Position numbers and translations under genes: made by a program. From NCBI GenBank assembly GCA_902573425.1, contig CACGJO010000001.1, positions 1-64,000 on the forward strand: a stretch of 64,000 nucleotides of DNA, read 5' to 3'. Origin of the DNA: an uncultured Pelagibacteraceae bacterium (GTDB taxonomy: Bacteria > Pseudomonadota > Alphaproteobacteria > Pelagibacterales > Pelagibacteraceae). Under the pieces are notes generated by a model. That model did not search any database, had not been told where the DNA came from, and worked only from the letters and a program-made list of their open reading frames with translations. This document shows, piece by piece, positions 1-64,000 of the stretch; the first letter of the stretch is position 1; each line of letters begins with the position of its first letter.

Positions 1-159
1 ATCGAAATTTAAGGACATTTTAAAATTTGACTTATTTATTTCAGATTTAATTATTTTATTAAACTTATCTGTCTCATGTCCAAAAAAAGTAAGGTAAGAT
101 ACTAATAATAAAATACTAAATATTAAAAATAATAAAGTAGAAAATACAGTCTTTCTCAT
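1..159 (-). CDS. N-terminal fragment of an unidentified protein with an N-terminal membrane/signal segment (runs off window edge)
   Basis: Minus-strand ATG at 159..157 gives MRKTVFSTLLFLIFSILLLVSYLTFFGHETDKFNKIIKSEINKSNFKMSLNFD, open to position 1; TAATG overlap with the prfB stop. Confidence 0.6.
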   Translation of the reverse strand, partial: MRKTVFSTLLFLIFSILLLVSYLTFFGHETDKFNKIIKSEINKSNFKMSLNFD

Positions 160-1254
160 TAACTTTTTGCCCGAAATATTGATCCCTCTATAAATTTATC
201 AATGTTTCCATTTAGCACTGAGTCTGGATTGGTGTCCTCAATGCTATATCTTAGATCTTTTACAAGTCTATACGGTTGTAAAACATACGATCTAATTTGA
301 TATCCCCATCCTATATCTGTTTTGGAATCCAGCTCTTTTTTATTTTTATCCTCTCGTTTTTGAATTTCATTTTCATATAGTCTTGCTTTTAACATTTTGT
401 AACATGTTTCTTTATTTTTATGTTGTGATCTTTCATTTTGGCACTGAACCACAATTTTTGTCGGTAAATGAGTTATTCTCACAGCACTATCAGTAGTATT
501 AACGTGTTGGCCTCCTGCACCACTAGATCTATAAGTGTCTATTCTTAAATCTTTTTCATCTATTTTAATGTCAATATCGTCATTTACACATGGATAAATC
601 CAAACACTTGCGAAACTAGTATGACGACGTGCTCCTGAGTCAAAAGGTGAAATTCTTACTAGTCTATGTACTCCAGACTCTTTTTTCATAAGCCCGTAAA
701 GATTATTTCCGGCTATCTTAAGCACACAAGACTTGATACCGGCCTCATCACCTTTGTGCTCACTTATCATGCTATACTTGAAACGTTTTTTATCAAACCA
801 CTTTAAATACATTCTGCGAAGCATTTCAGCCCAATCTTGGCTTTCTGTACCACCGGCTCCTGCATGAATTTCCAAATATATATCTAAGTTATCATCCTCT
901 CCAGAAAGAAAACATTTAATTTCAAATTCTCTTACATCATCAAGAAGTTTAAATGTTTTTTTGACACAGTCGTCTAAAATTGGAGAGTCATCTTCTTCTA
1001 ATGCTAATTTGTATAGCTCTTTTAAATTTTCAATATCTTTTACAGTAACATTATAAAAACTGTAAATGTTTTCTAAAAAATTTTTTTCTTTAATTATTTT
1101 TTTTGACTTAATATTATTTTGCCAGAAATCCTTTTTGACAATTTCCTCATTTAGGCTTGCTATTCTTTCTTTAACATTATTTCCATCAAAGATACCCCCT
1201 AATATTTGAAAGAGATTTTTCGGAAACTTTTATATTTTTTTCAAAGTCAGTCAT
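159..1254 (-). CDS. prfB: Peptide chain release factor 2, expressed by programmed +1 frameshift
   Basis: ORF 159..875 carries RF2 motifs (GAGGTESQDWAEML, SSGAGGQHVNTTDSAVRI). The reading frame continues upstream to AGGGGG-TAT-CTT-TGA (1200..1186), preceded by MTDFEKNIKVSEKSLSNIRGYL from ATG 1254. Confidence 0.93.
1186..1200 (-). promoter_or_regulatory. RF2 programmed frameshift site (SD-like AGGGGG, CTT slippery codon, in-frame TGA)
   Basis: Minus strand reads ATT AGG GGG TAT CTT TGA TGG; zero frame stops at TGA, +1 frame continues as GAT GGA AAT... into RF2. Confidence 0.93.
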
Positions 1255-3599
1255 TAGTAGAATCGAGTAAATACATCAAATTTATCACGTTTTTTTCTTA
1301 AATTTAAATTCTTTAATGATATATCTGAAAAATTTTCCTCTTTAAAAGCTTCTATCACTGATTTTGGGTTGTCAAATCCCATCATTTTACCCGAGTCATA
1401 ATTTACAGGGAAAAAATTTATTGTTTCAGGAACTTTAAAATTTTTAATATCCTCTCTGTATAACGCAGTTTCAATGAATTTTTTAAATATCGGTAATGCT
1501 GCTTTAGATCCGGTCTCGTATTTTCCAAGTGATTTTGGATTATCATAACCAACGTACACACCTATGGTTAAATTAGATGTTGATCCAATAAACCACGCAT
1601 CAAAATTATCATTTGTTGTGCCAGTTTTTCCAGCAATAGGTAAATTCAAATTTTTAAGTTTTTTTCCAGTACCCCTTTTTACAACACCTTCAAGCATAGA
1701 GGTGATTTGGTAAGCTGTTTCTTTACTGATCACTTGATCACTTTTGTTTATAATTTCAGGTGTACTATCATCTTGAATGTTTATTTTATCGCAACTTTTG
1801 CAATTTCTTTTTTCAGAATTGAATATAGTTTTTCCTCTTCTATCTTGAATCCTGCTTATTAAAACCGGTTTTACTCTTTTTCCACCATTAATGAAAATAC
1901 AATATGCATTCGTTAAATTTAATAGAGTGGTTTCATTAGAACCAAGCGAAACAGATAAAAGTTCAGGTACATTTTCGTAAATTCCAAGATCTTTCGAAAT
2001 TTTAGAGATTTTATTAAATCCAACTGTTTGTGCAATTCTTACTGTCATTAAATTTCTAGATTTTTCTATACCTTTTCTTAATGTTGATAATCCATAAAAT
2101 TTCTTACCATAATTTTCTGGTTTCCAATTTTTTAAACCAACACCTTGTTCGCTTACAAAAGGTGCATCTAAAACAACCGAATTTGGTAAATAGCCATTTT
2201 CTAATGCAGCAGAATAAACTATTGGTTTAAAAGCTGAGCCGGGTTGCCTTTTAGCTTGTGTCGCTCTATTAAATTCACTTGAAACAAAACTATAGCCACC
2301 AACTAATGCTTTCACTTTACCGTTATGTGGATTCATCGCTACTATGCTTCCGTTAACAATTGGCAATTGTTTTAATACCCACTTATCTTCAATCTTTTTT
2401 ACAAAAATTACGTCCCCTACTCTAAAGAGCTCTTTAAAATTCTTTTTTTTGGTCCACTTTAGGTTTTTAAAAAAGATTTTTCTAATTTTATTACTTTTTA
2501 ATATTTTAATTTCTGAAACGAATTGATCAATATTTGTAACTTCTGCGATCTCCCAATTTAAAGTTTCATCAATTTCGAGTGATTGTAACTTATTTTTCCA
2601 TTCAGTATTAGTTTTTGTGTTGGTAATTGGACCTCTCCACCCATGGCGTTTATCGTAGGACTCGATGCCATATCTTAAAGCATTTAAAGCGGCAATTTGA
2701 TATTTTCCATTCAATGGAGATGTAATAGATAAGCCCTCTGAATATAATTTCTTAAAACCATAGTCGGTTTTGACTATTCTTCTAATTTCCTCAGTATAAG
2801 ATTTTGCCTCTTTTAAAAGTAAAATCTTTCTTTTGTTTAATATAACTTCTTTTTGTTCAAACTGTTTATATTCTTTATTGGTTATGTAGCCGTTTTCCAT
2901 TAAATTATTTAAAACTAAATTTCTTCGGGTCTTAGCTAATGATTTTGATTTATAAGGATTGTATTTGCTTGGTGCTTTTGGAAGTGCCGCTAAAAGTGCA
3001 GCTTCATTATAATTAAGTTCTTTAACTGATTTGTTAAAATATTCTAGACTTGCAGATGCAACTCCATATGTTCCTTGTCCTAAGTAAATTTCGTTTAAAT
3101 ATAATTCAAGAATTCTTTTTTTGGTATAAGCTTTTTCAATTCTAAACGCTAAAATCGCCTCTTTAATTTTTCTCTTAAGAGATACCTCATTAGTGAGTAA
3201 AAAGTTTTTAGCGACCTGTTGTGTTATAGTTGATGCACCCTCTAATCTTTTATTAGATAACACATTGCTTATATTACTTAAAATTGCTCTAAATACTCCT
3301 CTTGCATCTATACCGGGATGATCAAAAAAATTCTTATCTTCAGCAGACAAAAAAGAAAATATTACTTTATCGGGTATTGCTTCGTAAGGTATAAAAAGTC
3401 TTTTTTCGATAGCATATTCTGCAATAAGTTGACCATTATCGTCATATACTCTGCTTAAAACCGAAGGTTCGTAAACGGCTAATTTTTTAAAGTCAGGTAA
3501 ATCATGAGAGAAATACCAAAAAGCTGAGAAAAGCAAAAATATAGTTGTCAACAATATTAAAGTTATTGTTTTAAATATAGCGTTATAAATTTTTTTCAT
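1254..3599 (-). CDS. mrcA: Penicillin-binding protein 1A (transglycosylase/transpeptidase)
   Basis: GT51 motifs (EDKNFFDHPGID, GASTITQQVAKNFLL) and transpeptidase motifs (SAFKP, KTGTTNDNFDAWFIG). Confidence 0.92.
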   Translation of the reverse strand: MKKIYNAIFKTITLILLTTIFLLFSAFWYFSHDLPDFKKLAVYEPSVLSRVYDDNGQLIAEYAIEKRLFIPYEAIPDKVIFSFLSAEDKNFFDHPGIDARGVFRAILSNISNVLSNKRLEGASTITQQVAKNFLLTNEVSLKRKIKEAILAFRIEKAYTKKRILELYLNEIYLGQGTYGVASASLEYFNKSVKELNYNEAALLAALPKAPSKYNPYKSKSLAKTRRNLVLNNLMENGYITNKEYKQFEQKEVILNKRKILLLKEAKSYTEEIRRIVKTDYGFKKLYSEGLSITSPLNGKYQIAALNALRYGIESYDKRHGWRGPITNTKTNTEWKNKLQSLEIDETLNWEIAEVTNIDQFVSEIKILKSNKIRKIFFKNLKWTKKKNFKELFRVGDVIFVKKIEDKWVLKQLPIVNGSIVAMNPHNGKVKALVGGYSFVSSEFNRATQAKRQPGSAFKPIVYSAALENGYLPNSVVLDAPFVSEQGVGLKNWKPENYGKKFYGLSTLRKGIEKSRNLMTVRIAQTVGFNKISKISKDLGIYENVPELLSVSLGSNETTLLNLTNAYCIFINGGKRVKPVLISRIQDRRGKTIFNSEKRNCKSCDKINIQDDSTPEIINKSDQVISKETAYQITSMLEGVVKRGTGKKLKNLNLPIAGKTGTTNDNFDAWFIGSTSNLTIGVYVGYDNPKSLGKYETGSKAALPIFKKFIETALYREDIKNFKVPETINFFPVNYDSGKMMGFDNPKSVIEAFKEENFSDISLKNLNLRKKRDKFDVFTRFY

Positions 3600-3772
3600 T
3601 TTTTTTCTTTAATTCTAATAAATCTCTATATTTTGGCTATCATAAGGCACCAAAATACCTATATAAATTGCATTTAATAATACTAAAAAATAATGTATAA
3701 ATATTTAAATTAAACTCTATTAATTATTATGAAAATTAACAACAAAATATCTATGAACAGGTTTTATAACAC

Positions 3773-5581
3773 ATGCAAAAGAATTTATATATTGATGCTT
3801 CGCATCCAGAAGAGACTAGGATTGTACTTAAATCAGAATCAAATATTGAAGAATACGAATCCGAAAATAAAAATAGCCTAAACTTAAAAAGCAATATTTA
3901 CTTAGGGAAAGTTGGTAGGGTTGAACCATCCCTTCAAGCAGCATTTATAGATTTTGGTAGAGAGAGACATGGATTCCTAGCTTTCAATGATATCCAATCG
4001 GACTATTACGAAATACCTACAGAAGATAAAGAAGAGTTGAAGAGGGCAGAAGAAAAAATTAGAGAAGATCTTAAAAAAAGTAATGAAAATAAAGACGAAG
4101 ATACAGTTGAAGATCCTGTACTAAATAATAATAATGATAATAATAGTGAATTAAAACCACCTGATGTTGATCAGCCAGATAAAACAAGAGAAAAATTAAA
4201 AAATAGATACGGTATAAGAAAATATAGAATTCAAGAAGTAATTAGGCCTGGTCAAGTTCTTCTTGTTCAAGTTATGAAAGAAGAAAGAGGACAAAAAGGT
4301 GCTGCTCTAACAACTTTTTTATCTTTAGCTGGTAAATACATCGTCTTAATGCCAAATACAGCAAAAGGCGGTGGAATATCTAGAAAGATTTTTAATTATG
4401 AAGATAGAAATAGAATTAGGGAAATATTGAAAAATATTGATATACCAACAAATATGGGACTTATAGTTAGAACTGCCGGAGCAAGAAAAACCAAAAACGA
4501 AATAGACAATGATCTTCAAAATACAATTGGCCTTTGGGAAAATATTAAGGATAAAGCAATTAATTCAACCGCACCATTATTAATTCATGAAGAAGGAGAT
4601 GTAATTAAGAGAGCATTAAGAGATATATATGACAATGATACCAAATATATACATGTGGAGGGCAATGAGGGTTATCAAAAAGCAAAATCTTTTATGAAAG
4701 AATTTATGCCAAGAAATTCAAAATTTGTAAAAAAATATAGAGGTAAAGTACCTTTATTTCATAGCGCTGGGATTGAAAAAGATTTAAATAAAATTTTTGA
4801 GCCCTTGGTAAAATTAAAGTCTGGTGGGTATTTGGTTATAAATCCTACAGAAGCATTGGTTGCTATTGATGTGAACTCTGGGCAATCAACAAAACAAATC
4901 AACATAGAAAAGACAGCATTAAATACGAATCTTGAGGCAGCAGATGAAATTTCTAGACAAATTAAAATTAGAGATTTGTCAGGTTTAATTGTGATTGATT
5001 TTATAGATATGATGAACTTTCATAATAAGAGGCTTGTTGAAAGAAAAATGAAAGATAAGCTAAAATTGGATAGAGCTAGAATTCAGGTTGGAAGAATAAG
5101 TAATTTTGGACTATTAGAGATGACGCGTCAAAGATTGAAGGAAAGCAGCATAAAGTGGGAGACAAACTTATCTATGGAGTCATTCTCACAAAAAATTATT
5201 AAAAAAATTGAATTGCTTGCTTTTTCAAACAAAACAAAAACAATAACTGCCTTTGTGCCTGATAAAATTAATAACTATTTGAGTTCTTTTTTTAAAAATG
5301 AAATTTCTTTTTTTGAAAAAACATACAAGTTTAAAATAAATATTGTTACAGATAATAGTCTTATTATTCCAGAATACAAAATACACTTATTTAATAAGAA
5401 TAAAAAACTAATAAATAAAGTTGAAAGTGTAAAAAATATTGAAAAGAAATTATCTAATAATGTTATCAAAATACCAAAAACAAATAAATTTGAGTCTAAT
5501 GATTTAAAAAATAACAAAAAAAATAATAAGACTTTAGGCAAGACACTTTGGGTAAGAAGAAAAAAAATTAAATCAAATTAG
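3773..5581 (+). CDS. rne: Ribonuclease E/G family protein
   Basis: [56 protein letters not shown] motifs; acidic/Asn-rich insertion inside the S1 region. Confidence 0.9.
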
Positions 5582-6346
5582 TCCTTCTAACGGACTACTT
5601 GCCGAACCATATTTTTGAGCTTTTATTCTTCCGGATAAAAAAGATTTTCTACCAGCTATGACTGCGTATTTCATTGATTCTGCCATAACAATTGGATTTT
5701 TTGCTTTAGCAATTGCTGTATTAATCAATACACCATCACATCCAAGTTCCATTGCGATTGCGGCATCAGATGCTGTTCCTATCCCTGCATCAACAATAAC
5801 CGGAACCTTTGAATTATTTATTATAATAGATAAATTTAATTTATTTCTTATGCCCCTACCTGATCCAATTGGTGAAGCAAGCGGCATAATCGCTGAAGCA
5901 CCAAGATCTTCTAATTGTTTTGCAATTATAGGATCGTCGGAACAATAAACCATTACTTTAAAACCTTCCTTGACTAATATTTTAGTAGATTTTAAAGTTT
6001 CAATCATATTTGGATAAAGCGTTGTTTTATCTCCTAATACTTCCAATTTAACAAGTTTCCAGCCGCCCATTTCTCTAGCAAGTCTTAGAGTTCTCAATGC
6101 ATCTTCGGAATTAAAACATCCGGCTGTATTTGGAAGATAAATAATTTTCTTTGGATTTAAATAATCCATTAATACTGGTTTGTTTTTATCTAAAATATTT
6201 ACTCTTCTTACAGCAACTGTCACCATGCTTGCGCCAGACGCTCGAACTGCTTCTGCTGTTTCTTTGAAATTTTTATATTTACCAGTTCCAACAATTAAAC
6301 GTGAGTTTAATTTAATATTATCTATTTTTAAAATATCTTTTTTCAT
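5573..6346 (-). CDS. thiG: Thiazole synthase
   Basis: [41 protein letters not shown] motifs; 3' end overlaps rne 3' end convergently. Confidence 0.92.
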
Positions 6347-6550
6347 CTACCCGCCACCGATAAATTGCACAATTTCAATATTATCTTTATCTTTAATTTT
6401 TTTTGTAGAATAAAATTTTTTTGGCAAAATAACCCCATTTAGTTCTATAGCTATCTTATTTTCCTTGAGTTTAAATTTTTTGATTAGGTCTTTAATGCAA
6501 GAATTGCTGTTTATTTTAATTGATTTTCCATTTAATTGAATTTTTGCCAT
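6347..6550 (-). CDS. thiS: Sulfur carrier protein ThiS
   Basis: 67 aa, ubiquitin-like, C-terminal GGG; adjacent to thiG. Confidence 0.88.
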   Translation of the reverse strand: MAKIQLNGKSIKINSNSCIKDLIKKFKLKENKIAIELNGVILPKKFYSTKKIKDKDNIEIVQFIGGG

Positions 6551-6583
6551 AATTGAGATATTTTTAATTTTTATTATATCAAA

Positions 6584-7024
6584 ATGAGTGAAAAAATCCT
6601 TGTTATAAATGGTCCAAATTTAAACCTTCTAGGAACTAGAGAAAAAGACAAATATGGAAGTGTTTCTTTACAAGATATACAAAAAAAATGTGAGGCTCAT
6701 TCAGTTAAAATTGGATTAAAAATAGACTTTAAACAATCCAATGTTGAAGGAGAAATAGTAAATTTTATTCAAGAAGCTAAAAAAAAATATCAAGGTATAA
6801 TTATTAATGCTGGAGGTTATACACATACGTCGGTAGCTATTTTAGACGCTTTGTTGGCAGTAAAAAAACCTACAATCGAGTTACATATAACAAATATTTA
6901 CAAAAGAGAGGAATTCAGGCATAAATCATTGATTAGTAAAGCTGCGGATGGATTAATATGTGGTTTAGGTATCGAAGGTTATATAATGGCACTTAATGGT
7001 ATAAAAAATTTATTAAAAAAATGA
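6584..7024 (+). CDS. aroQ: 3-dehydroquinate dehydratase, type II
   Basis: ILVINGPNLNLLGTRE, INAGGYTHTSVAILDAL, ELHITNIYKREEFRHKS. Confidence 0.93.
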   Translation: MSEKILVINGPNLNLLGTREKDKYGSVSLQDIQKKCEAHSVKIGLKIDFKQSNVEGEIVNFIQEAKKKYQGIIINAGGYTHTSVAILDALLAVKKPTIELHITNIYKREEFRHKSLISKAADGLICGLGIEGYIMALNGIKNLLKK

Positions 7025-7431
7025 AAATCGACAAAAAATTAATTGAGGAACTTAAAAATTATCTTGATGAGTTTGGATTGACAGAAATTGAGTATCAGGA
7101 TGGTAATAAAAAAATTAAAGTAGGAAAAAACTTAGTTTCAAACACTAATATAACAGCTCATAAACCTGGTTTAACAAAAGCAAAAGAGGAAGAAAGTGGG
7201 ACAAAAGTAAGTTCACCAATAATAGGTACTGCTTATTTAGCTCCTGAACCAGGAGGAAAGAAATTTGTTGAGGTGGGACAAAAAATTAAAAAAGGGCAAA
7301 CAGTGATGATAGTCGAAGCTATGAAAACTATGAACCATGTTCCATCAACAGCTGACGGTGAGATTAAAAAAATCCTAGTCCAGGATGGTCAAGCAGTTGA
7401 ATTTGGACAAACTTTGGTTCTTTTAAAATAA
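7021..7431 (+). CDS. accB: Acetyl-CoA carboxylase biotin carboxyl carrier protein
   Basis: Biotinylation motif VEAMKTMN; ATGA overlap with aroQ. Confidence 0.93.
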   Translation: MKIDKKLIEELKNYLDEFGLTEIEYQDGNKKIKVGKNLVSNTNITAHKPGLTKAKEEESGTKVSSPIIGTAYLAPEPGGKKFVEVGQKIKKGQTVMIVEAMKTMNHVPSTADGEIKKILVQDGQAVEFGQTLVLLK

Positions 7432-7434
7432 TAA

Positions 7435-8772
7435 ATGTTCAAGAAAGTCTTAATCGCAAATAGAGGTGAGATCGCCGTAAGAGTGATAAGAGCATGCAAA
7501 GAATGGGGAATAGGAACTGTTGCGGTTCATTCAGATGTTGACTCTGACTCAATGCATGTTCGTTTAGCAGATGAAAGTGTTTGTATAGGTTCTCATGAAC
7601 CGAGAAATAGCTATCTAAATATTCCCGCAATAATGTCGGCTGTTGATGTTACTGGGGCCCAAGCTATTCATCCAGGTTATGGTTTTTTATCCGAAAATTA
7701 TAAATTTGCTGAGATAGTTCAAAAGCACGGAGTAAAATTTATTGGTCCAGGTTCTGATATTATAAAAAAGATGGGTGATAAAATTGAAGCAAAAAAAATA
7801 GCTAAACAAAATGGTTTGCCGGTCATTGAAGGTTCTGATGGAGGTGTTAAAAATTCAAAAGATGCGAAAGTAATTTGTAAAAAAATAGGTTACCCAGTAT
7901 TAATAAAAGCCTCAGGTGGAGGTGGAGGAAAAGGAATGAAAATTGTAGAAGATGAGAGTAAATTGGATGAATTATTCTCCTTAGCTCGATTGGAAGCAAA
8001 AAAATATTTTGGAAATGATGAGGTATATATTGAAAAATATTTTAAAAACCCAAGACATATTGAGGTTCAGGTTTTGTCAGGAAAAAATAGAACAGTCCAT
8101 TTAAATGAGAGAGATTGTTCGGTTCAAAGAAAACATCAAAAACTAATTGAGGAAACACCTAGTCCGGTATTAAATGAAAAAACGAGATCAGATTTATTAA
8201 ATAAAACAGTGAAGATGGTGGAAGCAATAGGATATGAAGGTGCTGGTACAGTTGAATATATTTATGAAAACGGGAAATTTTATTTCCTTGAAATGAATAC
8301 AAGAATTCAAGTTGAACATCCTGTTACTGAAGTTCAAACAGGTATAGATATCGTGAAAGAACAAATATGGATTGCGCATTCAGGAGACACAGCTCTTAAA
8401 CAAGATGATGTAAGCGCTAGAGGTCACACTATAGAATGTAGGATAAACGCAGAAGATCCTTCAAAAGATTTCCAACCAAGCCCAGGTATAATTTCTATTT
8501 GTCATCAACCGTCTGGTTTTAGAACAAGAGTTGACGGTTCAATTTTTCAGGGATGTAAAATTACACCCTATTACGATAGTTTAATTTGTAAATTAATTTG
8601 CAAAGGCAGGAATAGGACAGAGGCCATACAAAGAACAATGAGATCTCTGAATGAATTTGTTGTTGACGGTATAACAACCACGATAGACCTTCATAAAAAA
8701 ATACTCTCACACGAAAAGTTCATTAGTTCAGATTTTGATACAAATTGGTTAAGCAAAGAGAAATTTTACTAA
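7435..8772 (+). CDS. accC: Acetyl-CoA carboxylase, biotin carboxylase subunit
   Basis: FKKVLIANRGEIAVRVIRAC, GGGGKGM, FLEMNTRIQVEHPVTE. Confidence 0.95.
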   Translation: MFKKVLIANRGEIAVRVIRACKEWGIGTVAVHSDVDSDSMHVRLADESVCIGSHEPRNSYLNIPAIMSAVDVTGAQAIHPGYGFLSENYKFAEIVQKHGVKFIGPGSDIIKKMGDKIEAKKIAKQNGLPVIEGSDGGVKNSKDAKVICKKIGYPVLIKASGGGGGKGMKIVEDESKLDELFSLARLEAKKYFGNDEVYIEKYFKNPRHIEVQVLSGKNRTVHLNERDCSVQRKHQKLIEETPSPVLNEKTRSDLLNKTVKMVEAIGYEGAGTVEYIYENGKFYFLEMNTRIQVEHPVTEVQTGIDIVKEQIWIAHSGDTALKQDDVSARGHTIECRINAEDPSKDFQPSPGIISICHQPSGFRTRVDGSIFQGCKITPYYDSLICKLICKGRNRTEAIQRTMRSLNEFVVDGITTTIDLHKKILSHEKFISSDFDTNWLSKEKFY

Positions 8773-8822
8773 AATTATTTAAATTGAAAAAAAACTTTTT
8801 AAATGATAATAAAAAGTAAATT

Positions 8823-8906
8823 ATGGGTTATCCAAAAAAACATAGAGGAAGACGAAAAATCGGCTCAAAAAAAAGAAGAGCAAGAAAAAGAAATAAACGA
8901 AAGTAG
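8823..8906 (+). CDS. 27-aa extremely basic small protein, unclassified
   Basis: ATG..TAG ORF MGYPKKHRGRRKIGSKKRRARKRNKRK (8 Lys + 8 Arg of 27), between accC and the next gene, same strand; not in the ORF track. Confidence 0.55.
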   Translation: MGYPKKHRGRRKIGSKKRRARKRNKRK

Positions 8907-8917
8907 TCTCGAATTAA

Positions 8918-9619
8918 ATGGAATATAGAACTCAAATTAAAAAGTTGAGTTTATGGATATTTATAATTCCATTTATTGCAATTAATCTTTGTTTATTCAT
9001 TTCAGTAAATTATGAAATTTTTGACAATACTTTTTTAACCGTTGATCAAATCGGTAGGTCCGGTCCTACATTTCCATATTTTGATGGAGGGGTATCGATA
9101 AGTAGAACAGCAAGAACATATCCAACATTTTTAATTTTTAAACCTTCAATGTTTTTAGCATCTGCTCTGCTAATTATGTACTGGATAAAAACAAATAATC
9201 TGATTAATTCATATCAAAATACCGAAAATGTAAATAATAGATTTAAAACATTCGGCATTCTTTCAGCAATTTTTTTAATAATTCATTCAATATTACTGGG
9301 GGTTAAATTTGATTATGATTTGTATAAATTTTTTAGAAGATTCGTGTTATTAGGTTTTATTATTTTTGAAATAGTTGCACAGTCACTTTTGGTAATTAAA
9401 TTTTATAAATTAAAGTCTATGATCATAAAAGATATCAATAATTATGTTTTAACTTTAAAAATTATATTAGTTTCAATTTTAGTTGTTGTAGCAATATTCA
9501 GCTTGCCAATAGTTGTAACAAGTGGGAATGTTCATTTCAAACATGCTTTAGAATGGAATTATTTTGTAGGAGTGATTCTATTTTATTTATTAACTTTTCT
9601 GTTTTGGAAAAAAAATTAA
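8918..9619 (+). CDS. Multi-pass membrane protein of unknown function
   Basis: 233 aa with several hydrophobic segments; no family recognised. Confidence 0.7.
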   Translation: MEYRTQIKKLSLWIFIIPFIAINLCLFISVNYEIFDNTFLTVDQIGRSGPTFPYFDGGVSISRTARTYPTFLIFKPSMFLASALLIMYWIKTNNLINSYQNTENVNNRFKTFGILSAIFLIIHSILLGVKFDYDLYKFFRRFVLLGFIIFEIVAQSLLVIKFYKLKSMIIKDINNYVLTLKIILVSILVVVAIFSLPIVVTSGNVHFKHALEWNYFVGVILFYLLTFLFWKKN

Positions 9620-9803
9620 ACTCAAGGTCTACACACCTTTCGGTGCGCAGACTTAAGTTTTGGTTCGTCGTTTTAGGCGCTACCGCCGAACCTCCCGCTC
9701 TGCAATTTTAGCGCTACTCTGCAGAACTTTCTGCCCGTTAAGCTTAAACCTCTCGGCCTTTCCTTAACTGGCCAGTTGAGAGTTGCCTCTCAATTCATTT
9801 CTA
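9605..9803 (-). ncRNA. Candidate structured ncRNA (~190 nt) downstream of mnmA
   Basis: No ORF. The minus strand has TTGAGAG-GCAA-CTCTCAA, two hairpins with related loops GUAGCGC(C)UAAAA, and a GAAA-capped terminator stem whose two variant pairs are G-U on this strand only. Confidence 0.7.
9607..9658 (-). terminator. Rho-independent terminator of the candidate ncRNA
   Basis: Minus strand: ACTTAAGTCTGCGCACC-GAAA-GGTGTGTAGACCTTGAGT then TTAATTTTTTTT. Confidence 0.8.
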
Positions 9804-9807
9804 TTAA

Positions 9808-9813
9808 ATCATA
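9808..9813 (-). promoter_or_regulatory. Possible -10 element (TATGAT) for the candidate ncRNA
   Basis: TATGAT on the minus strand just upstream of the structured region and downstream of the mnmA stop; no clear -35. Confidence 0.35.
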
Positions 9814-9849
9814 TCCAAAAAAAAATGTTATCACTTTTTGGTTGTTTTT

Positions 9850-10995
9850 TTATCGGGTTGTGAGTTGTGTGGATAATTTTTTATTAAGCGTTTTATCTAT
9901 CCAGCCGCCTCCTAATAATCTTTCTCCTAGATTATTTTTTGAATAGAAAACACAAGCTTGGCCTGGTGAAATACCTTTCTCGTCTTCTGAAATATTTACT
10001 AATGCTTGATCTTTTTTAATTTCAACTTTTGATTTTAATAATTTCCCAGTCGATCTAACTTTAATAAAAATTTCTTTTTCGAAGTTTTCTTTATTAGATA
10101 AAAGATTTAAGTCTCTCAGATAAAGCTTATTTATATTTAAATTATCTTGAGTTCCGACAATTATTGCATTTTTTTTTGCGTTTATATCAACTACATACAA
10201 AGGTTCTTTACTTGATATCTTGATCCCTTTTCTTTGACCAATTGTAAAATTTATTATTCCCTCATGGAATCCTAATTTTTTACCTTCTAAATCCAGTATT
10301 TCTCCCTTTTGATATGATTGAGGATTATATTTTTGAATTACTGACGCGTAATCTCCATTAGGAACAAAACATATATCCTGACTATCTGGTTTCTCTGCTA
10401 CATTTAGATTTAATTTAGTTGCAATTTTTCTAGTCTCTGTTTTGTTAATTTTACCAAGTGGAAATCTAAGGAAATCAAGTTGTTTTTGGGTTGTGCTGAA
10501 TAAAAAATAACTTTGATCACGCTCTTTATCTTCTGCTCTGTACATTTGTCCCATACCGTCAAGTTCGTGTCTTAAGACATAATGACCAGTTACTAACGCA
10601 TCTGCTTTTAGATCTTTTGCATATTTAAACAAATCTCTAAATTTTACAGTTTGATTGCATTGAACACAAGGTATTGGGGTTTCACCAGCGGTGTAACTAT
10701 TGATAAAGGAGTCTATAACCTCTTTTTTGAATTTTTTTTGGTAATAAAGAATTTTGTGCTCTATATTTAAATTCTCTGAAACTCTTTTTGCGTCAATAAT
10801 ATCTCTTCCAGCACAACATTGTTTGCCTTTTGAAGAGCTTTTTATATCATCATATAATTTTAAAGTTATCCCAGTCACGTCATAACCCTCTTCTTTCATT
10901 AGACCAGCAACAACAGATGAGTCTACACCACCCGACATGGCGACTACAATTTTAGTATCTTTTGGCGACTTTTTTATACCTAGAGAGTTAATCAT
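9850..10995 (-). CDS. mnmA: tRNA-specific 2-thiouridylase MnmA
   Basis: [53 protein letters not shown]. Confidence 0.93.
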
Positions 10996-11033
10996 AAACT
11001 GTTATATATTATAAAAAATTATAATTTTCCATT

Positions 11034-11213
11034 ATGCAATATGATCTAGAACCTGGTAATTTTGTCATTAATCCATCCCAAAAAAGCTGGGGAATCGGTC
11101 AAGTTCAATCAATAATAAGAAATAAGGCAACTATAAATTTTCAAAATGTTGGGAAACAAGTTATTAATTTAGATAATATTAACTTAGAAAAAATCAATAA
11201 TGAAAACAGATGA
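11034..11213 (+). CDS. DUF3553-like small protein
   Basis: 59-aa ORF MQYDLEPGNFVINPSQKSWGIGQVQSIIRNKATINFQNVGKQVINLDNINLEKINNENR; overlaps the cysQ start; not in the ORF track. Confidence 0.65.
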   Translation: MQYDLEPGNFVINPSQKSWGIGQVQSIIRNKATINFQNVGKQVINLDNINLEKINNENR

Positions 11214-11979
11214 ACTTAAACAAATTGCTGAAGGCTTAATTGAAACCACTGATGAAGCTGGAAAAAAATCAATTGAATTGTACAAAAAAGGGTTAAAAAT
11301 AATTACTAAACCCGATAACTCTCCCGTCTCAAATGGAGATTTGGAAGTGAATAAAATTATTACAGAAAAAATAAAAAAATTAACACCTAATATTCCAATA
11401 ATTTCTGAAGAAACCGTTGATTTAACAAAGAAAAATACTTTTAAAACATTTTGGTTAATTGATCCAATTGATGGAACAAGAGAATATATATCTGGCCAAG
11501 ATGAATATACTACTAATGCAGCATTAGTATTGGACTGTGAACCTGTAATTGGTCTAGTTGGTGCGCCAAAAAAGAATAGATTGTTTTATTCTTATGGAAG
11601 AAATAATTCTTATATGATCGATTCAGGTAAATTATCGAAACTTAATTGTCAAAAAAAAACAACTAAAGGAAAAGTTTTTGCTGTTAGTGGAGCATCAAAA
11701 CCTGCTCCAAATATATTAGAGGTTATGAAACAATATAAAGTTAATTCATTTACACCTATGCATAGTTCATATAAATTTTGTGTGATTGCAACAGGCGAGT
11801 ATGATTTTTATGCAGCAAGAGAAAGAGCGTGTGAATGGGATTATGCAGCTGGTCATGCGGTTGCTACAGGTGCTGGAGCTATAATTACTACTTTGGAAAA
11901 TGAACCTTTTAAATATGGAAAAGAAGATTACAAAAATTTAAGTTTAATGATTAAAAGAAGTAAAAACTTAGATGTTTAA
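11200..11979 (+). CDS. cysQ: 3'(2'),5'-bisphosphate nucleotidase / inositol monophosphatase family
   Basis: ISEE, LIDPIDGTREYISG, WDYAAGHAV motifs. Confidence 0.88.
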   Translation: MKTDELKQIAEGLIETTDEAGKKSIELYKKGLKIITKPDNSPVSNGDLEVNKIITEKIKKLTPNIPIISEETVDLTKKNTFKTFWLIDPIDGTREYISGQDEYTTNAALVLDCEPVIGLVGAPKKNRLFYSYGRNNSYMIDSGKLSKLNCQKKTTKGKVFAVSGASKPAPNILEVMKQYKVNSFTPMHSSYKFCVIATGEYDFYAARERACEWDYAAGHAVATGAGAIITTLENEPFKYGKEDYKNLSLMIKRSKNLDV

Positions 11980-12109
11980 AACAATATCTATCATAATTCT
12001 TTCTGTTACTATTTTTGGAGTTTTGCTTTTTATTTTAGTAAAAAATGCAATGAAAAGAAGAATTGAATATTATCTCAAACTAAATGATAAGAAAAATAAA
12101 TCTAAATAA
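11972..12109 (+). CDS. Small single-TM protein of unknown function
   Basis: 45-aa ORF MFKTISIIILSVTIFGVLLFILVKNAMKRRIEYYLKLNDKKNKSK overlapping the cysQ 3' end. Confidence 0.5.
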   Translation: MFKTISIIILSVTIFGVLLFILVKNAMKRRIEYYLKLNDKKNKSK

Positions 12110-12680
12110 GTTTATATAATTGATTAAATTCCTTTTGGGTCATAGATAGTATTTTTTTTGAAATATCATAGCTAAAACCTGATCTTGCTAAAATACCCAT
12201 GTCTTTCTTATAGTAAATCTCACGGTTTGCCTCTGGTCTTAAAGGTCCAATTCGTTTTTTTTTGCAAATTTTCATTGCTGAATTGAAATCAGGATCAGGT
12301 TTGTCTTCTTTTAATTTTTCAATGCTTAATTTAATATTTTCCGTGCCAATACCCTTAGTTCTTAAAGCCATCCCAATTTTATTAATTGAGTAACCTCGTC
12401 TGAGAAATACACGTGCTTTAGAATCGGAATATAACCTATCATCAATTAAGCGATTTTTTTCTAAGTTCGAAACTATTTTATCAATTATAGCTGATATATC
12501 TTTTTTAGACTTTGATCCTTGAAATTTTTTTAGATATTTTTTTAAAAGATATGTTTTTACCTGTTGTTTTGAAGGATTATACTTTTCAATATAAGAGTAT
12601 GCTAGATCTCTTAAATTAGTTGTTAAGTCTTCAAAATCTTTTTTATTGGATATTGGATCCATAGCTTTTATATTATACAA
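12102..12680 (-). CDS. recX: RecX family regulatory protein (true start may be the internal Met at 12662)
   Basis: YLLKKYLKKF, DDRLYSDSKARVFLRRGYSINKIGMALRTKGI pattern. Confidence 0.75.
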   Translation of the reverse strand: MYNIKAMDPISNKKDFEDLTTNLRDLAYSYIEKYNPSKQQVKTYLLKKYLKKFQGSKSKKDISAIIDKIVSNLEKNRLIDDRLYSDSKARVFLRRGYSINKIGMALRTKGIGTENIKLSIEKLKEDKPDPDFNSAMKICKKKRIGPLRPEANREIYYKKDMGILARSGFSYDISKKILSMTQKEFNQLYKLI

Positions 12681-12686
12681 AGTTTT

Positions 12687-13157
12687 ATGATTGATAGTTT
12701 TTTAAATTTTCTCACTTACGAGAATATATACTATATAGCAAACATAGGTGTAATTCCTTGTTGGTTTTTTTTAATTATTTTACCAAATCACATAATTACA
12801 AATTTTTTAGTTAAATCAGTAATCATACCATTATTATTATCCACAGCTTATATATTTATTTCTTATCAAATTTTTATTAGCGAAAATATTTTTGAAGTTT
12901 TTAATTTATATTTGGGCTTAGATGATCTTTATGCTCTTTTTTCGAACGAAGCTTTTCTTTTGATTTTTTGGCTTCATTTTTTATCTATTAATCTTTTTGT
13001 TGGAAACTGGATTGTTAGTGATGCCAAAACATATCAAATTTCAAAATTTTTAGTAATTATTTCTTTAATCACGACATACTTTACTGGACCAACGGGTCTT
13101 TTGATTTATTGGCTGTTTAGAATTTTTTATTCTAGAAAAATAAATTTTTATGACTAA
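12687..13157 (+). CDS. ABA4-like/DUF4281 family membrane protein
   Basis: ANIGVIPCWFFLIILPN..., FVGNWIVSDA, TGPTGLLIYWLFR. Confidence 0.75.
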   Translation: MIDSFLNFLTYENIYYIANIGVIPCWFFLIILPNHIITNFLVKSVIIPLLLSTAYIFISYQIFISENIFEVFNLYLGLDDLYALFSNEAFLLIFWLHFLSINLFVGNWIVSDAKTYQISKFLVIISLITTYFTGPTGLLIYWLFRIFYSRKINFYD

Positions 13158-13737
13158 ATTTATTGATTTCTATTTCGATTTTAGTAGTCCATATGCCTAC
13201 ATTGGTTACAAAGAAATTAAAAAACTTGAAAAAAAAAATCCTTTTAAAATTAAGTTTATGCCTATATTTTTAGGTGGATTACATAATGCGGCAGGTATAA
13301 CTCCAGCAGCTTTTATAAAACTTAAATCAAAATATATGATCGAAGATACTAAATTGGTAAGTAAAAAAAAAAATATTTCTTTTCATTTTAACTCTTACTT
13401 CCCAATAAAGACTGTAAATTTTATGAGAGGAGTTTTGATTGCTGAAAAGGATAATTCAGAAAAAAACTTTATTGAAAAAATATTTAATGCTATTTGGATG
13501 GATGGGTTAAACATGAACGACCCAATTGTAATAAATAAAGTTTTAAAAAATATTGATTTAAATCCTGAAATTTTTTTAAAAAAAGTATCTGATCAAAAAG
13601 TAAAAGATAAATTGAGAAAATTAACTGATGATGCGCTAAAAAAGAAAATCTTTGGTGTTCCTGCTTTTGTTGTAAACAAAAAAATGTTTTGGGGCCAAGA
13701 TAGACTTTCTTATGCCATTGATGAAATCAAAAAATAG
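13150..13737 (+). CDS. 2-hydroxychromene-2-carboxylate isomerase / DsbA-like thioredoxin fold protein
   Basis: IDFYFDFSSPYAYIGYKEI and C-terminal GVPAFVVNKKMFWGQDRL. Confidence 0.82.
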   Translation: MTKFIDFYFDFSSPYAYIGYKEIKKLEKKNPFKIKFMPIFLGGLHNAAGITPAAFIKLKSKYMIEDTKLVSKKKNISFHFNSYFPIKTVNFMRGVLIAEKDNSEKNFIEKIFNAIWMDGLNMNDPIVINKVLKNIDLNPEIFLKKVSDQKVKDKLRKLTDDALKKKIFGVPAFVVNKKMFWGQDRLSYAIDEIKK

Positions 13738-13738
13738 A

Positions 13739-14137
13739 CTATTTTTTTTCTTTAGTAACAATTTCAAGACCTTGATTGGCTAAAGATCCAAAACCACCCT
13801 CGGCATGAGCAATATTATTATACCCCATGTCCTTAAGTGTTTTTGCTGCAAGAGCAGATCTCATACCAGCCGCACAAAATAAAATTAGTTTTTTATCTTT
13901 TGAAAATTTATTTTTATTATAGTACTGACTATTTGGATCTAACCAAAATTCCAACATACCTCTTGGTATATGTAATGCTCCTTTTATAGTTCCGTCTCTC
14001 CACAGTTCTCTGATATCTCTTATATCTATTAAGGTACATTGGTTTTTTTCGTTTAATTCTTTTATTTCGATGGGAGTTAGCGTTTTAATTTCTTTTAAAG
14101 CTTTTTCAACTAATTCTTTTGAAGATTTAATATTCAT
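13739..14137 (-). CDS. Rhodanese-like domain protein
   Basis: CTLIDIRDIRELWRDGTIKGALHIPRGMLEFW, LFCAAGMRSALAAKTLKDMGY. Confidence 0.88.
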   Translation of the reverse strand: MNIKSSKELVEKALKEIKTLTPIEIKELNEKNQCTLIDIRDIRELWRDGTIKGALHIPRGMLEFWLDPNSQYYNKNKFSKDKKLILFCAAGMRSALAAKTLKDMGYNNIAHAEGGFGSLANQGLEIVTKEKK

Positions 14138-14172
14138 TTTTATATATATAAACTATTATAATAATAGTTTAA

Positions 14173-15201
14173 ATGAGAGAAATAAAACCGAACAAAAAAA
14201 ACATATTTTCGAAATTTTTTGTTAAAATATGTAGATTTTTTGGATTTGAAATCATCGACCAAAATAACTTTACAGCACCAGTTTCTAATAAAAGTTTAAA
14301 CGAGTCTTTAAGTGTTCCGGGTAAACGTTCCATCACTCTGCCGTTGGGTGAAGTAAAAATTACTAGGAAAGTAAAATCTTTTGATGTGATTTTGAGAACT
14401 TGCATGACAGTAAACATGCTTACTCAATCCAAGAAGAGAATTTTTGAAAAAGAGAAAGAGGAGTATACAAAAAGAACTTTGGTGTCGATAATAAAAAGCA
14501 TTAATCATGCGAAAATTAAATTTAAAGAAACTAAATTCAAAATTTATATAATTGATCATAATTCGCATGATGATCAAATGAATATGTTAAAAAATATTTT
14601 AAATAATTCACAAATAGACTTTGAAATTAAGACTTTAGATTTTAGCAGATACTCAAAAGAAATTAAAAAAATTAATGAGGAAAATAAAGAGGTTACTTCA
14701 AATCAAAAATCTAATATGTCGAATATTCATCAATCAATTATTTTATCAAAAGAAAAATGCGAAGATTTAACTTATTTTGTTGAAGATGATTATCTTCATA
14801 AATTAAATGCAGTTTCAGAAATTTTATTTGCCTATGAAAAATTTTCATCACTAATTAATAAAGAATTAATTATATGTCCAACTGATTACCCTTATTTATA
14901 TACTGGAACAAATGATACTAAAGTTTTTATGGGTGAGAATAGACATTGGCGTAAAATAGATCAAACTTTATGTTCATTTGTAATGAGTAAAAAAATTATT
15001 AATAATTATTACGAAGAGTTAATTAGTATGTGTAAATTTGAACACTATCCTTTTGAGAAACCATTGCATAACATTTATAAAAAAGAATTATGCATATCAC
15101 CTATCCCGTCTCTCTCTGTTCATTTTACAAATATAAATTCAATTTATGGTTTATCGCCAAATGTAGACTGGAAAAAACTCTGGGAAGAAAATGAAAGTTA
15201 A
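14173..15201 (+). CDS. Uncharacterised protein, possibly glycosyltransferase-like
   Basis: 342-aa ORF; IIDHNSHDDQMNML and YFVEDDYLH are faintly GT-A-like; no firm family. Confidence 0.6.
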   Translation: MREIKPNKKNIFSKFFVKICRFFGFEIIDQNNFTAPVSNKSLNESLSVPGKRSITLPLGEVKITRKVKSFDVILRTCMTVNMLTQSKKRIFEKEKEEYTKRTLVSIIKSINHAKIKFKETKFKIYIIDHNSHDDQMNMLKNILNNSQIDFEIKTLDFSRYSKEIKKINEENKEVTSNQKSNMSNIHQSIILSKEKCEDLTYFVEDDYLHKLNAVSEILFAYEKFSSLINKELIICPTDYPYLYTGTNDTKVFMGENRHWRKIDQTLCSFVMSKKIINNYYEELISMCKFEHYPFEKPLHNIYKKELCISPIPSLSVHFTNINSIYGLSPNVDWKKLWEENES

Positions 15202-15649
15202 AGAAAATAAAAAGTCACCCACCTTTATTCTAGATTCAACAACTTTAAAAACTTTTGATAGCAAGAAAATTAAGGGGGGTTTGGTAGTTTATTTTTACCC
15301 TAGAGATAATACACCCGGTTGTACTTTAGAGACAAAGGACTTCGCAAAATTATATAAAAAATTTAAAAGTTTGAGTTTTGAGGTTGTTGGAATTTCAAAA
15401 GATAATATTAAAAGTCATTTAAGTTTTAAAAAGAAATATAAAGTACCATTTGAATTATTGTCTGATGAAAAAGTAAATGTTCAAAAAAAATTTGGAGTTT
15501 GGGGTAAAAAATCTTTTATGGGTAAAAAATTCATGGGAACTATAAGATCCACAATAATTATTAAAAACGGCAAAATTCTTAAAATTTGGTCAAATGTAAG
15601 GGTAAAAGACCATGCTCAAGAAGTTTTAGATTATATAAGGTCTTTATAA
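15191..15649 (+). CDS. bcp: Peroxiredoxin, BCP/PrxQ type
   Basis: VVYFYPRDNTPGCTLETKDF. Confidence 0.92.
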   Translation: MKVKENKKSPTFILDSTTLKTFDSKKIKGGLVVYFYPRDNTPGCTLETKDFAKLYKKFKSLSFEVVGISKDNIKSHLSFKKKYKVPFELLSDEKVNVQKKFGVWGKKSFMGKKFMGTIRSTIIIKNGKILKIWSNVRVKDHAQEVLDYIRSL

Positions 15650-15652
15650 ATT

Positions 15653-15683
15653 AAAAGGCCCAGACTTTAAGTCTGGGCCTTTT
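15653..15683. terminator. Bidirectional terminator between bcp and amtB
   Basis: AAAAGGCCCAGACTT-T-AAGTCTGGGCCTTTT, perfect 15-bp arms between convergent genes. Confidence 0.9.
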
Positions 15684-15725
15684 CTTATCTCCATCTAAAC
15701 GAAAGGGAGGAAGAAGGAGAATTAT

Positions 15726-17018
15726 TTAGTCTCTTATTCCGTAAGCGATTACACCAACTTCGGACTTATCAGTACCAAGCCTTTCAGCTTCTTTACTGAT
15801 TCTAATTCCAATAGTTGCTTTCATGATTGACCATACAATGTATGATGCTACGAAAACAAAAATTACTACTGAAATTGTTCCAAGGAATTGTGAACCAAAA
15901 CCTACATCTGTATTTGTAAATGGAACTGCTAATGTACCCCATACTCCAGCTACTAAGTGTGCAGGAATAGCTCCAACAACATCATCTATTTTCATTTTGT
16001 ATAATAGTTTTGTTGAGTAGTACATTAAGACACCAGCTATTGCTCCAATCACGATTGCAGCAAGTGGACTTGGTGTTAAAGGTTCAGCTGTTATACCAAC
16101 TAAACCAGCGATCGCGCCATTAAGCATCATTACTACATCTGTTTTACCAGCAGATAGTCTTGATACTACAGCAGCGGCCATAACTCCACCACCAGCAGCT
16201 AAGTTCGTGTTAATATAAATAGTTGCAACAGAGCTTACATCTTCGAGTGTTCCAGCAGCTAATTGTGAGCCACCGTTAAATCCAAACCAACCTAACCAAA
16301 GTATAAATACTCCGAGTGTTGCTAATGGAATTGAAGAAGCCGCAAAAGGTGCCATAGCTTTTACACCACCTCCTGAAGTAAATCTTCCAGATCTAGCACC
16401 AAGTACTATTGCTCCAGCAAGAGCAGCAGCTCCTCCAGCAGCATGTACTAATGTTGAACCTGCAAAATCAGAAAAACCAGCAGCTGATAACCAACCACCG
16501 CCCCACTGCCATCCCATTTCAATTGGATAAATAAATCCAGTTAAAATAGCTGCAAATAAGAAAAATGGCCAAATTTTAATTCTTTCAGCCAATGTTCCTG
16601 ATACGATTGACATTGTTGTTGCACAGAATACCATTTGGAAAAACCAATCTGATCCATCAGAATAACCAGTTTCTAATGATGATGCGTCACTCCAAGAAGA
16701 GAATGATCCTATCCATCCACCTTCCGATATACCGTATGCTAAATTGTATCCAACTAACCAGAACATTATTCCAGCAATTGAATATAAACCTATATTTTTT
16801 GCACAGATCGCTGATACACTTTTAGATGTAACCAACCCTGATTCTAGCATGGCAAAACCTGCTGCCATCCACATAACCAAGAAACCTGACATTAAAAATA
16901 GTATTGTATTAAAAATGTATTGAACTTCTGCAGATACAGTAGTTTCGGCGTAGCCTAAACCAGCGAAAGCAAAATAAATTGCCGTACCCGCAAAGAAATA
17001 ACCTATATATTTTTTCAT
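15726..17018 (-). CDS. amtB: Ammonium transporter
   Basis: DFAGSTLVHAAGGAAALAGAIVLGAR, GWFGFNGGS, GVWGTLAV. Confidence 0.95.
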   Translation of the reverse strand: MKKYIGYFFAGTAIYFAFAGLGYAETTVSAEVQYIFNTILFLMSGFLVMWMAAGFAMLESGLVTSKSVSAICAKNIGLYSIAGIMFWLVGYNLAYGISEGGWIGSFSSWSDASSLETGYSDGSDWFFQMVFCATTMSIVSGTLAERIKIWPFFLFAAILTGFIYPIEMGWQWGGGWLSAAGFSDFAGSTLVHAAGGAAALAGAIVLGARSGRFTSGGGVKAMAPFAASSIPLATLGVFILWLGWFGFNGGSQLAAGTLEDVSSVATIYINTNLAAGGGVMAAAVVSRLSAGKTDVVMMLNGAIAGLVGITAEPLTPSPLAAIVIGAIAGVLMYYSTKLLYKMKIDDVVGAIPAHLVAGVWGTLAVPFTNTDVGFGSQFLGTISVVIFVFVASYIVWSIMKATIGIRISKEAERLGTDKSEVGVIAYGIRD

Positions 17019-17121
17019 TATACCTCCAAGACAATTACCCTAAATTAGTAGAGATTTTTAAGAAGTGCTTTATCGGTAAGTGAGTTATGAGTTTTTTTGG
17101 GGTGTGACAGTTAGTGCTCAA

Positions 17122-17156
17122 AACAACCCTTAAAATCCTGGTTTTTAAGGGTTGTT
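17122..17156. terminator. Intergenic terminator hairpin (hup/amtB region)
   Basis: AACAACCCTTAAAA-TCCTGG-TTTTTAAGGGTTGTT. Confidence 0.75.
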
Positions 17157-17163
17157 AAACTGA

Positions 17164-17439
17164 TTATCTATTAAACATATCCTTTAAACCTTTAGCAGGT
17201 AGGAATTTAACCTTTTGTGAAGCAGCAATCTGAATCTGCTCTCCAGTTCTTGGATTTCGACCAATTCTGGCTTTTCTTTTAGCTACCTTGTAAGTGCCAA
17301 AACCAGCGATTTTCACGGCTTCGTCATTTTTCAGGCAATCTAGAATAATACCAGTAATAGTATCGAACATTCTCTCAGCATCAGCTTTACTTTGGCTCAT
17401 TGCCGTTGCTATTTTATTTACTAGTTGTTTTTTGTTCAT
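17164..17439 (-). CDS. hup: HU family DNA-binding protein
   Basis: MNKKQLVNKIATAMSQSKADAERM..., GFGTYKVAKRKARIGRNPRTGEQIQI. Confidence 0.95.
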   Translation of the reverse strand: MNKKQLVNKIATAMSQSKADAERMFDTITGIILDCLKNDEAVKIAGFGTYKVAKRKARIGRNPRTGEQIQIAASQKVKFLPAKGLKDMFNR

Positions 17440-17588
17440 TTTAGCCCCTTTTTGTTGCTTTTTTCAATTTGTACAAAAACTCAATAAAATCAACGAAAAT
17501 ATAGTAGCTACCGTGTTTATAAACACAAAATAGAGTGTTTGTGAAAAAGCCTTGTTTTTATTAGGTTTTTTTACAATCTAAATGATAA

Positions 17589-18704
17589 TTAAAATAATCC
17601 TAAATCTTTTAAATCACTAAAAGTAGTAAATAACATTAAAGAAAGCAGTAAAAAAAGACCGATTCGAAAAAAACCTTCTTGTGTTGCTTGGCTTAATGGT
17701 CTTCCTAAAATTTTTTCAAATAAATAAAACATCAAATGACCACCGTCTAGCAGAGGTATCGGAAATAAGTTAATCAAACCAAGACTAATTGAGATGTATG
17801 CTATTGTGCTCAGAAAAGCTAATATTCCAAATTCCATGACTTGACCAGAAATTTTAGCAATTTTTATAGGTCCGCCCAATTGTGAAGTATCTGCCTTACC
17901 TTGAAACATTGATCCAACAAATTGGATTGTGGTCTTGGAGACAAACCAAATTTCTTTTACTGCATAGTATACTGCTTTGGTAGGTCCAAGTTTTTCTTTA
18001 TTAAATTCATTGTTAGCAGGCCCTATTTTGATGCCTATTACTTTTTTCTTTACAGAATTTCCCAAAGGATCTTTGGAATCAATTATTTCTGGCGTAGCAA
18101 CAAGAGAGATTTTCTTTTGATCTCTTAGTACTTGTATTTTTAACTTTTCTGCATTATTTGTATTGATATAAGTTGATACTTCTAGAATACTTTCTACTTT
18201 ATTATCATTAATACCAATAATTATATCGTTTTTTTTTAGTCCTGCTTTCTCTGCGGGGCTGTTTATTGTTACTTCTTCAATTTTTGGCTGAGTAAAATCT
18301 TTACCGACAAAAATATTAATTAAAGTAAAAATCAATATAGCCAATAAAAAATTTGCTAAAGGGCCGCCGGCAACTATTAATGATCTTTGATATAATGGTT
18401 TTGTAACAAATAATTTTTTTTGATCCTCTTTATTATATTTTTTTAACAACTCTTCTTGCTCGGATTGACTAAATACATTTCTATCTCCAAAAAATTTAAC
18501 ATAACCTCCAAGTGGAATTAAACAAAATTTCCATCTTGTTCCGTTTTTATCATTAAAACCAAAAATTTCTTTCCCAAAACCAATTGAAAAATCTGTTACT
18601 GCAACTCCATATCTTCTTGCAAAATAATAATGGCCATACTCATGAATAAAAACTACTATAGTTATTAAAATTATGAATGGAATTATATAACTCATTACTC
18701 CCAA
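17589..18704 (-). CDS. rseP: Site-2 protease RseP
   Basis: HEYGHYYFARR zinc motif, PDZ domain, LINLFPIPLLDGGHL. Confidence 0.92.
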   Translation of the reverse strand: MGVMSYIIPFIILITIVVFIHEYGHYYFARRYGVAVTDFSIGFGKEIFGFNDKNGTRWKFCLIPLGGYVKFFGDRNVFSQSEQEELLKKYNKEDQKKLFVTKPLYQRSLIVAGGPLANFLLAILIFTLINIFVGKDFTQPKIEEVTINSPAEKAGLKKNDIIIGINDNKVESILEVSTYINTNNAEKLKIQVLRDQKKISLVATPEIIDSKDPLGNSVKKKVIGIKIGPANNEFNKEKLGPTKAVYYAVKEIWFVSKTTIQFVGSMFQGKADTSQLGGPIKIAKISGQVMEFGILAFLSTIAYISISLGLINLFPIPLLDGGHLMFYLFEKILGRPLSQATQEGFFRIGLFLLLSLMLFTTFSDLKDLGLF

Positions 18705-19420
18705 GGACCTTTTTGTTTTTTATTGATTTTCTTATTAAAGTTTTTTTTGATACTTTTTTTATTTAAAAATAATATCAAAACAACACCAGTTATAAAACCA
18801 CCTATATGTGCGGCATATGCCACTCCTCCACCACTGGAAGAGGCTGTTAGGAATGAATTTACAAACTGTAAAATAAACCAAAAACCCAAAACGTAAAGAG
18901 CTCTAATTTTGATTAACTGGCTAAAAAATCCAAAAGGTATTAAAACCAATACTCTAGCATTAGGATAGTTAATTAAATAGGCGCCTAATACTCCTCCAAT
19001 TGCTCCACTAGCACCTATCATTGGTATTTGAGAATTAACATCCATAAGTACTTGGGCCATCGCAGCTCCAATACCTGAAACAAAATAAAAAATTACAAAA
19101 TTTAAAGTACCTAAATCGTCCTCTATATTGTCAGCAAAAATCCAAAGATATAACATGTTTCCAATTAAATGCATCCAACCACCATGCATAAACATTGAAG
19201 TAAAAATTGTCCCGATTGGTGAAATTCTATAAAGATCATTTGGAAGTTGATCTACTCCCATTAGAACAGAAGGTATAAGCCCATATGAATATGTAAAATC
19301 TCGAAGCTCTGTTTCGCTTAAACCTGTTTGTGCTAAAAATATTAAAATGCAAAATCCAATAATTCCGTAACTTACTATTGGTCTGCCTTTTGTTGGATTA
19401 TCATCTTTTAAAGGTATCAT
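18695..19420 (-). CDS. Rhomboid family intramembrane protease
   Basis: SMFMHGGWMHLIGNMLYLWIFADNIED, GASGAIGGVLGAY, AHIGGFITG. Confidence 0.92.
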   Translation of the reverse strand: MIPLKDDNPTKGRPIVSYGIIGFCILIFLAQTGLSETELRDFTYSYGLIPSVLMGVDQLPNDLYRISPIGTIFTSMFMHGGWMHLIGNMLYLWIFADNIEDDLGTLNFVIFYFVSGIGAAMAQVLMDVNSQIPMIGASGAIGGVLGAYLINYPNARVLVLIPFGFFSQLIKIRALYVLGFWFILQFVNSFLTASSSGGGVAYAAHIGGFITGVVLILFLNKKSIKKNFNKKINKKQKGPWE

Positions 19421-19510
19421 TTAGTTAGATATTTAATTTTTACTACATTATCTTTAGGTTAAGTATTTAAAATGTTTGATTTTATCAACTTATAATTGTA
19501 TTATAAAATT

Positions 19511-19822
19511 ATGAGTGAAAAAACTACAGTACTTCTCTCTGATGTGACAATAAAGGGAGATATAATTGAAAAAGAAAGATTGGTTATTGATGCCAAAATA
19601 GATGGTGATGTTACAGCAGATAAGTTGCAGACACACTCTGGATCAAAGATCAATGGAAATATAAGCTCAACTGATGCAAGTCTTGGTGGGACTTCAAATG
19701 GGAACGTCAATTCTGATCTGATAAAAATAAAATCTACAGCAGAAGTTGAAGGTGTTTTAAATCAGAAAAATCTTTCAATTGAAGAAGGCGCTAAACTAAA
19801 AATAAAAGCCGAAACATATTAA
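19511..19822 (+). CDS. Bactofilin family protein (start set at the internal Met MSEKTT)
   Basis: SDVTIKGDIIEKERLVIDAKIDGDVTADKLQTHSGSKINGNI polymer-forming pattern. Confidence 0.85.
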   Translation: MSEKTTVLLSDVTIKGDIIEKERLVIDAKIDGDVTADKLQTHSGSKINGNISSTDASLGGTSNGNVNSDLIKIKSTAEVEGVLNQKNLSIEEGAKLKIKAETY

Positions 19823-20713
19823 TTAAAATTTCCATTCACTTACTTTACTAAGTAGAAAATTTCTAAAAGCTTTTACTTTAGCAACATTTTTTAATGATTG
19901 AGGATAAACAAAATGAGTTTCGGTTAAAGGTCCTTCAATTTCAGGTAAGACTTTTGCAATATTTGAAACATTGGCTGTCATATAATCTGGAAGAGCAGCA
20001 AGACCGACTCCACTTTGTACAGCTAAAAGTAATCCATAAACACTATTTACTTTCATAACTGGTTTTCTCTTTTTTTTATCTTTGGAACCTAACTTTAATG
20101 CCCAATCAGGATTGAATACAGGGGATGGTGCTCCTCTACCATATGTAATAAATTTATGCTTATCTAAATCTTTTATATTTTTTGGATGACCATATTTTTC
20201 CAAATATTTTGTTGAACCATAAATATGGTAGTTTAGATCTATCAATTTTTTTTGAATATAATTTAATTGTTTTGGCCTCCTCATAAAAATTCCTACATCA
20301 GCTTGACGAGTACTTAGGTCTAACTCTTTATCATCAAATATAAGTTCAATTTCTATTTCTGGATGAAGCGCCATAAACTCTTTTATTCTTGGTGTTAACC
20401 AAGTTGTTCCAAAACTCACAACAGTAGTAATAGTAAGTTTGCCATTAAGCTTATCTTTCTCATCGCTTAATGTGGCCTCTACATCTTTTAATTTTGATAT
20501 TACTTCGTGTGCTGTTTTATATAAGTACTCTCCATTATCAGTCAAAACTAAACCTCTAGCGTGTCTCTCGAAGAGATGGATTTTGAGTTCATTTTCTAAA
20601 GTTTGAATTTGTCTGCTTATTGCAGATTGGCTTAAATTTAATACTGTTGAGGCTTTTGTAAAACTTCCAGACTCAGCTACTGCATGAAAAATTTTTAATT
20701 TATCCCAGTCCAT
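19823..20713 (-). CDS. LysR family transcriptional regulator
   Basis: MDWDKLKIFHAVAESGSFTKASTVLNLSQSAISRQIQTLENELKIHLFER HTH. Confidence 0.92.
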   Translation of the reverse strand: MDWDKLKIFHAVAESGSFTKASTVLNLSQSAISRQIQTLENELKIHLFERHARGLVLTDNGEYLYKTAHEVISKLKDVEATLSDEKDKLNGKLTITTVVSFGTTWLTPRIKEFMALHPEIEIELIFDDKELDLSTRQADVGIFMRRPKQLNYIQKKLIDLNYHIYGSTKYLEKYGHPKNIKDLDKHKFITYGRGAPSPVFNPDWALKLGSKDKKKRKPVMKVNSVYGLLLAVQSGVGLAALPDYMTANVSNIAKVLPEIEGPLTETHFVYPQSLKNVAKVKAFRNFLLSKVSEWKF

Positions 20714-20716
20714 ATT

Positions 20717-21718
20717 TTATTTGTTGGGATTTACCAGAATTCTACCGGTCAATTCACCTTTAAGCATTTTTGGAAATTCACTCAGTAATTCATTTAAAGA
20801 TACTTCCTTAATTGAGCTTTCAATCATAGTAAAATCAATCAGTTTGCTCACTTCGTTCCATACAAAATCTTTTCTTCTTGCTGAAGTACCTGAGGAGTCT
20901 ATCCCCCATAATTTTACCCCTCTTATTACAAAAGGCATTGTATTAGTTGCAATTTTAACGCCACCAGCGTTACCTGGTAAAGCGACAATACCACCAGGTT
21001 TTGTTTGTGCCAAAATTTTAGTCAGCCCTTCTCCACCAACATTATCGACAACACAGTCCCACAGGCCCTTTTCCAAAAGTTTACTTTCACCTAAAAATTC
21101 TTTTCTGTCTAAAATATTTTTAGCCCCTAGTTTCTTTAAATAATCGTGTTTGTTTTTTTTTCCAGTTACAGCATGAACATCATAACCCATTTTTGATAAA
21201 GCCATGACAGCGAAACTACCGACTCCACCCGTTGCTCCAGTTACCAAAACATCCTTAACTTTGGATCCCATTAAAAGTTCTTCTTTAGCTTTTACCGCAA
21301 AAGAGCATAGCAAAGCTGTAAGACCAGCGGTACCCATCATCATTGCTTTTTTATTTGTTAAATCTTTTGGTAGTTTTACAAGAAAATCCGAGTTTACTTT
21401 TGCGTATTGAGAAAATCCTCCATAATAAATTTCTCCTACTCTAAATCCAGTTAATATTACTTTATCATCCTTTTTAAATTTTTCATCTTCTGATTCCTCA
21501 ACAGTTCCTGAAAAATCTATGCCTGGAACAAAGGGATATTTTTTAACAATTCTTCCACCATTATTTAATATCAATGCATCTTTAAAATTTAAACTAGAAA
21601 AATCTATTCTGACTAAAACATTTCCATCTTTTAAATGATCGCCATTTAAATCTTTTACTTCTCGAGTGAATTTTTCGTCTTTGTTATCAATTACAATGGC
21701 TTTGAAACTTTTTGGCAT
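20717..21718 (-). CDS. acuI: AcuI/YhdH-type acrylyl-CoA reductase (MDR family)
   Basis: FKAIVIDN, YPFVPGIDFSGTVEES, AMMMGTAGLTALLC, LVTGATGGVGSFAV, GVKLWGIDSS. Confidence 0.82.
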   Translation of the reverse strand: MPKSFKAIVIDNKDEKFTREVKDLNGDHLKDGNVLVRIDFSSLNFKDALILNNGGRIVKKYPFVPGIDFSGTVEESEDEKFKKDDKVILTGFRVGEIYYGGFSQYAKVNSDFLVKLPKDLTNKKAMMMGTAGLTALLCSFAVKAKEELLMGSKVKDVLVTGATGGVGSFAVMALSKMGYDVHAVTGKKNKHDYLKKLGAKNILDRKEFLGESKLLEKGLWDCVVDNVGGEGLTKILAQTKPGGIVALPGNAGGVKIATNTMPFVIRGVKLWGIDSSGTSARRKDFVWNEVSKLIDFTMIESSIKEVSLNELLSEFPKMLKGELTGRILVNPNK

Positions 21719-21780
21719 GTTTCATCTTACATGTGACAAATTAATATGACAAATTATTTTTTGGGAATATAAGATTAATT

Positions 21781-21984
21781 ATGAAGCAAAAATTTCCTTA
21801 TTATATAAGATTAAGTATAATTCTCATTATTTTAATTTCTCCTATATTAGTTTTCCAAATTAGCTGGAATTATTTAGGTAAAGAAGATGGTTTATTATTT
21901 GCTTTTTGTTATGGAATAGTAGCAGTAACTTATGCTTGTTATAAATTCTATTTAGATAATTGGAGAGATGAAGATGATGACTAA
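21781..21984 (+). CDS. Small two-TM membrane protein
   Basis: 67-aa ORF with two hydrophobic helices and acidic tail. Confidence 0.55.
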   Translation: MKQKFPYYIRLSIILIILISPILVFQISWNYLGKEDGLLFAFCYGIVAVTYACYKFYLDNWRDEDDD

Positions 21985-22608
21985 TTATTTATCAGAAATA
22001 TGTTTCAAAAATCTATTCTGAAAACTAAGATCGTCTTTAAATTTACCTAAAAAATAATTTGTGATTGTAGTTGCTTTTTCTTTTTTAATACCTCTCATAG
22101 TCATACATTGATGAGTTGAGTCTATTGTAACTGCAACTCCATGGGCATCCAAACCATCCATTAGAGATTTTGCAATCTGCATAGTTAATCTTTCTTGTGT
22201 TTGTAATCTTTTAGAATAAACTTCAACAACTCTTGCTAGCTTGCTTAAACCTACTACTCTTTTTTTTGGTATGTAAGCAACATGGGCTACTCCAATAATT
22301 GGTGCCATATGGTGCTCACAATGACTCTGAACAGAAATATTTTTTTGTAGTACCATGTCATCGTAACCATTAACGTCACCAAAAGTTTTTAATAACTCTG
22401 AGGTAATTTCTTGATTATATCCCTTAAAATATTCTTTATAAGCTTTTGTTACTCTTCTTGGAGTTTCTAACAACCCCTCTCTGTTCGGATTTTCACCGAT
22501 CCATCGCAATATAGTTCTAAAAGCTTCCTCTGCTTCTTTGTCTGAAACTTCTGATTTATCTTTTAAAATTGCATTATCTGTATTTTTAACTATTTTCATA
22601 AATAACAA
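21985..22608 (-). CDS. folE: GTP cyclohydrolase I (FolE), start possibly 22599
   Basis: SHCEHHMAPIIGVAHVAYIPKKRVVGLSKLARVVEVYSKRLQTQERLT. Confidence 0.95.
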   Translation of the reverse strand: MLFMKIVKNTDNAILKDKSEVSDKEAEEAFRTILRWIGENPNREGLLETPRRVTKAYKEYFKGYNQEITSELLKTFGDVNGYDDMVLQKNISVQSHCEHHMAPIIGVAHVAYIPKKRVVGLSKLARVVEVYSKRLQTQERLTMQIAKSLMDGLDAHGVAVTIDSTHQCMTMRGIKKEKATTITNYFLGKFKDDLSFQNRFLKHISDK

Positions 22609-22675
22609 AATTAATATATAATAAAAATTATTAATGCAAACTGCAAACTTATTATAGTTTTATATAACTAATCAA

Positions 22676-23143
22676 ATGTTTAAAAAAAGAGAAAATGTCG
22701 CGGATATTGAGGAGGGTAATTTGCTTTCACCAAAATTTAACAATGATGGTCTTATACCTATCATAACAACTGATTTTAAAACCAAGGAAGTTTTAATGCA
22801 AGGTTACATGAATTCCGAAGCTCTTAAAAAAACTATTGAAACTAAAGAAGCTCATTATTGGAGTAGATCAAGAAAAGAAGTTTGGCACAAAGGTGAAACA
22901 AGTGGTTTTGTTCAAAAAGTTGTTGAGATGAGAATAGATGATGATCAAGACTCTATATGGATGAGTGTAGACATAGGCGATGGCGCAAGTTGCCACGTTG
23001 GTTACAAATCCTGTTTTTATAGATCAATTACTCTTGGAAAGATTGAAAACACCGAAAAGGTTAAAATAGATTTTAAAGAAAAAAAGAAAAAATTTGATCC
23101 TGAGGTGGTTTACAAAAACAAACCCAATCCAACAAAAATCTAG
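22676..23143 (+). CDS. hisI: Phosphoribosyl-AMP cyclohydrolase
   Basis: VLMQGYMNSEALKKTIET, AHYWSRSRKEVWHKGETSG, SCHVGYKSCFYR. Confidence 0.92.
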   Translation: MFKKRENVADIEEGNLLSPKFNNDGLIPIITTDFKTKEVLMQGYMNSEALKKTIETKEAHYWSRSRKEVWHKGETSGFVQKVVEMRIDDDQDSIWMSVDIGDGASCHVGYKSCFYRSITLGKIENTEKVKIDFKEKKKKFDPEVVYKNKPNPTKI

Positions 23144-23145
23144 TT

Positions 23146-23664
23146 TTATCTATTAAAAACAATTAGTATTAAAAACAATAAAATAGCTTGGATAAACCAA
23201 CACAACACTACAACACCAAGTGCTTTCCACAAACTTTTATAATCAAGAGCTTGTCTAACAGCAACTACCATGCAAGCCAACATCCAAAATGAGGAGCCAA
23301 TAAATGTTACTGTCATTAATTCAGGGGTGAAACCAAATATTCTAATTATTCCAGGAGCACTGGAAAAACCAATTGTTCTAAGTAGTTCTCCATGATCACT
23401 TTTTGTTTGTTTGTCTGGAAACAATTTTGTTCCAACAATAAAAATCAAAAATGCCCAGAAGTACCAACTAGCTAAAGATATTAATGGACCTAAAAAGAGA
23501 CTTGTTGCTCCTAAATGTATAGCTCCGACACCTGCTGCTAAGCTTGACAATACAACTACACACGCTGCCTGAAAGGTTGCAGATTTATCGTGTTCAACTT
23601 CTTCGTAAAGTTCAGGATCAATTTTTATTGCTCTAAAAATTCTTTTTAAAAAATTCGATTTCAT
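23146..23664 (-). CDS. Yip1-domain membrane protein
   Basis: Hydrophobic multi-TM; GFSSAPGIIRIFGF...MVVAVRQALDYKSLWKALGVVVLCW typical of Yip1/DUF proteins. Confidence 0.65.
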   Translation of the reverse strand: MKSNFLKRIFRAIKIDPELYEEVEHDKSATFQAACVVVLSSLAAGVGAIHLGATSLFLGPLISLASWYFWAFLIFIVGTKLFPDKQTKSDHGELLRTIGFSSAPGIIRIFGFTPELMTVTFIGSSFWMLACMVVAVRQALDYKSLWKALGVVVLCWFIQAILLFLILIVFNR

Positions 23665-23687
23665 AGTTTAATAATTCATTATTTTAT

Positions 23688-24152
23688 TTAGTTTAAGTAA
23701 AAAATATTCACGTTTAGTAAAAATGCAAAAAAGGACCATAACAAATATGGAGTCATTAGTAAAAAGCTAAGTTTAGTAGTTTTATAATAAATTATCATTA
23801 GCCAAACAATAAAAAATAAAATTATTAACAAATTAAACACAGATAATAAAATTTGATGAAAGCCAAAAAAAATTATGCTCCACAGCGAATTAAAAACTAT
23901 ATGAATGAAATAAATGTTCAATGTTTTCTTGTTCCGATAGGAAATCCAGTTAAACCAAATTGCTACAGACATTAATATGTAAAGTGTCGTCCATACGGGG
24001 CCAAAAACCCATGATGGCGGGCTAAATGATGGTCGAATTATTTGTGAATACCAAGGTTCCTTAAAAATTGATGTTACAACTCCACCTATTGCAGATGCTA
24101 TAAATGTAATTAAAACTATTAAAAATAAAGATAAGTATTTATTATTAAACAT
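23688..24152 (-). CDS. tspO: TspO/MBR family tryptophan-rich sensory protein (start moved to internal Met)
   Basis: WYSQIIRPSFSPPSWVFGPVWTTLYILMSVAIW, FNSLWSIIFFGF. Confidence 0.9.
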   Translation of the reverse strand: MFNNKYLSLFLIVLITFIASAIGGVVTSIFKEPWYSQIIRPSFSPPSWVFGPVWTTLYILMSVAIWFNWISYRNKKTLNIYFIHIVFNSLWSIIFFGFHQILLSVFNLLIILFFIVWLMIIYYKTTKLSFLLMTPYLLWSFFAFLLNVNIFYLN

Positions 24153-24173
24153 TAATATGAGATATAATTTATC

Positions 24174-24926
24174 ATGAGTAATAACCAAAAGAAAGTTTGG
24201 ATAACAGGTGCAAGTAGTGGTATTGGGAAGGCTGTTGCTGAAAAATTTGCAAAAGAAAATTGGAAAGTTGCAATTTCTGCTAGAAGAGAAAATCTATTAA
24301 ATGAAATGGCAAAAAACGAGAATATTTTTGCTTATCCCATGGATGTGACTGAATCAAATAAAACTCAAGAAACATTTAATAAAATATTAAAAGACTTTAA
24401 AGATATAGATCTTTGTATTTTTAGTTCTGGCACCTACGAAAGGAAGTCGGAAAAAGGTCTAAGCGTAGAAAATGTAAAAACAGTGATGGAGGTTAATTTT
24501 TTAGGTGTAGTTGGGTGTGTTAAAGCAGTTCAAGAGTATTTTCAAAATAAGAAAAACGGACATATTTCAATTGTCTCATCGCCAGTAGGGTATAGAGGCT
24601 TACCTAAATCGTCTGGATATACTGCATCAAAAGCATCTTTAAATAATTTTACCCAAGGAATTTATTTTGATTTTCAAAAATTTAATGTGAGAGTATCCCT
24701 TATATCACCAGGATTTATCAAAACAGCTTTAACAGATAAGAATGAATTTAAAATGCCTTTTTTAAAAGATACAAATTATGCGGCTGATAAAATTTATGAT
24801 GGATTAGTAAATAAAAAATCTTTTGAAATAATATTTCCACCACAGATAGCTTTTATTTATAAGATTTTTCAAATACTACCAAATAGAGTTTATAATTTTT
24901 TGATTAGTAAATTTGTTAATCGTTAA
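24174..24926 (+). CDS. Short-chain dehydrogenase/reductase
   Basis: VWITGASSGIGKAVAEKFA, YTASKASL active-site motif. Confidence 0.9.
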   Translation: MSNNQKKVWITGASSGIGKAVAEKFAKENWKVAISARRENLLNEMAKNENIFAYPMDVTESNKTQETFNKILKDFKDIDLCIFSSGTYERKSEKGLSVENVKTVMEVNFLGVVGCVKAVQEYFQNKKNGHISIVSSPVGYRGLPKSSGYTASKASLNNFTQGIYFDFQKFNVRVSLISPGFIKTALTDKNEFKMPFLKDTNYAADKIYDGLVNKKSFEIIFPPQIAFIYKIFQILPNRVYNFLISKFVNR

Positions 24927-25447
24927 TTTTTAACAAATACAACAGTGAGCTCTGCAACCTTAATACCAAATTTTGTCATTTTAGCTCTATTGATAGCAAC
25001 GGTGTCGCTTTGTTTAAAAATCCAATCATCAAAAGTAATTTTAATTTCTTTTCCTTTAACTGGGACTAGCAAAACATATTCTAATTTAAAAGCGGATCCA
25101 TATGAGAAGCCCTTTGCTGTGCCAACAACGTCTGATGCCGTACCTTCGTAATTATGCTCATCTTTTTTAATTATCTTCCATTGTCTTGTTTGAACTTCGC
25201 CATCGGACCAATTAAATTTTTCATCTAATATCAATTGATTTCCATCCCATTTACCATTTAGATCTGCAGAGAATTGTCTTGTTACTTTACCGCCTCTATT
25301 CTGAAGCACTCCGTAAGCTTTGACGTTTCCTTTTAAAAACTCCTCGATTATAAGTTTTGGTTCCTGATCTTTAAAGTCTTCTGGTTTCATTCCTGCTACA
25401 CAATTCGTTAAAAATAATGTTAAAAATAAAGTTAAAATATATCTCAT
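24923..25447 (-). CDS. DUF3833 family lipoprotein-like
   Basis: Lipobox LTNCVAG; KAYGVLQNRGGKVTRQFSADLNGKWDGN...LDEKFNWSDGEVQTRQW. Confidence 0.8.
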   Translation of the reverse strand: MRYILTLFLTLFLTNCVAGMKPEDFKDQEPKLIIEEFLKGNVKAYGVLQNRGGKVTRQFSADLNGKWDGNQLILDEKFNWSDGEVQTRQWKIIKKDEHNYEGTASDVVGTAKGFSYGSAFKLEYVLLVPVKGKEIKITFDDWIFKQSDTVAINRAKMTKFGIKVAELTVVFVKN

Positions 25448-25450
25448 TTT

Positions 25451-26638
25451 TTATTCATTCCTAAATGAAAACTGTATTAAGTCAATATTTTTAGCTCTAA
25501 AACCGGCTTCGCAATAAGAAAAATAAAAGTCCCAGATTTTTTTAAATGAACTATCAAAACCTTGCTGTGAAATATTATTCCAAGAACCTATAAAGTTTTC
25601 TCTCCATTTGCTCAATGTATGCGAGTAATGTATTCCGTAAGAATCACATCCTCTTAAAGTTAAACCAGTTTTCTTTGTATAATCTTTTATTGATTTTAAG
25701 GAAGGTAAAAAACCTCCTGGAAAAATATATTTTTGTATAAAATCCTGATTTTTTTTGTATCTATCAAAAAGTTCATCTTTAATAATAATTGCTTGAATAG
25801 CACCAACCCCGTTCGGTTTAAGATTATTCTTAATTGTTTTAAAATATTTATTCAAATTCTTTTCTCCAACTGCTTCAATCATTTCTATAGAAGCTATTGC
25901 ATCATATTTATCTTTTAAATCTCTATAGTCTAAAAACTTCACTTTAACTTTATTTTGTAAACCTAAAAGGTTTATTCTTTTTTTTGTAAACTCAAATTGT
26001 TTTTGTGAGATCGTGATACAATCAAGTTGAACATCATAATTTTTTGCAAGATGTTCTGCAAAACCACCCCATCCACATCCTATTTCTAAAATTTTATCTC
26101 CCGGTTTTGGTTGTATTAAATTTATAAGTTTATTGTATTTATTAATTTGAGCTTTTTCTAATTCTTGATCAGGTTTATCAAAAATACCGCATGAATAGGT
26201 TAATGTTTTATCTAGCCAGGTAGAAAAAAATTCATTACCTAAGTCATAATGTTTTGAAATATCTTCAACACTTTTTTTCTTTGTGTTTGATATAAAAAGT
26301 TTTTTAAAAATACTGTTTATACCTGAAATATTAAATATTCCTGAAAATTCATGGGTTATATTTATATTTTTTGCAGTTAGCTCAATTAAAGAAGGTAAAT
26401 TTAAAGTCTCAAATTCGTTTCTAATATAACTCTCTGCTAAAGCGGTACTACCTCCCCTTATTATATTAAAATAAAAATTTGGATTGTGGATTTTAATTTT
26501 CGCACTTAAAGAACTTTCTTGGTTACCAAATTGATATATTTTTCCATCGTAGTTTTCTACTGTAAGCTTTCCATCTTTAATATAATTCAATTTCTTTAGA
26601 ACAAAATTTTCAGAGATTTTATATGGACTGAATATCAT
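25451..26638 (-). CDS. Cyclopropane-fatty-acid synthase family methyltransferase (CfaA/UfaM-like)
   Basis: SVEDISKHYDLGNEFFSTWLDKTLTYSCG, ILEIGCGWGGFAEHLA, YIFPGGFLPS. Confidence 0.88.
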   Translation of the reverse strand: MIFSPYKISENFVLKKLNYIKDGKLTVENYDGKIYQFGNQESSLSAKIKIHNPNFYFNIIRGGSTALAESYIRNEFETLNLPSLIELTAKNINITHEFSGIFNISGINSIFKKLFISNTKKKSVEDISKHYDLGNEFFSTWLDKTLTYSCGIFDKPDQELEKAQINKYNKLINLIQPKPGDKILEIGCGWGGFAEHLAKNYDVQLDCITISQKQFEFTKKRINLLGLQNKVKVKFLDYRDLKDKYDAIASIEMIEAVGEKNLNKYFKTIKNNLKPNGVGAIQAIIIKDELFDRYKKNQDFIQKYIFPGGFLPSLKSIKDYTKKTGLTLRGCDSYGIHYSHTLSKWRENFIGSWNNISQQGFDSSFKKIWDFYFSYCEAGFRAKNIDLIQFSFRNE

Positions 26639-27408
26639 TTTTCTAAAGAAAGATTGTTTTTCATTTTGGTGTTTCTCTTTACTAACTTAACCCCTTTCCT
26701 CCACAGTCTTAATGCTTCAAAATGTATCGCCATTATAATTTTAATTGTCATCATTGGGTGTTTGAGGAAGTTAACCAGTAATCGTTTTGTGGATATCTGC
26801 TCTTTCTTTCCAATTTGACACGCTGAAAGCAACATTCCATCAATATCTTTTTGTTTTATAAAGACACTTAAAGTTTCTTTAGGTTCTGACAATCTAAAAT
26901 TATAAGAAGTCTCCATTTCCATAAATGGTGATACATAAAACTTTTTGTTACAACTTTGTGTGATAATTTTAGAATTATTTTTTACCTGAAAAATGTAAGT
27001 GTGTTGTTCATTAAAAGTATTTTTTACCTCATAAAGAATTGCTCTTAATTCAGATTTTTCGTTGTAGCAATAAAAAATACTTAGTGGATTAAATACATAA
27101 CCAAAAATACGTGGAAAACATAAAAGTTTGATCTTTGATACCTTAAAGTTAATGTTAAATTTATTTAGATTATTCTTAACCCAGTTTTTAATATCGCCGC
27201 CATCTCTATTTCCATGATCCTTATTGTAGAAACTAAAAAGATTAAACTTATTAAGGGAAAATATCGAAATCCTTTTTTCTAAATCTTTTAATTCATCTAA
27301 ATCAAAAAAGACAGAAAAGGTTTTGTAATTAAAAAAATGTCTTTTCGGCTTAAATCTCCGATGCGTAACTATGCCTTTGTATATACAAGTCTCCATCTCT
27401 TCTTTCAA
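26635..27408 (-). CDS. DUF1365 family protein
   Basis: IYKGIVTHRRFKPKRHFFNYKTFSVFFDLDEL, FGYVFNPLSIFYCY. Confidence 0.88.
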   Translation of the reverse strand: MKEEMETCIYKGIVTHRRFKPKRHFFNYKTFSVFFDLDELKDLEKRISIFSLNKFNLFSFYNKDHGNRDGGDIKNWVKNNLNKFNINFKVSKIKLLCFPRIFGYVFNPLSIFYCYNEKSELRAILYEVKNTFNEQHTYIFQVKNNSKIITQSCNKKFYVSPFMEMETSYNFRLSEPKETLSVFIKQKDIDGMLLSACQIGKKEQISTKRLLVNFLKHPMMTIKIIMAIHFEALRLWRKGVKLVKRNTKMKNNLSLEK

Positions 27409-28636
27409 ATTGATTTATCATTTCTAAAGTTGATTTTAACCCATCCTCATGAAAACCGTAACCAAAATAACTACCCGAAAACCAGGTCCTATTTTTACCT
27501 TGAAGGGTATTTAAGTTAGTTTGTGTCTTAAAACTTTTAATATTTAAATAAGGATGTGTAAAATTAATTTTTTTTATTAATTTATTTTCTTTAATTTCAA
27601 ATATTGGATTTAAAGTCAGAAAATAATTCTCTTTTGTTTTTAAATTTTGCAGCTTATTTAGCCAGTATGTAATACATGTGTGAGATAAATCTTTTGTAGA
27701 AATTGAGTTCCAGCTCGACCAAGCATTTTTTTTATTTGGCATCAAATTTGTATCTGTGTGAAGATATGCGGTATTTGAAATATAAGAAAATTCTCTAAGA
27801 ATTTTTTTTTCATCTATTGTTGGTTTATCAATAATATTTAAACTTTCATCTGCATGACAAGATAAAACAACATGATCGTAATCTCTATGGTCGCCGTCAT
27901 TTTGTGTGAAAATTCTAACATTGTCCTCACTTCTTACTATTTTTTTTATATTATAGTTTTTTAAATAATCTCCACTAATTTTTTCTAAGACTCTTGTTAC
28001 ATAAGCTCTACTTCTATTTGTAACAGTATACCACTGAGGTCTATTTTTTAATTTAAAAAGTCCATGGTTGTTAAAAAAATTTAAAAACAATTCAAAAGGT
28101 ATATCTCTCGCTTTTGAAATGGGCATTGACCAAATTGCTGCTACCATTGGAACAATATGGTAATTTATAAAATATTTTGAGAGTTTTGAATTATCTAAAT
28201 AATTTCCTAAGGTCAAATTTTTCAAATCTTTTTTCAGTAAAATTGGTGCTGTTTTATAAAAAGATATAATTTCATAAATCATTTTAATAAAATTAAAATT
28301 AAATAAATTATTTTTTCTTGCAAATAACGCGTTAAAACCTGTTCCGCCATATTCAATTGATGAGTCTTTTACAGAAACTGAAAAAGACATATCACTTTTT
28401 TCGTATGGAACTTTTAGTTCATTAAAAAAATTTATTAAATTTGGATAAGTTAATTTATTAAAAACTATAAATCCAAGATCTACAGGAACTTTTTTATCAT
28501 TCTCATTTATGTCGTATGTATATGAGTGTCCACCAAAATGATCCTCCTTTTCAAAAAGATCTACTTTATATTTTTTTGATAAGTAATAAGCAGCTGACAG
28601 ACCTGATATACCTGAACCAATAACTGCAATTTTCAT
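27350..28636 (-). CDS. FAD-dependent amine oxidase/desaturase-like flavoprotein (UfaD-like)
   Basis: MKIAVIGSGISGLSAAYYLSKKYKVDLFEKEDHFGGHSYTYDI; WSMPISKARDIPFELFLNFFNNHGL; neighbours DUF1365 and CFA synthase. Confidence 0.85.
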   Translation of the reverse strand: MKIAVIGSGISGLSAAYYLSKKYKVDLFEKEDHFGGHSYTYDINENDKKVPVDLGFIVFNKLTYPNLINFFNELKVPYEKSDMSFSVSVKDSSIEYGGTGFNALFARKNNLFNFNFIKMIYEIISFYKTAPILLKKDLKNLTLGNYLDNSKLSKYFINYHIVPMVAAIWSMPISKARDIPFELFLNFFNNHGLFKLKNRPQWYTVTNRSRAYVTRVLEKISGDYLKNYNIKKIVRSEDNVRIFTQNDGDHRDYDHVVLSCHADESLNIIDKPTIDEKKILREFSYISNTAYLHTDTNLMPNKKNAWSSWNSISTKDLSHTCITYWLNKLQNLKTKENYFLTLNPIFEIKENKLIKKINFTHPYLNIKSFKTQTNLNTLQGKNRTWFSGSYFGYGFHEDGLKSTLEMINQFERRDGDLYIQRHSYASEI

Positions 28637-28643
28637 TTAATAT

Positions 28644-31511
28644 TTAAGCTGCATCTTCTTTATACTCTTGAAGAGTTGGACAAGAGCAAACTAAGTTTCT
28701 ATCACCAAAAACATTATCAACTCTTCCAACTGGTGGCCAAAACTTATTATCTTTCAAATATTCATTTGGAAATGCTGCTTCTTCTCTTTTATATAAGTGT
28801 TTCCATTCATCTCCACTAAGCTCAAGATGTGTGTGTGGGGCATTTTTCAAAGGATTGTCTTTCTTATCAAAACTACCATTATCAACTTTGTCAATTTCTT
28901 TTTTAATAGATATTAATGCATTACAAAAACGATTTATCTCTGACAGATTTTCACTCTCTGTTGGTTCAATCATTAATGTTCCAGCAACAGGCCAGGACAT
29001 TGTTGGGGCGTGATAACCGTAATCTATTAATCTTTTGGCGATATCTTCCTCTGAAATTCCCGATTTAGATTTTATTGGTCTAAGATCTATAATACATTCG
29101 TGTGCAACATTTCCATTTTTTCCTTTGTAGAGAACTTTATAATGATTAGATAATTTTTTTGATATGTAATTTGCGTTTAAAATTGCTACCTCAGATGCTT
29201 TTCTTAAACCTTCAGCTCCCATCATCTTTATATACATCCAGGAAATTGGTAATATACTCGCACTTCCCCATGGCGCAGCAGATACAGAGCCTAAACTTTT
29301 CTCGGATCTATTATTTTTAGTAATGTTATGATTTGGTAAAAAATCTTTTAAGTGTTTCGCGCATGCGATTGGACCCATGCCTGGCCCTCCTCCTCCATGT
29401 GGAATACAAAAAGTTTTGTGTAAGTTAATATGACAAACATCTGGTCCAAATTTTCCGGGTTTTGCAATACCAACTAGTGCGTTAAGGTTTGCACCATCCA
29501 TATAAACTTGACCGCCAGCTTTGTGAACATAATCACAAATTTCACTAATTTTTTCTTCGAATACTCCATGTGTTGATGGGTAGGTTACCATCAGAGCAGC
29601 TAAATCTTTTGAATACTTATTTACCTTATCTTTTAAATCTATTAAATCAACATTGCCTTCTTCATCGCAATTAACAACTACCACTTTCATACCACACATT
29701 TGTGCGCTTGCAGGATTTGTACCGTGTGCTGACTCTGGTATCAAACATACATTTCTATTTTTTTGATTATTATTCAAATGAAATTTACGTATTGTCATTA
29801 ATCCTGAATATTCTCCTTGAGCACCTGAATTTGGTTGAAGGGAAACTGCATCAAAACCTGTGATTTCCTTCAAATCATTAACTAAATCATTAAATAAAAC
29901 CTTATACCCTTTCATTTGATCTTGGGGCACAAAAGGATGTGGTAATGAGAATTCTTTCCAAGTCACAGGGATAAGTTCCGCTGTAGCATTTAACTTCATC
30001 GTACATGAACCAAGTGCAATCATAGATCTATTTAAAGCAATATCACAATCTTCTAATCTTTTTAAATAACGAAGCATCTCAGTTTCTGAATGATATTTAT
30101 GAAAAATAGGGTGAGTCAGATATTTAGATGTTCTTAAAAGATTTTTTGGTAAATTAGTTAAATCAACTTTATCAGTATTACTAAATGTTTTTTTTATTCC
30201 GAATATTTTTAGTAGAATATTTACATGATCAACTCTCTTAACCTCATCAAAAGCTACAGATAATGTATTTTTATCTACTACCCTTAAATTAATTTTTTCT
30301 GATAAGGCCTTGTTATTTATAGTGTCTGTTTTCTCATTTGTTTTGACAGTAACTGTATCAAAAAAATTTTCGGAGTGTAGTTGATAACCACCTGATTTCA
30401 GTCCATCAGCAAATATTTTTGCTAACTTTGATGTCCTATTAGCTATTTTTAAAATTCCTTCAGGTCCATGATAAATTGCATAAGCAGCTGAAAGAATTGC
30501 AAGTAGTGCTTGAGCAGTACAAATATTGCTTGTAGCCTTATCTCTTCTTATGTGCTGTTCTCTTGTTTGAAGAGATAACCTGAACGCTTTTTTCCCATGT
30601 CTATCAACTGATACTCCAATAATTCTACCTGGCATAGATCTTTTAAATTCTTCTTTAGTTGCAAAAAACGCTGCATGTGGACCTCCATAACCCATAGGTA
30701 TTCCAAATCTTTGTGCACTTCCAACAGCAATATCTGCCCCAAGTTCTGCTGGGGTTTTAAGTCTTGTTAAAGATAACAGATCACTAACAATAATTACTTT
30801 ACCTTCTTTTTTATGAATTAAGCTAATAGATTCACTGGGGTCTTTAATTTCACCTAAAGTTCCAGGGTAAGCTAAAACACCACAAATAATTTTATCTTTA
30901 ATACCTTTTAAAATTTTTTCCTCATCACCAATAATTAGCTCTATATTGAATGGCTCAACCCTTGTCTTAATTATATCAATTGTTTGAGGGTTACATGAGC
31001 TTGATACAAATATCTTTTTTGAATTATTTTTGTCTAATCTTTGACACAAACCCACTGCTTCAGCGGCAGCAGTTCCTTCATCTAATAACGAAGCATTTGC
31101 TATATCCATACCAGTTAAATCCATTATCATTTGTTGGAAATTAATAAGCATTTCCAATCTTCCCTGGGCTACTTCAGGTTGGTATGGAGTGTAAGAAGTA
31201 TACCAACCAGGATTCTCCAGTATATTTCTTAAAATAACATTTGGGGTAACAGTATTATAGTAACCCATGCCTATAAAATTACGGAAAACTTCATTTTTTT
31301 TTGACAAAAGTTTCAATTTTTTTAGAGCATCATTCTCTGACATTGGCTCATCAATTTTAAGTTCATCTTTAATTAAAATATTCTTTGGAACAGTATTCTC
31401 AATTAAATTATCAATTGATTTTGAAGATATTGCTTTTAACATCTCTATTTGATCTTCAGTGCTTGGACCAATGTGTCTACTAATAAATTCTTTTGAAGTA
31501 TCGTCTATCAT
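28644..31511 (-). CDS. gcvP: Glycine dehydrogenase (decarboxylating), P protein
   Basis: FISRHIGPSTEDQIEML, YGGPHAAFFATKEEFKR, NICTAQALLA, NLHKTFCIPHGGGGPGMGPI. Confidence 0.97.
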   Translation of the reverse strand: MIDDTSKEFISRHIGPSTEDQIEMLKAISSKSIDNLIENTVPKNILIKDELKIDEPMSENDALKKLKLLSKKNEVFRNFIGMGYYNTVTPNVILRNILENPGWYTSYTPYQPEVAQGRLEMLINFQQMIMDLTGMDIANASLLDEGTAAAEAVGLCQRLDKNNSKKIFVSSSCNPQTIDIIKTRVEPFNIELIIGDEEKILKGIKDKIICGVLAYPGTLGEIKDPSESISLIHKKEGKVIIVSDLLSLTRLKTPAELGADIAVGSAQRFGIPMGYGGPHAAFFATKEEFKRSMPGRIIGVSVDRHGKKAFRLSLQTREQHIRRDKATSNICTAQALLAILSAAYAIYHGPEGILKIANRTSKLAKIFADGLKSGGYQLHSENFFDTVTVKTNEKTDTINNKALSEKINLRVVDKNTLSVAFDEVKRVDHVNILLKIFGIKKTFSNTDKVDLTNLPKNLLRTSKYLTHPIFHKYHSETEMLRYLKRLEDCDIALNRSMIALGSCTMKLNATAELIPVTWKEFSLPHPFVPQDQMKGYKVLFNDLVNDLKEITGFDAVSLQPNSGAQGEYSGLMTIRKFHLNNNQKNRNVCLIPESAHGTNPASAQMCGMKVVVVNCDEEGNVDLIDLKDKVNKYSKDLAALMVTYPSTHGVFEEKISEICDYVHKAGGQVYMDGANLNALVGIAKPGKFGPDVCHINLHKTFCIPHGGGGPGMGPIACAKHLKDFLPNHNITKNNRSEKSLGSVSAAPWGSASILPISWMYIKMMGAEGLRKASEVAILNANYISKKLSNHYKVLYKGKNGNVAHECIIDLRPIKSKSGISEEDIAKRLIDYGYHAPTMSWPVAGTLMIEPTESENLSEINRFCNALISIKKEIDKVDNGSFDKKDNPLKNAPHTHLELSGDEWKHLYKREEAAFPNEYLKDNKFWPPVGRVDNVFGDRNLVCSCPTLQEYKEDAA

Positions 31512-31512
31512 A

Positions 31513-31893
31513 TTAATTTGGATTTTCCTTTACAAATTTTTCATAATCTGGCTGGCTCATTAAAGAATCTAACTCTGATTTATCTTTAACTTTTATTTTA
31601 AAGAACCAACCATTATTTTCTGGATCTTTATTTACATTTGATGGGTCATCAACAATTGGTTGATTTGTTTCCATAATTTCTCCAGATACTGGTGTATAAA
31701 CATCGCTCGCAGCCTTTGTGGACTCTACTACAGCAGCTTTTTCTTCTTTGTTTAAACTCTTACCTTTCTCTGGCAATTCAACAAAAACGATATCACCGAG
31801 CATTTCTGTTGCATGCTTGCTAATGCCTACAGTTGCAGACTCACCGTCTAACATGATCCATTCATGTTTTTTTGAATATTTTTTTTCACTCAT
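31513..31893 (-). CDS. gcvH: Glycine cleavage system H protein
   Basis: [40 protein letters not shown], lipoyl [15 protein letters not shown]. Confidence 0.95.
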
Positions 31894-31901
31894 ATATCCT
31901 C

Positions 31902-32990
31902 CTATTTGACATAACTCTTTTTATAAAACGGTAATTTGGATACTTTGGCCTCATGCTTTTTTCCTCTTACCTCTATTAAAATTTTATTATCAATTTCTGA
32001 AAATTTACTTTTTACATATCCCATGGCAACTGGACTATTTACGCTTGGTCCATATGTACCGCTCGTTATAATTCCTATTTCCTCACCAGTATTAGAATAA
32101 ATTTTTGTACCTTCCCTTGCGATAATTTTACCTGCTGGTTTAACGCCAACTCTAATTTTAGAAACTCCGTTTTGTAAATCTTTTTTAATATTTTCCCAGC
32201 CTTTAAATCCTCCTGTCTCTCTTCTTTTTTTTGAAATTGCCCATTTTAAATTTGCTTGAATCGGATTAATCTCTTGATTTAATTCATGACCATACAAACA
32301 TAAACCCGCTTCTAATCTAAGTGTATCTCTTGCTCCCAAACCTATAGGTTTAGCGTCTTTATCTGTAAGTAGTTTGATAAGATTTTCAACAATTACATTT
32401 GGAACTGAAATCTCAAAACCATCTTCGCCAGTGTAACCAGAACGAGTTATATAAATTTTCTTTTCAAGAAATTTAAAATAATTACCATTCATAAATTTGA
32501 GTTCTTTTACACCTTTAATAATTGATTCTAGAATTATTTCCGCTTTAGGACCTTGTAAAGCTATAAGAGATAAATCTTTTCTTAATTCGTATTTACTTTC
32601 GGAATTTAGACACTTTGCAATTTCTTTAATATCGTTATCCTTGCAAGCTGCATTCAATATAATATTAAAACCATTTTCAACTCTTGTTATAATAAGATCA
32701 TCTATAACTCCTCCTTCATCATTAATTAAAAAGGAATATTTAGACTGGTTCATCTTAATTTCTTTAAAATCTAACGGTATGATTTTTTCTAAACTAAGTT
32801 CTGTTGATCGGCCTCCAGAGACATAAAACTGCCCCATATGTGATACATCAAAAAAACCTGCGAACTGTCTTGTATTTATATGTTCTTTAACTATGCCATC
32901 TTTATATTGGATAGGCATCTCATAACCAGCGAAAGGAACGAACTTAGCTCCTGAGTTTTTATGAAAATTATATAAAGCTGTTTTTTCCAT
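31902..32990 (-). CDS. gcvT: Aminomethyltransferase, T protein
   Basis: [63 protein letters not shown]. Confidence 0.95.
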
Positions 32991-33014
32991 TTTGTAATAA
33001 CCCTTTTTTTCCCC

Positions 33015-33156
33015 ATCTGTCTAAGAACCTGAGAGATTTACTCCTTCGGTGAGGCTATGCCTGCTTTCCAGAGTTATTACAATAACGGTCCTTTTGCCTG
33101 AGAGTTTCCAGGGAGGTTGCTCCTTCGGCGCTATATTTAAATAGTCTCTCCCGTTA
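33015..33156 (-). promoter_or_regulatory. Tandem glycine riboswitch upstream of gcvT
   Basis: Minus strand: GGGAGAGAC..GCGCCGAAGGAGCAACCTCCC..AACTCTCAGGCAAAAGGACCG (aptamer 1), then CTCTGGAAAGC..CACCGAAGGAGTAAATCTCTCAGGTTCTTAGACAGA (aptamer 2). Confidence 0.95.
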
Positions 33157-33187
33157 TTTTTTTTTTATAACACAAAATTTAGATAAA

Positions 33188-34045
33188 TTATACTTTTTTA
33201 TAATCCAAGCTTTTCATAACTACGGCTGAAAGAATAATTATTCCACCAATAAGTACACTTACTGGTGGTATTTCATTAAAAAATAGCCAAACCCATATTG
33301 GAGCAAATATAGATTCCATAAGCATTAACAAACCAACCATCACTGCTGGGGTTGTTCTAGAACCTATTGTGATAAAAATAAAACCAAAAGCTAATTGTGG
33401 AACACCAAGTAAAAAAGATAACCAAATATCTTTTGTAGATATGACCATATCTTCAAGTAAAAATAAACCATATAGGCAACTCAATATACCTGCATAAAAT
33501 ATTGCAGGTATCATATCTACTTTTGGGTATTTTCGAATTATTAAAACTAGAACTGAAAAGTTAATTGGAATTGTTAAAGCAGCTAAATTTCCTTTTAAAG
33601 ATCCTGTACCTAGTGAGTCACCAATCATCAAAGTTACGCCGATCATTGCTAATACAATCGCAACATATCCTCGTGGCGAAATTTTTTCTTTTAAAAAAAT
33701 ATAAGCTACTATCGGTAAAAAAACTGTTTGAGTGCTAATAATAAAAACAACATTAGCAACAGTCGTTTCCATCATAGAATACATATAAGCAACAAAGTTA
33801 GTTGATAGAAACACTCCACCTATAAGACCAGGTACTCCAGCTTCTTTAATTTTTTTAAATGTTTTTTTTCTATAAGTCAGTAAGATAAAAGCAATTAAAA
33901 CCCAGAGAAAGAATATTGATCTATAAAAAAGAATTTGCCAGATACTTGCACTTTCGAAAGATCTTAAAATTAGCCCACCCCAACTTAAACAAAATCCACC
34001 TGTAAGAATAAGTAAAGGCCCAGGTATTTTATAAACAAAATTCAT
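33188..34045 (-). CDS. EamA/DMT family transporter
   Basis: ~10 TM; LLMLMESIFAPIWVWLFFNEIPP typical EamA repeat. Confidence 0.85.
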   Translation of the reverse strand: MNFVYKIPGPLLILTGGFCLSWGGLILRSFESASIWQILFYRSIFFLWVLIAFILLTYRKKTFKKIKEAGVPGLIGGVFLSTNFVAYMYSMMETTVANVVFIISTQTVFLPIVAYIFLKEKISPRGYVAIVLAMIGVTLMIGDSLGTGSLKGNLAALTIPINFSVLVLIIRKYPKVDMIPAIFYAGILSCLYGLFLLEDMVISTKDIWLSFLLGVPQLAFGFIFITIGSRTTPAVMVGLLMLMESIFAPIWVWLFFNEIPPVSVLIGGIIILSAVVMKSLDYKKV

Positions 34046-34984
34046 TTAGAATTTTCTTACATAGTCTTGAAAAGCTTTTTCTGCAACGGGCAAATCGACC
34101 AATTTGAATTTAATAGTTTTACCAGGGATTTTTTGAACTAATTTATCATAATCAGCTGTGATCACATTTGCAATTTTTGGATATCCGCCAATTGTTGGGT
34201 GATCTGAAAGTAGAATTATAGGTTGGCCGTCGCCAGGAACTTGTATTGATCCTTTCGTGATCCCTTCCGATTTTATATTTTTATTGACTGTGTTTTCGAG
34301 TTTTTGACCTTCTAATCTCATTCCCATTCGATCAGTTAATTTTGTAACTGTATATTCCTTTGAAAAAAAATCTTCTTGGCTTTTTTTTGAGAAATAATGA
34401 ATTTGTAAACCTTTCATAACTCGAATGATGTTATCTTTATCAAAATCAAATTGAATTTTATTTGTTTTATTCACTTGATGAGATTTATTAAAAAAAATTT
34501 TATCACCAACCTTGAGTTTGTCACCATTGTTTGGACCAATTTTTGCTTTTACCAATGTTGATACACTGCCTTTGACCTCATCTATTTTAAAACCACCAAA
34601 AATTGAAAAATAACCATAAACAGAATTAATTGTTGATAAAATATCAATCTTTTCTCCATTTGAAATTAAGAAACTTTCATTGGCCTTTCCTTTGATTACT
34701 TCGCCATTTTTTTTTATAATATTAAAATTAACTTTGCCAGAGATAGCAACCAGTGCGGTTTCTCCCATAAGTTCGAATAATGGTCCTTGATACGCAAATT
34801 CTAAAGCTCCCTCTGATATTTTATTGCCAACTAATTTATTTGAAGTACAAAATGTTAATTGATCCATGCAGCCACTTGCGACAATTCCTAAATGCTGTAA
34901 ACCAAATCTACCTAGATCTTGAAAAGTAGAATTAATACCTGGTCTTAAAACTTTGAAAAAATTATTCATTTTTAAATGATCCAA
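34046..34984 (-). CDS. pxpC: 5-oxoprolinase subunit PxpC (biotin-dependent carboxyltransferase-like)
   Basis: VLRPGINSTFQDLGRFGLQHLGIVASGCMDQLTF, SDHPTIGGYPKIANV. Confidence 0.88.
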   Translation of the reverse strand: MDHLKMNNFFKVLRPGINSTFQDLGRFGLQHLGIVASGCMDQLTFCTSNKLVGNKISEGALEFAYQGPLFELMGETALVAISGKVNFNIIKKNGEVIKGKANESFLISNGEKIDILSTINSVYGYFSIFGGFKIDEVKGSVSTLVKAKIGPNNGDKLKVGDKIFFNKSHQVNKTNKIQFDFDKDNIIRVMKGLQIHYFSKKSQEDFFSKEYTVTKLTDRMGMRLEGQKLENTVNKNIKSEGITKGSIQVPGDGQPIILLSDHPTIGGYPKIANVITADYDKLVQKIPGKTIKFKLVDLPVAEKAFQDYVRKF

Positions 34985-35651
34985 ACTCTTTTTTTGATAT
35001 TGACTTAAATTTTACAGTGTCACCTGGTGATAAAATGCTTGTGTCTTTTTTATTTATATTGAATAGTTCGAATGGAGTTCTTCCTATAATATTCCATCCA
35101 CCAGGACTTTCGAAAGTATATATAGTACAAAATTTTTCGACTATACCTACAGATCCTTTGCTTATTTTTACACGTGGTGTATCTAACCTATCATGGTAGA
35201 GACTTTTATTAATATCTCCAAGAAAAGGTTGTCCTGGTACAAAACCAATCATGTAAACGAAAAAATTTGTTTCAAGATGTTTGGATACTATTTCTTTAAA
35301 GTTTAATTTGGTTTTTTTCTCTAATCTTTTAATATCTAAAGCAAATTCTTCATCATAACATATTGGGATTTCAACAATTTTTTTATTTTCAGGTAAGTTT
35401 ATTTTTGAATAATCACTGCTTTTAATAAATTCTATTATTTCCTGTGATTTAATTTGTCCTAATTCAAAATTAATAATTAATTTATTATATGATGGGGTGT
35501 AATTTAATATTCCTTTTAGCTTTCTGGTGTTTACTGACTGTTGAATGAAGTTAAAAAGTTTAATTACTTCTTTGTTTGTGCTTTTATTAACTTCATCACC
35601 AAAATCACAAGTGATGCCACAGTCTCCAATATTGGTTATTTTTTTTAACAT
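34962..35651 (-). CDS. pxpB: 5-oxoprolinase subunit PxpB (allophanate hydrolase subunit 1-like)
   Basis: YMIGFVPGQPFLGDINKSL, PRVKISKGSVGIVEKFCTIYTFESPGGWNIIGRTP. Confidence 0.88.
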   Translation of the reverse strand: MLKKITNIGDCGITCDFGDEVNKSTNKEVIKLFNFIQQSVNTRKLKGILNYTPSYNKLIINFELGQIKSQEIIEFIKSSDYSKINLPENKKIVEIPICYDEEFALDIKRLEKKTKLNFKEIVSKHLETNFFVYMIGFVPGQPFLGDINKSLYHDRLDTPRVKISKGSVGIVEKFCTIYTFESPGGWNIIGRTPFELFNINKKDTSILSPGDTVKFKSISKKEFGSFKNE

Positions 35652-35688
35652 AAATTGATATAATAGATATTATATAAAGGTTTAAAAT

Positions 35689-36462
35689 ATGGAAATTAAT
35701 ATTAATTGTGATCTTGGTGAAACTTCAAAGTTTTGCTCAACAGAAAATGACCCTTTACTATTGGGCATAGTTAATTCTGCAAATATTGCATGTGGTTATC
35801 ATGCTGGTGATAGACCTACAATGAAAAAGACTGTGGAAGTTTCAAAAAAAAATGGAGTAAGCATTGGTGCACATCCGTCTTTTAATGACCCTGACAATTT
35901 TGGAAGAAAAAGATTAAACCTGCCTCCTTTAGAGATAAAGAAATTGATAATTGATCAAATTAATATTTTAAACGAAATTGCTGAAAAAGACTCTATGAAA
36001 GTAACCCACGTAAAACCACACGGAGCTTTAAATAATATGGCTTGTGAAAATTTCGAATTAGCAAATATTATTGCGAAATCCATCATTGAGGCAAATCAAG
36101 ATTTGATCTTCCTTGTTCCAACTGGTTCTGAAATGGAAAAAGCAGGAAAAAAACTCAATATGAAAATAGCAGCAGAAATATTCGCAGATAGGAATTATGA
36201 AGATGACGGAAATTTAGTTTCAAGATCAAAACCGAACGCTCTAATTACAGACCCTGAAATTGCAAAAAAACATGTTATAAAAATGGTTAAATCCCAATCA
36301 TTAAATTGTTTTTCAGGTAAACAAATCCCATGCGAAATTGATTCAATTTGTGTTCATGGAGATGGTAAAAGTGCAGTTGATACTGCAAATACAATTAAAA
36401 GTGGCCTAATAGAAAGTGGTGTGACGCTTAGACCTTTGGATAAATTAAAAAAATTTGCCTAA
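35689..36462 (+). CDS. pxpA: 5-oxoprolinase subunit PxpA (LamB/YcsF)
   Basis: INCDLGETSKF, NIACGYHAGDRPTMKKTV, GAHPSFNDPDNFGRK, HVKPHGALNN. Confidence 0.93.
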   Translation: MEININCDLGETSKFCSTENDPLLLGIVNSANIACGYHAGDRPTMKKTVEVSKKNGVSIGAHPSFNDPDNFGRKRLNLPPLEIKKLIIDQINILNEIAEKDSMKVTHVKPHGALNNMACENFELANIIAKSIIEANQDLIFLVPTGSEMEKAGKKLNMKIAAEIFADRNYEDDGNLVSRSKPNALITDPEIAKKHVIKMVKSQSLNCFSGKQIPCEIDSICVHGDGKSAVDTANTIKSGLIESGVTLRPLDKLKKFA

Positions 36463-36469
36463 ATACAAT

Positions 36470-36952
36470 ATGTTCAAAAGAATATTTATTATTTTAATTG
36501 CTGCATTTATTTTTGTGCAATACGTCGGTACATCACATGGTGCAAGTAGTGATAGTAGTAGTGATAATTATTTAGATCAATATAAAGATGCAAAAAAACT
36601 TATTTTAAAAGCTAAAAGTTTAGAAGAAAAAAATAAAGTCGATCGGGCTACTAAATTATATTCTAAGGCCCTAGGAAAATTAGAACAAGCATACAAAACC
36701 GATAGAAACAATCCAGATATTCTTAATTATCTTGGTTTTACCTTAAGAAAAACAGGTAAATTAAAAGAGGCAGAACAATATTATTTAGCAGGTTTAAAAA
36801 TTAAACCCGATCATAATGGAATTAATGAATATTTAGGTGAATTATACGTTAATACTAATAGAATGGATCTAGCTAAAGAACGGTTAGCCGTTCTTAAAAA
36901 TTGTAATTGTGAAGAGTATTCAGAATTAAAAGAAATAATTGAAAAAAAATAA
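36470..36952 (+). CDS. TPR-repeat protein with signal peptide (start set at the internal Met MFKRIF)
   Basis: Hydrophobic N-terminus plus NPDILNYLGFTLRKTGKLKEAEQYYLAGLKIKPDHNGINEYLGELYV. Confidence 0.8.
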   Translation: MFKRIFIILIAAFIFVQYVGTSHGASSDSSSDNYLDQYKDAKKLILKAKSLEEKNKVDRATKLYSKALGKLEQAYKTDRNNPDILNYLGFTLRKTGKLKEAEQYYLAGLKIKPDHNGINEYLGELYVNTNRMDLAKERLAVLKNCNCEEYSELKEIIEKK

Positions 36953-37339
36953 ATGCATATTGTTGAAGTTCTAGGTAGAATTTTTATTTCCTCATTATTT
37001 ATTGTTGAAGCAATTAGGAAGTTTTTTTCTCCTGATGAGGGGATGATATATATGTCTGATTATGGAGTTCCTGAAATACTTTTTTACCCTTCTTTAATAT
37101 TTGAGTTTGTGATTCCTTTAATATTGATTGCGGGTTTTAAAACTAGATTCTTTGCTTCTCTTCTATTTTTATTTGTTTTATCGGTAACAGTAATTTTTCA
37201 CACAGATTTTAGTAATAATATGCAGATGATATCTTTCTTAAAAAATCTTGCAATTATGGGAGGTTTATTAATAATCATTTCAAACAAACCGCAAATGTGT
37301 AGTATTGATTATTATTTAGAATCAAAAAAAGGTAATTAA
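36953..37339 (+). CDS. DoxX family membrane protein
   Basis: GRIFISSLFIVEAIRKFF..PEILFYPSLIFEFVIPLILIAGFKTRFFA. Confidence 0.8.
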   Translation: MHIVEVLGRIFISSLFIVEAIRKFFSPDEGMIYMSDYGVPEILFYPSLIFEFVIPLILIAGFKTRFFASLLFLFVLSVTVIFHTDFSNNMQMISFLKNLAIMGGLLIIISNKPQMCSIDYYLESKKGN

Positions 37340-37341
37340 TT

Positions 37342-37785
37342 TTGCCAAAAGAAAAAGATATTTATAAATTATTCAAACCTCAATTAACCCCAAAAGAAAT
37401 GCTAGAGCATGGTGTCTTTGGAGGTTCATATTTTAAAGATAAAGAAATGGAAGAATTTCCAAAATCTTGGTTTAAGAAAGCCAAACTAAGTAAAAATTTT
37501 GATGTAGAATTAAATAGATTCAAAATTAAATCAGGACTGCCTCGGGAAGAATGGATTAAAAAAGGATGGATTTTTAAAGAAGATCCGCTTGGTTGGTTTC
37601 AATGGTACTGCAGGTATACAAATGGAAGAAGATTAAAAGGAATGGATGAAATTCAAATTCAAAGATGGCTTAATTTTACAAGACATGTAAAAGCAATTAT
37701 AAAAAATTGTGATAAGAATGATTTATCTTGTAGAAGAAGACAAAGGCAAGCCATACTTCAGTGGGCTTACGATCCATTCATTTAA
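37342..37785 (+). CDS. Conserved-looking soluble protein of unknown function (TTG start)
   Basis: 147 aa, GVFGGSYFKD, GWFQWYCRYTNGRRLKGMDEIQIQRW, CRRRQRQAILQWAYDP; no catalytic family recognised. Confidence 0.7.
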   Translation: MPKEKDIYKLFKPQLTPKEMLEHGVFGGSYFKDKEMEEFPKSWFKKAKLSKNFDVELNRFKIKSGLPREEWIKKGWIFKEDPLGWFQWYCRYTNGRRLKGMDEIQIQRWLNFTRHVKAIIKNCDKNDLSCRRRQRQAILQWAYDPFI

Positions 37786-39100
37786 GTGGTTGAATCATTT
37801 TCTCAGGCAGCCATAAAGCCAGTTGAGGAAAAGAAATTATTATAACTACAGCTAAAATCATTAATAAAAATAATGGAAAGGCACTTCTGGCTATAAAGCC
37901 CATATCCCTTTTTGCCATTCCTTGAAGCACAAATAAATTGAAACCAACAGGAGGAGTAATTTGAGCCATTTCGACTACGATAACTAAATAAATTCCAAAC
38001 CAAATCATATCGAACCCAGCTTGTCGTATCATGGGTTCAATTATAGCCATAGTTAAAACAACAGCTGATATTCCATCCAAAAACATTCCAAGTATTATGT
38101 AAAAAATTGTTAAAACAAGAAGCAACATGTAAGGTGATAACTCAAGTGTATCTATAAAGACTGCTAAGTTTTTTGGTAACCCTGTAAATGCCATTGCTAA
38201 CGTTAAAAAAGATGATCCAGCCAAAATAAAAGCAATCATGCAAGATGTTTTGGTTGCTCCTAACAATGATTTACTAAACGATTCTTTTGTTAAACTTTTC
38301 TGAAAAAAAGATAATACTAAAGCCCCTAAAACACCAAGTGAAGCTGCTTCGGTTGCTGTTGCAACACCTGCATAAATAGATCCAATAACTGCAAAAATTA
38401 AAAGTATTACAGGCAATAACTGGCCAGATTGTTTTATTTTATCAATAAATGAAAAATCTTCACTTATTATTGGCATTATCTTTTTATTCTTTAGAGACCA
38501 CCCGACCACATAGATCATAAACAAAAGAGCTAAACCAATTCCTGGTATAATGCCTGCAATAAAAAGTTTTGCGATAGACTCTTCAACAGTAACACCATAA
38601 ATAATCAAAATAATTGATGGGGGAATTAAAAGACCCAGTGTCCCCGATCCAGCTAGAGTTCCTAATAAAAACCTTTCTGGATAATTTCTTTTTCTAAGTT
38701 CTGGTATAGACATTTTTCCAACAGTAGCCACAGTTGCGGCAGAAGATCCAGATATAGCGGCAAATATAGCACAGCCTAAAATGTTAACGTGTATTAAACC
38801 ACCAGGTAATTTTGATAGCCAAGGAGATAATCCTCTAAATAAATTTTCTGAAAGTCTGGTTCTAAATAAAATTTCTCCCATCCAAACAAAAAGAGGAAGG
38901 GCTGTTAAAGACCAAGAGGATGCCATGCTCCACATGGTTGTGGCCATCGCGTCTCCGACTGGTCTTGACGTAAACATGATCATTCCAATTGTAGAAACCC
39001 CAATCATACTTATTCCAACCCAAATTCCTGATCCAAGAAAAAATAAAAGAACGCTGATAAAAAAAATCGTTAAATAAATTTCAGTCATTAGATTTTTCAA
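37778..39100 (-). CDS. dctM: TRAP transporter large permease (DctM-like)
   Basis: ISGSSAATVATVGKMSIPELRKRNYPERFLLGTLAGSGTLGLLIPPSIILIIYG. Confidence 0.93.
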   Translation of the reverse strand: MKNLMTEIYLTIFFISVLLFFLGSGIWVGISMIGVSTIGMIMFTSRPVGDAMATTMWSMASSWSLTALPLFVWMGEILFRTRLSENLFRGLSPWLSKLPGGLIHVNILGCAIFAAISGSSAATVATVGKMSIPELRKRNYPERFLLGTLAGSGTLGLLIPPSIILIIYGVTVEESIAKLFIAGIIPGIGLALLFMIYVVGWSLKNKKIMPIISEDFSFIDKIKQSGQLLPVILLIFAVIGSIYAGVATATEAASLGVLGALVLSFFQKSLTKESFSKSLLGATKTSCMIAFILAGSSFLTLAMAFTGLPKNLAVFIDTLELSPYMLLLVLTIFYIILGMFLDGISAVVLTMAIIEPMIRQAGFDMIWFGIYLVIVVEMAQITPPVGFNLFVLQGMAKRDMGFIARSAFPLFLLMILAVVIIISFPQLALWLPEKMIQPLK

Positions 39101-39572
39101 TAAATATTTTTACAAAGTTATGTGTTATGCAGATAAAGAAAATAATCGAGCCTAGCGCCACACCAGTTTGTGGTATCCAAAGTAAAATTTCGTCTGCACC
39201 CTGGCTCCGCTCAGCAAGTTGTATTGAAACAATCCACATTTTAATAAAATAAAAAGCTAAAAAGCCTGAAAAAAATGTGGAGACTCCCAAGCACCAGAAA
39301 GTCAAAAATTTTAATAATTTTCCTTTGGCTTTCTCTAAAAATAAAGTAATTCGAATATGGGCATTTTCATTGAATGTATATGCAAGAGCTAAAAATGATG
39401 CTGATGCTAAGCTATAACCAGAGTATTCGGTTAAACCACGAATATAAAAACCAAAAATTCTTGAGGTTATTCCTAAAACAATAGTCCCTAAAATTAAGAT
39501 TAAAAAAATAGCTGCTAGGTATCCTGAGAATTTATAAAAAGAATTTAAAAATTTATCTAATTTTTGAAGCAT
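39081..39572 (-). CDS. dctQ: TRAP transporter small permease (DctQ-like)
   Basis: 4-TM protein, RGLTEYSGYSLASASFLALAYTFNENAHIRITLF; between DctP and DctM. Confidence 0.88.
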   Translation of the reverse strand: MLQKLDKFLNSFYKFSGYLAAIFLILILGTIVLGITSRIFGFYIRGLTEYSGYSLASASFLALAYTFNENAHIRITLFLEKAKGKLLKFLTFWCLGVSTFFSGFLAFYFIKMWIVSIQLAERSQGADEILLWIPQTGVALGSIIFFICITHNFVKIFIEKSND

Positions 39573-39600
39573 AAAGGCCGTACCCTATTATACGGCCTTT
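39573..39600 (-). promoter_or_regulatory. Intercistronic hairpin abutting the dctQ start codon
   Basis: Minus strand AAAGGCCGTA-TAATAGGG-TACGGCCTTT immediately followed by ATG. Confidence 0.75.
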
Positions 39601-39615
39601 TTGCCTAAATTAAAT

Positions 39616-40587
39616 TTATTTATAAGCCGATAAAACAGCTTGTCCTCTTGAACCAGCTCTACCAGCCCATTCTTTGGCCATAGTAGCACCAGTTTTTTCA
39701 AAATGACTTTGTAAAGCTGCATTAACTTTTCCAACTACCATTCCAGCATCTGCTAGAGCTTTTTTATCTGCAACATTACCTTGTTTAGATAAGTTCCAGC
39801 CTTTTCTCTCAGCAACTGCTGCTTGTTTCATAACTATTTTTTTAGTTGCATCGTCTAGCTTGTTCCAAGCTTTTTTATTTACAACAACCATGTTTTTTGG
39901 AAACCACGCTGCAATATCATAAAAATATTTAACACCGTTTTCCCAAATTTTACTATTTTTACCAGTTGTTGGTGACGTGATCATACTTTCAACCATTCCA
40001 GTTGAGAATGCTTGGCTGATCGCAACAGCTTCTAGTTTAGTTGGTTTCATACCAGTTAATTCTGCAATTCTAATTGTTGCAGAGTTATATGCTCTAAACT
40101 TAAGACCCTTAAGATCGCTTACAGAGTTAATTGCTTTTTTACTGTACAGACCTTGAGCTGGCCACGGAACTGCGTAAAGGAAAACTAGTCCTTTTTCATC
40201 AAGTCCTTTAACCAATTCTGGCTTAGAAGCTTTATAAAGTTTTTGAGCATCTGCGTAAGTTTGAGCAACAAAAGGAATAGAATCTACTTCTAATAATGGA
40301 TCAAAACTTCCATGAGCAGACATAAATCTTTCACCGATTTGTGTTTGTCCAGTTTGTACAGCTCTTAAAATAGCTCCACCTTTAAATAAAGAACCACCTG
40401 GGTGAGTCTTAATTGTAAGTTTACCACCTGTCTTTTCAGTAACAGCATTTGCAAATTCTGTTGCGTTTGCTGAATGGAAATTGCCTGCTCCATATGCTAG
40501 AGCCATATTCCATGTCTCTGCTTGAGCAGCACCCATACTGATAAGTAAAGAGGTAAGTATTACACTTATTTTTTTAATTATTTTCAT
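39616..40587 (-). CDS. dctP: TRAP transporter substrate-binding protein (DctP-like)
   Basis: Signal peptide; GLKFRAYNSATIRIAELTGMKPTKLEAVAISQAFSTGMVESMITSP. Confidence 0.92.
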   Translation of the reverse strand: MKIIKKISVILTSLLISMGAAQAETWNMALAYGAGNFHSANATEFANAVTEKTGGKLTIKTHPGGSLFKGGAILRAVQTGQTQIGERFMSAHGSFDPLLEVDSIPFVAQTYADAQKLYKASKPELVKGLDEKGLVFLYAVPWPAQGLYSKKAINSVSDLKGLKFRAYNSATIRIAELTGMKPTKLEAVAISQAFSTGMVESMITSPTTGKNSKIWENGVKYFYDIAAWFPKNMVVVNKKAWNKLDDATKKIVMKQAAVAERKGWNLSKQGNVADKKALADAGMVVGKVNAALQSHFEKTGATMAKEWAGRAGSRGQAVLSAYK

Positions 40588-40727
40588 ATGTCCCCCTATA
40601 ATTAATAAAGAGGTATTTCACATTCATGCTTTGTAAATTGCAAGACCTTTTTTTTTGCATAACAGACCCATTTTGATTAAATATTACTTTAAAATTTGCT
40701 GATATACTAATATAAGTACTATTTTAA

Positions 40728-41366
40728 ATGACTGACATAATACTACTCCCAAAAGTAATAATTTTTTTTCAAATAGTTTTTATCGATATTGTTATGGCTG
40801 CAGATAATGCAATTATTATTGGTTTAATTGCATCTTCTTTTGCCTCTAAGGATAGAAAGAGAATAATACTTCTTGGTGTTTTTGGAGCTTTTCTTTTTAG
40901 AGTAATTTTTGCTGCAATAACGGTTCAACTTTTACAGTATCCGATACTGAAAGTTGTGGGTGGTGCATTATTAATTTGGATTATTGTAAAGTTAATTAAA
41001 GATTTAGAAATCTTTGATGCTTTAAAAACTTCTAAACAACAAACACCTAAGCCAAAAAAACCACCATCATTTGCTTCGGCAGTTTATGCAATAGTAGTTG
41101 CTGATGTTACATTAAGTTTTGATAACGTTTTAGGAGTTGCGGCTGCTGCTAAAAATGAAACAGGACTATTAATCTTTGGTTTATTATTATCAGTTCTTTT
41201 AGTTGGAACTGTAGCAACTTTTTTTGCAAATTATATTAAAAATCATAAATGGGTTGGTGTTCTTGGATTAGTGGTAATTCTTTTTGTGGCTGTTCAGTTA
41301 ATTCTGGGTGGTACAAATGAAATTTACCCAGGAACAATCCCAGAATTTATTTTGAAGGTTATTTAG
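40728..41366 (+). CDS. TerC/YjbE-family integral membrane protein
   Basis: IDIVMAADNAIIIGLIASS, VADVTLSFDNVLGVAAAA. Confidence 0.88.
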   Translation: MTDIILLPKVIIFFQIVFIDIVMAADNAIIIGLIASSFASKDRKRIILLGVFGAFLFRVIFAAITVQLLQYPILKVVGGALLIWIIVKLIKDLEIFDALKTSKQQTPKPKKPPSFASAVYAIVVADVTLSFDNVLGVAAAAKNETGLLIFGLLLSVLLVGTVATFFANYIKNHKWVGVLGLVVILFVAVQLILGGTNEIYPGTIPEFILKVI

Positions 41367-42855
41367 ACTTCAAACTTATATAACTTTGCCAAGAAAAAAT
41401 TAAAATTGTAAACGCCAAAATTATTGCTGTTAATGGCCTATCATATAAAAAATTAAAAGATCCATCACTAATTAAAAGTGATCTTCTCAAATTTTCCTCC
41501 ATCAATCCTCCTAAAACAAATGCTAATATCAATGGTGGCATGGGAAATTTATAAAGTCTCAACCCTGTTGCAACTACAGCAATACCTATCATTAAAAAAA
41601 TATCAAAAGTGTTGAATGACATTAAATAAATTCCAGTCACTGAGAAAAATAAAATCATTGGTATTAAAAATGTTCTTGGGACTGCAAGAATTCTTGCAAT
41701 ATAAGGTATTAAGGGCAAGTTAAGTATGAGAAGAATAACCATTCCTACGTACATTGACATTATAACTGACCAAAATATTTCAGGGTTTGTCATATAAAGT
41801 CTTGGTCCAGGTTGGATACCAAAGCCTAATAAAGCACCAAGCATAACTGCCGTTGTTCCACTACCGGGTATGCCGAGAGTTAGTAATGGAACAAAAGAAC
41901 CCGAACACGCAGCATTATTTGCTGTTTCTGGTGCTGCTAAGCCGTGAACACTACCCTTTCCAAATTTTTCTTTTTCTTCCTTATTGACAAAATTTCTTTC
42001 CATACCATAAGCCAAAAAAGACGCGATAGTTGAGCCTGCACCAGGAAGCACTCCAACTATAAAACCAATTACCGAAGACCTTGGAATAGTTTTTAATGTT
42101 TTTTTTGTCTCATCTTTATCAAGTTTTATAGATCCCAGTTCTTTAAGCGATATGGCTTTAGCGGCACTACTTGGGTCTGTTCCTCTTAAAATAATCGTTA
42201 AAGCTTCACTCATTGCAAATGTAGCCATAACTACAAGAACAAAACTTATTCCGTCAGATAAATTCATATTGTTAAAAGTAAATCTAGGTATATCAGATAG
42301 CGTATCTTGACCTACACATGCTAACATCAAACCTAACACCGCCATCATCATTGCTTTAAGAAATTGTCCTTTAGAAGAAAAAGCTGCTACAGCTGTTAAA
42401 CCAAGTATCATTAGTGCAAAATAATCTGGTGATCTAAAAGATAAACTTATTTTCGATAGACTAGGTGCTGCAAATAATAAAAAAATTGCAGCAATTGTTC
42501 CTCCGGCAAATGAACTGTAAGCGGCAATCGCAAGTGCTTTTCCAGCTTTTCCCTGTTGCGCCATCGGATATCCATCAAAAGATGTTGCCACTGTTCCAGG
42601 GATTCCTGGGGCATTTATTAATATTGATGATGTTGATCCTCCAAAAACTGCACCGTAATAAACCCCTGCCATTAATATCAATCCTGTAGCAGGATCAAAT
42701 CCATAGGTGATTGGTATCATTAAAGCAATTGCAGTCATTGGTCCAAGACCTGGGAGCATTCCTATTATTGTTCCAAAAAAGCACCCCATAACCACCATTA
42801 AAATATTTTTTAATGATAAGGCTGTATTTAAACCGATTAAAATACCTTCAATCAT
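41359..42855 (-). CDS. tctA: Tripartite tricarboxylate transporter, TctA permease
   Basis: GCFFGTIIGMLPGLGPMTAIALMIPITYG, GAVFGGSTSSILINAPG. Confidence 0.93.
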   Translation of the reverse strand: MIEGILIGLNTALSLKNILMVVMGCFFGTIIGMLPGLGPMTAIALMIPITYGFDPATGLILMAGVYYGAVFGGSTSSILINAPGIPGTVATSFDGYPMAQQGKAGKALAIAAYSSFAGGTIAAIFLLFAAPSLSKISLSFRSPDYFALMILGLTAVAAFSSKGQFLKAMMMAVLGLMLACVGQDTLSDIPRFTFNNMNLSDGISFVLVVMATFAMSEALTIILRGTDPSSAAKAISLKELGSIKLDKDETKKTLKTIPRSSVIGFIVGVLPGAGSTIASFLAYGMERNFVNKEEKEKFGKGSVHGLAAPETANNAACSGSFVPLLTLGIPGSGTTAVMLGALLGFGIQPGPRLYMTNPEIFWSVIMSMYVGMVILLILNLPLIPYIARILAVPRTFLIPMILFFSVTGIYLMSFNTFDIFLMIGIAVVATGLRLYKFPMPPLILAFVLGGLMEENLRRSLLISDGSFNFLYDRPLTAIILAFTILIFSWQSYISLKSK

Positions 42856-43322
42856 CCGATTATCCCTAAATATTTTAACAAAGGGTCTCTAAGATAAATG
42901 TTTAAGGCTCCATGAAGTAAAAACATAAATACAGCTACAAATGGGAAAGAAAAAATAAGCATTAGTTTCCATCTTCTCTCCCCTAAAAAATAATAAGATA
43001 GTAACAAGAAAATTGACGTTGATAAAAAGAACCCAACTTTTAATATAGTAAGGCCATAAAAAATCATAATAATAATCAAATAAATTACTTTTTTATAATC
43101 CAAAACATTGTGATTTACCTTTTCGACTGATTTTTCAGGAAGAAGAATTTGTAATCCAGCAAAAAACATGCCTGCATAACCAAGATAAATTGGAAAGGTT
43201 TTAGCGTTAAAAGGTGAGTTTACGTCGAATGCGAAAACTTGTATTTGATTAGCTGTATAAAGGTAAAAGGCCGATAAAACAAAGAAGAGCAGTGAAATAA
43301 TTTTGACTGAACTTATTTTCAC
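42852..43322 (-). CDS. tctB: Tripartite tricarboxylate transporter, TctB
   Basis: 4-TM small subunit, position between tctC and tctA. Confidence 0.85.
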   Translation of the reverse strand: MKISSVKIISLLFFVLSAFYLYTANQIQVFAFDVNSPFNAKTFPIYLGYAGMFFAGLQILLPEKSVEKVNHNVLDYKKVIYLIIIMIFYGLTILKVGFFLSTSIFLLLSYYFLGERRWKLMLIFSFPFVAVFMFLLHGALNIYLRDPLLKYLGIIG

Positions 43323-43347
43323 CGCTCCTCCTTTAAATCCTAATGGA

Positions 43348-44325
43348 TTAGATTACTCCTAATTTTTTCATAAGAGCTGTCATTTCTTTAGTTTGTGTTT
43401 GTAAAAATTTAACAAACTTTTTGTCTGGATTATAAATATTAACCCAAGCGTTTCTCTTTCTAACAGCTTCCCATTCAGGAGTCTTTTGAACATCGCCTAA
43501 CATTTTAGCAATTTCTTTTTTATCTGCACTGCTCATGCCAGGAGGTCCGAAAAATCCTCTCCAGTTTACAAACTGAACATCAAAACCTTGTTCTTTCAAT
43601 GTTGGAACATCAGGTGCATCTGATACTCTTTTGGGTGCTGTGATACCAATAATTCTAACTTGGTCTCTTGCTCCCATAACTTCTCCCAAACCAGTTGAAA
43701 GAATTTGAGTTTCTCCAGATAATAATCCTGCTAAAGCTTTTCCGCCAGCGTCATAAGGTATATAAACTACTTTATTTGGATCAGCTCCTGCTTCTTGAAA
43801 TGCAAGTGCTCCAATTAAATGGTCCATACTTCCTCTTACAGATCCACCAGCCATTTTCACAGATTTTGGATTAGCTTTGTAAGCCGCAACAACATCTTTG
43901 AAATTTTTAAAAGGTGAATTTTTTGCAACTGCGATTGCTCCATAGTCACCGATCACTCCAGCTATTGGCACAACATCTTTATATGAAAGAACGCCGCTGC
44001 CTTTAACATAACCTTCGTGTCTAGTAATTGATCTTAAAACTAGTGGAGTTGATTGAACTAATACAGTTCCAGCAGGTTTAGTGTTAATTAAAAATGATAG
44101 AGCTTTTCCTCCACCACCACCTGACATATTCTCGAAAGATGCACTTTTAAGCATACCAGACTTTGTTAATGCTTCTCCTGTTCCTCTAGCAGTTCCATCC
44201 CATCCACCGCCGGCTCCACCACCAATTATGAAGTGAAGTTTATCAATAGCAAATGATTGTGTTGAAAAAGATAGAAAGAAAGCAGATGCAAATAATAAAC
44301 TAATAAGTTTTCTTATATTTAACAT
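43348..44325 (-). CDS. tctC: Tripartite tricarboxylate transporter, TctC substrate-binding protein
   Basis: Signal peptide, IGGGAGGGWDGTARGTGEALTKSG, YIPYDAGGKALAGLLSGE. Confidence 0.9.
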   Translation of the reverse strand: MLNIRKLISLLFASAFFLSFSTQSFAIDKLHFIIGGGAGGGWDGTARGTGEALTKSGMLKSASFENMSGGGGGKALSFLINTKPAGTVLVQSTPLVLRSITRHEGYVKGSGVLSYKDVVPIAGVIGDYGAIAVAKNSPFKNFKDVVAAYKANPKSVKMAGGSVRGSMDHLIGALAFQEAGADPNKVVYIPYDAGGKALAGLLSGETQILSTGLGEVMGARDQVRIIGITAPKRVSDAPDVPTLKEQGFDVQFVNWRGFFGPPGMSSADKKEIAKMLGDVQKTPEWEAVRKRNAWVNIYNPDKKFVKFLQTQTKEMTALMKKLGVI

Positions 44326-44363
44326 TTTTTTCTCCTATTTGATTTTTTTATATTAGATTTTAT

Positions 44364-45521
44364 TTAATTAACCGAGTCAAGTATCTCTTTAGCCAAAATA
44401 TTGTAACCTCTAGGTGTATAGTGATCCCATTTTGATCGAATTTTATTAAAAATTTCATTAATATTTTGTTCATTGTACCCATCTTCAACTTTCTTATTAA
44501 AATCTAAATATTGAATTTTATTTTCATTAAAAAAGTTCTTTAAAGATTTAACATCTTCTACTAATAGTGATTTTAAAGTTTGTGTTTCCTCATTTTTTGG
44601 AAACATTATATCTGGACTAAGAGAATTTATAACTACTAAGAGTTTTTTATCATTTTTTTGTAAGTAATTATTTGTCTTATTAAAAACATTAATTACATCA
44701 TTTAAATTTTCTGGACTCAAAAGATATTGAAATCTATCTTCAAAACTTATCACATCATCATCGATGTTTTTAATAAATCCTCTAATGATAGACAAGTCTA
44801 AATGGTACAATCTAGCAAATTCTCTCAATTTTCTTTCTTTTCTTTTATTTAAATAATTAAAAATTTCATTCTCTCTAATACTATTTTTAGAGATTAAATC
44901 TTGGGTTTTACTATCTTTGAAATAACTTAATAAAATTGGTTCATTTTTTTCTAATGAAAGATCGTAAAAATCATTATCTGGTGTAAAAACCCAAACTAAA
45001 GTATCGTATTTAAAGTTCTGGTCGTACTCCATTAAAGTGGCATATTCCATAAGCGGGCCATTTCCATAAATACCAAGACCTATTACTTTTTTTCCTAGTT
45101 CATTCATTTGTCCTATTAAATTAGTTTTATTATTAACACACTGACCATGAACATAGGAGTCGCCTAAAACTAAAATATTAATTTCTTTTTGATAATAATC
45201 ATTATTAAATCCAAATTTATCTGACTTATAAATAATCGGTTTATCATTTTTATCTAAGCACAATATTGTTTTTTTATTAGCGATACCTGATAAAGGAATA
45301 ATTTTCTTATTTTTATTTAAAAATTTATATGGAGCAAAAGATAATACTAATTCTTCCATACTTTGATTTTCTAATTTACTCTGATAATAAAACTTTGTTT
45401 TTTTGAATAGGGAGCCTGAGTTAAATTGAAGAAATATCTCTAAAATATAAAGTAAAATATACAAAATTAAAAAGTTTGTAAAAATAATCTTAATTACTCT
45501 TGTAATTTTAGAAAATTCCAA
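44364..45521 (-). CDS. SGNH/GDSL hydrolase-like protein with N-terminal TM
   Basis: [13 protein letters not shown] block; [18 protein letters not shown]-terminal Asp-x-x-His-like block. Confidence 0.72.
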
Positions 45522-47013
45522 TTCTGCCCTTTTTTTTCAAAAAAAGTTTATTTTTGACTTGTACGTTTAATTTTGAGAGTTCTCCAGATTTCATGCTTCT
45601 AAGTTTCTGAACATCTTTTATAAATCTATCTGCTTCTTTTTGGTCAACAATTCCACTAGTTAATGTAATAAATTTATCTATATAGTTTGATCTAACAAAA
45701 GGTCTATTACCAGCTGGATGGGCGTCCGCAACAGATATCTCATCCTCGATTTTACTGCCATCCTTCATTTTAATGACCACCTTACCACCAAAACATTTTT
45801 TATTAGGATCGGGATCATGATATTTTTTTGTCCATTTTCTATCTTCAAATGTTTTTATTTTTCTCCACAATTCTACTGTGCTCTTTTTATTTGCTCTTGA
45901 GGGTGTATAAGAATTTACGTGGTGCCACTTTCCATCCTCTAAAGCCACTGCAAAAATATACATTATAGAGTGATCCAAAGTTTCTCTACTAGCTTTTGGA
46001 TCCATTTTTTGTGGATCTTTTGCTCCAGTCCCAATTACATAATGAGTATGATGGCTGGTGTGAATTTCAACAGATTTAATTCTTGAAATATTATCAACTC
46101 TTTCGTTCATGCTTCTTGCTAAATCAATAAGAGCTTGCGATTGGTACTCTGCTGAATGCTCTTTAGTGTAAGTTTCTAAAATAGCTTTTTTTTCTTCATT
46201 AATATTTGGAAGTGGAACTGTATATTTAGCCTTTGGTCCTCCCAAAACGTAAGCGATCACACTATCTTCTCCCTCATAAATTGGACTTGGTGCTCCCTCC
46301 CCTCGCATACATCTATCAACCGCTTCAACTGCTAATTTTCCTGCATGCGCAGGTGCAAAAGCTTTCCAACTAGAAATTTCTCCTTTTCTTGATTGCCTTG
46401 TTGAAACCGTTGTGTGAAGTGCTTGTTGTACAGATTGATAAATTGTATTTGTATTTAATTTCAGTAAAGACCCTAAACCTGCAGCAACACTAGGACCAAG
46501 ATGTGCAATATGATCTATTTTGTGTTCGTGTAGACATATTCCTTTTACAAGATTAACTTGAACTTCATATCCAGTCAAAATCCCCCTAATTAAATCTTTT
46601 CCTGACAATTTTTTTTGTTGTGCTACTGCGAGAATCGGTGGAATATTATCACCAGGGTGACTGTAATCAGCGGCTAAAAAAGTATCATGGAAATCTAATT
46701 CTCTTACTGCAGTTCCATTTGCCCAAGCTGCCCATTCACAATCAAATTTTTTCTTTGAATTAATTCCAAAAACAGTAGATCCATTCTTTCTAGGATGAGC
46801 TAAAGCCATCTCTCTTGCAGATATAACTGGTTTTCTGTTGAAGGAAGCAATAGCAACAGATGCATTATCAATAATTCTATTAATAACCATATCAATAGCA
46901 TCCTCATTCAATTTGGCTCTATCTGATGCAATCTCAGCAATTTTCCATGCTAACTGTTGTTTTTTTTTTAACTTTGAAGCTGAAGGATAAACTTTGACTT
47001 TAATTTTTCTCAT
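45508..47013 (-). CDS. MmgE/PrpD family protein
   Basis: [69 protein letters not shown]. Confidence 0.92.
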
Positions 47014-47672
47014 TTTAAATCTTGCAATTGTTTTAAGTTTTTTACCTCATTTTTAGGTTTATAATCAAGTTTATCAAATACACTATTATTTCTATTCACC
47101 CAAATAGAGTTAAAACCATAATTTCCTGCGCCTGAAACATCCCAGGTATTTGCACTTAAAAATGTAATTTCTCCTTTGTTCACTTTATATTTGTTTACAG
47201 GTATATCGTAAACTTTAGGATCTGGTTTGTATATCTTTACTTCTTCAACAGAGAAAATATCATCAAATAAATTTTCTAAGTTACTGCTTTTAACTAAATG
47301 ATTTAATAGTTCTGGCGTTCCATTAGATAGAATAGCAAGTTTTAATGATTTTTTTTTCAAATTTTCTAAAACATTTTTAACTTCAGGGTAAGGGGAAAGC
47401 TCTTTATATAAACTCAATAAATCATTTCTAAGTGATTTATCTATTTGAAAAGTTTCCATTGATTTATCAAGGGAGTCTTCTGTGATTTGCCAGAAGTTTT
47501 TGTGTTTTTTCATTAAACTTCTTAGCCAAGTGTATTCTAATTGAGTAGTTCTCCAAAAATTTGCAAAGTTCTCCCACTTATTACCGATTTTGCCTTTACA
47601 CTTTTCGGCTGCAGAATTTACATCAAATAAAGTACCGTAAGCATCAAAAACAATAGCTTTTGAATTGTTCAT
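47010..47672 (-). CDS. HAD-superfamily, haloacid dehalogenase type II-like
   Basis: [50 protein letters not shown]. Confidence 0.9.
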
Positions 47673-47675
47673 ATA

Positions 47676-50354
47676 TTAATTGAGCATATTTCTTAAAACG
47701 TATTGGAGAATTCCACCGTTTTTGTAATATTCAATTTCATTTTCAGTATCTATTCTAGATAAGAGTTTTATAGTTTTGCTTGATCCATCGGCATATTTAA
47801 TTTCACAACTTACCTCTGCTCTTGGGTTTATTCCTTTTTCAATGTCAATAATTGTAAACAACTCAGTACCTTTAATATTTAATTTTTTTCTATCAAAGCC
47901 TTCTTTAAATTGAAGAGGTAGAATTCCCATTCCCACCAGATTAGATCTATGAATTCTCTCAAAACTTTCAGCTATAACCGCTTTAACCCCTAATAATTTA
48001 GTTCCTTTAGCAGCCCAGTCTCTTGATGAACCTGTTCCATATTCTTTTCCTGCAATAACAACTAAACTGTTACCTCTTTTTTTATATTCCATAGCAGCAT
48101 CATAAACACTCATCTGTTTTCCATCTGGTTGTAAAACTGTAAAACCACCTTCAGTTCCAGGTGCCATCTCGTTTCTAATTCTTATATTCCCAAATGTACC
48201 TCTCAACATTACTTCGTGGTTTCCTCTTCTGGCTCCATATGAATTAAAATCTTTTTGTTGTACCTGATGTTCCATAAAATAATCACCCGTTGGACTATCT
48301 TTTTTAATGGATCCTGCCGGTGAGATATGGTCTGTAGTTACGGTGTCACCGAGTAATAAAAGTGGTCTAGCATCTTTAATTTTTTTAAATCCTTCGGGTT
48401 TATCAGATAAATTGTCAAAAAATGGCGGTCTTTTTACATAGGTAGAATTATCTTCCCAATTATAAATACTGCTTTGGTTTGTTTTAATTGAGCTCCATTC
48501 TTTTGGTCCCTCTGAAACATTTGAGTAGCGCTTAACAAACATGTCTGCATTTATAGATCTGAGTATTAGTTCCTCAATTTCCTTATTTGATGGCCAAATA
48601 TCTTTTAGGAATACATCTTTTCCATTTTTGTCTTTACCTAGTGGCTCTTTATAAAGGTCATGATGCATATTTCCTGCTAAAGCGTAGGCAACTACTAAAG
48701 GTGGTGAGGCTAAATAATTTGCTTTTACGTCTGGATTTATTCTGCCTTCAAAATTTCTATTTCCCGATAGAACTGAAACTGCATATAAGTTTTCTTTATG
48801 TATAGTGTCAGAGATTTCTTTGTCTAGTGGTCCGGAATTTCCAATACAAGTTGTGCAACCATAACCTACTAGGTTAAAACCTAATTGATCTAAAAATTTA
48901 TTTAGTCCAGCTTTTTCTAAATAGTCTGTAACAACCTGTGAACCTGGAGCTAATGAAGTTTTAACCCATGGTTTTACTTTTAAACCTTTTTCAACAGCTT
49001 TTTTTGCTAATAATCCTGCACCGATCATCACGCTCGGGTTTGATGTATTTGTGCATGAAGTGATAGCGCTGATTACAATATCTCCATCTTTAATTTTAAA
49101 ATCTTTATTTTTTACTTTAGCTTCTAACGGAACTTTTCGTTTTGTATTCTCTTTAAATGCTTTGTCAAAATCTTTAGAAGCACTAGTTAATAAAACTTTA
49201 TCTTGTGGCCGCTTAGGTCCGGAAATACTTGGTACAACTGAATTTAGGTCTAAAGATATAGTGTCGGTGAATTCTATTTTCTCATTTTGTTCAGACCATA
49301 AACCTTGCTCTTTAGAATATTTTTCTACAAGTGCGATTGTGTTTTCATCTCTTCCAGAAAATTTCAAATATTTTATTGTTTCATCATCTGTAGGAAAAAA
49401 TCCACAAGTAGCTCCGTACTCTGGTGCCATATTTGCGATTGTAGCTCTATCTGCTAAAGAAAGATTTTTTAATCCACTTCCAAAAAATTCTACAAATTTA
49501 CCTACAACACCTTTTTTTCTTAACATTTGAACTATTGTTAAAACTAAATCACTTGCGGTTGTTCCCTCGGTAAGTTTTCCATTAATTTCAAAACCAATTA
49601 CTTCTGGTATTAACATTGAAATTGGTTGGCCCAACATAGCCGCTTCGGCTTCAATACCACCAACTCCCCAACCAAGAACTGACAAACCATTTACCATCGT
49701 GGTGTGGCTGTCTGTTCCAACTAAGGTATCTGGATAAGCAAACAATTCTCCGTTTGTCTCTGAAGACCAAACTACTTTAGACAAATATTCTAAATTAACC
49801 TGATGACAAATACCTGTTCCAGGTGGGACCACTCTAAAATTGTTAAATGCACTTTGTCCCCATTTTAAAAAAGAATATCGTTCACCATTTCTGTCAAACT
49901 CTCTTTGAACATTTTTTGTAAATGAATCTTTTTTTGCATAATTGTCTACCATTACAGAATGATCAATAACCAAGTCGACTGTTGATAGTGGATTAATTTT
50001 CTTTGGATCTTTATTTTTAGATTTAACAGCATCTCTCATTGCTGCTAAATCTGCTACAGCTGGAATACCCGTGTAATCTTGTAATAAAATTCTTGCTGGT
50101 CTGTAAGCTATTTCTTGTTTTGAGCTTTTGGTTTTTAACCAATCGGCAATTGCTTCAATTTGTTTTTTGTTGACAGTTATATCGTCTTCAAATCTTAACA
50201 AATTTTCTAATAAAACTTTAATGGATTTAGGTAATTTATTAATATTTTTTAAACCATTCTTTTCAGCTTTTGCTAGGTTAAAAATATTATATTTTTTCCC
50301 TGATACTGTCAGTTTGTCTAGTGATTGGAATGAATTTTTACTTTTAAATTCCAT
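47676..50354 (-). CDS. acnA: Aconitate hydratase AcnA
   Basis: RPARILLQDYTGIPAVADLAAMRDAV, TDSHTTMVNGLSVLGWGVGGIEAEAAMLGQP, SCTNTSNPSVMIGAGLLA, YGTGSSRDWAAKGT. Confidence 0.97.
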   Translation of the reverse strand: MEFKSKNSFQSLDKLTVSGKKYNIFNLAKAEKNGLKNINKLPKSIKVLLENLLRFEDDITVNKKQIEAIADWLKTKSSKQEIAYRPARILLQDYTGIPAVADLAAMRDAVKSKNKDPKKINPLSTVDLVIDHSVMVDNYAKKDSFTKNVQREFDRNGERYSFLKWGQSAFNNFRVVPPGTGICHQVNLEYLSKVVWSSETNGELFAYPDTLVGTDSHTTMVNGLSVLGWGVGGIEAEAAMLGQPISMLIPEVIGFEINGKLTEGTTASDLVLTIVQMLRKKGVVGKFVEFFGSGLKNLSLADRATIANMAPEYGATCGFFPTDDETIKYLKFSGRDENTIALVEKYSKEQGLWSEQNEKIEFTDTISLDLNSVVPSISGPKRPQDKVLLTSASKDFDKAFKENTKRKVPLEAKVKNKDFKIKDGDIVISAITSCTNTSNPSVMIGAGLLAKKAVEKGLKVKPWVKTSLAPGSQVVTDYLEKAGLNKFLDQLGFNLVGYGCTTCIGNSGPLDKEISDTIHKENLYAVSVLSGNRNFEGRINPDVKANYLASPPLVVAYALAGNMHHDLYKEPLGKDKNGKDVFLKDIWPSNKEIEELILRSINADMFVKRYSNVSEGPKEWSSIKTNQSSIYNWEDNSTYVKRPPFFDNLSDKPEGFKKIKDARPLLLLGDTVTTDHISPAGSIKKDSPTGDYFMEHQVQQKDFNSYGARRGNHEVMLRGTFGNIRIRNEMAPGTEGGFTVLQPDGKQMSVYDAAMEYKKRGNSLVVIAGKEYGTGSSRDWAAKGTKLLGVKAVIAESFERIHRSNLVGMGILPLQFKEGFDRKKLNIKGTELFTIIDIEKGINPRAEVSCEIKYADGSSKTIKLLSRIDTENEIEYYKNGGILQYVLRNMLN

Positions 50355-50357
50355 GCC

Positions 50358-50948
50358 CTATACATAGAACAAAATTACGCAAACGATAAGTAAAAAAGAC
50401 ATTGTATAGTTAAAATTCGTTATAAATTTTTTACTTGTGGCAAATTTTCTCAAATATTTTCCAATTAAACACCATGTTGTAATGCTTCCAATTGCCATAA
50501 AGAAATAAACTGTAGTAACTATTATCGAATCTCTTAAATAATTGAATTGAACATCTACAAATGTTGAGACAGTTATCATGGCTACTACAACACCTTTGGG
50601 GTTTATAAATTGAAAAAAAAATGTTTCAAAAAAACCTATTGGTTGTTTAACTTTTGTCTCATTTGTATCGCTTGAAAATGCAATTTTATAAGCTAGATAG
50701 ACTAAAAAAAAGCTTCCTAAAATTTTTATAATTAACTGCAATATTTCAAATTTTTGAAAGACAACTATTAATCCAGCCTCCATACAAATTAACATAGCTG
50801 TCCAACCAAAAATAACACCTAGCATTAAAGGTGCAGTTTTTTTAAAACCAAAATTAAAACCAGAGTGGGATGCCATTATATTATTTGGTCCTGGAGTGAA
50901 TGATGTAGCTATCCCAAATAAAATTAAAGTTAAAAACTGAGGATACAT
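50358..50948 (-). CDS. LysE/RhtB family exporter
   Basis: FTPGPNNIMASHSGFNFGFKKTAPLMLGV, FINPKGVVVAMITVSTF. Confidence 0.9.
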   Translation of the reverse strand: MYPQFLTLILFGIATSFTPGPNNIMASHSGFNFGFKKTAPLMLGVIFGWTAMLICMEAGLIVVFQKFEILQLIIKILGSFFLVYLAYKIAFSSDTNETKVKQPIGFFETFFFQFINPKGVVVAMITVSTFVDVQFNYLRDSIIVTTVYFFMAIGSITTWCLIGKYLRKFATSKKFITNFNYTMSFLLIVCVILFYV

Positions 50949-50950
50949 TT

Positions 50951-51292
50951 CTACGCTATATCTAAACCATTCTCAGTTTTTTGTGAGGGATGAACTAGAA
51001 CCACTTTTCCGTCTTTTTCAATAGCCCCCAAAATTAAAACCTCAGACACAACACCTGCAATATTTTTTTTTGGAAAATTACAAACCCCGATAACTTGTTT
51101 TCCAACTAAATTTTCAGAATTATAATAGTGTGTTATTTGTGCTGAAGATTTTTTAATTCCAATTTTTGAACCAAAATCAACTTCCAAAACTAAAGAGGGT
51201 TTTCTTGCTTTAATATTTTTAGAAACCTTTAATACAGTTCCAACTGAAATTTGAACTTTCTGGTAATCTTCAAATGTAATTTCGTTTTTCAT
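50951..51292 (-). CDS. tRNA-binding domain protein (CsaA-like)
   Basis: FEDYQKVQISVGTVLKVSKNIKARKPSLVLEVDFG, GKQVIGVCNFPKKNIAGVVSEVLILGA. Confidence 0.88.
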   Translation of the reverse strand: MKNEITFEDYQKVQISVGTVLKVSKNIKARKPSLVLEVDFGSKIGIKKSSAQITHYYNSENLVGKQVIGVCNFPKKNIAGVVSEVLILGAIEKDGKVVLVHPSQKTENGLDIA

Positions 51293-51366
51293 ATTTAATT
51301 TTTATTTTGTGTATATATAATGAGGTAACACCTTATTCTACAAGGTAAATAAATGAAATTTTGGCA

Positions 51367-51396
51367 TTGAAAAGTGTGTTCTAAAGGTCAATAATA
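51367..51396 (+). promoter_or_regulatory. Possible sigma70-type promoter for the livK-like gene
   Basis: TTGAAA-N18-ATAATA upstream of the ATG at 51429. Confidence 0.35.
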
Positions 51397-51428
51397 TTTA
51401 AAATTAATAATACTAATAGAGAGGTAAT

Positions 51429-52610
51429 ATGAAAAAAGTATTTATTGCTGCAATTATGTATTTGTCTGTCTTGACTACAAATACTTTTGCAGAGGTTAAA
51501 ATGGGTATAATTTTAGGATTCACTGGTCCAATTGAATCTTTAACTCCAGCTATGGCGGCTTCAGCGGAACTAGCTTTTAAAGAAGCTTCTGACTCAGGCG
51601 CGTTGCTTGGCGGAGAAACAATTAAACCTATAAGAGCGGACTCTACTTGTGTTGATTCAGCTGCGGCTACTACAGCTGCTGAGGGATTGGTTTCACAAGG
51701 TGTTGCTGCAATTATGGGAGCGGACTGCTCTGGTGTTACTGGAGCTATAGCAAGTAATGTGGCAGTTTCTAATGGTATAGTTATGATATCTCCATCAGCA
51801 ACTTCTCCTGGATTAACAACTTTAGACGATAAAGGTTTGTTTTTCAGAACAGCTCCGTCTGATGCACGTGGTGGACAGATATTAGCTGACATTACTAAAG
51901 ATAGAAAAATTAAAAGCGTAGCAATTACTTATACAAACAATGACTACGGTAAAGGATTAGCTGATGTTTACTCAGCAGCCGTAAAAGCTCATGGTATTAA
52001 AGTAACAACTGTTAACGCTCATGAAGATGGAAAAGCTGACTACAGTTCTGAAGTGTCAACACTAGCTTCTGCTGGTGGAGATGCTGTAGCTGTAATTGGT
52101 TATCTTGACCAAGGTGGTAAGGGAATAATCCAAGGATCACTTGACTCTGGTGCTTTTGATACATTTATTTTATCAGATGGTATGATTGGTGACTCACTTA
52201 CAGATACTTTTGGTAAAAGCTTAAATAAATCTTTTGGTTCACTTCCGGGATCAATGGGTAAAGGAGCAGGAGTATTTACAAAAGTTGCTAGTGCAGCTGG
52301 AATAGATTCTTCCGGTCCATATACTGGAGAGTCTTATGATGCTGCAGCTTTAATTGTACTTGCGATGCAAGCTGGAGGTTCAACAGACCGTGGTTCAATT
52401 GCAAAAAATGTAATGTCTGTTGCGAATGCACCTGGAACTAAGATTTATCCTGGTGAGCTTAAAAAAGGCTTAGATCTTTTAGCTAAAGGTAAAGCAATAG
52501 ATTACGAAGGAGCAACTGCGGTTAAATTTACAGATGTTGGAGAACACGTTGGTAACTTCATAGAAAAAGAAGTTAAAGGCGGTAAATTTAAAAATAAAAA
52601 ACAAAGATAA
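51429..52610 (+). CDS. Branched-chain amino-acid-type ABC transporter substrate-binding protein
   Basis: Signal peptide; MGIILGFTGPIESLTPAMAASAELAF, GADCSGVTGAIASNVAVSNGIVMISPSATSPGLT. Confidence 0.92.
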   Translation: MKKVFIAAIMYLSVLTTNTFAEVKMGIILGFTGPIESLTPAMAASAELAFKEASDSGALLGGETIKPIRADSTCVDSAAATTAAEGLVSQGVAAIMGADCSGVTGAIASNVAVSNGIVMISPSATSPGLTTLDDKGLFFRTAPSDARGGQILADITKDRKIKSVAITYTNNDYGKGLADVYSAAVKAHGIKVTTVNAHEDGKADYSSEVSTLASAGGDAVAVIGYLDQGGKGIIQGSLDSGAFDTFILSDGMIGDSLTDTFGKSLNKSFGSLPGSMGKGAGVFTKVASAAGIDSSGPYTGESYDAAALIVLAMQAGGSTDRGSIAKNVMSVANAPGTKIYPGELKKGLDLLAKGKAIDYEGATAVKFTDVGEHVGNFIEKEVKGGKFKNKKQR

Positions 52611-52620
52611 AAATTAATTT

Positions 52621-52656
52621 AAAAGCCCCAGTGGTTTAACCGCTGGGGCTTTTTTT
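52621..52656 (+). terminator. Rho-independent terminator of the substrate-binding gene
   Basis: AAAAGCCCCAGTGGTT-TAACCGCTGGGGCTTTTTTT; the variant pair is T-G on the + strand. Confidence 0.88.
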
Positions 52657-54025
52657 ATACTCTTTTAATCTTTTCTGGTATAATACCTTTGGGTCTGTAC
52701 CTCATTATTAATAATAGTCCTATTCCCATCATTAAAAATCTAAAATATGGAATACTATTTATAAGATGAACTTTTAAAGCATTGGTTTCTTCTAATCCAC
52801 TTGTAAATAAATTTATTAAAAATAATGCAATTGGAGCTGCTTCAATCCATAAAAACCAAACAGCGAAGCCTCCTAAGATTGCTCCAAAGTTATTCCCACT
52901 TCCGCCAACAATAACCATTACCCAAATTAAAAATGTATATCTCATGGGTCTATAGCTTCCTGGGGTGAATAAGCCGTCGTATGTTACCATCATTGCTCCT
53001 GCTATTCCTACAATTGCAGATCCAAGAACAAAAATTAATAAGTGTTGTTTAACAACATTTTTTCCCATTGCATTTGCTGCTTCTTCATTATCACGAATAG
53101 CTCTCATCATTCTTCCCCATGGTGAATAAAGGGCTTTTTGAGTTACAATTAAAAGAACAATTACAACAGCTGTAAAAAGTCCTGCAAAACATAACTTTAC
53201 AAAAACAGTTGATGACTCAATAACTAATTGTTTTAAAGCTTGTTGTTTTTCTAAATTATTTGAAATTAAATTTAAACTTCCTTGATGAAATTTCTGAACT
53301 AAATTAATAAACCATTCTTTACCTTGTAAATCTATTTCATATGGAACTGGTCTTTTTAATCCAATAACATTTTTAACACCACGTGATAACCAATCTTCAT
53401 GTTTGATTACCGAAATTACAATTTCTGAAATTAATAATGTTGCTATTGCAAGATAATCTGCCCTTAATCCTAATGCGATTTTTCCAATAACGTATGCTAA
53501 ACCTCCTGCAAAAAAAGCACCTACTATCCATGAAAACAGTATTGGCAAACCCATGCCTCCTAAAAAGCCTGTGGTTGCTGGATTAACAGCCTCAATCGAC
53601 TCTATAGCTGGTGCAGATATTAATCTTAATAAAATTAACCCAGCTATTATAACTGCCGCAATAATATAATTCCTATTTTTTGATTTAGAAAATTTTTTGA
53701 TTATTAGTCGAATAATAAATATCATTGAAAAGATTATAAAGGCACATAACAACATGTTTAAACCACCGGCTTTCCATGCCTCTTCTACTGGAGGAGCTGA
53801 AACAAGAACCGCAGCTAAGCCTCCAAGAGCTGTGTATCCCATTATTCCAAAGTTTATTAATCCAGCATATCCCCATTGGATATTAGCTCCTATTGTCATA
53901 ACTGCAGAAATCAAACATAAACATAAGATTGATAATGCCATGCTCCATGACTGAAGAAATCCAACCAAAATGATTAGACCCAACATTATTGAGTATGCAG
54001 CGATTACATCTAAATTTTTTCTCAT
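52655..54025 (-). CDS. livM: ABC transporter permease, LivM-like
   Basis: IQWGYAGLINFGIMGYTALGG, GRMMRAIRDNEEAANAMGKNV. Confidence 0.9.
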   Translation of the reverse strand: MRKNLDVIAAYSIMLGLIILVGFLQSWSMALSILCLCLISAVMTIGANIQWGYAGLINFGIMGYTALGGLAAVLVSAPPVEEAWKAGGLNMLLCAFIIFSMIFIIRLIIKKFSKSKNRNYIIAAVIIAGLILLRLISAPAIESIEAVNPATTGFLGGMGLPILFSWIVGAFFAGGLAYVIGKIALGLRADYLAIATLLISEIVISVIKHEDWLSRGVKNVIGLKRPVPYEIDLQGKEWFINLVQKFHQGSLNLISNNLEKQQALKQLVIESSTVFVKLCFAGLFTAVVIVLLIVTQKALYSPWGRMMRAIRDNEEAANAMGKNVVKQHLLIFVLGSAIVGIAGAMMVTYDGLFTPGSYRPMRYTFLIWVMVIVGGSGNNFGAILGGFAVWFLWIEAAPIALFLINLFTSGLEETNALKVHLINSIPYFRFLMMGIGLLLIMRYRPKGIIPEKIKRV

Positions 54026-55032
54026 AAAACTTTTCCTTTAAAAATGCCTGAAGGTCTAAATAATAAAACTATAACTAAAATTGAAAAAGAAACTGCAAAC
54101 TTGTAGTCGGTCGATAGCAATTGTAAAAGTCCATCTGGTTCTAAACTTTCTGGTAAAAGATATACGAAAAACTTTTTATATGCATAAGTTAGAAGTATTT
54201 CTGAAAATGCAATAACATACCCGCCCAAGAATGCTCCAAATGGATTTCCGATACCTCCTACAATAGCAGCAGCAAATATTGGAAGCATGTTATTAAAATA
54301 TGTAAATGGCTTAAAGCTTTTGTCTAATCCGTAAAGAGCGCCACCAACTGTTGCTAAAATTGCTGCAATTACCCAGGTGATCATAACTACCCTTTTAGGA
54401 TCTATTCCTGATAAAAGAGCCAAATCTTCATTGTCTGAATAAGCTCTCATGCTTTTGCCAGTTTTTGTTTTATTCAAAAACCAAAATAAAATTGAAACAA
54501 CAATTATAGTTACAAACAAAGTAATAACTTGCGTTGATTTAATTGCGAGTCCTTCGTTTAATCCTGTCATCTCTTTAAACTCGTTTGCCTTTATAATAAA
54601 TTTTTCTCCATCAAAAAATCTTCTATCAAAAGGTCCGATAACAATTCTTACTATTGCTTGAGTAACGAACATGGTTCCTATACTAACCATAGCAAGCATA
54701 ACAGGAGGACTTTTTTTTGTTCTATAATAACTAAAAACTAATTTATCCTTTAGAAGCACATAAAAAATTGTAACTATAATTCCAAATGGTATCGCAATTA
54801 AAGCGGTCGGTAAAAAACCTAGACTTATTCCTAAAGATTGAAAGTACCAAGTAAATAGAATTGTGAACATTGTACCAAAAGACATTAGGTCTCCAGCAGT
54901 AAAGTATGCAAATCTTAAAATTCCATAAATTAATGAAACAAAAATGGCTCCAAGTGCTAATTGTGAACCATAAGCTAACGCGGGTACAAATAAATAATTT
55001 AAAAGTAGAATTATTGCATTTAAAAAATCCAT
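54022..55032 (-). CDS. livH: ABC transporter permease, LivH-like
   Basis: QLALGAIFVSLIYGILRFAYFTAGDLMSFG, MRAYSDNEDLALLSGIDPKRV. Confidence 0.9.
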   Translation of the reverse strand: MDFLNAIILLLNYLFVPALAYGSQLALGAIFVSLIYGILRFAYFTAGDLMSFGTMFTILFTWYFQSLGISLGFLPTALIAIPFGIIVTIFYVLLKDKLVFSYYRTKKSPPVMLAMVSIGTMFVTQAIVRIVIGPFDRRFFDGEKFIIKANEFKEMTGLNEGLAIKSTQVITLFVTIIVVSILFWFLNKTKTGKSMRAYSDNEDLALLSGIDPKRVVMITWVIAAILATVGGALYGLDKSFKPFTYFNNMLPIFAAAIVGGIGNPFGAFLGGYVIAFSEILLTYAYKKFFVYLLPESLEPDGLLQLLSTDYKFAVSFSILVIVLLFRPSGIFKGKVL

Positions 55033-55033
55033 T

Positions 55034-55741
55034 TTAAGCTCCTAAGAAAGAGCTTCTTACTCTTGGATCATTTAATAATTCTTTGCCTGTTCCAGAATAC
55101 CTATTCTCTCCTGTAACTAAAACGTAGCCTCTATCTGATATACTTAGTGCTTGTTTTGCGTTTTGTTCGACCATTAATATTGCAACATTTGTTTTTTTAA
55201 CTTTCAAAATGTGATCAAACAACTCATCCATTACTATAGGCGAAACTCCTGCTGTTGGTTCATCCAGCATTAAAACAGATGGCTTAATCATTAAAGCTCT
55301 ACCAAGAGCAACCTGTTGTCTTTGTCCTCCAGAAAGTTCACCGACTAACTGAGTTTTTTTTTCTTTTAAAATTGGAAAAAGATCGTAAATTCTATCCAAA
55401 ATTTCTTGAATATTTTCATCTCTTAAGAAAGCTCCCATCTCCAAATTTTCTCTGACTGTTAATCCCGCAAATACATTCCGATTTTGTGGAACAAATGCTA
55501 TTCCTAGTTTTACTCTATCTTGAGGATTTAAACCCGATATGTCTTTACCATCTATAACTACTTTTCCTGATTTTAGTTTTAACAAACCCAACATAGCTTT
55601 CATTGCTGTTGATTTTCCTGCTCCGTTTGGACCTAGAATTGAAACTATCTCTCCTTTATTTACATTAACAGAGCATGAAGAAATAATATCTGGGCCAGAT
55701 CCATACCCGCCAGTCATTTTTATACCTTCAAAGAATGCCAT
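55034..55741 (-). CDS. livF: ABC transporter ATP-binding protein, LivF-like
   Basis: GPNGAGKST, LSGGQRQQVALGRALM, LMLDEPTAGVSP. Confidence 0.93.
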   Translation of the reverse strand: MAFFEGIKMTGGYGSGPDIISSCSVNVNKGEIVSILGPNGAGKSTAMKAMLGLLKLKSGKVVIDGKDISGLNPQDRVKLGIAFVPQNRNVFAGLTVRENLEMGAFLRDENIQEILDRIYDLFPILKEKKTQLVGELSGGQRQQVALGRALMIKPSVLMLDEPTAGVSPIVMDELFDHILKVKKTNVAILMVEQNAKQALSISDRGYVLVTGENRYSGTGKELLNDPRVRSSFLGA

Positions 55742-56535
55742 TAATTTTTATCCTGTGATTTTGAACCTCTTCCCAAATAACTCTCAATAACTTTTTCATT
55801 AGATTTTACTTCATCGGGGGTTCCCTCAAATAGTACAGAACCTTCGGCTAAAACAATTACAGGATTACAAAGTCGACTAATAAATTCCATATCGTGTTCG
55901 ATCATACAAAATGTATAACCCTGTTCTTTATTTAATCTTAATATTGCACTACCTATATCTTTTAAAAGAGTTCTATTTACACCGGCTCCAACTTCATCTA
56001 ACAAAACTAGCTTAGCATCCACCATCATAGTTCTACCTAGCTCTAATAATTTTTTTTGTCCTCCTGATAAATTGCCTGCCAATTCATTTGAGAGATGTTT
56101 TAAATTTAAAAAATCAATTACCTTGAATGCTTTTTCTTTAACTTTTTTTTCTTCTTCTTTTACAAGACTTGTTTTAAATAATGCATTGACTAAATTTTCA
56201 CCTGATTGATTGCCTGGAACCATCATTAGATTTTCGAGAACAGTAAGATTTGTAAATTCATGTGCAATTTGAAAAGTTCTCAAAACCCCTTTTGAAAACA
56301 ATTCATATGAGGGGAGATTGGTAATATCTTCATTATTAAACAAAACTGAACCATGGGACGATTTAAGATTTCCTGCGATTAAATTAAACAATGTAGTTTT
56401 TCCTGATCCGTTTGGCCCTATGATTCCAGTAATAGAACCTTTTTTAATTTTTAAAGAACAATTTGATATTGCCTTCAATCCTCCAAAAGATTTAGAAAGG
56501 TTTTTGACCTGCAGAATATTAGAATCTGACTGCAT
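55741..56535 (-). CDS. livG: ABC transporter ATP-binding protein, LivG-like
   Basis: GPNGSGKTTLFNLI, LSGGQKKLLELGRTMM, LVLLDEVGAGVN. Confidence 0.93.
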   Translation of the reverse strand: MQSDSNILQVKNLSKSFGGLKAISNCSLKIKKGSITGIIGPNGSGKTTLFNLIAGNLKSSHGSVLFNNEDITNLPSYELFSKGVLRTFQIAHEFTNLTVLENLMMVPGNQSGENLVNALFKTSLVKEEEKKVKEKAFKVIDFLNLKHLSNELAGNLSGGQKKLLELGRTMMVDAKLVLLDEVGAGVNRTLLKDIGSAILRLNKEQGYTFCMIEHDMEFISRLCNPVIVLAEGSVLFEGTPDEVKSNEKVIESYLGRGSKSQDKN

Positions 56536-56541
56536 AGAGAA

Positions 56542-57312
56542 TTATACTTTGTTTAATCTTTTAAGAACACTATTCAGAGATTTTGAGTAACGTCGATAAA
56601 AACCGGCCTTTTTTAAATACTTTAACGCGTGCTCATTTAATCCTCTTGGTGTTTGTGAAGATTTAACTAAGTATTTCAAATCTTTTTTTGAATTTATTAA
56701 TGCATCCTCAGATAAAGCAACAAAAAGTGATGTAATGTATTTTTGAGCTTCATTCCTTTTGACTCCTCTTTTTGCTAACCAATCAGATAATAATTTTAAT
56801 AATTCATAAAAAGCCGCCATCATTGAAGATGTAACCCAAAAATTTTTAGATAATTTTTCATTTTTAATTTCAATGACAGTTCCTAATTTACTAAAAAACC
56901 CTTTAACCTGCTTATCTGGAGGACAAATAGGTATTGGTCCTAAATTATTAGAAATTGGAGGAAGCGGTATGGCTCTTATTATTTTAATATTTTTACCAAT
57001 ATGTTTTTTAAGCTGGGGTATATTAATTGTAGAAATAAAACTTACTATTTTTTGATTTTTTTTAAAATTAAGTTTATTTAATATTTTACTTCCAACTTTT
57101 GGGGTTATTGCTAAAAAAACCCAGCTTGATTTATTTATTAATTGTTGATTATCTTTAGCAATAGTTACTTTTTTAAATCTTTTGCTAAGTTTTTTTGCTA
57201 TAATTTTATTACGTGGGGAGATAAAAATTTTTTTGATTTTTAACTTAGATTTAAAAATACCTAAAATAATTGAATATGTAATGTGTCCTGTTCCTATAAA
57301 GCCTATGTTCAT
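56542..57312 (-). CDS. Pyrroline-5-carboxylate reductase-like NAD(P)-binding protein (start moved to internal Met)
   Basis: MNIGFIGTGHITYSIILG Rossmann start; IRAIPLPPISNNLGPIPICPP. Confidence 0.82.
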   Translation of the reverse strand: MNIGFIGTGHITYSIILGIFKSKLKIKKIFISPRNKIIAKKLSKRFKKVTIAKDNQQLINKSSWVFLAITPKVGSKILNKLNFKKNQKIVSFISTINIPQLKKHIGKNIKIIRAIPLPPISNNLGPIPICPPDKQVKGFFSKLGTVIEIKNEKLSKNFWVTSSMMAAFYELLKLLSDWLAKRGVKRNEAQKYITSLFVALSEDALINSKKDLKYLVKSSQTPRGLNEHALKYLKKAGFYRRYSKSLNSVLKRLNKV

Positions 57313-57317
57313 CAATA

Positions 57318-58400
57318 ATGCAGAATAACCAAGCAATACCATTTAATAAAGAAAATTTTAAACAAATTTTATCCAAACAATTTGCTTGGGTAATAGTTGT
57401 ATCAGTGCCAGGAGCCTTAATTGCTGAGTATTTTAACGTTCCATTAGCATGGTTTTTGGGTCCGATGCTCGTTACCTCAGTTGTAACCTTGGGTGGAGTA
57501 AAAACAAAAATGCCTAAACTTGTTTTAAGCACAATTTTAATTTTTTTAGGACTTTATATAGGCAATTATATTGACAAAAGTTTATTCTCACAAATTCACC
57601 AATGGATATGGACTTCTTCGATAATGCTTGGCTACATCATAGTTAGTGTTCTCTTGGTTTCAAAATATTTACAAAAATTTTCAGGTTATGGAAAAAAAAC
57701 ATCAGTTTTTTCAGCTGCGCCTGGAGCTTTAGGTCCTTTGTTGATATTAGCTGAGGACGAAAAATCAGATCTTAGTCAAGTTGCAACAGCACATCTAATA
57801 AGATTGATAATAATTATTACTGTATTTCCTTTTATAGTAAATAGTCTCTATACAACAGATAATATAAATATTGTTGAAACAATTGATACAAATCAAAATA
57901 TTCTTCATTTATTTATACTTGTTATATTATCAGTGATTTTGATTATGTTATTTGATAAATTTAAAATTCCTGCAGCCTTGCTAGCTGGAACTTTAGTAGC
58001 TAGTGGTTTTTTACAGATCACAGATATAGCTTCATATAAGTTGCCTGATAATATAGTTAATTATTGTTTGCTAATCCTAGGTGCATCTGTTGGATGCAGA
58101 TTTGCTAATAAAACTTTTAAAGAAATAGCAAAAAATACAGCACATAGTTTTATTGCTACCATGTTTTTAGTAATTTTAGGTTTGATGGCTGCCTTTGTAG
58201 CAAGTCTTGTAATTGAAAAGAATTTTTTTACTCTATTACTTTCCTACTGTCCGGGTGGAATTTATGAAGTTGCAGTGATAGCCATCTTTTTTGATTTAGA
58301 TCCTGAATTTGTCTCATTCCATCACATCATCAGACTACTAATGATATTATTTGTTGTACCTGTAATTTTGAAAATAATGGGCAAAAAAAAACCCGCTTAA
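57318..58400 (+). CDS. AbrB family (ammonia monooxygenase-like) membrane protein
   Basis: FNVPLAWFLGPMLVTSV, SAAPGALGPLLILAEDE, LLLSYCPGGIYEVAVIAIFFDLDPEFVSFHHIIR. Confidence 0.88.
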   Translation: MQNNQAIPFNKENFKQILSKQFAWVIVVSVPGALIAEYFNVPLAWFLGPMLVTSVVTLGGVKTKMPKLVLSTILIFLGLYIGNYIDKSLFSQIHQWIWTSSIMLGYIIVSVLLVSKYLQKFSGYGKKTSVFSAAPGALGPLLILAEDEKSDLSQVATAHLIRLIIIITVFPFIVNSLYTTDNINIVETIDTNQNILHLFILVILSVILIMLFDKFKIPAALLAGTLVASGFLQITDIASYKLPDNIVNYCLLILGASVGCRFANKTFKEIAKNTAHSFIATMFLVILGLMAAFVASLVIEKNFFTLLLSYCPGGIYEVAVIAIFFDLDPEFVSFHHIIRLLMILFVVPVILKIMGKKKPA

Positions 58401-58414
58401 AGTAAAGCGGGTTT
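58389..58414. terminator. Bidirectional terminator; the AbrB-family stop codon lies in it
   Basis: AAACCCGCTT-AAAGTA-AAGCGGGTTT followed by TAATTTTTTTT. Confidence 0.85.
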
Positions 58415-58436
58415 AATTTTTTTTAAATTTTATTTC

Positions 58437-59117
58437 TTAGAAATGATAAGATAACTTAACTTGTGTAGTATCTAAATCAGCAGTAATTTTGTTATTTGTT
58501 GTAACGCCTGTTCTAGCAACAGAAGATGTTATGCTTACATCGTCATAATCTGTGTAAGCAGCTTCAAGTCTTAAGTTGTCAGTCATTTGAAAACCAAACC
58601 CATACTGAATACCATCAATACTTACGTTACCATATTTAGATCCTGAATCTAAACTCTCGTTAGTATTTACATCAACAGATGCATGTCCAACGTGAAGATA
58701 AAAACCGTCATTTAAATAGAAGTTGGCGTAAAGTGTAAGATGATCAGAAACTTCAGCTGAAGCAGTTTGTGTATTTGTTGTAGTTGTTTCTGCAGCCTCA
58801 CCAGTTTCTGATGTCTCTGTATCAGTTCTAGTGTGTGTTGCGTCACTAACATCTGCGTCCATTGGAATATAATCTACTCCAAATGCTACTCGTCCAAACT
58901 GTGCCTCAGCAAAAATAGATCCAGTAGCAAAAGTGTTACTTACTGATGCTGGAATTGTTTCAGCTGTTTGTGAGCCAGTTTCGGTTTCAGAACCTTCTGC
59001 TTGCAAATTAACAACTGCTCCTGACACACCTAAAGTCATGTCTACCGCAAAAGCCTTTGTAAACGAAAGTGCAGATATAAATAATACCGCTAAGAAACTA
59101 ATTGCAATTTTTCTCAT
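58437..59117 (-). CDS. Outer membrane beta-barrel protein, OmpW/opacity-like
   Basis: Signal peptide, Thr/Glu-rich loops, alternating strands, terminal ...TTQVKLSYHF with C-terminal Phe. Confidence 0.85.
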   Translation of the reverse strand: MRKIAISFLAVLFISALSFTKAFAVDMTLGVSGAVVNLQAEGSETETGSQTAETIPASVSNTFATGSIFAEAQFGRVAFGVDYIPMDADVSDATHTRTDTETSETGEAAETTTTNTQTASAEVSDHLTLYANFYLNDGFYLHVGHASVDVNTNESLDSGSKYGNVSIDGIQYGFGFQMTDNLRLEAAYTDYDDVSITSSVARTGVTTNNKITADLDTTQVKLSYHF

Positions 59118-59288
59118 AAATCTCTCTCTTTTTTTAATTAATTAATTGATCGATTCTTACAAGATTTTAGGTTTTTAGTACAATGTTTAATACAGTTATG
59201 AAGACAATCTATGATTGTCCTTAAAAAAGTCTATATTTTGAGGGCATTTTTTGTTGCAAAAATAACACATAATTAAACTTTATTTATC

Positions 59289-59315
59289 AAAAATACCTAA
59301 AAAAAAGGTATTTTT
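59289..59315. terminator. Terminator hairpin downstream of the glaH-like gene
   Basis: AAAAATACCT-AAAAAAA-AGGTATTTTT; the glaH-like stop codon overlaps the stem. Confidence 0.7.
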
Positions 59316-60207
59316 ATCCAAAAACTCCTCTAATTCTTAAAAGCTCTCTTGATAAATTAGTATCTTGCTTAAATGGTTTTCTTCCGTGAAGCCAAAAATA
59401 GTTGTTTGAAAAAATTGTGGAACCTGGTTTTAAGGGAAAAGCTAGCTTGTTCTTACTTTGCTCTAGTGCATCTGATAATTTCTGTAAAAAAAGACCCTGC
59501 TCCATATTCTTAGGTTCTGGAAACTGATCAATATATGAAATGGTAGGTTTACCATCTTTGTCTTTTGAAAATACAGGGTGCTCTACTTTATAATCAATAT
59601 TTTTACTTTTTGGTGATCCCCATACAAAATTTTGTTTTCCAACGGGATCCTCACTTAGTTCTTTACAGTGCTCCCAATCATCAAGGTGTAGTAAAACGCT
59701 TTCTCCCCCAAAAGTATTTATTTCTTCCATTTTAGTCATTAATACCCAATCAGTTTTTTCTTTTACAAAAGTTCCATCAGTGTGAAGATCTAAATTTCTG
59801 TATGCTTTTCTTAAATAAGAGTCGCTAGTGTCAGAGTGTTTTACATGAAATCTTGCATAGTATTTATCAGTCATTGAATCAAAATTAGGAAGACCAACTA
59901 GATAAGCAAAAGCAGTTGATAATTTTACAAGAAAATCTTTGTTAAACTTTGAATTTTTAATATTTGGTTCAATAATTACAGTACCCGAATTTCTGTCTTT
60001 TAAAGTTTCATTTAAATTTTTACTTAAATCTCCAGAAAAAACATCATCAACACTTTTTGCTAAAGAAAATCTAGAGAATGGTTTGTACTCTAAAGACTGT
60101 ACACTGTGTTTATTAAACGGGAATATTAATTTATCTAATTCAGGTTCTTTAATTTGGATTACTTTAATTCGTTTTGATATTGAGTGATCTTTTATTTCTA
60201 AACTCAT
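59314..60207 (-). CDS. glaH: CsiD/GlaH-type Fe(II)/2-oxoglutarate dioxygenase (glutarate 2-hydroxylase-like)
   Basis: LDLHTDGTFVKEKTDWVLMTKMEE, GGESVLLHLDDWEHCKEL, ISYIDQFPEPKNMEQGLFLQKLSDALEQSK, NNYFWLHGRKPF, SRELLRIRG; start at MSLEIKDH gives an ATGA overlap with the upstream gene. Confidence 0.85.
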   Translation of the reverse strand: MSLEIKDHSISKRIKVIQIKEPELDKLIFPFNKHSVQSLEYKPFSRFSLAKSVDDVFSGDLSKNLNETLKDRNSGTVIIEPNIKNSKFNKDFLVKLSTAFAYLVGLPNFDSMTDKYYARFHVKHSDTSDSYLRKAYRNLDLHTDGTFVKEKTDWVLMTKMEEINTFGGESVLLHLDDWEHCKELSEDPVGKQNFVWGSPKSKNIDYKVEHPVFSKDKDGKPTISYIDQFPEPKNMEQGLFLQKLSDALEQSKNKLAFPLKPGSTIFSNNYFWLHGRKPFKQDTNLSRELLRIRGVFG

Positions 60208-61130
60208 TTTATTCTTGATGCTATATAATCTAAAATTACAGGGTTGTAGTATTGAAAACAAAGTCCTGTATCCATATCATGACCTTTTTTAACAGGTTCT
60301 GACCAGTCATATCCCTTTCGAATACATTTTTTTCCATTAATTTTATAATTTTCAGAAATTACTATTCTTTTCACTCCAGGTATTTCCTCCAACCAATCAG
60401 AAAGCAAACCCTCATATTTATCTCTAGGATGTGTAAAAGCTAAAACTGGAGTTTTTAAATTATTTTTAATTTCATCGTTCATTTTTTGTCTTAAATCGTG
60501 AGGTCCTTTCCATTTTTTTCTAAATTTCTCCATAGCTTTATCAACACCTAATTTTTTAACTTTGTAATTATGAGATAATTTTCCAAAACATGCCTGCATA
60601 TAAGATATACCACCACCTACTTTGTCTGGATGTCTAGTCATAAACAACAAAGTGGTTAAACCCCCGCAAGAATGCCCTGTAATAAAAACCTGTTTCCTTG
60701 GAACACCTGCTTTTATAAATTTTTCTATTAGCTCTAAATTTAATTCTACCCTTTTATCTAACATGTGTTTACCTTTATAAACTTCTGGAGTTTTTAAGGT
60801 CCACCAATCTTTTTCTTGTGACATATCCCCCTTAAGGTGATCGCTGCAAAGATTGTAAACCATTATTTTTTTTCCATTAACTTTTTGATCTATAAGGGAA
60901 GCATGATTCCTTAGCATAGATACCCACGAACAACCTGAGACACTATCATTTTTATTTTGACCGTGATTATAAATAACAATTATTTTATTTTTGGGATCAT
61001 TAATTTCAAAACCTTTGACTAACCTAACATTTTTATTAATAAACCCGCTGCTTTTTATTTTGTCTGCAGGCCCTGCATAAAGAGGTGTAAGCAAAATAGA
61101 AAAAATTGTAACTAATAATATTTTTTTCAT
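60204..61130 (-). CDS. Secreted alpha/beta hydrolase-like protein
   Basis: Signal peptide; nucleophile elbow FITGHSCGGLTTLLFM. Confidence 0.82.
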   Translation of the reverse strand: MKKILLVTIFSILLTPLYAGPADKIKSSGFINKNVRLVKGFEINDPKNKIIVIYNHGQNKNDSVSGCSWVSMLRNHASLIDQKVNGKKIMVYNLCSDHLKGDMSQEKDWWTLKTPEVYKGKHMLDKRVELNLELIEKFIKAGVPRKQVFITGHSCGGLTTLLFMTRHPDKVGGGISYMQACFGKLSHNYKVKKLGVDKAMEKFRKKWKGPHDLRQKMNDEIKNNLKTPVLAFTHPRDKYEGLLSDWLEEIPGVKRIVISENYKINGKKCIRKGYDWSEPVKKGHDMDTGLCFQYYNPVILDYIASRIK

Positions 61131-61459
61131 ACTAATTTAATTAAAACAGTTAAAAGTATAGCAGATAGCACTGTGGGGTAGACAAGGTTTCTTTTAGTAA
61201 TAAAAAATACGACTACACACACAAAAACTACAATAAATCTCAATAAATTGCTGGCATCTCCCAGGTCTCCTGCGGGAAAAACTACCACTTTAGAAATCAA
61301 GGCTGCTAGTGTTGAGTAAGCTATACAATCAAACAATCTAAAGATCTTAGAATTCTCATCAATTCTTTCTGAAAACAAAACTCCTAAAGATCTAGATAAA
61401 TAAGTAGCTATAGACGTCACCGCTATAACCAAAATAATGTTAGATGATAAATCAGTCAT
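61127..61459 (-). CDS. azlD: AzlD family branched-chain amino acid exporter subunit
   Basis: ~110 aa, TYLSRSLGVLF...FDCIAYSTLAALISKVVVFP; next to azlC. Confidence 0.87.
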   Translation of the reverse strand: MTDLSSNIILVIAVTSIATYLSRSLGVLFSERIDENSKIFRLFDCIAYSTLAALISKVVVFPAGDLGDASNLLRFIVVFVCVVVFFITKRNLVYPTVLSAILLTVLIKLV

Positions 61460-62153
61460 TTATTTCTCCTGCAAAAAACGCAACTATACCAGCAGCTACG
61501 CCTCCATATAAAATACACCACTCAGGTGATACCAAATAAAAAAGAGGTCCAAGAATAGTTCCTAAAATAACAGAAGTTCCTATAGCGATATTTTTCATTG
61601 TGCCAAGCAACATGCAAAAAAAATAAATAGGATTTACAATAGCAAGGCCTATCATCATATCTTTACTTAAATAGTCAGAAACCAAGTATCCTAAAATAGT
61701 GGAAAAAATTGCAATTGACCAAGTTGCAGTTCCGATGCCCATCCAAAAATCTATTCGATTATCCAAATTGATTTTTCTATAATCTTTTTTCATTATCAAC
61801 CAGGAAGAAACAGCTAAAAAATGACACGAAACATAATATTTCCACTTTGGTTGCTTTTTACTTTTTAATAATGGAAACATCGAAACCGCCATTGGAAATA
61901 AACGAGCATTTACTAACCAAACACCAATAAAAATATTAACAAGCGATGCGCCAACTAAAAAAGACTCGGCCATCACTAATTGTCCAGGTAATGCATAAGT
62001 AAAGAATGTAGAGAAGAAACTTTGTTGGAAATTAAAACCAATATTTTTTAAAAGAGCTCCTATTGCTAGAAAACTACACCCTAAAGCAATTGCCGGGCTA
62101 TCAACCGATCGAACTGAGTATAAACCTTTTAAGAAATATCCTGATTTTCTCAT
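61452..62153 (-). CDS. azlC: AzlC family branched-chain amino acid exporter subunit
   Basis: PAIALGCSFLAIGALLKNIGFNFQQSFFSTFFTYALPGQLVMAE, NARLFPMAVSMFPLL. Confidence 0.9.
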   Translation of the reverse strand: MRKSGYFLKGLYSVRSVDSPAIALGCSFLAIGALLKNIGFNFQQSFFSTFFTYALPGQLVMAESFLVGASLVNIFIGVWLVNARLFPMAVSMFPLLKSKKQPKWKYYVSCHFLAVSSWLIMKKDYRKINLDNRIDFWMGIGTATWSIAIFSTILGYLVSDYLSKDMMIGLAIVNPIYFFCMLLGTMKNIAIGTSVILGTILGPLFYLVSPEWCILYGGVAAGIVAFFAGEIND

Positions 62154-62938
62154 TAACCGCCGAGGAATAATCTTCCAACGTCAGGATTCTTTAATAAATC
62201 ATTCCCTTCACCAACAATGGCGGTTTGGCCAGAAACTAAAACATAACCGATATCTGCAAACTCAAGACCTTTTTTTGCGTTTTGCTCAACCATGATGATG
62301 GTTTTCTTTTCATTTTTTTGAAGATCTTCTAAAATTTCAAATACCATCTCAATATATCTTGGTTCTAAACCTATTGAAGGCTCATCAACTAAAAGTATTG
62401 ATGGACGCATAACTAAAGCTCTTGAAATCTCAAGAAGTCTTCTTTCACCGCCTGATAAAACTTTTGCTGGTTGATTTTTTCTTTTATTTAATCTTTCATA
62501 TTTTTGCAGAACTTTCTGTGCTTCTTGGTAAGATTCCTCTGTTTTATCTTTAATGTATCCTCCCATTAATAAGTTTTCTTCCACTGTCATATCTGGAAAT
62601 ACAGAATTATCTTGAAGAATGTAGGCTATACCTACACTTTTTAATTTCTCAGCAGGAGAAAGATTTGTTATTTCTTTTCCATCTATTTCTATTTGACCTG
62701 AAAAAATATTTGTAAAACCATAAATTGAGTGAAGTATTGTAGACTTACCAGCACCATTAGGACCGATTAGACATAAAGACTGAGCTTTATCTACAAGTAA
62801 ATTGAAATCATGAAGTATTTCCATTTTTCCATAACCAGCAGATAAATTTTTAATTTGTAAATGTAAGTTTGATCCTGAAAGTTTTTGTAAATCCTTAACT
62901 TCTGGGGCTTTTCCTAAAACTTCATATTGATTTGCCAT
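62153..62938 (-). CDS. livF: ABC transporter ATP-binding protein, LivF-like (second cluster)
   Basis: GPNGAGKSTILHSIYG, LSGGERRLLEISRALV, LLVDEPSIGLEP. Confidence 0.93.
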   Translation of the reverse strand: MANQYEVLGKAPEVKDLQKLSGSNLHLQIKNLSAGYGKMEILHDFNLLVDKAQSLCLIGPNGAGKSTILHSIYGFTNIFSGQIEIDGKEITNLSPAEKLKSVGIAYILQDNSVFPDMTVEENLLMGGYIKDKTEESYQEAQKVLQKYERLNKRKNQPAKVLSGGERRLLEISRALVMRPSILLVDEPSIGLEPRYIEMVFEILEDLQKNEKKTIIMVEQNAKKGLEFADIGYVLVSGQTAIVGEGNDLLKNPDVGRLFLGG

Positions 62939-63672
62939 TATTGTGCTCCTAGATAAGCATCCACAACTCGCTTATCGGTTTTTATTTGTTGAGGAGAACC
63001 TTCTGCCAAAAGTTTACCGTGAGCCAGGCAAAAAATACTTTGAGCTAAACTCATTATAACTTTCATATTATGCTCTATTACTAACAGAGTAATTCCGTAG
63101 TCTTTATTAATTTTTATTAATCTGTCAATTATTCCATTAATTAACGTTGGATTAATTCCAGCTGTAGGCTCATCTAATAATAGCATTTTTGGCTCATTCA
63201 TTAATGCCATTGCTAATTCTAAAAGTTTTTGCTGACCAAATGATAAATCTCCTGCCCTTAAATTTCTTTTTTGATAGAGACCTACAAAGTTTAAAAGATT
63301 TTCCGCTTTTTCAGTAAGTTCAGCAGGTATTTTTGCAAATATAAAACCTGAGTCACTAGCCTTATGGCTAATTAACATATTTTCTACGCAGTTAAGTTTA
63401 GAATAAATTCTTGTTTGCTGAAATGTTCTTAATAATCCAAGTTTAGCTACTGCAGGAACGGGCATTTCTGAAACTTCAGTATTATTAAAAATGATAGACC
63501 CTTGATCAATTGGGTGGGTTCCAACGATTGAATTAAATAACGTTGTTTTGCCAGAACCGTTTGGTCCGATTAAGCCAACTATTGAACCTTGCTCCACGGA
63601 AACAGAAATATCTACGTTGGCTTTCACCCCTCCAAAAGATTTGCTTACATTTTTTACTTCTAAAAGACTCAT
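62938..63672 (-). CDS. livG: ABC transporter ATP-binding protein, LivG-like (second cluster)
   Basis: GPNGSGKTTLFNSIVG, LSFGQQKLLELAMALM, LLLDEPTAGINP. Confidence 0.93.
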   Translation of the reverse strand: MSLLEVKNVSKSFGGVKANVDISVSVEQGSIVGLIGPNGSGKTTLFNSIVGTHPIDQGSIIFNNTEVSEMPVPAVAKLGLLRTFQQTRIYSKLNCVENMLISHKASDSGFIFAKIPAELTEKAENLLNFVGLYQKRNLRAGDLSFGQQKLLELAMALMNEPKMLLLDEPTAGINPTLINGIIDRLIKINKDYGITLLVIEHNMKVIMSLAQSIFCLAHGKLLAEGSPQQIKTDKRVVDAYLGAQ

Positions 63673-64000
63673 TTTAATTCCACCTGTGATTTACGATCTT
63701 TTTCATCTATAACTTCTCCAAATCTTTCAGGGTATTTTTCTCTTAACCAGCCCATTAATCCCTCTGGGAAATAAATTACAATTACAACAATCAAAACTCC
63801 TAACGCAACATATTGCCAACCTAATATAAAAGTCCAAAGACCTTCTTTGAAGAAATGGAATAAAGTTGCACCAATAATTGGTCCCCATAAAGTTCCTTTT
63901 CCACCAAGTATTGCCATTAAAACCATAAACACTCCCATCTCTCTTCCATCAAACGCAACATCTGTAGAATCTATATATCCAATTAATCCACCCATAATTC
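63669..64000 (-). CDS. livM: ABC transporter permease, LivM-like, truncated at window edge
   Basis: MVLMAILGGKGTLWGPIIGATLFHFFKEGL, FPEGLMGWLREKYP; upstream of livG. Confidence 0.88.
   Translation of the reverse strand, partial: IMGGLIGYIDSTDVAFDGREMGVFMVLMAILGGKGTLWGPIIGATLFHFFKEGLWTFILGWQYVALGVLIVVIVIYFPEGLMGWLREKYPERFGEVIDEKDRKSQVELK

Follow-up and report, generated by a model that had tools for sequence, protein, structure and literature searches.

IMES-2, a small RNA gene in a SAR11 (Pelagibacteraceae) genome: a covarying kissing helix and a conserved DnaA-box-like element upstream

IMES-2 (RF02035) is held in Rfam as a model of 141 positions that stops before a terminator, and its printed structure line gives neither a kissing helix nor a promoter or taxon. 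In the 2009 study of marine environmental sequences in which the IMES motifs were named, their high abundance in marine metatranscriptomes was reportedly stressed; IMES-1 (RF02034), a separate family of 191 positions, is said to have its name from there too. To our knowledge, no function has been assigned to IMES-2; a literature search on IMES-2 and RF02035, which did not take in the original 2009 description, found nothing relevant. The 6S RNA (RF00013) is likewise an abundant stand-alone bacterial RNA of similar size, but it consists of one long hairpin with a central bubble, whereas IMES-2 strings several short hairpins together and has a kissing contact. Kissing-loop contacts, together with A-minor contacts, are also found in the structured bacterial RNAs GOLLD, ROOL and OLE (PMC12286853). 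These RNAs are far larger than IMES-2 (~190 nt) and form homo-oligomers.

Identity of the locus and its nested fold

The window, a stretch of 64,000 nucleotides from the draft genome of an uncultured Pelagibacteraceae bacterium, was searched with Rfam 15 cmscan. RF02035 was matched at 9800-9660 on the minus strand with 160.7 bits (cut-off 54.7, E 2.7e-42), over the full length of the model and with all of its helices. As in the Rfam family, the match is full, the copy is single (within the window's own draft genome) and the host is a marine bacterium. A sequence-only reading had proposed an undescribed RNA here and had named cmscan as its own check; the claim to novelty fails because the element is already in Rfam as IMES-2, while its proposal that the minus strand of this SAR11 genome encodes a structured non-coding RNA of ~190 nt is supported. 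Membership in RF02035 makes the segment this genome's gene for the IMES-2 small RNA, and a transcript of ~190 nt is predicted from promoter-like and terminator signals. The features of the RNA are as follows.

9608-9801, minus strand: IMES-2 RNA gene with a predicted transcript of ~190 nt (RF02035 match; start placed from the -10-like TATGAT, end from the terminator)
9660-9800, minus strand: Rfam IMES-2 core, model positions 1-141 of 141, 160.7 bits
9776-9793, minus strand: hairpin a, 7-bp stem with a GNRA (GCAA) tetraloop; 100% of cells paired, five of seven pairs with compensatory changes
9731-9775, minus strand: central domain, an outer helix and an inner GAGA-capped hairpin; helices 2 and 3 paired in 94.7 and 92.4% of cells, respectively
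9697-9727, minus strand: hairpin b, 8 bp, loop GUAGCGCUAAAAU; compensatory changes in all eight pairs
9662-9692, minus strand: hairpin c, nine positions with one G.A mismatch conserved in the alignment, loop GUAGCGCCUAAAA
9608-9660, minus strand: predicted intrinsic terminator, a long hairpin with a U tract, beyond the end of the Rfam model (from its fold and from similar signals at other loci)

Folding of the 211-nt region yields -79 kcal/mol, compared with -51.4 +/- 4.25 kcal/mol in dinucleotide shuffles (z = -6.5; none of 200 as low), and the segment is richer in GC than its surroundings (0.46 vs. 0.31 for the window), as had been observed from the letters. All four hairpins described in the sequence-only reading, on the minus strand of 9605-9803, were found in their places; hairpin b is present with a stem of 8 bp, not 7. 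The central domain, in which CUGGCC...GGGCAG encloses the GAGA-capped hairpin, had been overlooked, as had the upstream promoter region. Loci of IMES-2 were gathered from relatives and 100 were aligned with a covariance model (87 distinct sequences). Among the distinct sequences, 94.8% of cells are paired as the nested fold expects, against only 33-43% in slid controls, and compensatory double changes occur in 34 of 44 pairs (521 cells vs. 134 in shuffles), including 13 of the 15 pairs of the central domain. The nested fold of IMES-2 is thus shown by sequence comparison, and the covariation check that had been suggested for relatives finds the consensus structure kept by compensatory changes.

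The terminator hairpin occupies 9660-9618 and its U tract runs to 9608; a comparable hairpin with a T run is present in 41 of 54 diverse IMES-2 loci. Its predicted folding energy is -26.2 kcal/mol on the minus strand vs. -14.1 kcal/mol on the plus strand, and this stronger folding supports the assignment of the gene to the minus strand. The same strand had been argued from two imperfect positions in the terminator stem; the strand is upheld, but the imperfections are three G-U pairs and one bulged C.

The kissing helix between loops b and c

The near-identical loops of hairpins b and c had been read as two identical binding sites. However, the loops covary as complements of each other, which fits a kissing helix better, and they look identical because the commonest kissing sequence, AGCGCU, is palindromic. 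The two halves of the proposed helix are the following.

9710-9714, minus strand: 5' half of the kissing helix, GCGCU in loop b, covarying with 9677-9681
9677-9681, minus strand: 3' half of the kissing helix, AGCGC in loop c, covarying with 9710-9714

Over the 87 distinct homologues, 97.5% of the cells of this five-pair helix are paired. Double-changed cells number 25, compared with 3.4 +/- 1.6 in shuffles and 0-11 in slid controls. By rows, the loop pairs are GCGCU/AGCGC (60), GUACU/AGUAC (8), GCACU/AGUGC (6), GUGCU/AGCAC (1) and UCGCU/AGCGA (1); among these, GCACU/AGUGC and GUGCU/AGCAC are non-palindromic, and the former is kept by the most divergent homologues (62-80 bits in genus g11; 94.5 bits in g7). 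At the central columns 94/132 and 95/131, each alternative standard pair alters both sides, and only one cell is unpaired, whereas the outermost pair, 93/133, is weaker, with 10 rows unpaired. The loop pair changed at least 10 times on a tree from which the loop columns had been left out and in which many forks are unresolved. Covariation thereby shows that a 5-bp kissing helix joins the loops of hairpins b and c, and it fits a contact either within one molecule or between two.

Two departures from the common form were observed. In a subtype represented by L030:1507-1640, L098:1563-1697 (minus strand) and L152:588-721 (minus strand), the stems of b and c are largely new (e.g., GAGACGAAG...CAGCGUCUC), and the kissing pair GUACU/AGUAC is retained despite the new stems. 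The 3' half of the IMES-2 copy at L179:269-404 (plus strand; genome AG-365-E11) mismatches the family, and this copy is possibly decaying or chimeric.

Upstream region, genomic context and host range

About 110 bp before IMES-2 are conserved despite differing upstream genes. In conserved order, this region contains TTATCC(A/C)CA, directly followed by a NNATTCACA-like sequence, then CAACNANNAAGTGATAC, and then a TATGAT-like -10. The corresponding features of the window are these.

9808-9834, minus strand: promoter-like GTGATA (9834-9829), 15 nt, TATGAT (9813-9808), conserved across genera with different upstream genes
9859-9876, minus strand: tandem DnaA-box-like element, TTATCCACA (9876-9868) directly followed by CAACTCACA (9867-9859), from upstream conservation

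A conserved CAACNANNAAGTGAT box is located at 9844-9830 in the promoter region, and the IMES-2 promoter falls below the cut-off in a scan with the sigma-70 consensus. The second DnaA-like box is weak in the window (CAACTCACA), and the element overlaps the last mnmA codons, as it overlaps mnmA codons in genera g1 and g4. A DnaA box (TTATNCACA, at most one mismatch) was found within a 65-nt stretch in 51 of 54 diverse loci vs. 4.6% of control stretches from the same loci; DnaA boxes thus hold a conserved position here, as expected of a DnaA-regulated promoter. With one mismatch allowed, the tandem pattern stands beside IMES-2 in seven genomes and is the sole site in six of them, with one extra in G183; a reversed control of the pattern gave zero matches. 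The strict tandem element is absent from the g11 genomes. The link between the tandem and IMES-2 is not absolute, because a genome without IMES-2 (G064) has a one-mismatch tandem match at C1:377438-377455 (L326). Conservation of a tandem DnaA-box-like element and a promoter region upstream of IMES-2 is shown by these comparisons, from which we infer DnaA control of IMES-2 transcription. A second perfect DnaA box, TTATCCACA, occurs elsewhere in the window (12837-12845, plus strand), and two per 64 kb are not significant alone.

In g1 and g4, IMES-2 follows closely on mnmA, shares its strand and faces a membrane protein gene. In the window, the latter occupies 8918-9619 (plus strand), convergent to IMES-2, a position conserved in both genera; a Pfam search with its product gave no match. 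The neighbors are otherwise a Phage_integrase-family recombinase with a small ORF on one side and an O6-methylguanine methyltransferase on the other (g3), SelO and RmuC (g7), or an SNase-type nuclease and SRAP (g11). Seven g3 genomes without IMES-2 keep the recombinase, the small ORF and the methyltransferase with nothing between them. Given such clean empty sites and the lack of a homologue in negative genomes, a unit of ~280 bp that begins with the upstream boxes and ends with the terminator is present or absent as a whole. As judged from these signals, IMES-2 makes up an autonomous unit of transcription that has a promoter region of its own and an intrinsic terminator.

IMES-2 was detected in 207 of 398 genomes of the Pelagibacterales, always in one copy. 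It is present in 77 of the 151 genomes of the order with at least 90% completeness, and in 27 of 30 congeners of the window. At least 80 loci were found in a named genome collection, and all those listed come from records of Pelagibacteraceae, Pelagibacter or Pelagibacterales; no match was obtained in about 390 genomes from other alphaproteobacterial orders. Among the genomes searched, IMES-2 was found only in Pelagibacteraceae. A dedicated covariance model, applied to the apparently negative genomes for divergent copies, returned no significant match, and IMES-2 is dispensable, as complete Pelagibacteraceae genomes without it show. A viral origin was rejected, as no IMG/VR contig matched the exact IMES-2 pattern.

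Known riboregulators of the host were also sought. Hfq (TIGR02383) was found in none of 15 Pelagibacteraceae genomes, the window's own genome being 79.5% complete, and the E. coli, B. subtilis and Caulobacter controls were positive. The 6S RNA (RF00013) had no match in the window or in 35 genomes of the order. With the controls matched, SAR11 riboregulation seems to proceed without both Hfq and 6S RNA. IMES-1 (RF02034) had no match in 39 SAR11 genomes, in a search in which no positive control matched. A distribution of IMES-2 complementary to that of IMES-1 or 6S RNA was considered and rejected, neither family being found in any tested genome. The window also contains a glycine riboswitch (RF00504, 77.6 bits, 33076-33163, minus strand) ahead of a gcvT-like gene (31902-32990, minus strand), which is ordinary for SAR11; a glycine dehydrogenase-like gene (28644-31511, minus strand) follows the same riboswitch.

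Possible modes of action

Taken jointly, the observations are read here as an autonomous IMES-2 unit encoding a kiss-locked, trans-acting, protein-binding regulatory RNA whose transcription is tied to DnaA, an account that we regard as somewhat probable. The kissing helix would lock hairpins b and c side by side, or join two molecules, to give a compact fold. Invariant unpaired nucleotides (the GCAA and GAGA loops, the GGAAA/CAAG internal loop and the CAGAAAG junction) could then offer a surface for a protein or complex, so that IMES-2 would regulate in trans by binding protein and not by Hfq-dependent antisense pairing. Its transcription would be tied to the replication or growth state by DnaA bound at the boxes upstream. 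Protein binding and a regulatory output are thus predicted parts of this account.

Alternatively, IMES-2 could be an antisense sRNA that base-pairs with mRNAs through loop or junction nucleotides, without Hfq. A free-standing gene, an intrinsic terminator with a U tail and conserved A-rich flanks of the loops would all suit such an RNA. However, the loop sequence that would be the obvious seed is taken up by the kissing helix and varies between species only as a pair, a long conserved unpaired stretch is absent, and Hfq was not found in the 15 genomes. Since neither Hfq nor 6S RNA was found, a standard Hfq-assisted antisense sRNA, or a detectable counterpart of 6S RNA, is not on offer, and the antisense account as a whole is possible but unlikely.

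The loops could instead hold homodimers or larger assemblies together by pairing from one molecule to another. GOLLD and ROOL offer a precedent: covariation had suggested tertiary contacts between their kissing loops, and cryo-EM then showed these to be intermolecular (PMC12286853). Both AGCGCU, the most frequent loop sequence, and its variant AGUACU are palindromes, as self-association would have it. Yet self-pairing of b or c is lost in the non-palindromic rows (ATCGCT, AGCACT, AGTGCT/AGCACG and AGCGAC), in which b-c pairing is kept, and with b and c next to each other and their loops large, a kiss within one molecule is the simpler assumption. Assembly of this kind is therefore rather unlikely, and a contact between b of one molecule and c of another may occur.

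It is also conceivable that the upstream boxes are a site of DnaA titration or modulation (datA/DARS-like), with the RNA as a passenger or a co-selected part. The tandem element is nearly unique in the genomes tested and sits at the edge of the unit that comes and goes as a whole. This explanation is highly doubtful, as strong constraint acts on the structure of the RNA itself, the boxes are placed, at about -75 to -58 relative to the predicted start, where an activator would normally bind, and G064 has its one-mismatch tandem without IMES-2. That the region is a chromosomal replication origin (oriC) with a transcribed RNA is scarcely credible: DnaA-box-like repeats do adjoin an AT-rich stretch, but GC skew in the closed genome G063, at ~60-kb sampling, places the origin near 1.0-1.1 Mb and IMES-2 lies at 1.211 Mb, and complete genomes are cleanly without the unit, for which reasons oriC was rejected. 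Derivation from the 3'-UTR of mnmA, which the sequence-only reading had offered, accords with the position of IMES-2 in g1 and g4 but is rejected by synteny and is exceedingly improbable, since linkage to mnmA is confined to these two genera and the same promoter region is conserved beside unrelated flanking genes in the others (g3, g7 and g11).

To Rfam's printed model, the present comparison adds a kissing helix between loops b and c, a tandem DnaA-box-like element upstream, and a host range that is firmly set, with genomic contexts and empty sites. In its boldest form, the protein-binding account would make IMES-2 a DnaA-controlled RNA that couples the replication or growth state to a protein target via its kiss-locked fold, in cells with no recognizable Hfq or 6S RNA. 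This form is quite unlikely as a complete description; if true, some of the most abundant cells of the ocean would hold a global riboregulator of a new kind. With its host range, its autonomous unit, its kissing helix and the DnaA-box-like element upstream, the orphan motif IMES-2 now yields definite predictions that can be tested, in organisms in which the usual machinery of sRNAs was not detected.
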